From the NCBI GenBank assembly GCA_945903265.1, contig CAMDNQ010000029.1, forward strand, positions 1 through 36,101: DNA of 36,101 bases. The letters run 5' to 3'. This document shows positions 1-36,101 of the stretch, in pieces. Both the position numbers and the translations under genes were made by a program. Below the pieces are notes generated by a model. It worked only from the letters and a program-made list of their open reading frames with translations, ran no database searches and had not been told where the DNA came from. Position 1 is the first letter of the stretch; each line of letters begins with the position of its first letter. The DNA comes from Candidatus Sulfopaludibacter sp. SbA3 (lineage in GTDB: Bacteria; Acidobacteriota; Vicinamibacteria; Vicinamibacterales; UBA2999).

Positions 1-103
1 TCTTGCCTTCGTCCAAGACCAGCCGGACGGCGCCGGCGATGAACTCTTCGGTGAACTGCCGCCTGGCTCGCCGTCCACGCTTGTCTGATCCCATTCTGGC
101 CAT
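1..103 (-). CDS. IS3-family transposase OrfA, N-terminal part
   Basis: The minus strand from the ATG at 103 reads MARMGSDKRGRRARRQFTEE and continues FIAGAVRLVLDEGK before leaving the window. This basic start followed by a FTEEFIxxAVRLV segment is the classical N-terminus of IS3-family OrfA, the helix-turn-helix protein that works with OrfB (the DDE transposase, normally produced by -1 frameshifting). Only 34 codons are present. The OrfB part and the other IS end lie outside the window, so whether the element is intact cannot be judged. It lies in the same orientation as the ATPase gene it interrupts. Confidence 0.8.
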   Translation of the reverse strand, partial: MARMGSDKRGRRARRQFTEEFIAGAVRLVLDEGK

Positions 104-148
104 CGTATCCGCCCTTCGGAAGATGTCCACGGAATCGGATCAAGCTCA
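1..148 (-). mobile_element. IS3-family insertion sequence, left end only
   Basis: The element comprises the OrfA start plus about 45 bp of leader. IS3-family ends normally begin with TGA. On the minus strand two candidate termini are seen, TGAGCTTGATCC (outer base 148) and TGATCCGATTCC (outer base 142), followed by the GTGGACATCTTCC stretch often found at such ends. Beyond 148 the reading frame of an unrelated ATPase begins, which supports the boundary. The exact base and the target duplication cannot be settled without the other end. Confidence 0.6.
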
Positions 149-465
149 ACCTTGTGATCTGTGTCCAGAGTCAGGAACGCGGCGAAGTTGTCCTCGTTGA
201 AGCCAACGCCGTTGTCAGTCACGGCAAACCCAATAATCTCTCCCTTGGGCGATGGTTCCCGCCGCTTGGAATCGTCTTCAGCCAATTTCGGTTGGGCAGG
301 CCCGCGTTCAATCACTACCCGAATCCGGGTTGATTCCGACGGCACCCGTGCTTCTTCAAGGGCGTGAATGGAATTGACTACGGCCTCGAAGACCGGGAGC
401 AGGCCATGCGACAGCGGAAGCGACGTGTTCCTGAGTCGCCCGTGGAGATTTGTGCCGACGTTCAT
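149..465 (-). pseudogene. GHKL-type ATP-binding protein, N-terminal fragment interrupted by the IS
   Basis: From the ATG at 465 the minus strand encodes about 105 residues. They include LLPVFEAVVNSIHALEEA, a GHKL N-box (E and N coordinating Mg-ATP), and VTDNGVGFNEDNFAAF, a G1 box with the DNGVGF core. The family resemblance is to stand-alone Hsp90/histidine-kinase-like ATPases (HATPase_c_3 type) that occur in bacterial defence and mobile regions. The frame reaches FLTLDTDHKV and then runs into the IS end. The G2 box and the rest are missing, so the gene is disrupted. GC and codon choice look lower than in the che operon. A perfect palindrome lies 14 bp before the start codon. Its function is unknown. 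Confidence 0.7.
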
Positions 466-478
466 AAGCCTTTCACAT

Positions 479-497
479 TGTCCGCGCTATGCGGACA
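479..497. promoter_or_regulatory. TGTCCGC-N5-GCGGACA palindrome upstream of the ATPase fragment
   Basis: This is a perfect 7+7 bp inverted repeat with a 5-bp centre, ending 14 bp upstream of the ATG at 465. Its size and position fit an operator or a small stem-loop in the leader. The half-site TGTCCGC also appears twice as a direct repeat at 33718-33724 and 33729-33735 in the right-hand mobile region. No regulator is identified. Confidence 0.4.
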
Positions 498-553
498 GCC
501 GAGGTCAGACGGGCGAAGAGTCCTAAACTTGGGGGCGGCCCTCTTCAGAACTG

Positions 554-1963
554 CTATACCGTGAAGACCTTCAGAACCTCGTCGCCGTAATGGTTGATTA
601 CCTTCACCGCGATCGCAGCGTCAGCCGACGACACCGCCGCGACCGCCGCGCCTGCATCGACGAGCGTGCGCGTCGCAATTTCGACGGCATCCTGGTCGTC
701 GTCCACGACGATGACGCGGATGCCCGCGAGGCTGCCGACGGTGACCGGGCTCACATCGGGCGCCGCGTCACTCGGCAGAGCGCGCGCGGAGGCGGCGCGG
801 CTGGGCAGCAGGATCGTAAATGTCGTACCGGTGCCGGCTCCCCCGCTGTCGACTGCCACCGTGCCGCCATGCAGCTCCACGAGATCCTTCACGAGGGCGA
901 GGCCGATGCCCAGCCCCCCGTGACGCCGCGATGACGAGGGATCGGCTTGCTTGAAGCGTTCGAATACGGCTGGCATGAATGCCGCCGCGATGCCGTGCCC
1001 CGTATCGGTCACGGTGAGCCGGACCATGCCCTCGGAGGTCGAGAGTTCCGCCGTCACCTGCCCTCCGGCGTCGGTGAACTTCACAGCGTTCGAGAGAAGG
1101 TTCCACACCACCTGCTGCAGCCGGTCGGCGTCGCCGGCAAGCGGCGGGAGCTGTGGCCCCAGATCCGCGATCAGGCGCACTCCCTTGCTGTCGGCGGCGG
1201 GCCGCACGACGTCGATGGCGGCCAGGACGACGGCGGTCAGATCGACTGGCCCGATGTCCAGCCTGACCTTCCCCGCCGAGATCCTCGCCATGTCGAGCAG
1301 GTCCCCGATCAGCGTGAGCTGCGCCCTGGCGTTGCGATCGATGACGTCCATCGCTCGGCGGACAAGTGCGATGTCCGGACTCTCCCGTTCGATGAGGATA
1401 TGCGCCCAGCCGAGCACGGCGTTGAGCGGTGTCCGGATCTCGTGCGACAGCGTGGCGAGGAATTCGTCCTTCACCCGCGACGCGATTTCCGCGGTGGCGA
1501 GAGCCGTCTGGGCCGCCGCAATCCGGTTGCGCAGCTCGATCTCGGTGGCGACCCGCTCCGTGCAATCCTCGACGGTCGTGATGGTGCCGACGATGACGTC
1601 GCCGTCATACAGCGGGGCGATGCGGCCACCCTGCGGCATCTGCGCCGCGCCGGCCGCCCGTGCCGCCGGAAAGATGAAGCGGTGAAGCCGCTGCGACAGC
1701 ACCTGCACCTGCCCGCGCAGCGCGCCGGCATAACGGAGGTCGAGTCCGCGTTCGCGCAGGGAGGGGCACACCTCCATGAGAGGACGCCCGACGACCTCGC
1801 TGGCTGCCAGGCCGGTCGCGGCGGCCATCCATCGATTCCAGCCCCTGATGACGAGCGCCGCATCGGTGGTGACGACGCCGTCGGTGGCATGCTCGTCCAG
1901 CCAGCGGACAATGGCTGCGTCATGCGCTGGGGCAGCACGCGCGCCAGAGGGCATCGCGGTCAT
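554..1963 (-). CDS. PAS hybrid sensor histidine kinase with truncated receiver
   Basis: 469 residues starting at the ATG that overlaps the cheC stop (ATGA). A PAS-like region (about 20-140, WLDEHATDGVVTTDAALVIR) precedes a HisKA domain with LSHEIRTPL (phospho-acceptor His174). The HATPase shows an N-box (VVWNLLSNAVKF), a G1 box (VTDTGHGI) and a G2 box (GGLGIGLALV). From about residue 415 a receiver begins (VIVVDDDQDA), but after roughly 37 residues it is replaced by KVINHYGDEVLKVFTV and a stop. The receiver therefore lacks its phospho-acceptor Asp, the Thr/Ser and the Lys. It is the last gene of the che operon and probably feeds or tunes the pathway. The kinase core looks intact; phosphorelay through its own receiver should be impossible. 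Confidence 0.85.
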   Translation of the reverse strand: MTAMPSGARAAPAHDAAIVRWLDEHATDGVVTTDAALVIRGWNRWMAAATGLAASEVVGRPLMEVCPSLRERGLDLRYAGALRGQVQVLSQRLHRFIFPAARAAGAAQMPQGGRIAPLYDGDVIVGTITTVEDCTERVATEIELRNRIAAAQTALATAEIASRVKDEFLATLSHEIRTPLNAVLGWAHILIERESPDIALVRRAMDVIDRNARAQLTLIGDLLDMARISAGKVRLDIGPVDLTAVVLAAIDVVRPAADSKGVRLIADLGPQLPPLAGDADRLQQVVWNLLSNAVKFTDAGGQVTAELSTSEGMVRLTVTDTGHGIAAAFMPAVFERFKQADPSSSRRHGGLGIGLALVKDLVELHGGTVAVDSGGAGTGTTFTILLPSRAASARALPSDAAPDVSPVTVGSLAGIRVIVVDDDQDAVEIATRTLVDAGAAVAAVSSADAAIAVKVINHYGDEVLKVFTV

Positions 1964-2610
1964 GCCTGGGCCCGCTCCCACTCCTCGACTGCTTCCAGCA
2001 GGCGGGTGAGGGACGGAACGCTCAGGATGATGACGAGGGACCCGACGACCTCGGCGTCCTGAAGCCGGAACGCGGCTGAGACCACCAGCGCATACCTCAA
2101 CTCGGAATCGACGGCGATCAGGCGGTCCAGGACCAGGTGCAGACTCGTGACGTTGATGGTCGGAACCGCGAAGGTGATCGGGAGCTCGAGCAGGTTGCCG
2201 AACGACCCCATGCACGCGTTCAGCAGGATGTTGCCTGTTTCGGTCAGCACTTCGCGTGACGATGCGTCGAGTTTCAGTGGCAGCGCAGGCTCGTCGGTCA
2301 GCAGCTCCTTCAGCCGCGAGGCCGCCATCGGCTCGAGGACGAGCAGCGCGTCGCCCGCAACGGCGCCCGTAAACGCCTGATGGACGCTTGCGACGTCGTC
2401 GCGCGCCAGCGCGTCGAGGTGGCCCGTCAGCTCGTGCATCGGGTACACCGCGACATCCGGCACGTCCAGCAGCACCCGCTTTTGCGTGAGCGTGGACAGC
2501 GCGGCCGCGGCGCGGCCGAAGCCGATATTCAACAGCTCGACGAGCGCGTCGCGCTGGACCTCGCTAAGTTGCACGAACGGCACCGGCGAGTGTCGTCGAG
2601 ACGAGAGCAA
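1960..2610 (-). CDS. cheC: CheC-type CheY-P phosphatase
   Basis: CheC proteins dephosphorylate CheY-P through a pair of D/S-x3-E-x2-N-x22-P motifs. The first is present exactly (D-A-L-V-E-L-L-N, 22 residues, P). The second reads E-V-L-T-E-T-G-N, 22 residues, P, so its catalytic Glu and Asn are kept while the leading D/S is Glu. At 216 residues it has the usual CheC length. The start is uncertain: TTG at 2610 has a GAGG 9 nt upstream, and a GTG at 2583 is the alternative; both overlap the preceding regulator. No CheD, the usual CheC partner, is seen in the window, so this is probably the only signal-termination phosphatase of the operon. Confidence 0.85.
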   Translation of the reverse strand: MLSSRRHSPVPFVQLSEVQRDALVELLNIGFGRAAAALSTLTQKRVLLDVPDVAVYPMHELTGHLDALARDDVASVHQAFTGAVAGDALLVLEPMAASRLKELLTDEPALPLKLDASSREVLTETGNILLNACMGSFGNLLELPITFAVPTINVTSLHLVLDRLIAVDSELRYALVVSAAFRLQDAEVVGSLVIILSVPSLTRLLEAVEEWERAQA

Positions 2611-2938
2611 GGATCGCTGCCTCGTCGAGCGGCTTCGTCAGGAAACCGGCCGCGCCCGCCTCGTTCGCCAGTGCGTACGACGAGCTCTGGATGTCGGCGG
2701 AGACCACAATGACGCGGGCTGCAGCGTCGAGCTCCCGCAACTTCAGGAGCACATCCAGGCCGTACATGCCCTTCATCACCAGATCGAGCAGCACGATGTC
2801 GGGCTTCGCCACGACGTAAGACTCGAGCGCGGCTATCCCGTCCTGCGCTTCGACGACCTCGTACCCGGCGGCCTCGAGGATGCCGCGGGCGCGGCGGCGC
2901 GCCACCCCCGAGTCGTCGACGATCAGCACTTTGCTCAT
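2564..2938 (-). CDS. CheY-like single-domain response regulator
   Basis: 124 residues forming a lone receiver domain: acidic pair in VLIVDDSG, phospho-acceptor Asp in IVLLDLVMKG, switch Ser in VIVVSAD, conserved Lys in FLTKPLDE. It has no output domain. It lies between cheB and cheC, starting in an ATGA overlap with cheB. With a second CheY at the head of the operon (11062-11454), the pathway has two free receivers. One may act as output and the other as phosphate sink, but the sequence does not say which. Its direct neighbour CheC is a plausible phosphatase for it. Confidence 0.88.
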   Translation of the reverse strand: MSKVLIVDDSGVARRRARGILEAAGYEVVEAQDGIAALESYVVAKPDIVLLDLVMKGMYGLDVLLKLRELDAAARVIVVSADIQSSSYALANEAGAAGFLTKPLDEAAILALVSTTLAGAVRAT

Positions 2939-4005
2939 AACTGCTCCATGATGGCGTCCGCCATCTGTTCAATCGGTACGCTCCGGTCGCTCAGTCCGGC
3001 TTCGTCCACGCAGCGCGGCATCCCGTAAACGACGCACGACTCCTCAGCTTCCGTCAGGATCCGGCCGCCGCTCGCCTTGATGGATCCCGCGCCCTGGCGG
3101 CCATCCGCCCCCATGCCCGTCATGACTACCCCCAGCACCCCCGCGCCGACAATCTCCGCAGCCGACGTGAACATCACATCGACGGACGGACGGTGCGCCG
3201 TACCCCTGGGATCCAGGTCCAGATGCGCCGCCAGCGCGGCGCCTTCGCGCCGGAACGTGAGGTGGCGTCCGGCTGGCGCCAGCAGCACGACGCCGCCGGT
3301 GACCGGGTCGCCGTCTTCCGCTTCCTTCACCCACAGCGGCGACAGGTCGTCGAGTTTCTTGGCGTACACCTCGGTGTAGCCGACCGGCATGTGCAGCACG
3401 ATCGCCACGGGGACCGGAAAGTCGGCGGCCAGCCGCGGGATCACGAGCTTGAGTCCCTGCGGCCCCCCGGTGGAAATGCCGATCAGCACGAGCTCGACGG
3501 AGGGACGCGCGGGCCACGGGCGCGACGGGCCGTGAGCCGCGCCGTTAGCCGCCGCCGGAGCGACCTTGCGTACAACGGCATGGGCGGCAGCCTGCACCTT
3601 GGCGATGAGCTCGTCTGCCATCTCGAGGAGACGATCGCTGGCGAGCGCCGTCGGCTTCTGCACGAAGTCCACCGCGCCCGCGTCGAGGGCCGCCAGCACC
3701 TGGTCGCCGGCGCTGCTCGCGACACTGACGATGATGATCGGAACGCGTCGTCGCGCCATCTGCCTATGGACGAACGTCACGCCGTTCATCTCGGGCATGT
3801 TCAGGTCGCAGATGATCACGTCCGGCAGCGTGAGATCGGCCATCTCGAGCGCCTCGCGCCCGTCCCGCGCGGTGCCGACCACTTCGATGGCCGTGCTCTT
3901 CGACAGCATGTGCGAGACGATTTTCCGGACGAACGCCGAGTCGTCCACGACGAGAACCCGGATGACGCCGGTGGTGGAGGGTGTGTCCAATATGTGTGGG
4001 GTCAT
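2935..4005 (-). CDS. cheB: Chemotaxis protein-glutamate methylesterase/deamidase
   Basis: 356 residues from the ATG overlapping the cheR stop. The receiver occupies about 15-130, with phospho-acceptor Asp67 (IICDLNMPEMNG) and FVQKP for the conserved Lys. A linker rich in Ala and Pro (about 140-168) leads to the methylesterase domain. The catalytic triad is visible: Ser178 in GISTGGP, His205 in VLHMPVGY, Asp301 in MTGMGADG. It removes methyl groups from receptor glutamates and is activated by phosphorylation from CheA. Paired with cheR directly upstream, it shows that the pathway has methylation-based adaptation. Confidence 0.95.
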   Translation of the reverse strand: MTPHILDTPSTTGVIRVLVVDDSAFVRKIVSHMLSKSTAIEVVGTARDGREALEMADLTLPDVIICDLNMPEMNGVTFVHRQMARRRVPIIIVSVASSAGDQVLAALDAGAVDFVQKPTALASDRLLEMADELIAKVQAAAHAVVRKVAPAAANGAAHGPSRPWPARPSVELVLIGISTGGPQGLKLVIPRLAADFPVPVAIVLHMPVGYTEVYAKKLDDLSPLWVKEAEDGDPVTGGVVLLAPAGRHLTFRREGAALAAHLDLDPRGTAHRPSVDVMFTSAAEIVGAGVLGVVMTGMGADGRQGAGSIKASGGRILTEAEESCVVYGMPRCVDEAGLSDRSVPIEQMADAIMEQL

Positions 4006-4880
4006 GGCTTCACGTAAATGTAGGCGCCCGCGATGTCCTGCAGCTCGAAGCGCGTGGTGAGCCGCATGAGTGATTCCGCGGCCGCGACGCAGAGAAACGC
4101 CGGGGACGGCATCGTGTCGGCAAAGCCGTCGACGACGCGCGCGACCGTCGGATGGTCGAAGTAGATGAAGAGGTTCCGGCAGAAGATCACGTCCGACCCG
4201 GCGTGGGGGGCCCTCTCGGCGCTTCGCACAGCGTTGACGCGGGTCCACGATCTGACGCGCGCGTGGAGCTCGGGTCTCACCGTCCAGTCCTTCGAGCCTT
4301 CCACGGGCTCGAAATAGCGGTCACGCAGCGCCTCCGGAAGCTGGCGAAACGCGCGCGGTCCGTAGCGCCCGGCCCTAGCTCGCCGCAGCGCTGCTTCGCT
4401 CGCGTCGCTCGCGTGCAGCTCGATCGCCGCGCGCGAGAACCATCCGGCTTCCGTCAGCGCCATCGCGATCGACAGCGGTTCCTCGCCGGACGCGCACGGG
4501 AGCGACCAGATGCGAATCGGTCCCGCGCGTCGGGCGGCGAGTAACGGAAGAATCCCGTCGGTCAGCGCGCGGAGCTGATCGGATTCGCGCCAGAAGTACG
4601 TTTCCTGGACCGCCAGCGCGTCGATCGCGTGCATCCACTCCTGCTCGGCGGCGTCGTCGTACTTGAGCAGGTAGTAATAGTCGAGCAGCGAATCGAAGCC
4701 GCACTCCAGAGCCCGGCCGCAGAGTCGATCCTGCAGGAACATGAGCCGTTCCTCGCCGTAGAACAAGCCGGTGTGGACGTGCACCAGATCCCGAAGCAGG
4801 TGGAGCGACCGTTCGGGAACGCGCATCCTGCCCACGTCGTACGGCGTCCGGCCCCGCACCCCCGCCGCGACCACAGTCAC
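4002..4880 (-). CDS. cheR: Chemotaxis protein-glutamate O-methyltransferase
   Basis: 292 residues, starting with a GTG that forms a GTGA overlap with the HEAT-gene stop. The N-terminal helical CheR_N region (about 20-95) is followed by the SAM-binding domain. Its motif I reads IWSLPCASGEEPLSIAM, close to the usual ACSTGEEPYS. Later motifs include DVIFCRNLFIYFD, the typical CRNVLIYF-type segment. It methylates receptor glutamates using S-adenosylmethionine. The N-terminus starts only shortly before the first CheR helix, and no TPR or CheW fusion is present. The likely substrate is the soluble receptor encoded two genes upstream. Confidence 0.93.
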   Translation of the reverse strand: MTVVAAGVRGRTPYDVGRMRVPERSLHLLRDLVHVHTGLFYGEERLMFLQDRLCGRALECGFDSLLDYYYLLKYDDAAEQEWMHAIDALAVQETYFWRESDQLRALTDGILPLLAARRAGPIRIWSLPCASGEEPLSIAMALTEAGWFSRAAIELHASDASEAALRRARAGRYGPRAFRQLPEALRDRYFEPVEGSKDWTVRPELHARVRSWTRVNAVRSAERAPHAGSDVIFCRNLFIYFDHPTVARVVDGFADTMPSPAFLCVAAAESLMRLTTRFELQDIAGAYIYVKP

Positions 4881-6478
4881 GAGGCGTTCCCCGGCGGGTG
4901 CGGGAACGCCGCCACGGCGCGCGCGGCGGCGGCGAGATCGGAGTCAGGCGCGTCAACGTGCACGGCCGCCGCGCGGCGGGCCGCGCCGGGGTCGAGTGCC
5001 GACAGTGTCATCAGCGATGCGATACGCACATGGGGAGCGGGGTCCTCAGCGACGATCTGCGCCAGCGCGGCGATCGCCGCCCTCCCGCCGTGCGCCGCGA
5101 GACTGTCGGCCGCGAAGTACCGCACCCAGGGATCGGTGTCGCCGAGCGCCATGACCAGCGGAGCCTCCACGGGCGCCGTGACGCCACGCAGCGCGTGCGC
5201 CGCGGCGGCGCGGTTCCGCGGCGTCTCATCGCGCAGCGCCGCCAGCAGCCGTGGAACGGCGTCGGCTTCCGCGACCGAGCGGAGGCCTTCGATGGCCGCA
5301 CGCCGGACCTCTTGATGCTCGTCCTGCAGCGCATGAAGGATCCTCGCCGGGTCCGTGTCACCCAGCAGCGACGCCGCCACCCGCACGCCACACTCACGGA
5401 CCCATCGATCGGGATCACCGAGCGCCGCGACGATGCGCGGTTCGGTCCCGGGAGCGTCGATGGCGATGACGGACGCGACGGCCTGATGCCGCACCGCCGC
5501 GCTGGCCGACGAGAAGAGCGGAAGCAATGCGCCGAGCGCGTCTGGATCCGCGATGATGGCCAGCGACGCCGCCGCCGCGATCACGAGTTCGTCATCCGCC
5601 GCGGACAGCAGGTCGACGAGCGGCGGCACCGCCCGCCGATCGCCGAGCCGTCCGAGCAGCCGCGCCGCCGCGAGCCGCGCGCCGCGCTCCCCCGTCCGCA
5701 GCCGCTCGATGACCGGTGTGACCGCTGTTTGACCAAGAGCCAGGAGGGCGTCCGCAGCGGGGTCGTCCACCGCGGGCTCGCCCAGGGCTGCCACCAGCAC
5801 CGGCAGCGCGATCTCGCCCATCCAGCCGAGCACCACGATGACCGGCCGCACAGGCTCGTGGCGCCCGACGGCCGCCTCGATCAGGCGGGCCGCGCCTGCC
5901 GCCGAGACCGCCCTGCGTGACGCGTCGATCACACGTGCCTGCGCGTCGGCGGGTTCGCAGCGCTGGCAGATTCGATCGAGTGCCGCCGCAACGCGCGCCG
6001 CCTCGGCCGAGCCCTCATTCATCAGCGCCGCCAGCGGGACCACGGCAGCCGCGTGGGCGAGATCGCCAAGCGCGTCGATCGCTGCGGGGCGCAGCTGGTC
6101 CTGCGCCAGCAGGTCGATCAGGGTCGGCAGCGCCGCGTGGTGGCCGATGCGACCGAGCGCATCAATCGCAGGAAAGGCGAGGAAGAAATCGCCGGACCTG
6201 GCAAGGTTCGCGAGTTCGGGGAGAGCTTCAACCGCGCGCATGCCGCCAAGCGCTTCCACCGCGTGAAAGCGAACGTTCGCATCGTCATCCTGCAGCGCGC
6301 GCACGAGTGCGGGAATGGCGTCGGGGACCTTTAGCTCGCCCAGTGCAAGCGCGGCCTCGATACGCATGTCCGGGGACGGATCCCCGAGCTTGACGACGAG
6401 CGCCGCCACGACGTCCCCACGTGCGGCATCGGCAGTGCCGGCGGCGCGCGTGAATGCCTGGACGGCAGCGCCGCGCAC
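4877..6478 (-). CDS. HEAT-repeat protein within the chemosensory operon
   Basis: 533 residues made almost entirely of PBS-lyase-type HEAT repeats of about 30 residues (for example DPSPDMRIEAALALGELK and DDANVRFHAVEALGGM), more than ten in all. HEAT solenoids bind other proteins; no catalytic motif is seen. The GTG at 6478 is the first standard start, but the repeat fold (DSWRVRGAAVQAF) begins upstream. The frame stays open to a CTG at 6523 that overlaps the receptor stop as CTGA, matching the cheA joint. Initiation at CTG is therefore quite possible. Sandwiched between receptor and cheR with no gaps, it is probably a scaffold or adaptor of the signalling array. That role is inferred from position only. 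Confidence 0.8.
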   Translation of the reverse strand: MRGAAVQAFTRAAGTADAARGDVVAALVVKLGDPSPDMRIEAALALGELKVPDAIPALVRALQDDDANVRFHAVEALGGMRAVEALPELANLARSGDFFLAFPAIDALGRIGHHAALPTLIDLLAQDQLRPAAIDALGDLAHAAAVVPLAALMNEGSAEAARVAAALDRICQRCEPADAQARVIDASRRAVSAAGAARLIEAAVGRHEPVRPVIVVLGWMGEIALPVLVAALGEPAVDDPAADALLALGQTAVTPVIERLRTGERGARLAAARLLGRLGDRRAVPPLVDLLSAADDELVIAAAASLAIIADPDALGALLPLFSSASAAVRHQAVASVIAIDAPGTEPRIVAALGDPDRWVRECGVRVAASLLGDTDPARILHALQDEHQEVRRAAIEGLRSVAEADAVPRLLAALRDETPRNRAAAAHALRGVTAPVEAPLVMALGDTDPWVRYFAADSLAAHGGRAAIAALAQIVAEDPAPHVRIASLMTLSALDPGAARRAAAVHVDAPDSDLAAAARAVAAFPHPPGNAS

Positions 6479-6519
6479 GCGCCAGCTGTCGGCCGCGGGG
6501 GGCCCAGTGGGGTTCGGTG

Positions 6520-8673
6520 TCAGCGCGCGTGCCCGTTGCCCGTTTTGGCGGGCCGCTTCCTGCCGGCGACGACAGCCAGGGTGTCCGCCGGCATGACCAG
6601 GTCCGGAGTGCCGCCGCGCGTCAGCCGGACGCCTTCCGCGTTTCGCTCCGTGATCCGGCGGATGGCGGCAAACTGCTCAACGACATGCGCCGCCGCGGCA
6701 GACTGCGATCGGTTTGCGGTGGTGATCAATTTGATATCGCGCGCGGTGGCATTGGTCGCCGTGGACATCTCCTTCATCGTCCTCGACTGCTCCGCGGTTG
6801 CGCGGGCGGCCTGCTCGGCCTGAATGCGCATACTGTCCACGGCGCCGGCGACGGACTGCGCGGCGACCGCCTGTTCCGCCATTGCCCGGGTCACGAACGC
6901 GAGCTGTCGCGACAGGTCGAGAGACCCACGCGTGATCTCCTCGGCGGCGACGGCTTGCTCCGCGACGGCGCGGGAGGTGTTGACGGCGCCGCGCCGGACC
7001 AGTTCGCTCGCCTTAACCAGCTGCTGCGTGGTGGTGGCCTGCTCGGCGGTCGCTCTGCGCACCTCGACGGACAGTTTCGCGGTGCTCTGTGCCGCACGCA
7101 TGATCTCGCGAGCGGCGCGCCCCTGTTCGAGCACCGAGGCGGCCACGTCCTGAGAGATGCGGCGCATCAGGCCGCTGCTCTGCGCGACGCCGGCGGCGGT
7201 CGTCGCCTGCTCGGCCGTCGAGGCAGCCACGAGGCGCGCCTGCTCCACCGTCGCGAGCACCGCGGCCGACACCGAGCGGCCGGCGTTGCGCTGATCGTCG
7301 GCGGCGCGCGCAATCTGTCCGACGATCTCCGCCGTCTCGCCGACGCCGGCGAGAATCTTCCGCAGCCCCGCCGCGCCCTGCTCCGCAATGGCGTTGCTGT
7401 CATCGGCGACGCGCAGGCTCTCCGCGTTCGCCGCAATGGCATCCGTGGCCGCCTCCTGCAGTCCCTTGATGATGGCTGCGATGTCGGCGGTCGCCCGGGC
7501 GGACCGATCGGCGAGGTTGCGAATCTCCTCCGCGACCACGGCGAATCCGCGGCCCGCATCGCCGGCCCTCGCCGCTTCGATCGACGCGTTGAGCGACAGC
7601 AGGTTGGTGCGCTCCGCGATCAGGTTGATCGTGTCGACGATGGAGCTGATCTCGTTGGTGCGCTTGCCCATTTCGCGCATCACGCCGGATGACTGTCCCA
7701 TCGTGTCTCGGAGCCGGCCGATGCCCGCGATGGAGCGCTGCGCGGCCGCGCCTCCCTCTTCGGCGCCGGCGGCGACGCGTCGCGTCAGCTCGTCGGCGCG
7801 GCGCGCGAGGCCCGCGACCGCGTCAATCGATCGCTCCATGTCGCTGGCGGTCGCCTGCGCGCCGGTCGCAACGTCGTTGATCTGCCGCCCGTTCTGGGCG
7901 ACGCCCTGGACAGACCGGGACATCTGCTCGACCGATGTGGCGTTCTGATCGACCATCGTCCCGAGTTTTTCGGTCATGGCGCCGACCTGCTCGATGGACG
8001 TGGCCATCTGCGTGACCGCGGCCGCCGTCTGCTGGGCGGCCGCCGCCAGATCGTCGGCGTTTCCGGAGACGCCGCGCACCGACGTGCCCATCTCCACGAG
8101 CGCCGCGGCGGTCTCTTCAACGGACGTCGCCAGCGCTTCGGCGTCGCGCGTGACACCCCTGATGGAGGCGGCCATCTCGTTGATCGAGGTGGTCACCTCT
8201 TCCGCAGCCGTCGCCATCGCCGTCGTCGTGGTCGTGACGCTTTCGATGGAGGCGCTGGTCTGCCGCGCGGCTGCGGCGTTCTGCGTGATGAATGACGCGA
8301 GCTTCGTCGTATTGGAGGCGACCTCCTCAATAGACGCGGACATCTCATTCATGCCAGAGAGAATCTCCTCGGACGCCGTGGAGACGTCTTCAGACTGGCC
8401 CGCCGTCTCGCGCAGCGACGCTGCCATGCCCTCCATGCCGCCAAGCGCCTGGTCGAGCGACCGGATCTGCGCCTCGGCCCCTTCCCACACCTCGTCGGCG
8501 ATCCGTGCGAGGGCGTCGGCCGAGGCCTTCCCCTGCACGGGCGCGTCGAGTGCCGGGTCGGGGAGGCGCCCGGCGGGGCGCCTGAGACTCAGGTCACTGG
8601 TCTTGCCGTTGCCCTTGCCGTCGCCGTCGCCGATGCCGATGCCGCCGGGAGCGGTGCGTTTGGATGTAGCCAT
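6520..8673 (-). CDS. Soluble methyl-accepting chemoreceptor with 28-residue repeat arms
   Basis: 717 residues with no transmembrane segment and no recognisable sensor domain; a Gly-rich disordered start covers about 1-45. The highly conserved MCP hairpin tip ([20 protein letters not shown], then [16 protein letters not shown]) lies at about 350-385, almost exactly mid-protein. The N-terminal arm shows a 28-residue period ([60 protein letters not shown]). The C-terminal arm shows the same period (STAEQ, SVLEQ, ATAEQ, AVAEQ, AMAEQ, ATAEQ). 28 residues is four heptads. The arms are far longer than those of common receptor classes. It should form a cytoplasmic array with CheA and CheW. The start ATG overlaps the cheW stop (TAATG). 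Confidence 0.93.
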
Positions 8674-9149
8674 TAGCCTTCTCTGAGTGCCTCTGCAGGC
8701 TCGTTAAGTGCGGGGTCGATGGCGTTGAAGAGTTCTTCGACGTCAACGATGACGATCAGGCGGTCGCCCACGGTGGCGATGCCGGTGAGATAGTGCGCCG
8801 TGCCGCCGCCCAGCGCCTCGCCCGGGGGCGCAATCGCGTCCGCGGGTATGGTCAGAAATTCGCGGCACGCGTCGACGACCAGGCCGATGGTGCGCCCGCG
8901 CGCCTGCACGACCAGAAGACGGCTTCGCATGTCCGTCGCAATGCGGTCGAAACCGAAGCGCACGCGCAGGTTCACAGCCGGCACCACCTGGCCGCGCGAG
9001 AAGACGACGCCGTCCACGAACGGCGCGGCGTTCGGCACGCGCGTCACCTCATCGACAATCTCAACGTGGCCGATCTCGGCGCTTGGCAGCGCGTACGTCG
9101 TGCCGGCGACGAGGAACAGGATGTAATGATCGTCGTGGAAGGCGGTCAT
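8673..9149 (-). CDS. cheW: Chemotaxis coupling protein CheW
   Basis: 158 residues forming a single CheW (SH3-like) domain. The landmarks are [20 protein letters not shown] at the first strands, the [23 protein letters not shown] segment typical of CheW (PxxxxGxxxxRGxxxPxxxL), and VGLVVDAC-like [11 protein letters not shown]. It links receptor hairpins to CheA. It begins in an ATGA overlap with cheA and ends in a TAATG overlap with the receptor, so the three array components are translated in tandem. The C-terminal 20 residues beyond the domain are acidic and probably flexible. Confidence 0.93.
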
Positions 9150-11065
9150 GCGATCTTCCTCAATGGCGCGCGACGAGCCAACGCGGACGCATCGACGATC
9201 AGTACCGCCCGTCCGTCGCCCAGATCGGTAGCCCCGGCGATGCCCTCCACGCGAATGAGGGGATCAGCCGTGGCGCGCACCACGATCTCCCGCTGCCCCA
9301 CCACCTGGTCGACCACAAGCCCGAATGCGGCCGATCCATCCCCGAGGACGAAGGCATGCAGCCGCGACGGCGGCGCGTCCGTGATGCCGAGGAGATCCGA
9401 CAGGCGAATCATGCGCAGCGCGGCCCCGCGGTATTCCGTCACTTCGGATCCCTCGATACGGTGGATCGCCGCTGAGCTCAGCTCGATGACTTCATGCACG
9501 GCGAGCTGCGGCACAGCGAAGGTCTGGCCGCCGACGCGGGCGATGAGCGCTTCGATAATGGCGAGCGTGAGCGGGAGCTCGATGATGAACCGCGTTCCCG
9601 AACCCGGGGTCGTGACCATGCGGAGCGACCCGCCCAGTTCGTGCACGCGGTTGCAGACGACGTCCATGCCGAATCCGCGTCCGCTGAGATGATCCGATTT
9701 CTCGCGGGTAGAAAATCCAGGACTGCAGATGACATCCAGCAGCGCCGCGTCATCGCCGTCCGCGGGAACAGGGAGGGCCAACTGTCGGGCGCGCTGCAGA
9801 ACGCGAGGCACGTCGATGCCGCGGCCATCGTCGGCCACTTCAATGGCCACGAGGTTTCCAGCGGCGGATGCCCGCAGCCGGATCGTGCCATCGGCAGGCT
9901 TTCCGGCGGCAACCCGTTCGTCCGCGGGCTCGATTCCGTGGCTGACCGCGTTGCGCACCAGCTGCAGCACCGGGTCCATCATGCGTTCCACCAGGAACTT
10001 GTCCATCTGCGTGTCTTCGCCGGCGAGCTCCACCGTCACCCGCCGGCCCGTGTCGCGGGCCATGTCGCGGACGGCAAACGGCATACGGCCCAGGATCTCG
10101 CCGACCGGCACCAGACGCACACGCATGACGCCCTCGCGAAGCGCGCGTACCTGCCGTTCGATGGCGGTCATCTGTTCCTGGATCGCCCGCCATCCCTGAG
10201 ACGGCGCGTGGCGCTGCAACGATGCGAGCGTGTCTGTGAGCCTGGCGCGCAGCATGACGAGATCGCCGATCATGTGCATCAGCTCGTCGAGCCGCGCCAG
10301 GTCGACGCGGACGTAATGACTGGGCGGGGCGAGTGCACGCGCACCTGGCGATTCCCCGGACTCCGGCCCAATCGGAAGCAGGGCCCGCCCGGGGATCCGG
10401 GTGCAGACGATGCCGTCATCACGCCAGGCGGCGACGGTCGCATCGTCCAGTTCGCCGGCCAGCAGGAAGTGAAACGAGACGCCGTGCTCGGTCACGCTGG
10501 GCGTCGCGCGGAGGATGACACCGGCGCTGCTCAGTCGCTCCCGCACCGCGTTGACGTTGATGCCCCGGGCCGAGAGCGCCGCGGAGGGCTCGAACATGCA
10601 TGTCCAGTCGGCCGCCGGATCGACGCTGTCGCCGGCTCGCCGCCCATTGCCGGGGATGCGTACAGGCGTCGGCTGAGAGAGAAGTCCGCGCAGGCTCGCG
10701 AGTGGCCCCGCGCTGTCCGGCGGATCCGACGAGTCCCGGCGCGCAGTAATAGCGCGCTCGAGCGCGGCGGTGCCCTCGATGAGCACTTCGATGCCGTGGG
10801 TCGTCAGCGGCACATCGCCATCCCGAATCGCTCGGAGATAGCCTTCCATTTCATGGGAGAGCAACTCGCCGTCGCGGTCCTCGACCATGCCGGCGAGACC
10901 CTTCAGGGAGTGAACGCTCCGGAAGAGTTCCTCTGTAATAACCGCGTCGGGACGTTCCCGGCCAACCGAGGCTTCGAGCGCCAGGAGACCACGCCTGATG
11001 GCGGTCAGGTGCTCTTCGCACTCGACGAAGTACTCCCCGATGAACTGGTCGCGGAAGTCCGTCAG
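9146..11065 (-). CDS. cheA: Chemotaxis histidine kinase CheA, probable CTG start
   Basis: About 639 residues. The HPt domain carries His52 (FRSVHSLKGLAGM). P3 dimerisation and P4 ATPase follow, with N-box LVRNAVSHGIEP, G1 VADDGRGID and GFSTREKSDHLSGRGFGMDV. A CheW-like P5 lies at about 508-638. The linker between HPt and P3 includes a P2-like stretch (WTCMFEPSAALSARGINVNAV). Start: no ATG, GTG or TTG occurs in frame between the cheY stop and a Met at position 60, beyond the active His. The CTG at 11065 overlaps the cheY stop as CTGA behind a G-rich stretch, so CTG initiation is nearly forced. It phosphorylates the operon's CheY proteins and CheB. Confidence 0.93.
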   Translation of the reverse strand: MTDFRDQFIGEYFVECEEHLTAIRRGLLALEASVGRERPDAVITEELFRSVHSLKGLAGMVEDRDGELLSHEMEGYLRAIRDGDVPLTTHGIEVLIEGTAALERAITARRDSSDPPDSAGPLASLRGLLSQPTPVRIPGNGRRAGDSVDPAADWTCMFEPSAALSARGINVNAVRERLSSAGVILRATPSVTEHGVSFHFLLAGELDDATVAAWRDDGIVCTRIPGRALLPIGPESGESPGARALAPPSHYVRVDLARLDELMHMIGDLVMLRARLTDTLASLQRHAPSQGWRAIQEQMTAIERQVRALREGVMRVRLVPVGEILGRMPFAVRDMARDTGRRVTVELAGEDTQMDKFLVERMMDPVLQLVRNAVSHGIEPADERVAAGKPADGTIRLRASAAGNLVAIEVADDGRGIDVPRVLQRARQLALPVPADGDDAALLDVICSPGFSTREKSDHLSGRGFGMDVVCNRVHELGGSLRMVTTPGSGTRFIIELPLTLAIIEALIARVGGQTFAVPQLAVHEVIELSSAAIHRIEGSEVTEYRGAALRMIRLSDLLGITDAPPSRLHAFVLGDGSAAFGLVVDQVVGQREIVVRATADPLIRVEGIAGATDLGDGRAVLIVDASALARRAPLRKIA

Positions 11066-11454
11066 GCGTGCCCCGCCGACATTGGCAGTTGAAGGAGCTC
11101 GTTCGCGCGAGCGGCGAGCGCCGCGGGCACGAAGGGCTTGGTCATGAATGCGGTCGCGCCGGCCTGCAGGGCGGCGGCGCGGTGGGCGTCGTCTCCGCGG
11201 GTCGTGAGCACGATGACCGGGACCCCCCGAAATTTGGCGTGGCTGCGCACGAAAGCCAGCACTTCGAGTCCGTGCAGATCGGGCATGTTCAGGTCCAGGA
11301 TGATCAGGTGCACCGGGCCCAGCGCGAGGCGCTCGATGGCCTCCAGGCCTGAACCGGCCTCGACGAATTCGGCCCCTCCCGCGAGGTCGGCAAGCGAAGC
11401 CCGAACCATGCGGCGGATCGTGGGAGAATCGTCGACAATCAGAACCTGATTCAT
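11062..11454 (-). CDS. cheY: CheY-like response regulator, first gene of the operon
   Basis: 130 residues from the ATG at 11454 (MNQVLIVDDSPTIRRMV). The acidic pair is in VDDS, the phospho-acceptor Asp in LIILDLNMPDLHG, the Thr in IVLTTRGDD and the Lys in FMTKPFVP. This is a complete stand-alone receiver of CheY/PilG type. An in-frame upstream ATG at 11499 is rejected because the fold begins at MNQVL. It is the promoter-proximal gene of the che operon; the promoter should lie in the roughly 100 bp shared with the divergent hydrolase gene. A TATACT (11466-11471, minus strand) is a candidate -10, but no good -35 accompanies it. Confidence 0.9.
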   Translation of the reverse strand: MNQVLIVDDSPTIRRMVRASLADLAGGAEFVEAGSGLEAIERLALGPVHLIILDLNMPDLHGLEVLAFVRSHAKFRGVPVIVLTTRGDDAHRAAALQAGATAFMTKPFVPAALAARANELLQLPMSAGHA

Positions 11455-11557
11455 GCGGTGCCCTGAGTATAAGGAGCCGCGATTTCCCGGGATGTGCAAA
11501 ACAGGACATCAAGTGTTCTGTGCCAGCTCAGCCACAAAGAAGAGCCAAGGAGCAGAT

Positions 11558-12421
11558 ATGTGCGATCAGGACCATTTTGACGACGATCAGAAGGACTTCG
11601 CAGCGAACGGATTGGTGACACGGCGGCAGTTCGGAGTCCTGCTCGGCGCGGGCATGGCGATGGCGCTGCCCCAGGTCGCCCACGCGGTCGCGGTCACCGA
11701 ATCCGACGTGACCATCACGACCCCGGACGGGACTGCCGACTGCTACTTCGTCCGTCCGACCGCCGGCACCGCTGCTGCCGTTCTCGTCTGGCCCGACATC
11801 TTTGGACTGCGGCCCGCATTCCGGACGATGGGCAAGCGCCTCGCCGAAACAGGCTATTCGGTGCTGGTGGTGAATCCGTTCTATCGCGTCCGCAAGGCGC
11901 CGACCGCGGACAAGGGATCTGCAACGCCGATCCCGCAGCTTCTGCCGCTCGCGCAGGCGCTGAACGAGACGACGCAGATGACGGATGCGCGGGCGTTCAT
12001 CGGGTGGCTGGACAAGCAGCCCTCGGTGGCCACGAACCGCCGGATCGGCACGCAGGGCTATTGCATGGGCGGCCCGATCGCGTTCCGCACTGCGGCAGCG
12101 GTCCCTGGGCGCGTAGGCGCCGTGGCTTCATTCCATGGCGGTGGACTCGTCACCGACATGCCGAACAGCCCGCACCTCTTGGTCACGAAGACGAAGGCGC
12201 AGGTCCTCGTGGCCATCGCCGCCAACGACGACATGCGGTCTCCCAACGAAAAGAATGTCCTGAAGGACACCTTCGCCAAGGCCAACGTCCCGGCCGAAAT
12301 CGAGGTCTACACCGGTGCCGCACATGGCTGGTGCCCGCCAGACTCCGGTGTCTACAATGAGCCGCAGGCCGAGCGTGCCTGGAGCCGTCTGCTCGCGCTC
12401 TACGGCAAAGCTCTCGCGTAA
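11558..12421 (+). CDS. Tat-exported dienelactone hydrolase-family protein
   Basis: 287 residues. The ATG at 11558 follows an AAGGAG Shine-Dalgarno sequence. The N-terminus carries a twin-arginine signal (TRRQFGVLLGAGMAMALPQV, with AHA cleavage), so the enzyme is probably exported folded. The alpha/beta hydrolase shows the Cys nucleophile in GYCMGG, Asp in IAANDD and His in GAAHGWC, the Cys-Asp-His triad of dienelactone hydrolases rather than a Ser triad. Some members open dienelactones in aromatic degradation; many others are general esterases, and no aromatic pathway genes are nearby. It is divergent from cheY and followed 14 bp later by a secreted protein gene. Confidence 0.87.
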   Translation: MCDQDHFDDDQKDFAANGLVTRRQFGVLLGAGMAMALPQVAHAVAVTESDVTITTPDGTADCYFVRPTAGTAAAVLVWPDIFGLRPAFRTMGKRLAETGYSVLVVNPFYRVRKAPTADKGSATPIPQLLPLAQALNETTQMTDARAFIGWLDKQPSVATNRRIGTQGYCMGGPIAFRTAAAVPGRVGAVASFHGGGLVTDMPNSPHLLVTKTKAQVLVAIAANDDMRSPNEKNVLKDTFAKANVPAEIEVYTGAAHGWCPPDSGVYNEPQAERAWSRLLALYGKALA

Positions 12422-12435
12422 ACAGGAGGACCGTT

Positions 12436-13146
12436 ATGCGTCTCGTTACCGTCATCGTGGCACTTGCGGCCTTCTGGGCGCCGCCCATCGCGTCCGCGCA
12501 GGAGTGGATCGAGTACGAGTCGAAAGAGGGTGGCTTCACCGTGAACTTTCCGGGGCAGCCCCGGATGACGCAGACCACGTACAAATCCGAGTACGGCTAC
12601 ATGCTGCCCGCGCGGGTCTACACGGCCGACCGCGGCCCCGAACGGTATTCGGTGACCGTCGTCGATTACAGCGGGATCGAGAAGATGGGGCTGGAGCGGA
12701 TCAAGAAGTGCCCCCCCGGGGCGGAGCCGTGCATCGGATCGATGAACACCGGTCCCGGCTACTGGAAGATGGACGCCGGCGGCGCAGCCGTCTACGCCAC
12801 GTGGCAGTTCATGCAGCGCAATGCCCGCGTCACGCACCTGATGTGGAACTTCATGGATCTAGTGGAGGGCCAACAGCTGCAGTTGACGAACAATGCCGAC
12901 CAGTCGCGCACGTTCGTCTTCATTGCCATGCACCTCGATCGGCTCTACATCTTCGAGGGGACGGTGCCGGCCCGCAATCCGGAGCCAGGGCTCTTCCAGC
13001 AGTCAATTGGATTCTTCGATCACGCCGGGCGCCGCGTCCGCTATCAGTACGTCTACAGCAGCCGTTATCCGCCACCGCCGCTCACCGGCCAGGCGGGGGG
13101 AAACCCGACGCTGAATCCCGCGGGTTCCCTGCCGACACCCCGATAG
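12436..13146 (+). CDS. Secreted protein of unknown function
   Basis: 236 residues behind a clear AGGAGG ribosome site. A Sec signal peptide (MRLVTVIVALAAFWAPPIAS, cleavage after ASA) precedes a mature region that opens EWIEYESKEGGFTVNFPGQP, a start seen in a family of small uncharacterised periplasmic proteins whose first strands resemble PsbP-like folds. Two Cys (KKCPPGAEPCIG) may form a disulphide. The C-terminus is Pro/Gly rich and likely disordered. It lies 14 bp after the hydrolase gene and is probably co-transcribed with it. I do not recognise a specific function. Confidence 0.75.
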   Translation: MRLVTVIVALAAFWAPPIASAQEWIEYESKEGGFTVNFPGQPRMTQTTYKSEYGYMLPARVYTADRGPERYSVTVVDYSGIEKMGLERIKKCPPGAEPCIGSMNTGPGYWKMDAGGAAVYATWQFMQRNARVTHLMWNFMDLVEGQQLQLTNNADQSRTFVFIAMHLDRLYIFEGTVPARNPEPGLFQQSIGFFDHAGRRVRYQYVYSSRYPPPPLTGQAGGNPTLNPAGSLPTPR

Positions 13147-13180
13147 CGCTCCTGTCATCGCCAGCAGCTATCATCGACGG

Positions 13181-14965
13181 ATGAGGCTGCTGGCCCGCTA
13201 TCTCGCAGACTACTGGCGGCTGATCGCGCTGGCGCTGGCGCTCGCCGCCATCAACCAGATCTTCTCGCTGCTCGATCCGCTGATCTTCCGGTACGTCATC
13301 GACGAATACGCCACCAAGTTCTCGGAGTACACGACCGACGAGTTTTTCCGCGGGGTCACGCTCCTGCTCGGCGCGGCGGTCGGCGTCGCCTTCGTGTCGC
13401 GAGTCGCCAAGAACTTCCAGGACTACTTCATCAACGTGATCACGCAGCGCCTCGGCGCGCGGATCTACTCGGACGGCATCCAGCACTCGCTCGAGCTCCC
13501 CTACTCCGTCTTCGAGGACCAGCGCAGCGGCGAGACGCTCGGCAAGCTTCAGAAGGTGCGGTCGGACGTCGAGAAGCTGATCTCCGCCTCCATCAACGTC
13601 CTCTTCACGTCGCTCGTCGGGATCATCTTCGTGATGGTCTACGCGTGGAGCGTGCACTGGCTGATTGCGCCGATCTATTTCGCGACCATCCCGGCCCTCG
13701 GCATTCTGAGCTCGGTCCTCAGCAAGAAGATCAAAGTCATTCAGAAGACGATCGTCGCCGAGACGACAGCCCTGGCGGGTGCGACGACGGAGTCGCTCCG
13801 GAATATCGAGCTGGTGAAGAGCCTGGGCCTCGCGCCGCAGGAGATCGCCCGGCTCAACGGCACGACCGACAAGATCCTGCAGCTCGAGATGCGGAAGGTG
13901 CGCTACATCCGGAGCCTGAGCTTCATCCAGGGGACGGTCGTCAACGCGCTGCGCACGAGCATCATGTTCCTGATGCTCTACCTGATTTACGCGCAGCAGA
14001 TCACCATCGGCCAGTTCTTCTCGCTCTTCATCTACTCGTTTTTCATCTTCGGCCCGCTGCAGGAGCTTGGCAACATCATCAACATCTATCGCGAGGCGGA
14101 GGTGTCGCTGAAGAACTTCCAGGACATCCTCGACATGAAGAAGGAGCCGAGGCCGCTCAATCCCGTCCCGCTGCCGACCCTCCACACGCTCGCGTTCGAC
14201 CACGTCAGCTTCCAGCACCAGTCCGCGTCCACCCCCGCGCTGACCGACATCTCGTTCAGCGTCCGGCAAGGCGACACCATCGCGTTCGTCGGGCCATCAG
14301 GCGCGGGCAAGACAACGCTCGTAAAACTGCTGGTCGGCCTGTATCGGCCCAGATCCGGCGACATCCTGTACAACGGACATCCCTCGGCCGACGTGGATCT
14401 CGATCAGCTGCGCGAGCAGATTGGGTTCGTCACGCAGGATACGCAGCTCTTCTCCGGCACCATCCGGGAGAACCTGCTGTTCGTGAACCCGAAGGCGACG
14501 GATGCGGAGTGCCTGGACGTCCTGCACAAGGCGTCGTGCGACAGCCTCCTCGCGCGGGCGTCGAAGGGGCTCGACACCGTCATTGGTGAAGGAGGCGTCA
14601 AGGTGTCCGGCGGCGAGAAACAGCGCCTGTCGATCGCGCGCGCCCTGCTCCGCCGGCCTCACCTGCTCGTCTTCGACGAAGCGACCTCGTCGCTCGACTC
14701 GCTGACCGAGGATGAGATTGGCCAGACGATTCGCGCGGTCGGCACGAGCCAGGAGGTGATGACCATCCTGATCGCCCACCGCCTCTCCACGATCATGCAC
14801 GCCGACCGTATCTACGTGCTCGAACGCGGCAGCATCGTCGAGTCGGGCTCGCACGCGCAGCTGCTCGAGGAGAAGGGCCTGTATTACGCGATGTGGCGGC
14901 AGCAGATTGGCGAAAAGCGCACCGCGCCGCTCGTCGCCGTATCTGTCGCCGCCGCCGCGCGCTGA
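13181..14965 (+). CDS. ABC-type exporter, fused membrane and ATPase domains
   Basis: 594 residues, a half-transporter that should work as a homodimer. Six membrane helices lie within about 15-310. The nucleotide-binding domain (about 335-570) has Walker A GPSGAGKTTL, Q-loop in GFVTQDTQLFSGT, signature VSGGEKQR, Walker B LLVFDEATSSLD and switch His in LIAHRLS. The layout is that of MsbA/MDR-type type IV exporters; the substrate cannot be read from sequence. It ends 18 bp before the convergent adk stop. The preceding gene ends 34 bp upstream, so co-transcription with the hydrolase pair is possible. Confidence 0.92.
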   Translation: MRLLARYLADYWRLIALALALAAINQIFSLLDPLIFRYVIDEYATKFSEYTTDEFFRGVTLLLGAAVGVAFVSRVAKNFQDYFINVITQRLGARIYSDGIQHSLELPYSVFEDQRSGETLGKLQKVRSDVEKLISASINVLFTSLVGIIFVMVYAWSVHWLIAPIYFATIPALGILSSVLSKKIKVIQKTIVAETTALAGATTESLRNIELVKSLGLAPQEIARLNGTTDKILQLEMRKVRYIRSLSFIQGTVVNALRTSIMFLMLYLIYAQQITIGQFFSLFIYSFFIFGPLQELGNIINIYREAEVSLKNFQDILDMKKEPRPLNPVPLPTLHTLAFDHVSFQHQSASTPALTDISFSVRQGDTIAFVGPSGAGKTTLVKLLVGLYRPRSGDILYNGHPSADVDLDQLREQIGFVTQDTQLFSGTIRENLLFVNPKATDAECLDVLHKASCDSLLARASKGLDTVIGEGGVKVSGGEKQRLSIARALLRRPHLLVFDEATSSLDSLTEDEIGQTIRAVGTSQEVMTILIAHRLSTIMHADRIYVLERGSIVESGSHAQLLEEKGLYYAMWRQQIGEKRTAPLVAVSVAAAAR

Positions 14966-14983
14966 CGCCTCACGCAGCAACGA

Positions 14984-15607
14984 TCAGGCATCGATCGCGC
15001 GCAGGATGTCGCGCGTGACGTCGTCGGGAAGCTGCGCGCCGTTCACGCGGTGGAAGGTCTTCCTGCCAGTGTAGTACTGCACCAGCGGTTCGGTCTGCCG
15101 CCGGTACACGGCCAGTCGGTTCCGGACCACCTCCTCGGCATCATCGGCCCGGGCGACGAGCGGGCCCCCGCAGTCGTGACACTGGAGCCCCCCACCGGTT
15201 TCCTGAGAGTTCGCGCCGCATTCCTCGCAGACCATGCGCGACGCCAGCCGATGCAGGACTTCGGCTTCACTCAGGTCAATCTCCACGATGACGAGCGGAC
15301 GGCCCTTGATGAACGCATCGAGGGCTTCGGCCTGCGGAATCGTGCGCGGATAGCCGTCGAGCAGAAAGCCTCCCGACGTATCGGGCTCGCGAAGCCGGTC
15401 GAAGGCGAGGCGCGTGATGATCTCGTCACCGATGAGCGCGCCGCTCTCGATGATTTGCTTCACTTCGAGGCCGAGCGGCGTGCCCGCCTGGATCGCCTCA
15501 CGCAGCATGGCGCCTGTGGAGATATGAGGGATATTCCGGCGCCGACGGATTTGTGCCGCCTGAGTGCCCTTGCCCGCTCCTGGCGCGCCCAGCAAGACGA
15601 TGTTCAA
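14984..15607 (-). CDS. adk: Adenylate kinase, zinc-type LID
   Basis: 207 residues if started at the TTG at 15607 (NIVLLGAPGAGKGTQ follows at once). A longer ATG frame from 15643 adds a Cys-rich, unlikely N-terminus that would read through the padR promoter. It interconverts ATP+AMP and 2 ADP. It shows the P-loop GAPGAGKGT, the AMP site ISTGAMLREA, and GFLLDGYPRT (the usual phenylalanine replaced by Tyr). The LID carries two Cys pairs (CEEC and CHDC), which normally bind structural zinc. It is divergent from padR across a 54-bp control region containing the PadR operator. Confidence 0.93.
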   Translation of the reverse strand: MNIVLLGAPGAGKGTQAAQIRRRRNIPHISTGAMLREAIQAGTPLGLEVKQIIESGALIGDEIITRLAFDRLREPDTSGGFLLDGYPRTIPQAEALDAFIKGRPLVIVEIDLSEAEVLHRLASRMVCEECGANSQETGGGLQCHDCGGPLVARADDAEEVVRNRLAVYRRQTEPLVQYYTGRKTFHRVNGAQLPDDVTRDILRAIDA

Positions 15608-15622
15608 TAGTTTTCCGCCCGT

Positions 15623-15651
15623 TTGACATACATAGAAGCACAATGTATAAC
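15623..15651 (+). promoter_or_regulatory. padR promoter, TTGACA-N17-TATAAC
   Basis: A -35 hexamer TTGACA (15623-15628) and a -10 hexamer TATAAC (15646-15651) are separated by exactly 17 bp. Transcription should start about 15657-15659, only a few bases before the padR ATG at 15662, so the message would be leaderless or nearly so. No Shine-Dalgarno sequence is seen. Confidence 0.8.
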
Positions 15652-15664
15652 GCTTCTGTGTATG
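15627..15664. promoter_or_regulatory. PadR-type operator: 13-bp inverted repeat over the promoter
   Basis: CATACATAGAAGC (15627-15639) and its near-perfect inverse GCTTCTGTGTATG (15652-15664) match at 12 of 13 positions around a 12-bp centre. The repeat is centred on the -10 hexamer and its right arm reaches into the padR start codon. This is the expected architecture for autorepression by a PadR dimer. It also sits directly upstream of adk on the other strand. Confidence 0.75.
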
Positions 15665-16000
15665 GACCTGAGTAAAGACCTCGTCGCCGCGTCGGCGACT
15701 CCGCTGGTGCTCGGCATCCTGGCCGAAGGCGACAGTTACGGCTACGCCATTATCAAACGCGTCACCGAACTTTCAGGCGGCCACCTGCACTGGACGGATG
15801 GAATGCTCTATCCCGTGCTCCACCGCCTCGAGCGCCAGGGACTCATCGCCTCGAACTGGGTCGCGTCCGAAACGGCCCGCAAGCGCAAGTACTACCGCAT
15901 CACGAAAGAGGGGCACGCCCAGCTCGCCGCGGAGCAGCGCCGCTGGCAGGCGGTCGACGACACGTTGCGCCACATCTGGCTTCAGGTGCAGACCGCATGA
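15662..16000 (+). CDS. PadR-family transcriptional repressor
   Basis: 112 residues from the ATG at 15662. The winged helix-turn-helix is evident: LVLGILAEGDSYGYAIIKRV, then GMLYPVLHRLERQGLI and KRKYYRITKEGHAQL, the PadR signature segments. The C-terminus is short (dimerisation helix). It overlaps the next gene by ATGA, forming a two-gene unit of regulator and membrane protein. PadR proteins paired this way normally repress their own operon in response to membrane stress or a ligand. The operator described above fits autoregulation. Confidence 0.92.
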   Translation: MDLSKDLVAASATPLVLGILAEGDSYGYAIIKRVTELSGGHLHWTDGMLYPVLHRLERQGLIASNWVASETARKRKYYRITKEGHAQLAAEQRRWQAVDDTLRHIWLQVQTA

Positions 16001-17397
16001 CTCCGGCCGACGCTCGCGACGATCGCGCGCGGCTCGACGAACGGCTCGAGGAACAAATTGCCCAGTGGCGACTGTACCTGCGCCGCCGCCGTGCCATCAA
16101 TGGCCCCGATGTCGAGGAGCTGGAAGGCCACCTGCGGGACCAGGTCGCCGCCCTGCAAGCCGCCGGGCTCGACGCGGACGAGGCGTTTCTGGTCGCGGTC
16201 AAGCGCATGGGGAGCCTCGATGCCCTGTCACGCGAGTTCGCACGGGAGCACTCCGAGCGGCTCTGGAAGCAGCTGGTCACGGCGCCGGACGCCGACGACC
16301 ACACCGCCAGCGCCACACGTACCGAGACGCTCGTCGTTCTTGCGCTTGTCGTCGCCGCGGCGCTTGCGGTGAAAGTGCCGGCGCTGTTCGGGCTTCACAT
16401 CGACCCGAACGAAGAACTGCCGCTCGTCTACGCCCGCAACGCCAGCCTCTTCGTCTTCCCGCTGCTGACCCTGTATTTCATCTGGACGCGCGGCATGACT
16501 GCCGCCCGTGCCCTCTGGTTCGCGCTGCCGTTCGCGGCGGGTGCCGTGTTCGCCAACGTCTACCGCTTCGGCGAGGGCAGCGACACCGGGGTGCTCAGCA
16601 TCCTGCACCTGCCGATCGCGCTGTGGATTGTGGTCGGTGTCGCGTATCTCGGCGGCCGCTGGCTGGATGCTCGTGGCCGCATGAACTTCGTCCGCTTCTC
16701 CGGCGAGCTGGCGATTTACTACGTGCTGATCGCGCTCGGCGGAGGCGTCACCACCGCCTTCACGTTCATGATGTTCTCGGCTATCGATAAGAATCCCGAC
16801 TGGTTCGTCGCGGGCTGGCTGCTTCCGTGCGGCGCCGCGGGCGCGTTCATCGTCGCGTCGTGGCTGGTCGAGGCGAAACAGAGCGTCATCGAAAACATGG
16901 CACCGGTGCTGACAAAGCTGTTCACGCCGCTGTTTACGCTGTTGCTGCTGGCGTTTCTCGTGACGATGGCCTGGACCGGGAGCCCGATCAACGTGGAGCG
17001 CGAGGTGCTGATCGCATTCGACCTGCTCCTGGCGGTCGTGGTGGGCCTGGTGCTGTATGCGACGTCGGCGCGCGATCCGGACGCCCCGCCGGACCTCTTC
17101 GATCGGCTCCAGCTGCTGCTCATCGTCAGCGCGCTCATCGTGGACATCGTGGCGCTCGCGGCGATCGCGGGCCGGATCACCGAGTACGGCTTCACGCCGA
17201 ATCGCGTCGCCGCGCTCGGCGAGAACCTGATCCTGCTGGTCAATCTCACGTGGACGGCATGCCTCTACTGGCGATTCGTCGGCGGCACCAGCCGGTTCGC
17301 CGCGCTCGAGCGCTGGCAGACAGGATATCTGCCCGTCTACTCCGCCTGGGCGGCTCTCGTCGTGATCGTGTTCCCGCTGGTATTCGGCTTCCGGTGA
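15997..17397 (+). CDS. Permease-prefix-domain multi-pass membrane protein
   Basis: 466 residues starting in an ATGA overlap with padR. The N-terminal 100 residues are soluble and helical: LEGHLRDQVAALQAAGLDADE, then AFLVAVKRMGSLDALSREFA. This is the permease prefix domain pattern usually seen with PadR-regulated ABC permeases. About ten hydrophobic segments follow (for example ETLVVLALVVAAALAVKVPA and LLLLAFLVTMAWTG). Unlike the MacB-like permeases that often carry this prefix, the remainder looks like a DUF4153/DUF2157-type integral membrane protein. Its function is unknown; its expression is presumably under PadR. Confidence 0.8.
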   Translation: MTPADARDDRARLDERLEEQIAQWRLYLRRRRAINGPDVEELEGHLRDQVAALQAAGLDADEAFLVAVKRMGSLDALSREFAREHSERLWKQLVTAPDADDHTASATRTETLVVLALVVAAALAVKVPALFGLHIDPNEELPLVYARNASLFVFPLLTLYFIWTRGMTAARALWFALPFAAGAVFANVYRFGEGSDTGVLSILHLPIALWIVVGVAYLGGRWLDARGRMNFVRFSGELAIYYVLIALGGGVTTAFTFMMFSAIDKNPDWFVAGWLLPCGAAGAFIVASWLVEAKQSVIENMAPVLTKLFTPLFTLLLLAFLVTMAWTGSPINVEREVLIAFDLLLAVVVGLVLYATSARDPDAPPDLFDRLQLLLIVSALIVDIVALAAIAGRITEYGFTPNRVAALGENLILLVNLTWTACLYWRFVGGTSRFAALERWQTGYLPVYSAWAALVVIVFPLVFGFR

Positions 17398-17416
17398 GCT
17401 GCGTTATGCTCCCGGC

Positions 17417-18436
17417 ATGCGCAGCCCTCTGGTCCTCGTCGCACTGACCGTTTCGACCGCCGCTCTTCTCGGGCAGGAAGCGGGCCCGGTCACCCGCCTC
17501 GATCCGGCCCTCGACGCGATCGTGCCCGCGAACGCGCGCGTGGAGCGGGTCGCGACCGGCTTCGGCTTCGCTGAGGGGCCCGTCTGGGTCCGCAGCGGCG
17601 GCTTCTTGATTTTCAGCGATATCCCCGACAACGTCATCCGCAAGTGGAATCCGGCTGACGGGTCTGTCTCCGTGTTTCTCGACAAGAGCGGATTCACAGG
17701 TACGGATCCGACGGGCGTCGGCGGCGAACAGACCAACGTGAACCGCGGAACGATCTACCTGATTGGGTCAAACGGCGTGACGCTCGACCCCCAGGGTCGC
17801 GTCGCGTTCAACGCGATGGGCGATCGGCAGGTCGTCCGCATCGAACCGGACGGCCGTCGCACCATCCTCGCCAGCCATTTCGACGGCAAGCGTTTGAACA
17901 GTACCAACGATCTCGTGTTCAAGAAGAACGGGTCACTCTATTTCACCGATCCGCCATCGGGTCTGCGCGGCCGGAACGACGATCCGAAGAAGGAGCTTCC
18001 CTTCAACGGCGTGTATCTCATGAAGGACGGGAAGGTGCACCTCCTCGCGCGCGATCTGGGGAATCCGAACGGCGTCGCCCTTTCGCCCGATGAGAAGGTG
18101 CTCTACGTGAACAGCACCGTGGATCGCAAAGTCTTCCGCTTTGACGTCAACGCGGACGATACCGTTGCCAACCGCCAGGTGTTCGTGGACATGACTGCCG
18201 ACAAGCGGCCCGGCACACCGGACGGGATGAAGGTCGATGAGCGCGGCAACCTCTACACGACCGGTCCGGCCGGCATCTGGATTGTCTCTCCCGAAGGACG
18301 ACATCTCGGCATCCTGGCATTCCCGGAAGCACCGGCCAATCTCGCGTTCGGCGATGCGGATGGAAAGACGTTATACGTCACCGCGCGGACGAGCCTGTAT
18401 CGCATTCGACTCAACGTGGCGGGGATCCGGCCGTAG
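17417..18436 (+). CDS. SMP-30/gluconolactonase-family secreted lactonase-like protein
   Basis: 339 residues with a short signal peptide (MRSPLVLVALTVSTAALLGQ). A six-bladed beta-propeller is indicated by repeated strands and by the metal-binding residues of the family: Glu in GFAEGPVW, Asn in LNSTNDLVF, Asn in GNPNGVALS, Asp in GTPDGMKVDERGN. Family members hydrolyse gluconolactone or related lactones with Ca or Zn in the propeller centre. Export suggests a periplasmic role in sugar-lactone use. It starts 19 bp after the preceding membrane protein and 21 bp before the pterin dehydratase gene, so a loose plus-strand operon is possible. Confidence 0.88.
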   Translation: MRSPLVLVALTVSTAALLGQEAGPVTRLDPALDAIVPANARVERVATGFGFAEGPVWVRSGGFLIFSDIPDNVIRKWNPADGSVSVFLDKSGFTGTDPTGVGGEQTNVNRGTIYLIGSNGVTLDPQGRVAFNAMGDRQVVRIEPDGRRTILASHFDGKRLNSTNDLVFKKNGSLYFTDPPSGLRGRNDDPKKELPFNGVYLMKDGKVHLLARDLGNPNGVALSPDEKVLYVNSTVDRKVFRFDVNADDTVANRQVFVDMTADKRPGTPDGMKVDERGNLYTTGPAGIWIVSPEGRHLGILAFPEAPANLAFGDADGKTLYVTARTSLYRIRLNVAGIRP

Positions 18437-18457
18437 GCGGTGTGCCACACTACAAGG

Positions 18458-18769
18458 ATGGCCGACGAGAAACCACAGGCGCTGACGAAGGACGAACTCG
18501 AGATTGTGCTGCAGCGGCTTCCGGACTGGACGGCCGACAGCGGTCAGCTCGCCAAGGAGTTCCGGTTCAAGGACTTCATCGATTCGCTCAGCTTCATCAA
18601 CCGGCTGGTGCCCTACTTCGAGTCGAAGGATCACCACCCCGACATCCACATCTTCTATAACCGCATCACGTTCGAGCTCTCGCGCCACGATATCGGCGGC
18701 AAGATCACGGCGCTCGACGGCGAAGTCGCCAAGCACATCGAGCATGAATACAGCACCCTGAAGGGATAG
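18458..18769 (+). CDS. 4a-hydroxytetrahydrobiopterin dehydratase (PCD)
   Basis: 103 residues from the ATG at 18458 (AAGG just upstream). PCD dehydrates 4a-hydroxytetrahydropterin to recycle the pterin cofactor of aromatic amino acid hydroxylases. The family signature is present: SKDHHPDIHIFYNRITFELS followed by RHDIGGKIT, including the catalytic His pair and the later His. No phenylalanine hydroxylase gene is in the window, so its client is unknown; in many bacteria this small protein occurs alone. It ends 5 bp before the OsmC-like gene. Confidence 0.93.
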   Translation: MADEKPQALTKDELEIVLQRLPDWTADSGQLAKEFRFKDFIDSLSFINRLVPYFESKDHHPDIHIFYNRITFELSRHDIGGKITALDGEVAKHIEHEYSTLKG

Positions 18770-18774
18770 CGTCC

Positions 18775-19212
18775 ATGGCCATGACATTCACGGCGAACAT
18801 CGAGCACGTCAATCAGACGACATCGCGCGCGACCGTCCGTACGCACACGTTTCTGGTAGACCGTGGTGTGGCCAAAGGCGGGCTGGATCTCGGCCCCGCC
18901 GGCGGTGAGTACATGCTCGTGTCGCTCGGGGGCTGTTTCGTGAGCCACCTGCTGGCAGTCATTCGCGCGCGCGACGCGGCCATGACCGGCGTCCGGGTGG
19001 CCGTCGCCGGAACGCTCGACGGCACGCCGGAGCGGTTCACCGCCTTCACCATGAACGTGTCAGCGACCTGCGCTGACGCGGAACTTGCGAAGAAGCTGAT
19101 TGTGATGGCGAGGCGCGCGTGCCAGGTGAGCAGCACGCTGCGGCAGTCGGCCGCGCTGGAGATCAGTTACGAGGGACAGCCGGTTTCGCTGGGAGAACCG
19201 GCGACGGTGTAG
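18775..19212 (+). CDS. OsmC-family peroxide-resistance protein
   Basis: 145 residues. The OsmC/Ohr fold is indicated by GPAGGEYMLVSLGGCFVSHL, with the first active Cys, and by ARRACQVSSTLRQS, with the second. Family members reduce organic hydroperoxides with this Cys pair, using lipoylated or other thiols. The first pair of ATGs (18775 and 18781) are both possible starts. The TAG stop is the first triplet inside a perfect 13+13 palindromic repeat, so the repeat abuts the gene with no spacer. Confidence 0.88.
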   Translation: MAMTFTANIEHVNQTTSRATVRTHTFLVDRGVAKGGLDLGPAGGEYMLVSLGGCFVSHLLAVIRARDAAMTGVRVAVAGTLDGTPERFTAFTMNVSATCADAELAKKLIVMARRACQVSSTLRQSAALEISYEGQPVSLGEPATV

Positions 19213-19237
19213 GGGCCGACCTCAAGGTCGGCCCCTA
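19210..19237. repeat. Perfect 13+13 bp palindromic REP-like element
   Basis: TAGGGGCCGACCT and its exact inverse are separated by only CA. It lies between convergent osmC-like and secreted-protein genes and could act as a bidirectional terminator. There is no T-run on either side, however, so a mobile or REP-type palindrome is at least as likely. It supplies the stop codon of the left gene. Confidence 0.75.
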
Positions 19238-19241
19238 CAAA

Positions 19242-19889
19242 TTACTGCTGCTGGACCTGGAACCCGTCGACCGTCACGTCGAGCACGTGGTTGATGCGGA
19301 CGCCGGCAATGCCGTTCGTCTGCGCCGTCAGGCCGCTCTTCGGTGTCGTGTGCACGACCTGCCCGTTCACCACATATTCAATCTGAGTCGCCCCGACGCG
19401 CACTTCGAGCGCGTTCGCTGACGTCCCGTCGGCGCCGGGAAGTCGTATCGCCGGATGCGGCATGGTCCGCGACACGACGTCCGCCACCTTATCCCCCGTC
19501 CGCTGCCGAATGATGAACGAGCCATTCTGCGCGACCAGGAAATAGATGTACTGCTGATTGACGCCGTTCAAGTCGGAACCGCCGAACACGATGCCGTAAT
19601 AGTTCACGTGTCCGCTCGGCTTCATCAGATTGAAGTTCGCCCGAACCGTGTAGTTGCCCTTCGCCGTGCTGGCGGCATTCCAGTACGTCCCCGCCGGTCC
19701 GCCGGTGACGCGGAACCCCTTCCCGACCGTAACGACCTTCACCTCCGGCACGTCGTCGGGATCAGATGCGTTGGTGCTCTTGTCGATGCGCACCTGCCAG
19801 CCGGCCGGCGCCTGCGCGAACAGCGGTGCGGCGATCGCGACGGTGAGAATCAGAATGAAAGCAGAACGAACGATGCGGTGCTGAGACAT
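19242..19889 (-). CDS. Secreted protein, concanavalin-like beta fold
   Basis: 215 residues with a Sec signal peptide (MSQHRIVRSAFILILTVAIA, cleavage after FAQ). The mature part (GNYTVRANFNLMKPSGHVNY, then IVFGGSDLNG and YIYFLVAQNGSFIIRQR) has the strand pattern of laminin-G/DUF1080-like carbohydrate-binding jelly rolls. No catalytic residue is evident. A GGAGG site lies 10 nt before the ATG. The tRNA-Lys gene ends 25 bp upstream on the same strand, so the message may be read through from the tRNA promoter. The specific role is unknown. Confidence 0.75.
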   Translation of the reverse strand: MSQHRIVRSAFILILTVAIAAPLFAQAPAGWQVRIDKSTNASDPDDVPEVKVVTVGKGFRVTGGPAGTYWNAASTAKGNYTVRANFNLMKPSGHVNYYGIVFGGSDLNGVNQQYIYFLVAQNGSFIIRQRTGDKVADVVSRTMPHPAIRLPGADGTSANALEVRVGATQIEYVVNGQVVHTTPKSGLTAQTNGIAGVRINHVLDVTVDGFQVQQQ

Positions 19890-19914
19890 GCCTGTTGGTC
19901 CTCCGGTTGAGCTA

Positions 19915-19989
19915 TGGTGACCAGGGCGGGGATCGAACCCGCGGCCCGCGCATTAAAAGTGCGCTGCTCTACCACTGAGCTACCCGGTC
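19915..19989 (-). tRNA. tRNA-Lys (anticodon TTT)
   Basis: A 75-nt cloverleaf on the minus strand. The acceptor GACCGGG pairs with CCTGGTC (one G-T), the D-arm is GCTC/GAGC, the anticodon stem GCGCA/TGCGC holds the loop CTTTTAA, the variable loop is 5 nt, and the T-arm is GCGGG/CCCGC with loop TTCGATC. Discriminator A and an encoded CCA end at 19915. Confidence 0.95.
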
Positions 19990-20012
19990 GACACGCGAGC
20001 AAACAAACGCCG

Positions 20013-20021
20013 AGTGTACCA
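20013..20021 (-). promoter_or_regulatory. Extended -10 for tRNA-Lys
   Basis: On the minus strand TGGTACACT gives an extended -10 (TG, one base, then TACACT), 23 bp upstream of the mature tRNA 5' end. The -35 region is weak. Confidence 0.5.
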
Positions 20022-20056
20022 CGGCCATTTCGCTCATCTGGCGTCTCGCTGTACAG

Positions 20057-20075
20057 GCAACTGCCTTGCAGTTGC
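20057..20075 (+). other. Hairpin in the sigma-factor leader
   Basis: GCAACTGC and GCAGTTGC form a perfect 8-bp stem with a 3-nt loop (CTT), ending 12 bp before the sigma-factor ATG at 20088. It would cover or flank the ribosome-binding region, where no good Shine-Dalgarno sequence is visible, so it may modulate translation. Confidence 0.5.
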
Positions 20076-20087
20076 AGAAGCCGGACT

Positions 20088-21836
<1,749 letters not shown>

Positions 21837-21868
21837 ATGGGGTCGGAGGTCATTTAACGAGGACACAT

Positions 21869-22210
21869 ATGGCTGATTGGAAATCTAACGAGTCGCAGCA
21901 GCGTGGTGAGACCGTTCACCCTGATAATCCGCCCAACGCAGTGGTGAAACCCGAACTGCGCAAGTCCGCCGCTGTTGCGGTGCCGGGCATGTTCTATTTC
22001 CTGGGACCGGTCGCCGTGATGGTGCTCGTGGCCCTGTTCGCGCTCTGGTTCATGAACACGCGCGAGGAGGCTGACGATCGCGCGGTGCCGACGACCGGGA
22101 TCGAACAGGAAGCTCCGGCGCACCGCGCCACGCCCGGCGGCGGCAGCACGGATCCGCAGCATGGATCGGCTGAAAGTGAGAGCGAGTTCCGCGGAGGGGA
22201 TAAGCCTTAA
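21869..22210 (+). CDS. Small single-pass membrane protein, unknown function
   Basis: 113 residues; a GAGGA ribosome site precedes the ATG. One membrane helix (FYFLGPVAVMVLVALFALWF) follows a 40-residue hydrophilic N-terminus. The C-terminus is low-complexity and acidic (TPGGGSTDPQHGSAESESEF). It lies 32 bp after the sigma gene and may be co-transcribed with it. Its TAA stop shares the TTAA with the TAA of the convergent gene, a 4-bp overlap. No family is recognised. Confidence 0.7.
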   Translation: MADWKSNESQQRGETVHPDNPPNAVVKPELRKSAAVAVPGMFYFLGPVAVMVLVALFALWFMNTREEADDRAVPTTGIEQEAPAHRATPGGGSTDPQHGSAESESEFRGGDKP

Positions 22211-22806
22211 GCGGCCGCGACGTGGGCGGGCGCGGCGTCAACCGAGACGATTGCGCCTGCCATGAGCGGCAGCCAGAGATCGACGGCGGTCGCGTCGCCA
22301 GACCACGCGGAGCGTGCCGAGGTCGGGTGCCCCTGCAGCATCGCGATCGTCGCATGCTGGACAAGAACTGCGGCCCGCCCGTCCATCTCGGGCAGCACGC
22401 ACGCGGTGTCCTCAGCTCTCGTGATAATCGGCAGATTCGGAGCCGTGCGAGTCCCGGACATCAAAAGGCTGGTGTCGACCACGATAGGCTTGGCCAGACC
22501 GTTATTCAGGAGCGAAACACCGTAGGGCCACCGGCCGTCAGGCCTGGCCGCATCAACCCACGTATAAGCGGCGCCGGCTTTCAGGATCGCGAGGAGCGCT
22601 ACGGCCAGCTCTGGACTGCGCTCCATGTGGACCACCGCATGCGCGCCGCGCCGGAGGCCCAGGGAGATGAGTTCCCGCGCCACGGCGTTCGCGCGCTGAT
22701 TCAATTGCCGGTAGGTAACCGAGGCGTCGTCGCACTCGATGGCGACCCGGTCGCCGGCTACTGCCGATTGCCGCTCGATAATCCGGTGAACACCTAAAGC
22801 CGACAT
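22207..22806 (-). CDS. Truncated AMP-binding (adenylation) domain protein
   Basis: 199 residues from the ATG at 22806; another ATG at 22836 would add ten. The sequence follows the N-terminal part of acyl/aminoacyl adenylation domains: VAIECDDASVTYRQLNQRAN, VARELISLGLRRGAHAVVHM (core A1), LAVALLAILKAGAAYTWVDA (core A2). Core A3, the phosphate-binding TSGSTGKPKG, is absent; the corresponding place reads LPEMDGRAAVLVQHATIAML. The protein then stops, lacking A4-A10. It cannot adenylate a substrate by itself. It is the third gene after the ABC-2 ATPase and permease on the same strand. It is either a decayed NRPS/ligase remnant or a repurposed half-domain. Confidence 0.7.
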   Translation of the reverse strand: MSALGVHRIIERQSAVAGDRVAIECDDASVTYRQLNQRANAVARELISLGLRRGAHAVVHMERSPELAVALLAILKAGAAYTWVDAARPDGRWPYGVSLLNNGLAKPIVVDTSLLMSGTRTAPNLPIITRAEDTACVLPEMDGRAAVLVQHATIAMLQGHPTSARSAWSGDATAVDLWLPLMAGAIVSVDAAPAHVAAA

Positions 22807-22854
22807 GCACCCGCTCGGCTGCAAGCAGGGGGCCATACCAGTCCAGGCGCTGGT

Positions 22855-23901
22855 TTACCGCCATCGGAAAAGCTGCAGGGCCACCCCAAACGGGACCACG
22901 GCCCACACCCCGAGAATCCCCAGTTCTCCCTTGATATCGCTGAGTTTGGCCCCCTCCAGGATGACCGCACGCAGGGCGTCGTTGAGGGCGGTCAGCGGCA
23001 GCGCCTGGATGAAGGGCTGGGCCACCTCTGGGAAGTTCGCGGTGGAGAAAAAAACCCCGCTGAGCACCCACATCGGGAGCATGGCCAGGTTGAGGATGCC
23101 GGAAATCGCCTCGATCGTGCTGGCCCGGCTCGCCGTCAGCAGCCCCAGAGCCGTAAAGGCGAGCGCCCCGATCAGGCAGACCGCGGCGATCGACCCGAGA
23201 GACCCGGCGATCGGCATCCCGAGGACCAGTGCGCCGAACCCTAGCGGGACCGCCGCTTCGGGCAGGAGGAACATCAGGCGCGCCATCATCTGCGCCAGGA
23301 GGTACTGGCTCTTGCGCATGGGGCTGGCGGCGAGCAGCTTCAGCAGCTTCCTCAGTCGCGCCTGCGCAATCGAAAATCCGACGCCCCACATGCCCGTGCT
23401 CATGATGTTCATCCCCAGGATTCCGGGAATGAGCCAGTCGATGTAGCGCGAGCCCGGGACGACGAGCGGCTCTTCGCGCGCCTGCCAGGGGTCCGCGCGT
23501 CCTGCCGCCCGCTTCAACGCCGCGTCCACCGCCAGCCGGGCCAGGCGGCTTTCGTCGCGCGCCGGATCGAACCGGTATGTCGGCGGATCGCCGGGCGCCT
23601 CGCCGGCGACGACGACAATGTGCACGTCGCCCTCGCGGAGGGCGCCGAGCTCCTCGTCCGGGGCGATCTCGACGATCGTGATCCCGTCATCGCCCGCGAG
23701 CGCCGAGCGAACGGCTTCGGCGGCGGCGCTATCGACGAGGCCCACGCGGACCGGGCGGCTGCTCTCGCCGGGAAATGCCGCGGCCAGCGTGACCGAGATC
23801 ACGATCGGGAAGATGAACGTCCAGAAGAGCGCTTCGGGTTCACGAATGAATTCCCGCAGCCGCGCGAGCGTCAGCTGGATCAATGGATGATCAGTCGTCA
23901 C
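22855..23901 (-). CDS. ABC-2-type transporter permease
   Basis: 348 residues. The first helix (LFWTFIFPIVISVTLAAAF) is followed by a periplasmic segment (about 45-155) and a cluster of five helices (IDWLIPGILGMNIMSTGMWG to PMWVLSGVFFSTANFPEVAQ), the ABC-2 export permease arrangement. The start overlaps the end of the ATPase gene by 11 bp, so the two are translated together and should form one exporter. Related pairs export drugs, lipids or polysaccharides; the substrate cannot be named here. Confidence 0.88.
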   Translation of the reverse strand: MTTDHPLIQLTLARLREFIREPEALFWTFIFPIVISVTLAAAFPGESSRPVRVGLVDSAAAEAVRSALAGDDGITIVEIAPDEELGALREGDVHIVVVAGEAPGDPPTYRFDPARDESRLARLAVDAALKRAAGRADPWQAREEPLVVPGSRYIDWLIPGILGMNIMSTGMWGVGFSIAQARLRKLLKLLAASPMRKSQYLLAQMMARLMFLLPEAAVPLGFGALVLGMPIAGSLGSIAAVCLIGALAFTALGLLTASRASTIEAISGILNLAMLPMWVLSGVFFSTANFPEVAQPFIQALPLTALNDALRAVILEGAKLSDIKGELGILGVWAVVPFGVALQLFRWR

Positions 23902-24640
23902 GCAGGTGCCTCCCCGTCAGCGCCATGAAGACATCCTCGAGGGTACCGTGATGCGTGACGACCTTCGGGGTCCCGAACTGCGCGATCAGCTCCTGCGGCG
24001 ACCCCTGCGCGATCACATGGCCGCAATCGACGACCGCCACGCGATCGCACAGCACCTCCGCTTCATCCATGTAATGCGTCGTCAGGACGACTGTCCCGCC
24101 GTCCGCGCGGAACCGCTCGAGCACGCCCCAGAGCTGCCGGCGCGATTGAGGATCGAGACCGGTGGTTGGCTCGTCGAGAAACAGGAGATCCGGCGCCCCT
24201 GCGAGCGCACAGGCGATGGCGAGCCGCTGGCGCTGCCCGCCGGAGAGCTTCCCCACCCAGCTGTGACGCTTCGCTTCAAGTTCCACGATCCCAAGCAGCT
24301 CATCAATCGTGCGGCCGCGACGATAGAACGATCGAAACAGGCGCAGCGTCTCTTCGACGCTGAGCTTCTCGGCCAGCCGCGTTTCCTGGAGCTGTATGCC
24401 GAGCCGCTGCCTCAGCGCATCGTCATCCCTGCCCCATCGCAGCCCGAGGACCTCGACATCACCTTCATCGGGCGTGAGGAGTCCTTCGAGAATCTCGATC
24501 GTGGTGGTCTTGCCTGCGCCATTGGGACCCAGCAGGCCGAAGCATTCGCCGCGGCGCACGGTCAGCGAGAGGCCGTCTACCGCAGTGAGATCGCCGTACC
24601 GCTTCGTGAGCCGCTCGCATCGAACGGCGCTCGTGGACAT
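23891..24640 (-). CDS. ABC transporter ATP-binding protein (ABC-2 partner)
   Basis: 249 residues from the ATG at 24640. The longer frame to 24697 has no better start, and the fold begins VRCERLTKRYGDLTAVDGLS. Walker A is GPNGAGKTTT, Q-loop GIQLQETRLAEKL, signature LSGGQRQR, Walker B LLFLDEPTTGLD, switch His in LTTHYMDEAE. It energises the permease encoded next. The C-terminus TLEDVFMALTGRHLRDD is typical of the DrrA/CcmA subgroup of drug and lipid exporters. Confidence 0.92.
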   Translation of the reverse strand: MSTSAVRCERLTKRYGDLTAVDGLSLTVRRGECFGLLGPNGAGKTTTIEILEGLLTPDEGDVEVLGLRWGRDDDALRQRLGIQLQETRLAEKLSVEETLRLFRSFYRRGRTIDELLGIVELEAKRHSWVGKLSGGQRQRLAIACALAGAPDLLFLDEPTTGLDPQSRRQLWGVLERFRADGGTVVLTTHYMDEAEVLCDRVAVVDCGHVIAQGSPQELIAQFGTPKVVTHHGTLEDVFMALTGRHLRDD

Positions 24641-24723
24641 CACGTCAGATTGTGTCCTGTCCTGGCCTGCTGTCACTTCTGAAAGTCGGTTTCGCAATTT
24701 GAATTGGGTTAGACTGACCAGCT

Positions 24724-25401
24724 GTGCCGGCCACGGTCCTCATCACAGCACCAGAGCATCTCGCTGCGCTCAAGGAGCGCGAGGACATGGTCAGCGCCAC
24801 GACATTCTCGGATACCGAAGCGCTGCGTGCGCTCGACGTCATCACCCGCCAGCGGCCCGACGTGGTCGCGCTCGAGCGGCTGTTCGCCGCCACATCGCGC
24901 GGAACCGCGCTCATCAACCGCATCAAGGCCGACCCCTCCCTCACTGCCTGCGAAATCCGCATCGTGGCGCACGACGGCGACTATTCGCGCGTGACGCCGC
25001 GGCGTCCCGGCGACGCGGCCGGCAGCGGCGCGACATCAGCCGCCGCTGTGGCGGAGGCGCCGCGGCCTGCGGCGGCCGCGCCGCTCGATCAGCGCGGCAC
25101 GCGCCGCGCGCCGCGTTTCCGGATGGGCGACGGGGTCGAAGTGCAGATCGACGGCAATCCCGCAGCCCTGGTGGACCTGTCACTCGTCGGCGCGCAGGTC
25201 GTCTCGTCGACGATCCTCAAACCGAATCAGCGAATTCGCGTCACGATTCCAAACGGCGCGCCGGCGGTCCGTGTGACCGCGGCGGTGGCATGGGCGTCGT
25301 TTGAAATTCCCAAGGGGGGCGCGCGCTATCGTGCCGGCGTCGAGTTCGTCGACGCGGATCAGGCCCTGCTGTCCAGATTCATCGAAGCCAATAAGAAATA
25401 G
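24724..25401 (+). CDS. PilZ-domain protein with degenerate receiver
   Basis: 225 residues from a GTG start. The first ~85 residues follow a receiver fold (VLITAPEHLAALKEREDMVS, LINRIKADPSL, EIRIVAHDG), but the phospho-acceptor position reads VVALERLF, so it should not be phosphorylated. After an Ala/Pro linker the PilZ domain (about 120-220) has RRAPRFR, fitting the RxxxR c-di-GMP motif, and VDLSLVGAQV, fitting DxSxxG. It is thus a probable c-di-GMP effector. It is divergent from the ABC-2 operon and stops 3 bp before a palindromic repeat. Confidence 0.85.
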   Translation: MPATVLITAPEHLAALKEREDMVSATTFSDTEALRALDVITRQRPDVVALERLFAATSRGTALINRIKADPSLTACEIRIVAHDGDYSRVTPRRPGDAAGSGATSAAAVAEAPRPAAAAPLDQRGTRRAPRFRMGDGVEVQIDGNPAALVDLSLVGAQVVSSTILKPNQRIRVTIPNGAPAVRVTAAVAWASFEIPKGGARYRAGVEFVDADQALLSRFIEANKK

Positions 25402-25403
25402 CC

Positions 25404-28322
<2,919 letters not shown>

Positions 28323-28692
28323 AAAATATTTCTTGAATTCATTTGACAAGAACGCGCGCGCTTTCTAAGTTCTGATCTTTCTCCAGGTCGATCTTCCACA
28401 CGCCACGCACTCACGATGCCCTTTGGCACGCGCATCATTCCGGCGCTCCGCAGCTCCGCATTTGTGGCGAGTGCAGACGAGGTGCATCGAGCGCGTGCGC
28501 GCGGATCGATGGCACGCGACGTGGAAGCACCAGTGGTAGCGCGCGCGTACGCCGCGCACACGTTTGACATTCCACGCGTCGTGCCGGAATATGTGCGTCC
28601 CCTCTCAGACGACATACGCGTTTTTGAACAGTGCTTTTAGAAAAGTGCGGACGGGCTGCGCATAAGTGGTCCGGAAGGTGGGGTAACAGAGG
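28323..28692 (+). other. 370-bp intergenic region with one weak ORF
   Basis: Between hutH and the ATPase gene lies an AT-rich start, a promoter-like pair, and then CGCGCG-rich sequence. A 74-codon ORF (28416-28640, start MPFGTRIIPAL) has no ribosome site, no recognisable domain and looser third-position GC than neighbouring genes. It is probably not a gene. A long 5' leader or small RNA from the promoter at 28343 is possible but unproven. Nothing else is seen. Confidence 0.4.
28343..28371 (+). promoter_or_regulatory. Promoter-like TTGACA-N17-TAAGTT
   Basis: A perfect -35 (28343-28348) is followed after 17 bp by TAAGTT (28366-28371), a moderate -10. A transcript would start near 28378, some 315 bp before the ATPase ATG at 28693, giving a long leader. 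Confidence 0.45.
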
Positions 28693-29847
28693 ATGACGGG
28701 TCCGCATACGGGCTTCGATCGACGGGTACTGAGCGCCGTGGAGGCGTCTCCATCACGGATTCCGGTCATTCCGGGAGGGTGCGGCTCAGGCCGCACTGCG
28801 CTGCTCCAGCGGCTTCGCGACAAGCTTGGCCGCGGTGCTGCCCAGTACATCGACGTCGAACGCTGTGCGACCACCCCCGAGCGCTTCCTTCAGTCGGTCA
28901 CCTCCTCGTCCCCGTTCGCCTGGCAGGGCGCCGATCGCGCGCCCGCCACCGCCCGCGACGCCTTCGATCAGCTCGTGCGCTTCCTCGACGCGGCGCGCGC
29001 CCCCGGCGGCGCCCCCTGCACCTTCCTTCTGGACGAAGTGCTGGAACTCCGCACGTTTGAAAGCTTTCCGGGACTGCGCCACGTGCTCCGCGACATGCTG
29101 GAAGCGCTGTCGGCGAGCCCCAACCGCTTCGTGCTCACCACGCGGTACACGGCTCGGGCGCATCGCCTGCTGCGCGACGCGACCTCCCGCTTCGAAGTCA
29201 TGCACGTGCCGCCGCTGGCGGCGACCGAGATCATGGACGTGCTCGCGCCCGCCTTCAACGGCTACGAGCAGACGCCGACCGACGATCGGGACTATCTGAT
29301 GCGCCTCGTGCTCGCGCTGACCGACGGCCGTCCGGCCTACGTCCGCGCGATCGGCGACATGATGGGCCAGATGGGGCGCGGGGCCGAGCCGATCAGCGCG
29401 CTCACGGCGCTCCTCACGCCCGGCGGCGTCCTCGAGCGCTGGTGCCGCTTCTGCTACGAGCTGCGGCTGCACCGCGCACGCGGGTACGGCGCCCTCAAGG
29501 CGATCCTCGACATCCTGGCCGACGACGAACCGCTCACGCTGACCGAGATCTCGCTCCGACTCCATCGGACGCCAGGCTCGACCAAGGACTACCTGTCGTG
29601 GCTCGAGGATGTGGATCTGGTGACGGCGCGGCAGAAACGTTATAGCTTCACCGACCCGATGCTGCGGCTCTGGGTGCGCCTGCATTGCCGGCCGACCCAC
29701 CCGACGGAAGAGGATGTCGCCCGCGAGGTGCAGCGGTACGCGCTCGCCCGTGCGCCGCAGCTGGAGCCGGCGCCGGCACTTGCCTACGCGGGCATCGAAG
29801 CGACGCCCGAAGAGCGGAAAAGCTGGGGGATTATCGAGATCGACTAG
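28693..29847 (+). CDS. AAA+ ATPase with winged-helix C-terminus, altered Walker A
   Basis: 384 residues; GAGG lies close before the ATG. The N-terminal ATPase has a P-loop GGCGSGRTALL in which the invariant Lys is Arg (Arg34), a Walker B TFLLDEV (Asp114) and a sensor-like RFVLTTRYTARAH. A lid region is followed by a winged helix (LTLTEISLRLHRTPGSTKDY, LEDVDLVTARQKRYSFTDPM), ending with LRLWVRLH. The overall plan resembles archaeal-type/DUF234-like ATPases and STAND regulators. The K-to-R change usually weakens or abolishes hydrolysis. It has no operon partner and converges on the RNase III gene. Its function is unknown. Confidence 0.75.
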   Translation: MTGPHTGFDRRVLSAVEASPSRIPVIPGGCGSGRTALLQRLRDKLGRGAAQYIDVERCATTPERFLQSVTSSSPFAWQGADRAPATARDAFDQLVRFLDAARAPGGAPCTFLLDEVLELRTFESFPGLRHVLRDMLEALSASPNRFVLTTRYTARAHRLLRDATSRFEVMHVPPLAATEIMDVLAPAFNGYEQTPTDDRDYLMRLVLALTDGRPAYVRAIGDMMGQMGRGAEPISALTALLTPGGVLERWCRFCYELRLHRARGYGALKAILDILADDEPLTLTEISLRLHRTPGSTKDYLSWLEDVDLVTARQKRYSFTDPMLRLWVRLHCRPTHPTEEDVAREVQRYALARAPQLEPAPALAYAGIEATPEERKSWGIIEID

Positions 29848-29878
29848 TTGGGGGTTGGCGTGTTGGGCGTTGGGAGTT
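29847..29878. repeat. Short GTTGGG-type imperfect repeats
   Basis: Four GTTGG(G) cores at roughly 7-bp phase (GTTGGGG, GTTGGCGT, GTTGGGC, GTTGGGA) fill the gap between the convergent ATPase and RNase III genes and reach into both stops. It looks like a remnant of a dispersed heptamer repeat. Confidence 0.45.
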
Positions 29879-30806
29879 ATCCGAGGCGCGCCAGCGCCTG
29901 CTTCGCCGCCTCCTGCTCCGCTTCTTTCTTCGTCTTGCCGACCGCGCTGCCGAGCACTTCTCCGCCCACCACCACCTCGATCGTGAACGCCTTGCGGTGA
30001 TCCGGCCCGCTTTCTGACGCCACGCGGTAGTCCGGAAGCGGTTTCCCGAGCCCCTGCAACCGCTCCTGCAGCGCCGATTTGTAGTCCAGCCCGACGACTT
30101 CCTGCGTGGATCCGGTATCGATCGCGTCGCTCAGCTCGCGGTCGAGAAACTCCGCGGCCGCCGGCAGGCCCCCGTCCATATAGATGGCCGCAATCAGCGC
30201 TTCGTAGGCGTCGGCCAGGAGCGCCTGCTTGAAGCGCCCGCCGGTCTTCTCCTCGCCGCGGCCCAGCAGCAGGTGCTCGCCAAGGCGGATCTGCTCGGCG
30301 TGCCGCGCCAGCGACTGCGTGGAGACGACAGACGCCTTGATCTTCGACTTCTGCCCTTCGGAATAATCGGGATAGCGCCGGAACAGCGCGTCGGCGACTA
30401 CGAGGCCGAGGACCGCGTCGCCGAGGAATTCGAGCGACTCGTTGTCGAGGACGCCTCCCGAGATGTCCTCCGCCGCGCGCGACCTGTGCGTGAGCGCGTG
30501 CTCGAGCAGCCCGCGATCGGTGAAGCGATAGCCGATGCGCTGTTCGAGGTCGTCGAACTCGTCGCGCAGGCGCACGACCCTGGTCCCGACATCCTCCCGA
30601 TGGCTCTCGATAATCGTTCGCGCCGCCTCGGCCAGCTCCGCCGGTGCCGCGATGCGGATCTCGCCGAGCGGGTTGACCGCCATCGGCCAGATGGCCTGCG
30701 GATTTCCGGAGATGCGGAAGCTCGCGATACCGTGGCTGTCGAGGAGCGCCATGACGACGCGCGCCTCGATGTCGGAGTTCGTCGTGAAGACGACTACGGG
30801 TTCCAT
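29877..30806 (-). CDS. rnc: Ribonuclease III with an N-terminal DUF2007-like domain
   Basis: 309 residues, about 80 more than typical bacterial RNase III. Residues 1-70 (VVVFTTNSDIEARVVMALLD, EIRIAAPAELAEAARTIIES) resemble DUF2007, a small putative signal-transducing domain. The RNase III domain follows with its signature NESLEFLGD (122-130) and later Asp/Glu metal ligands (LLADAYEALIAAIY). A dsRNA-binding domain occupies about 238-309 (DYKSALQERLQGLG, KTKKEAEQEAAKQAL). It processes rRNA and other double-stranded RNA. The fused start is supported because ATG 30806 is the first codon of the DUF2007-like part and the frame is continuous. Confidence 0.9.
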   Translation of the reverse strand: MEPVVVFTTNSDIEARVVMALLDSHGIASFRISGNPQAIWPMAVNPLGEIRIAAPAELAEAARTIIESHREDVGTRVVRLRDEFDDLEQRIGYRFTDRGLLEHALTHRSRAAEDISGGVLDNESLEFLGDAVLGLVVADALFRRYPDYSEGQKSKIKASVVSTQSLARHAEQIRLGEHLLLGRGEEKTGGRFKQALLADAYEALIAAIYMDGGLPAAAEFLDRELSDAIDTGSTQEVVGLDYKSALQERLQGLGKPLPDYRVASESGPDHRKAFTIEVVVGGEVLGSAVGKTKKEAEQEAAKQALARLG

Positions 30807-30815
30807 CTCACTGAT

Positions 30816-31988
30816 ATGCTTTGTGGCATCGTGAAGCTATCCGACCACGCGCGCTTCAATACGGTCTGCATCCATGCGGGCCAGACGCCGGATCCCGCGA
30901 CCGGCGCGATCATCACGCCAATCTATCAGACCTCGACCTACGTGCAGGAGGCGCTCGGCGTCCACAAGGGCTACGAGTATGCGCGAACGCAGAATCCGAC
31001 GCGATCCGCGCTCGAGGCAAATCTGGCGGCCATCGAAAACGGCAAGGCGGGATTCTGTTTCGCCTCAGGCATGGCGGCGACCGGCGCCGTGATGACGCTC
31101 CTCTCGTCAGGCGACCACATCGTCGTGACGGACAACACCTACGGCGGCACCTACCGGCTCTTCGAGCGCGTGCTGCGCAAGTATCAGCTCGATTTCACGT
31201 ACGTCGACACCTCAAGCCTGGGCGAGCTCGAGCGGGCCATCCGGCCCAACACGAAACTGGTGTTTCTCGAGACCCCGACCAACCCGGTCCTCGGCGTCAC
31301 CGACCTCGAGGGCGCGTGCACGATCGCGCACGGCCACGCGATTCCTGTGGTGGTGGATAACACCTTCGCCAGTCCGTACGTCCAGCGGCCGATCGACTTC
31401 GGGGCCGACATGGTCATTCACAGCACGACGAAGTTTCTGAACGGCCATTCCGACAGTGTGGGCGGCGCGGTGATTGCGACGCGTGACGACCACATCGAGT
31501 GGCTGCGGTTCGTGCAGAACGCGGAAGGCGCCATCCTCGGCCCGATGGATGCGTGGCTCGTGCTTCGGGGGACCAAGACGCTGCCGATTCGAATGGAGCG
31601 TCACAACGCGAACGCGATGGTCCTGGCCGAATACCTGGAGTCGCATCCGAAAGTTACGGCGGTGCACTACCCCGGCCTCCCCTCGCACCCGCAGCACCGG
31701 CTCGCCGCGCGGCAGATGCGCGGATTTGGCGGACTGATCGCGTTCAAGGCCGGGTCGTTCGAACGGGCGCGCACGGTGCTCAACAGCGTCAGGCTGATGG
31801 CCCTCGCGGAGAGTCTCGGCGGCGTGGAAACGCTCATCAGCCACCCTGCGACGATGACGCACGCGTCGGTGCCGGCGGAGCGGCGGCAGCAGCTCGGCAT
31901 CACTGACGACCTGGTGCGCATCTCGGTCGGCATCGAGGACGTCGAGGACCTGAAGGAAGACCTCGCCCAGGCGCTGGACCGCGCGTGA
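30816..31988 (+). CDS. Cystathionine gamma-synthase/lyase family PLP enzyme
   Basis: 390 residues from the ATG at 30816; a GTG at 30831 (VKLSDHARFNT) is an equally good start. It belongs to the Cys/Met metabolism PLP family. The PLP Lys is in HSTTKFLNGHSD; substrate and cofactor residues appear in YEYARTQNPTRSALE, CFASGMAATGAV, VVDNTFASPYVQRP and ETLISHPATMTHASVP. The sequence alone does not separate gamma-synthase (MetB) from gamma-lyase (MccB/MetC type). It is divergent from rnc with 9 bp between start codons and overlaps dedA by GTGA. Confidence 0.92.
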   Translation: MLCGIVKLSDHARFNTVCIHAGQTPDPATGAIITPIYQTSTYVQEALGVHKGYEYARTQNPTRSALEANLAAIENGKAGFCFASGMAATGAVMTLLSSGDHIVVTDNTYGGTYRLFERVLRKYQLDFTYVDTSSLGELERAIRPNTKLVFLETPTNPVLGVTDLEGACTIAHGHAIPVVVDNTFASPYVQRPIDFGADMVIHSTTKFLNGHSDSVGGAVIATRDDHIEWLRFVQNAEGAILGPMDAWLVLRGTKTLPIRMERHNANAMVLAEYLESHPKVTAVHYPGLPSHPQHRLAARQMRGFGGLIAFKAGSFERARTVLNSVRLMALAESLGGVETLISHPATMTHASVPAERRQQLGITDDLVRISVGIEDVEDLKEDLAQALDRA

Positions 31989-32710
31989 GCGAATTCGCGG
32001 AGCTGCTCCGCTTCGTCGTCGAGTGGATCGCGTACCTCTTCGATCTCGCGCTGCACGTCGATCGGTACCTGCTGGAGCTGGTCGCCGCGTACGGCGCCTG
32101 GATTTACGGCATCCTCTTCCTCATCGTCTTCGCCGAAACCGGCCTGGTCGTGACGCCGTTCCTGCCGGGCGACTCGCTGCTGTTTGCGGCGGGGGCGATC
32201 GCGGCCACGGGCGCCATGGACGTGCGCCTGCTCGCGGTCCTGCTGATTGGCGCGGCCATCGCCGGCGATGCCGTCAATTATTCAATCGGACGCGCCGCGG
32301 GGGTGCGGATCATTGCGCGGGCACGCACCGATCCGGCGTGGGGCCGGTGGCTTAACCCGGTCTACGTCGACCGCGCGCACGAGTTCTTCGAGCGCCACGG
32401 CGCCAAGGCGATCGTCCTCGGGCGTTTCGCCCCGATCATCCGGACGTTCGTGCCATTTGTCGCGGGCGTGGCTGAAATGTCGTACCGCACCTTCGTGGTC
32501 TACAACGTGGTGGGCGCGCTGGCGTGGGTCGGAATCTGCCTGGGGGCGGGTTACGTGTTCGGGAACGTCCCGATCGTCAAAGAGAACTTCTCACTCGTCG
32601 CGCTCGGGATTGTGTTCGTGTCGCTCCTGCCGATGGTCATCGAGTATCTGCGCTACAGGAGAGACGCAGCCAGGCTGCGTACTCCTCGCTCGCCGTCGCA
32701 GTCAGAATAA
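31985..32710 (+). CDS. DedA-family membrane protein
   Basis: 241 residues starting at a GTG that overlaps the preceding TGA. The family signature is clear: ETGLVVTPFLPGDSLLFAAG (conserved acidic and Pro-Gly-Asp residues) and GRFAPIIRTFVPFVAGVAEM, with several membrane helices. DedA/SNARE-associated proteins act as lipid (for example undecaprenyl-phosphate) flippases or transporters linked to membrane potential homeostasis. The 3' end overlaps the convergent cutA gene by 74 bp, so the last ~24 codons are read on both strands. Confidence 0.9.
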   Translation: MSEFAELLRFVVEWIAYLFDLALHVDRYLLELVAAYGAWIYGILFLIVFAETGLVVTPFLPGDSLLFAAGAIAATGAMDVRLLAVLLIGAAIAGDAVNYSIGRAAGVRIIARARTDPAWGRWLNPVYVDRAHEFFERHGAKAIVLGRFAPIIRTFVPFVAGVAEMSYRTFVVYNVVGALAWVGICLGAGYVFGNVPIVKENFSLVALGIVFVSLLPMVIEYLRYRRDAARLRTPRSPSQSE

Positions 32711-32978
32711 GAAATTCGGGCAGCTCGTAGGGGTGCAGCGCCTTGAGCCGCGCCTGCAGCGCCGGCACCCGATCCAGCCGCGTTTTCATCACCAGCTGCT
32801 GCTCGCGTTCCACTTCCACCTGCCCTTTCCACCGGTAGGTCGAGCTCATCGGCGGCAGCACGTTGACGCAGGCGGCCAGCCGCTCCTCAACGAGCGTCCG
32901 GGCCAGCGCCGCCGCATCGGCATCCGCGCCCAGCGTCGTCAGGACGATTGCGACCTCCGATTCGGGGCTGGGGGGCAA
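32637..32978 (-). CDS. cutA: CutA1 divalent-cation tolerance protein
   Basis: 113 residues. The start is a TTG at 32978 supported by AGAGG 5-6 nt upstream. The ferredoxin-like CutA fold is marked by LARTLVEERLAACVNVLPPM, STYRWKGQVEVEREQQLVMK and ALHPYELPEFLIL, the standard family blocks. CutA forms very stable trimers; its exact role in metal tolerance is unsettled. Its last ~74 bp lie within the 3' end of dedA on the other strand. It is divergent from the ftsB-like gene, and the first TTGTAC repeat begins just upstream of its ribosome site. Confidence 0.92.
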   Translation of the reverse strand: MPPSPESEVAIVLTTLGADADAAALARTLVEERLAACVNVLPPMSSTYRWKGQVEVEREQQLVMKTRLDRVPALQARLKALHPYELPEFLILTATASEEYAAWLRLSCSADTR

Positions 32979-32986
32979 TTTTCCTC

Positions 32987-33102
32987 TTGTACTTTTTTCC
33001 GCGGTCCGGTACTTTCTCTCGCGGTGGGCTATTTGGGACTTGTACTCGATCCGAAACTGCGGTACAACGCCTCTTGTACTCGCAGATGAAACGCGCTATT
33101 GT
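32987..33102 (+). promoter_or_regulatory. Three tandem TTGTAC-N17-(-10) promoter-like units
   Basis: Unit 1: TTGTAC 32987-32992, TACTTT 33010-33015. Unit 2: 33040-33045, TACAAC 33063-33068. Unit 3: 33074-33079, TATTGT 33097-33102. All three spacers are exactly 17 bp, and each TTGTAC lies within CTTGTACT. Unit 3 would start transcription close to the in-frame GTG at 33110. The repeats may also be regulator sites. Confidence 0.55.
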
Positions 33103-33457
33103 GGCACAGGTGAATACGCGCTCCCGCCGTGATGCGAAGACCTCGCAGACGCCGCCTCCGCGGCGCCGACGGACGCTGGAGTATGTCGGCCTCGCGATCG
33201 CGTGCGTGCTGATGATTGACGCGCTCGTCGGCGACAAGGGCGTGCTGGCGATGATGCAGGCGCGCGAGCAGTACCGCGAGCTCGAAGTCTCCCTCTCCAG
33301 CGCCCGCAGCGAAAATGTCCGGCTCCGCGAAGAGGCCCGCCGCCTTCGCGAAGACCCGACCGCTGTCGAGGAAATCGCCCGCCGTGAACTTGGCCTCATC
33401 AAGCCCGGCGAACGCCTCTTCATCGTCAAGGATCTCGCCTCCCCGCCGCGCCGCTAG
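33086..33457 (+). CDS. ftsB: FtsB/DivIC-type septum formation protein
   Basis: 123 residues from the ATG at 33086; a GTG at 33110 is the alternative and would fit a leaderless transcript. A basic cytoplasmic tail precedes one membrane helix (LEYVGLAIACVLMIDALVG), then a coiled coil (REQYRELEVSLSSARSENVR, LREEARRLRED) and the family C-terminus EIARRELGLIKPGERLFIV. FtsB/DivIC forms the divisome complex with FtsL and FtsQ/DivIB. The weak conservation of the group makes FtsB versus DivIC a matter of naming. It stands alone between cutA and tRNA-fMet, with the TTGTAC repeats upstream. Confidence 0.85.
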   Translation: MKRAIVAQVNTRSRRDAKTSQTPPPRRRRTLEYVGLAIACVLMIDALVGDKGVLAMMQAREQYRELEVSLSSARSENVRLREEARRLREDPTAVEEIARRELGLIKPGERLFIVKDLASPPRR

Positions 33458-33470
33458 CCTTTCGCGGCCA

Positions 33471-33499
33471 TTACGCCCCCAGTCCGCGTGTGCTACAGT
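33471..33499 (+). promoter_or_regulatory. Probable promoter of tRNA-fMet
   Basis: TTACGC (33471-33476), 17 bp, then TACAGT (33494-33499) preceded by TGC, an extended -10. Transcription would start near 33506, so the inverted repeat at 33507-33578 lies inside the tRNA precursor leader. Confidence 0.5.
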
Positions 33500-33506
33500 G
33501 ATGGAC

Positions 33507-33578
33507 TGGTTGGTGGATGGTGGTTCGTGGTGTGGTTGCACCATGAACTCGTGACCACCAACTACCATCTACCAACCA
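33507..33578. repeat. 25-bp imperfect inverted repeat upstream of tRNA-fMet
   Basis: The left arm 33507-33531 (TGGTTGGTGGATGG...) and right arm 33554-33578 (...CCATCTACCAACCA) match at 22 of 25 positions when one is inverted. The sequence is strongly strand-biased (GGT-rich left, ACC-rich right) and unlike the surrounding DNA. It looks like a small dispersed element or MITE remnant inserted between the promoter and the tRNA. Confidence 0.7.
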
Positions 33579-33583
33579 AATGT

Positions 33584-33660
<77 letters not shown>

Positions 33661-33673
33661 AAAACATTAAAGA

Positions 33674-33701
33674 AAAGGCCAGCCCTCGCGAGCTGGCCTT
33701 T
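33674..33701 (+). terminator. Stem-loop terminator after tRNA-fMet
   Basis: AAAGGCCAGC and GCTGGCCTTT form a 10-bp stem with an 8-nt loop, beginning 13 bp after the tRNA CCA. The TTT at the end of the stem and the following TCGTATTTC give a modest T-rich tail. It could also stop the integrase transcript coming from the other side. Confidence 0.7.
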
Positions 33702-33738
33702 CGTATTTCACGGCGATTGTCCGCGTTCTGTCCGCTTT

Positions 33739-34830
33739 CTAGCCCGTAGCCCGCTCGGCCTCCATGCGAATCACCTTGTTTGCGCTGCGCGGCGCGGACG
33801 CCACGTGTGCGGCTGTCCGCCTCAGCGCCTCGCGACGGTCGTCGTGGCTGGTGATGTTGTAGCGGTTGAACATGCTGACGGTCTTGTGCCCCGTGATGCT
33901 CATCGCCACCGTTTGAGGGACGCCTGCTCGAACCATGTTCCTCGCCGCCGTGCGACGGAAATCGTGGAAGTGCTTGTTGCCGACGCCTGCGGCGCGACAT
34001 GCGCTCGCCCAGGTTTTGCGGAACTCGCGCAGAGGCACTCCGTCGCGGTGGAACACGAACTCGCTCAGACCTACTGCCCCATCGACGCGACGGAACTCGC
34101 GTGCTGCCCAACGTCCTTCGACCAGCGCAATGAGGTCAGGATGGCTGTCGAGAGGAAGCGACCGGCCTTCGCCATTCTTCGAGGTCCTCAACTGGACTTC
34201 CATACCTGTACGGTCCACGTCCTGCCACCGAAGACCCGCGATTTCGCCCTTTCGCCAGCCGGTGATGTAGCCGAACCGCGCGAAGTCCGCCAGCCACTCA
34301 GGGAGGCTCGCGACAAGCCGGTCGAACTCATCGGCCTCGAAGAAGCCCTGACGCGCGTTGTCCTCACGGAGCATCGGGAAGTATGGAACCGTCAGCAAAC
34401 GGCCCTGCTTTCGCGCAAGGTGAAGCGCCTGCCTCAGTGCGCCCACTTCCCTGTTGACCGTCGCGGCAGCCTTGCCAGCCGCCAGCCTTTCCGCCTGGAA
34501 CCGCTCGACCCGGACGCTGGTGAGGTCCATCGCCTTCGTCACACTCCACCATTCGCGGACAGGAACGAGATGCGAGCGCAGTGACACCAAGGACTTCGCG
34601 CCCTTGATTTCGAGATGTGCCACGAGCGCCTCGAGCAGCTCTCCAACCGTAACGCGCTCCCGTTCCGGCCCGACGAACTGGCCCCCTTCGATTTCTGCTC
34701 GCCGCTGGTTCAGTTTTTTCTTGGCCGCGCTCTTCGTCGCGCCGCCGCGCTCGCGGAACTCTTCCCCGTTCCGGTAATACGCGATCCACCAGACCGGACC
34801 GCGCTGAAAGACCCGACCGTCGCCTCTCAT
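33739..34830 (-). CDS. int: Tyrosine recombinase/integrase
   Basis: 363 residues. An N-terminal arm-binding region (about 1-55) and core-binding domain (about 58-150) precede the catalytic domain. The catalytic residues are visible: Arg193 (TGWRKGE), Lys218 (RTSKNGEGR), His289 and Arg292 (FHDFRRTAAR), His315 (SITGHKT) and nucleophile Tyr324 (MFNRYNI). All are present, so it should be active. Its 3' end faces the tRNA-fMet gene 78 bp away, where it would integrate the element. The start ATG overlaps the stop of the 51-aa RHH gene (ATGA), implying coupled expression. Confidence 0.95.
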   Translation of the reverse strand: MRGDGRVFQRGPVWWIAYYRNGEEFRERGGATKSAAKKKLNQRRAEIEGGQFVGPERERVTVGELLEALVAHLEIKGAKSLVSLRSHLVPVREWWSVTKAMDLTSVRVERFQAERLAAGKAAATVNREVGALRQALHLARKQGRLLTVPYFPMLREDNARQGFFEADEFDRLVASLPEWLADFARFGYITGWRKGEIAGLRWQDVDRTGMEVQLRTSKNGEGRSLPLDSHPDLIALVEGRWAAREFRRVDGAVGLSEFVFHRDGVPLREFRKTWASACRAAGVGNKHFHDFRRTAARNMVRAGVPQTVAMSITGHKTVSMFNRYNITSHDDRREALRRTAAHVASAPRSANKVIRMEAERATG

Positions 34831-34982
34831 GCCTTGCCCTTTCTTGGCAGCCCCAGGTGCTTCTCCAGCGCCTCGACAATGACCGATCGCAGGTCGGTCC
34901 TGTCATCAACCGCCCGCATCTTTGCGGCACGCCAGAGCGCCTCTGGCAGTTCCACCGAAGTCTTTACGTTTCCCTCAGCCAT
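34827..34982 (-). CDS. 51-residue ribbon-helix-helix protein coupled to the integrase
   Basis: From the ATG at 34982 the minus strand reads MAEGNVKTSVELPEALWRAA, then KMRAVDDRTDLRSVIVEALE and a basic end. This is a CopG/Arc-type RHH: a beta strand (VKTSVELP) followed by two helices with the RSVIVEALEKHL dimer helix. Such proteins serve as small repressors, antitoxins or excision/integration accessory factors. The stop overlaps the int ATG as ATGA, which favours a regulatory or recombination-accessory role. About 50 bp upstream, AT-rich sequence (34999-35035) may hold the promoter, but no convincing hexamer pair is seen. Confidence 0.8.
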   Translation of the reverse strand: MAEGNVKTSVELPEALWRAAKMRAVDDRTDLRSVIVEALEKHLGLPRKGKA

Positions 34983-35032
34983 GACTCACAGTACCCCGCT
35001 CGAAGTATTAATGTAAACAGGTATTGATATCT

Positions 35033-35371
35033 TCACGCCGTCACCTGCCGCTGAATGTAACGGTCAATCCCGACCGCGCTGAATCGGACGCTTCGGCCGC
35101 GTCGAACGGTAAACGGCAAATGGGTCGCTTCGCGATACAGCCGGCTAGTGCTCATTCCCAACCTTTGGGCAGCCTCGCGAATGTCGAGCAGTCGGTCGCC
35201 GGTCGTCGCGGGAGTCGAAGCCGCCGATGCCTCAGCCAGGCGAGCGGCGAGCCCGGCGCTGATCGCGGCCACATGCGCGAGCGCGGCCACCACGAACTCG
35301 CTCGGCAAATCCTCGACCGTGCTCACATCTCCAAAGCTCTTGCCCAATACCGCTCTAACCCTGTTTTCCAC
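35033..35371 (-). CDS. AlpA/excisionase-like HTH DNA-binding protein
   Basis: 112 residues from a GTG at 35371. The C-terminal half (RLLDIREAAQRLGMSTSRLY, then PFTVRRGRSVRFSAVGIDRY) is a MerR/AlpA-type winged helix as found in phage and island excisionases. The first ~55 residues (SEFVVAALAHVAAISAGLAA) form helices of unknown role. It lies 50 bp upstream of the RHH gene on the same strand and overlaps a 22-codon ORF that carries the only strong ribosome site. It is a candidate directionality factor for the integrase. Confidence 0.82.
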   Translation of the reverse strand: MENRVRAVLGKSFGDVSTVEDLPSEFVVAALAHVAAISAGLAARLAEASAASTPATTGDRLLDIREAAQRLGMSTSRLYREATHLPFTVRRGRSVRFSAVGIDRYIQRQVTA

Positions 35372-35423
35372 CGCCGCGCCCCAGGACCGGCGAAGCCGGC
35401 GACGCAGAATCCATCCATTTCAT
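35355..35423 (-). CDS. 22-residue leader-type ORF with a strong Shine-Dalgarno site
   Basis: The ATG at 35423 follows AAAGGAGG by 5 nt, the best ribosome site in this region. The peptide is MKWMDSASPASPVLGRGG and four more residues (GKQG). It begins in an ATGA overlap with the preceding 82-aa ORF and ends 17 bp inside the AlpA-like gene, so it could deliver ribosomes to that weak GTG start. A frameshift that once joined it to the AlpA-like frame is another explanation. Confidence 0.5.
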   Translation of the reverse strand: MKWMDSASPASPVLGRGGGKQG

Positions 35424-35668
35424 TGCGCCCTCCTTTCACGCGCGGCGCCTGTTCGTAGCCTCGCCGCCGCGTCGAAGTTCCGAGCCCCTTTGCGAAAGTG
35501 ATCGAGAAGCTGCCTGCGCTCCCGGCGTTTACGCCGGCAATGCTGCCGCTGCCGCCTCGCTGTTTTTGCCCACACGCCAGCTATTCCCTCCGACCTATTA
35601 CTGGTGGCCTCTGTGACCTGTATCAGTCCCACGCTAGAAGCGACGGTCACGCATGGAACCGCTTCCAC
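35420..35668 (-). CDS. Small basic protein of the integrative element, unknown
   Basis: 82 residues from a GTG at 35668 that follows GGGGAGGG by 3-4 nt. The C-terminal half is highly basic and probably helical (ARRQRQHCRRKRRERRQLLD, HFRKGARNFDAAARL), as in small nucleic-acid-binding proteins. A second GTG (the V of GVWAKTARR) could also be the start. It overlaps the 22-codon ORF by ATGA and so belongs to the same transcript as the AlpA-like gene. No family is recognised. Confidence 0.5.
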   Translation of the reverse strand: MEAVPCVTVASSVGLIQVTEATSNRSEGIAGVWAKTARRQRQHCRRKRRERRQLLDHFRKGARNFDAAARLRTGAARERRAQ

Positions 35669-35990
35669 GCGCCCTCCCCGCTGCCGGGATTACTGTGCGG
35701 ACACGCCGGCAGGTTCTTGTTCGGACCGTTCTGCGCTCCCGTACTGATCCGCGGCCCGCCGCGGCGTCGGTTATTTGCGCGGGTCGTCCTGGCGACGACG
35801 TTGCCCGCTCGCTTGGGAGCTTCTTCCAGGGTTCCCCTTCAGGCGCGTGTATCGGACACGGCCTTTCGTCGGCTCCGGGTCAGCCTATGACACGTCTACG
35901 CAAATTGCGTGTAGGTCTATCGCGCCGGTAGCTTCGCCGCGCTTCCGATCGGCAGGTGCGCTCCGGGACCGTGCAGGTGCTCACTGTCGG
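35669..35990 (-). other. 322-bp region without a convincing gene
   Basis: Plus-strand frames here (for example 35498-35890) are Pro/Arg/Leu-rich and look like non-coding frames. An imperfect inverted repeat (CTACGCAA at 35896-35903 against TTGCGTGTAG just after) could be an operator or stem for the flanking HTH gene. Nothing else is supported. Confidence 0.4.
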
Positions 35991-36101
35991 TTATGGGGGC
36001 GAGGTATCACCTGCCGCCAAAGCGCGATCGAAGAGGTCTTCTGGGGGCGTGCTCAGGGCAGTCGCCAGAGCAAGCCGTTCATTCGCCGTGGCAGGCGTAT
36101 C
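35991..36101 (-). CDS. C-terminal end of an HTH (XRE-type) regulator
   Basis: The minus strand enters at the right edge in frame and gives DTPATANERLALATALSTPP, EDLFDRALAAGDTSPP and a TAA stop. The pattern PATAxRLAxALxxxPEDLFD is that of the last helices of XRE/Cro-type helix-turn-helix domains. Only 36 residues are visible. As the first gene seen from the right in the element's minus-strand module, it may be an element regulator. Confidence 0.65.
   Translation of the reverse strand, partial: DTPATANERLALATALSTPPEDLFDRALAAGDTSPP

Follow-up and report, generated by a model that had tools for sequence, protein, structure and literature searches.

A soluble 88H-length chemoreceptor with 28-residue repeats in both coiled-coil arms, encoded in a che7-type operon

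Soluble receptors and the che7 gene order

Soluble chemoreceptors (MCPs) and operons of the che7 type are both known already. The receptor Mcp7 of Myxococcus xanthus is a soluble protein of 821 aa without HAMP domain or transmembrane (TM) segment, whose signalling domain occupies residues 317-534. The locus numbers of this species give the order CheY7, CheA7, CheW7, Mcp7, one further gene, CheR7 and CheB7, and all its MCPs except two are assigned to length class 40H (available part of PMC3945109). The M. xanthus HEAT protein Cpc7 binds CheY7, according to the available part of PMC11514114. FrzCD of the same species is a soluble MCP with a DNA-binding N-terminus and two HAMP domains that forms arrays on the nucleoid, while cytoplasmic receptors of R. 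sphaeroides and V. cholerae form double-layer arrays with the layers 27-35 nm apart (both as given in partial accounts of these systems). MiST3 distinguishes twelve receptor length classes, from 24H to the longest, 64H (PMC6943060, in the part available). The accessible text of PMC6628036 mentions 'a few rare receptors' exceeding 32 paired heptads; receptors of greater length are thus already on record.

The window analysed here is a stretch of 36,101 nucleotides from Candidatus Sulfopaludibacter sp. SbA3 (Acidobacteriota; contig CAMDNQ010000029.1). Its minus strand carries an operon in the order CheY-CheA-CheW-MCP-HEAT-CheR-CheB-CheY-CheC-PAS kinase. The genes code for a CheY-type receiver (11062..11499; Response_reg 86.8 bits), CheA (9146..11065; Hpt, H-kinase_dim, HATPase_c and CheW domains), CheW (8673..9149; CheW 106.7 bits), the receptor (6520..8673), a HEAT-repeat protein (4877..6478; HEAT_2 180.8 bits), the methyltransferase CheR (4002..4880; CheR 134.1 bits), the methylesterase CheB with a receiver (2935..4008; CheB_methylest 183.9 bits, Response_reg 83.7), a second CheY-type receiver (2564..2938; Response_reg 86.3 bits), a CheC-like phosphatase (1960..2610; CheC 27.2 bits, cut-off 22) and a PAS histidine kinase (554..1963; PAS, HisKA and HATPase_c). 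Three of these starts are predicted ones: the frame of CheA is open up to 11512 but overlaps CheY, that of CheB opens at 4248 and that of the kinase further upstream. The HEAT gene opens with GTG, 41 nt past the MCP stop (region 4877-6520), and the residues DSW, which match the HEAT proteins of relatives, are found just upstream of this GTG. The end of the kinase (554-700) reads like a receiver, although Pfam matches none there; by eye, its relative in locus L034 runs on into a receiver. An open frame at the contig end (1-486) contains ATPase-like text (DNGVGF) and has no Pfam match.

The first seven genes repeat the Che7 order CheY-CheA-CheW-MCP-x-CheR-CheB and include a HEAT protein, the two systems being compared by gene order and description within the available sources. 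Cpc7 is presumably the product of the gene between Mcp7 and CheR7. The M. xanthus che7 gene order is now placed in the window genome, in its relatives and on a Gemmatirosa plasmid. The window genome (98.9% complete) has a single MCP found and a single CheA, which holds the only H-kinase_dim match of the genome. No match to FliG was found in this genome, PilT scores 457.7 bits (cut-off 319.1) and PilB-like ATPases stay below their cut-offs. Since the sole MCP found has no recognisable sensor, the function of a chemoreceptor rod can be addressed here in an uncomplicated setting.

The receptor rod and its 28-residue repeats

The receptor gene (6520..8673, minus strand) codes for a protein of 717 aa. 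With both the MCPsignal domain (PF00015, 131.5 bits against a Pfam cut-off of 34.6) and the hairpin tip present, it is a member of the MCP superfamily. A first-pass annotation, made from the sequence letters, had placed the tip almost exactly mid-protein, and it lies there, at G371/D372. The tip region (residues 344-399, 7477..7644), made of the first block of each arm, has a mean pairwise identity of 0.96 (N block) and 0.95 (C block) among four orthologues. Prolines are found at residues 45 and 690 and nowhere in between, so that the N arm (residues 46-371, 7561..8538) and the C arm (residues 372-689, 6607..7560) are both Pro-free. The absence of a TM segment and of a sensor domain, also read from the letters, is borne out: Pfam gave no match to a sensor domain or HAMP in this protein, and hydropathy predicts no TM segment, the maximal 19-residue mean being 1.09 against 2.5-3.0 in three TM receptors. 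In these traits and in its mid-protein signalling domain the receptor resembles Mcp7 as described in the available text.

The suggestion that the rod might separate two signalling ends is not supported. A motif scan of the receptor found a single tip, both termini lie at the far end of the rod, opposite the tip, and in one membrane-bound relative (L037) the far end continues into HAMP and sCache_4. A second MCPsignal match, over the N-arm repeats, reaches 24.5 bits and is below the cut-off. Together with the single tip motif, this sets the protein apart from a receptor with two signalling tips such as DosM. An AlphaFold2 model of the window receptor plus its orthologue L003 (mean pLDDT 55.7, each arm broken once, at 203-207 and 518-524) was judged too poor for use.

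Scored against shuffles that move residues only within their own heptad position, the autocorrelation of either arm has a peak at lag 28 (z 4.9 in the N arm and 4.1 in the C arm; 5.1 and 3.7 when rerun with other arm borders). Peaks also appear at lag 56 and, in the N arm, at lag 84, and none at 7, 14, 21 or 35. The cores that the first-pass annotation had seen to recur every 28 residues on either side of the tip are found as described: seven start in the N arm at residues 113, 141, 169, 197, 225, 253 and 281, and the C arm, for which at least seven had been counted, carries an E/D/Q-Q pair (DQ, then six times EQ) at the identical position of blocks 4-10. Among 16 comparison MCPs, three from E. 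coli and thirteen from the phylum of the window, z at lag 28 does not exceed 2.9 for the N arm or, in the twelve whose C arm is long enough, 2.8 for the C arm. The che-operon relatives give values of 3.9 to 8.6, the Gemmatirosa N arm excepted (1.4 at lag 28, which is no peak, and 3.9 at lag 56). The trait is partly shared by 64H-length receptors, with 1.6 to 4.4 in the N arm and 0.6 to 6.6 in the C arm, where the scored segments of SBP fusions extend beyond the coiled coil. The N-arm value of the partial gene L035, whose tip is at residue 51, was left out as a slicing artefact. The periodicity is therefore above that of ordinary MCPs, and common to a group of long ones that includes the sister-group and 64H-length receptors. 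The literature search, in the text that it covered, found no paper on a 28-residue repeat rule for receptors.

Rod length was measured with a tip ruler: each protein was divided into 28-residue blocks, numbered from the tip towards the far end. Blocks 4 to 11 hold one unit per block with zero slip in both arms of the window protein and of its three full orthologues (in the window protein residues 64-287, 7813..8484, in the N arm; residues 456-679, 6637..7308, in the C arm), and the hydrophobic heptad phase of the window receptor holds out to block 11. Eleven blocks per arm in unbroken register make 308 residues or 44 heptads, that is 88H, and a rod of about 46 nm at 10.5 A per heptad pair (available part of PMC6628036); the entire Pro-free stretch would fit about 46 heptads per arm. 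The first-pass annotation had put the rod at roughly 90 heptads, beyond the common classes, in both arms through expansion by 28-residue units. The block register and the periodicity agree with the expansion and the rod is longer than the named classes; its length is corrected to 88H.

The C-arm distance between tip and end motif is 126 residues for E. coli Tsr (36H) and 140 for many receptors (40H); it is 224 for 64H-length receptors and reaches 252 for those of sister group f16 (72H). Where a HAMP was found, its distance to the tip (130, 228 or 256) is a constant 4 above the C arm, except in L023 and L026 (201 against a C arm of 140), where a HAMP may have been missed or a second one be present. 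The survey lacks 24 loci, which were repeated frames, loci fetched for other families or loci with no frame that fits the pattern. No standard short class fits the window receptor, as had been anticipated: it lies outside the MiST3 classes (12 to 32 heptads per arm) with 44 per arm, by the Tsr-calibrated tip ruler and not by class HMMs. It may also differ in length from Mcp7, all M. xanthus MCPs but two being 40H in the available part of PMC3945109. The analysis adds two lengths, 72H and 88H, that lie beyond the MiST3 classes, and it suggests the 28-residue rule.

Relatives and candidate adaptation sites

The full operon order is found also in loci L003 (genome G111) and L034 (G040) and on a 1.04-Mb plasmid of Gemmatirosa kalamazoonensis (L072). 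G049 has CheY-CheA-CheW-MCP at one contig end (L036) and MCP-HEAT at another (L035), two ends of one receptor gene that were used separately. L003 and the G111 match are one contig, counted once. This contig, JAIEMQ010000013.1, is contig C5 of G111, a genome from the family of the window genome, and its title 'Cyanobacteria bacterium' is probably wrong. Among the 193 genomes of the class, homologues of more than 50% identity and (near) full length occur in 4, one being that of the window and another G049 with its two pieces. For the phylum, a set that overlaps the former, the count is 3 of 396. All four HEAT proteins of the relatives have an N-terminal PAS region by tblastn, which is unmatched in the HEAT protein of the window. 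By Pfam, in the two scanned, PAS scores 29.9 bits in L072 and 22.7 in L003 (cut-off 23.1).

Homologues with other repeat numbers were searched for, and receptors of 72H and 64H length were found. The core CheY-CheA-CheW-MCP-HEAT-CheR-CheB is present in all seven f16 loci examined, from 12 f16 genomes with a match, with a 338-aa ORF also between CheW and MCP in L037. In these seven loci the HEAT protein had no match to PAS, and neither CheC nor a PAS kinase was matched. The f16 membrane receptors (L008-L019, L037-L042, L046, L047) share the 28-residue unit with the window receptor; their arms are shorter, at 36 heptads each (72H), a length likewise absent from the MiST3 list of twelve. The only one scanned with Pfam, that of L037, has sCache_4, HAMP and MCPsignal; the soluble clade is therefore two blocks per arm longer and has no sensor of the sCache_4 type. 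The 64H-length MCPs of the same phylum, mostly found through similarity to the window receptor, also have the 28-residue unit, and E/Q pairs in matching register. Unlike the window receptor they have 32 heptads per arm and the tip AQAGE, with arms of 224 residues and HAMP, where found, 228 from the tip.

Candidate methylation sites were sought with the methylation consensus, which on Tsr as control finds four pairs, ending at 297, 304, 311 and 493, the methylated sites of that receptor. An alignment of two 36H and seven 40H receptors has a 14-residue gap on either side of the tip. Once this gap is taken into account, E493 of Tsr aligns with C-unit position 4 and its E304 with N-unit position 11; the seven 40H receptors keep an E/Q pair at these two positions only in part. 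The recurring E/Q pairs of the long receptors begin at C 4 and N 10, in the register of Tsr E493 and E304. A pair is found at C 4 in 93% of 28 blocks of the 88H receptors, 78% of 60 (72H) and 75% of 48 (64H), and at N 10 in 61%, 38% and 35%, respectively; its frequency at the median block position is 0. Among the twelve receptors counted as 64H, four (L049, L062, L066, L095) have the end motif 225-228 residues past the tip and none at 224. In the 72H receptors N position 17, in the register of Tsr Q311, is the commonest place of an N-arm pair (57%). The loose consensus occurs 12-15 times in the four 88H proteins against 5.1-6.3 expected, and from none to 0.6% of 500 shuffles were as high. The strict one exceeds heptad shuffles in two of the four (7 against 2.4 in the window receptor, 8 against 2.1 in L034) and shows no excess over them in L003 and L072.

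The register match and the consensus excess together make the 28-residue unit look like a repeated adaptation segment, in which most 28-residue steps would carry a candidate methylation site. The first-pass annotation had thought of the rod itself as a possible sensor; the blocks resemble repeated adaptation segments rather more. The CheR and CheB genes share the operon with the receptor. Pairs in this register are not necessarily modified: the Tsr pair one unit ahead of E493 is not known to be methylated.

The duplications that gave rise to the blocks are old, since no 84-bp tandem array is left in the DNA of the window gene, where only one pair of 22 nt, 84 nt apart and 77% identical, was found; a recent tandem array is ruled out. 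Each of blocks 4-11 has its best match in its own orthologue (8/8 in either arm). When blocks of equal level are compared, the similarity matrices of the two arms correlate with r 0.66 (p 0.017; 0.13 and -0.38 one block off), and in blocks 5-10 alone the value is 0.20 (p 0.26); this gives no more than a hint that N and C blocks were duplicated jointly at each level. An origin of the repeats from HAMP was rejected on the zero HAMP match and the Pro-free rod. A far-end cap serving as docking site was likewise rejected, blocks 10-11 being no better conserved than the middle.

Possible roles of the long rod

The explanation preferred here, held with moderate confidence, is that of a soluble, sensorless 88H receptor of a che7-type and probably non-flagellar pathway, built from duplicated adaptation segments, packed in arrays and receiving its input in trans. 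Receptor dimers would assemble into four-helix rods of about 46 nm, with a tip that may bind the CheA and CheW of the operon and a far end that would carry both termini. Both arms would have grown through old duplications of the 28-residue segment and, if this segment is the adaptation region, candidate CheR/CheB sites form ladders along both. By analogy with FrzCD and the receptors of R. sphaeroides and V. cholerae the protein should form arrays, most likely cytoplasmic ones. Rods of 46 nm meeting at their far ends would set the layers roughly 80-90 nm apart; the 27-35 nm spacing given for the two latter species in the accounts available is less than one such rod. Input may come from PAS-bearing partners, a kinase or CheR/CheB activity, and CheY could relay the output to the HEAT-repeat partner, with type IV pili as a further possible target.

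Across residues 38-685 of the window receptor, a span of 648, the alignment of the four full-length orthologues contains no gap, even though identity to the window receptor is 46-59%; receptor length is conserved. A length frozen while the sequence varies is also what a mere spacer would show, with the extra blocks only setting a distance, between the baseplates of a double-layered array or from the tip to a far-end partner, and the E/Q pairs as by-products of duplication. The double layers of cytoplasmic arrays in other species, as partially reported, fit this possibility. It is nevertheless rather unlikely, the constancy of the E/Q pair at C 4 in the 88H receptors going beyond the need of a spacer.

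It is improbable that the rod is instead tethered by its short far-end tails to DNA or another scaffold, as precedent in the available account of FrzCD and its N-terminus would have it. The N tail carries a net charge of +2 to +6 in three of the four orthologues and so does the C tail in three of four, yet the fourth tail is neutral at either terminus, and the tails are conserved neither in sequence nor in length. Moreover the two HAMP domains of FrzCD, between its N-terminus and the signalling domain, have no counterpart in the window receptor by Pfam. Drift in length, through coiled-coil repeats that multiply easily and add blocks without a role, would account for the same kind of unit in the 64H- and 72H-length relatives and is very improbable given that block identity is kept across species with no indel.

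To return to the duplicated adaptation segments, they suggest a rule open to testing in any collection of genomes: above 40H, receptor length rises by 28-residue steps in both arms. A speculative extension, thought quite unlikely as a whole, is that this quantum grows long receptors from 40H to 64H, 72H and 88H, in both arms at once and with methylation sites added each time. In the sensorless 88H form the ladder itself might then be the input, reading no ligand and only the balance of CheR and CheB (SAM supply, CheB phosphorylation), reported via CheA from a very thick cytoplasmic array.

The presence of the complete operon on the Gemmatirosa plasmid suggests that it may move between genomes. 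Two 64H-length MCPs (L052:1132-4281 and L094:700-3552) have SBP_bac_5 (226 and 224 bits) fused behind the coiled coil, an odd position for a domain that is usually extracellular.
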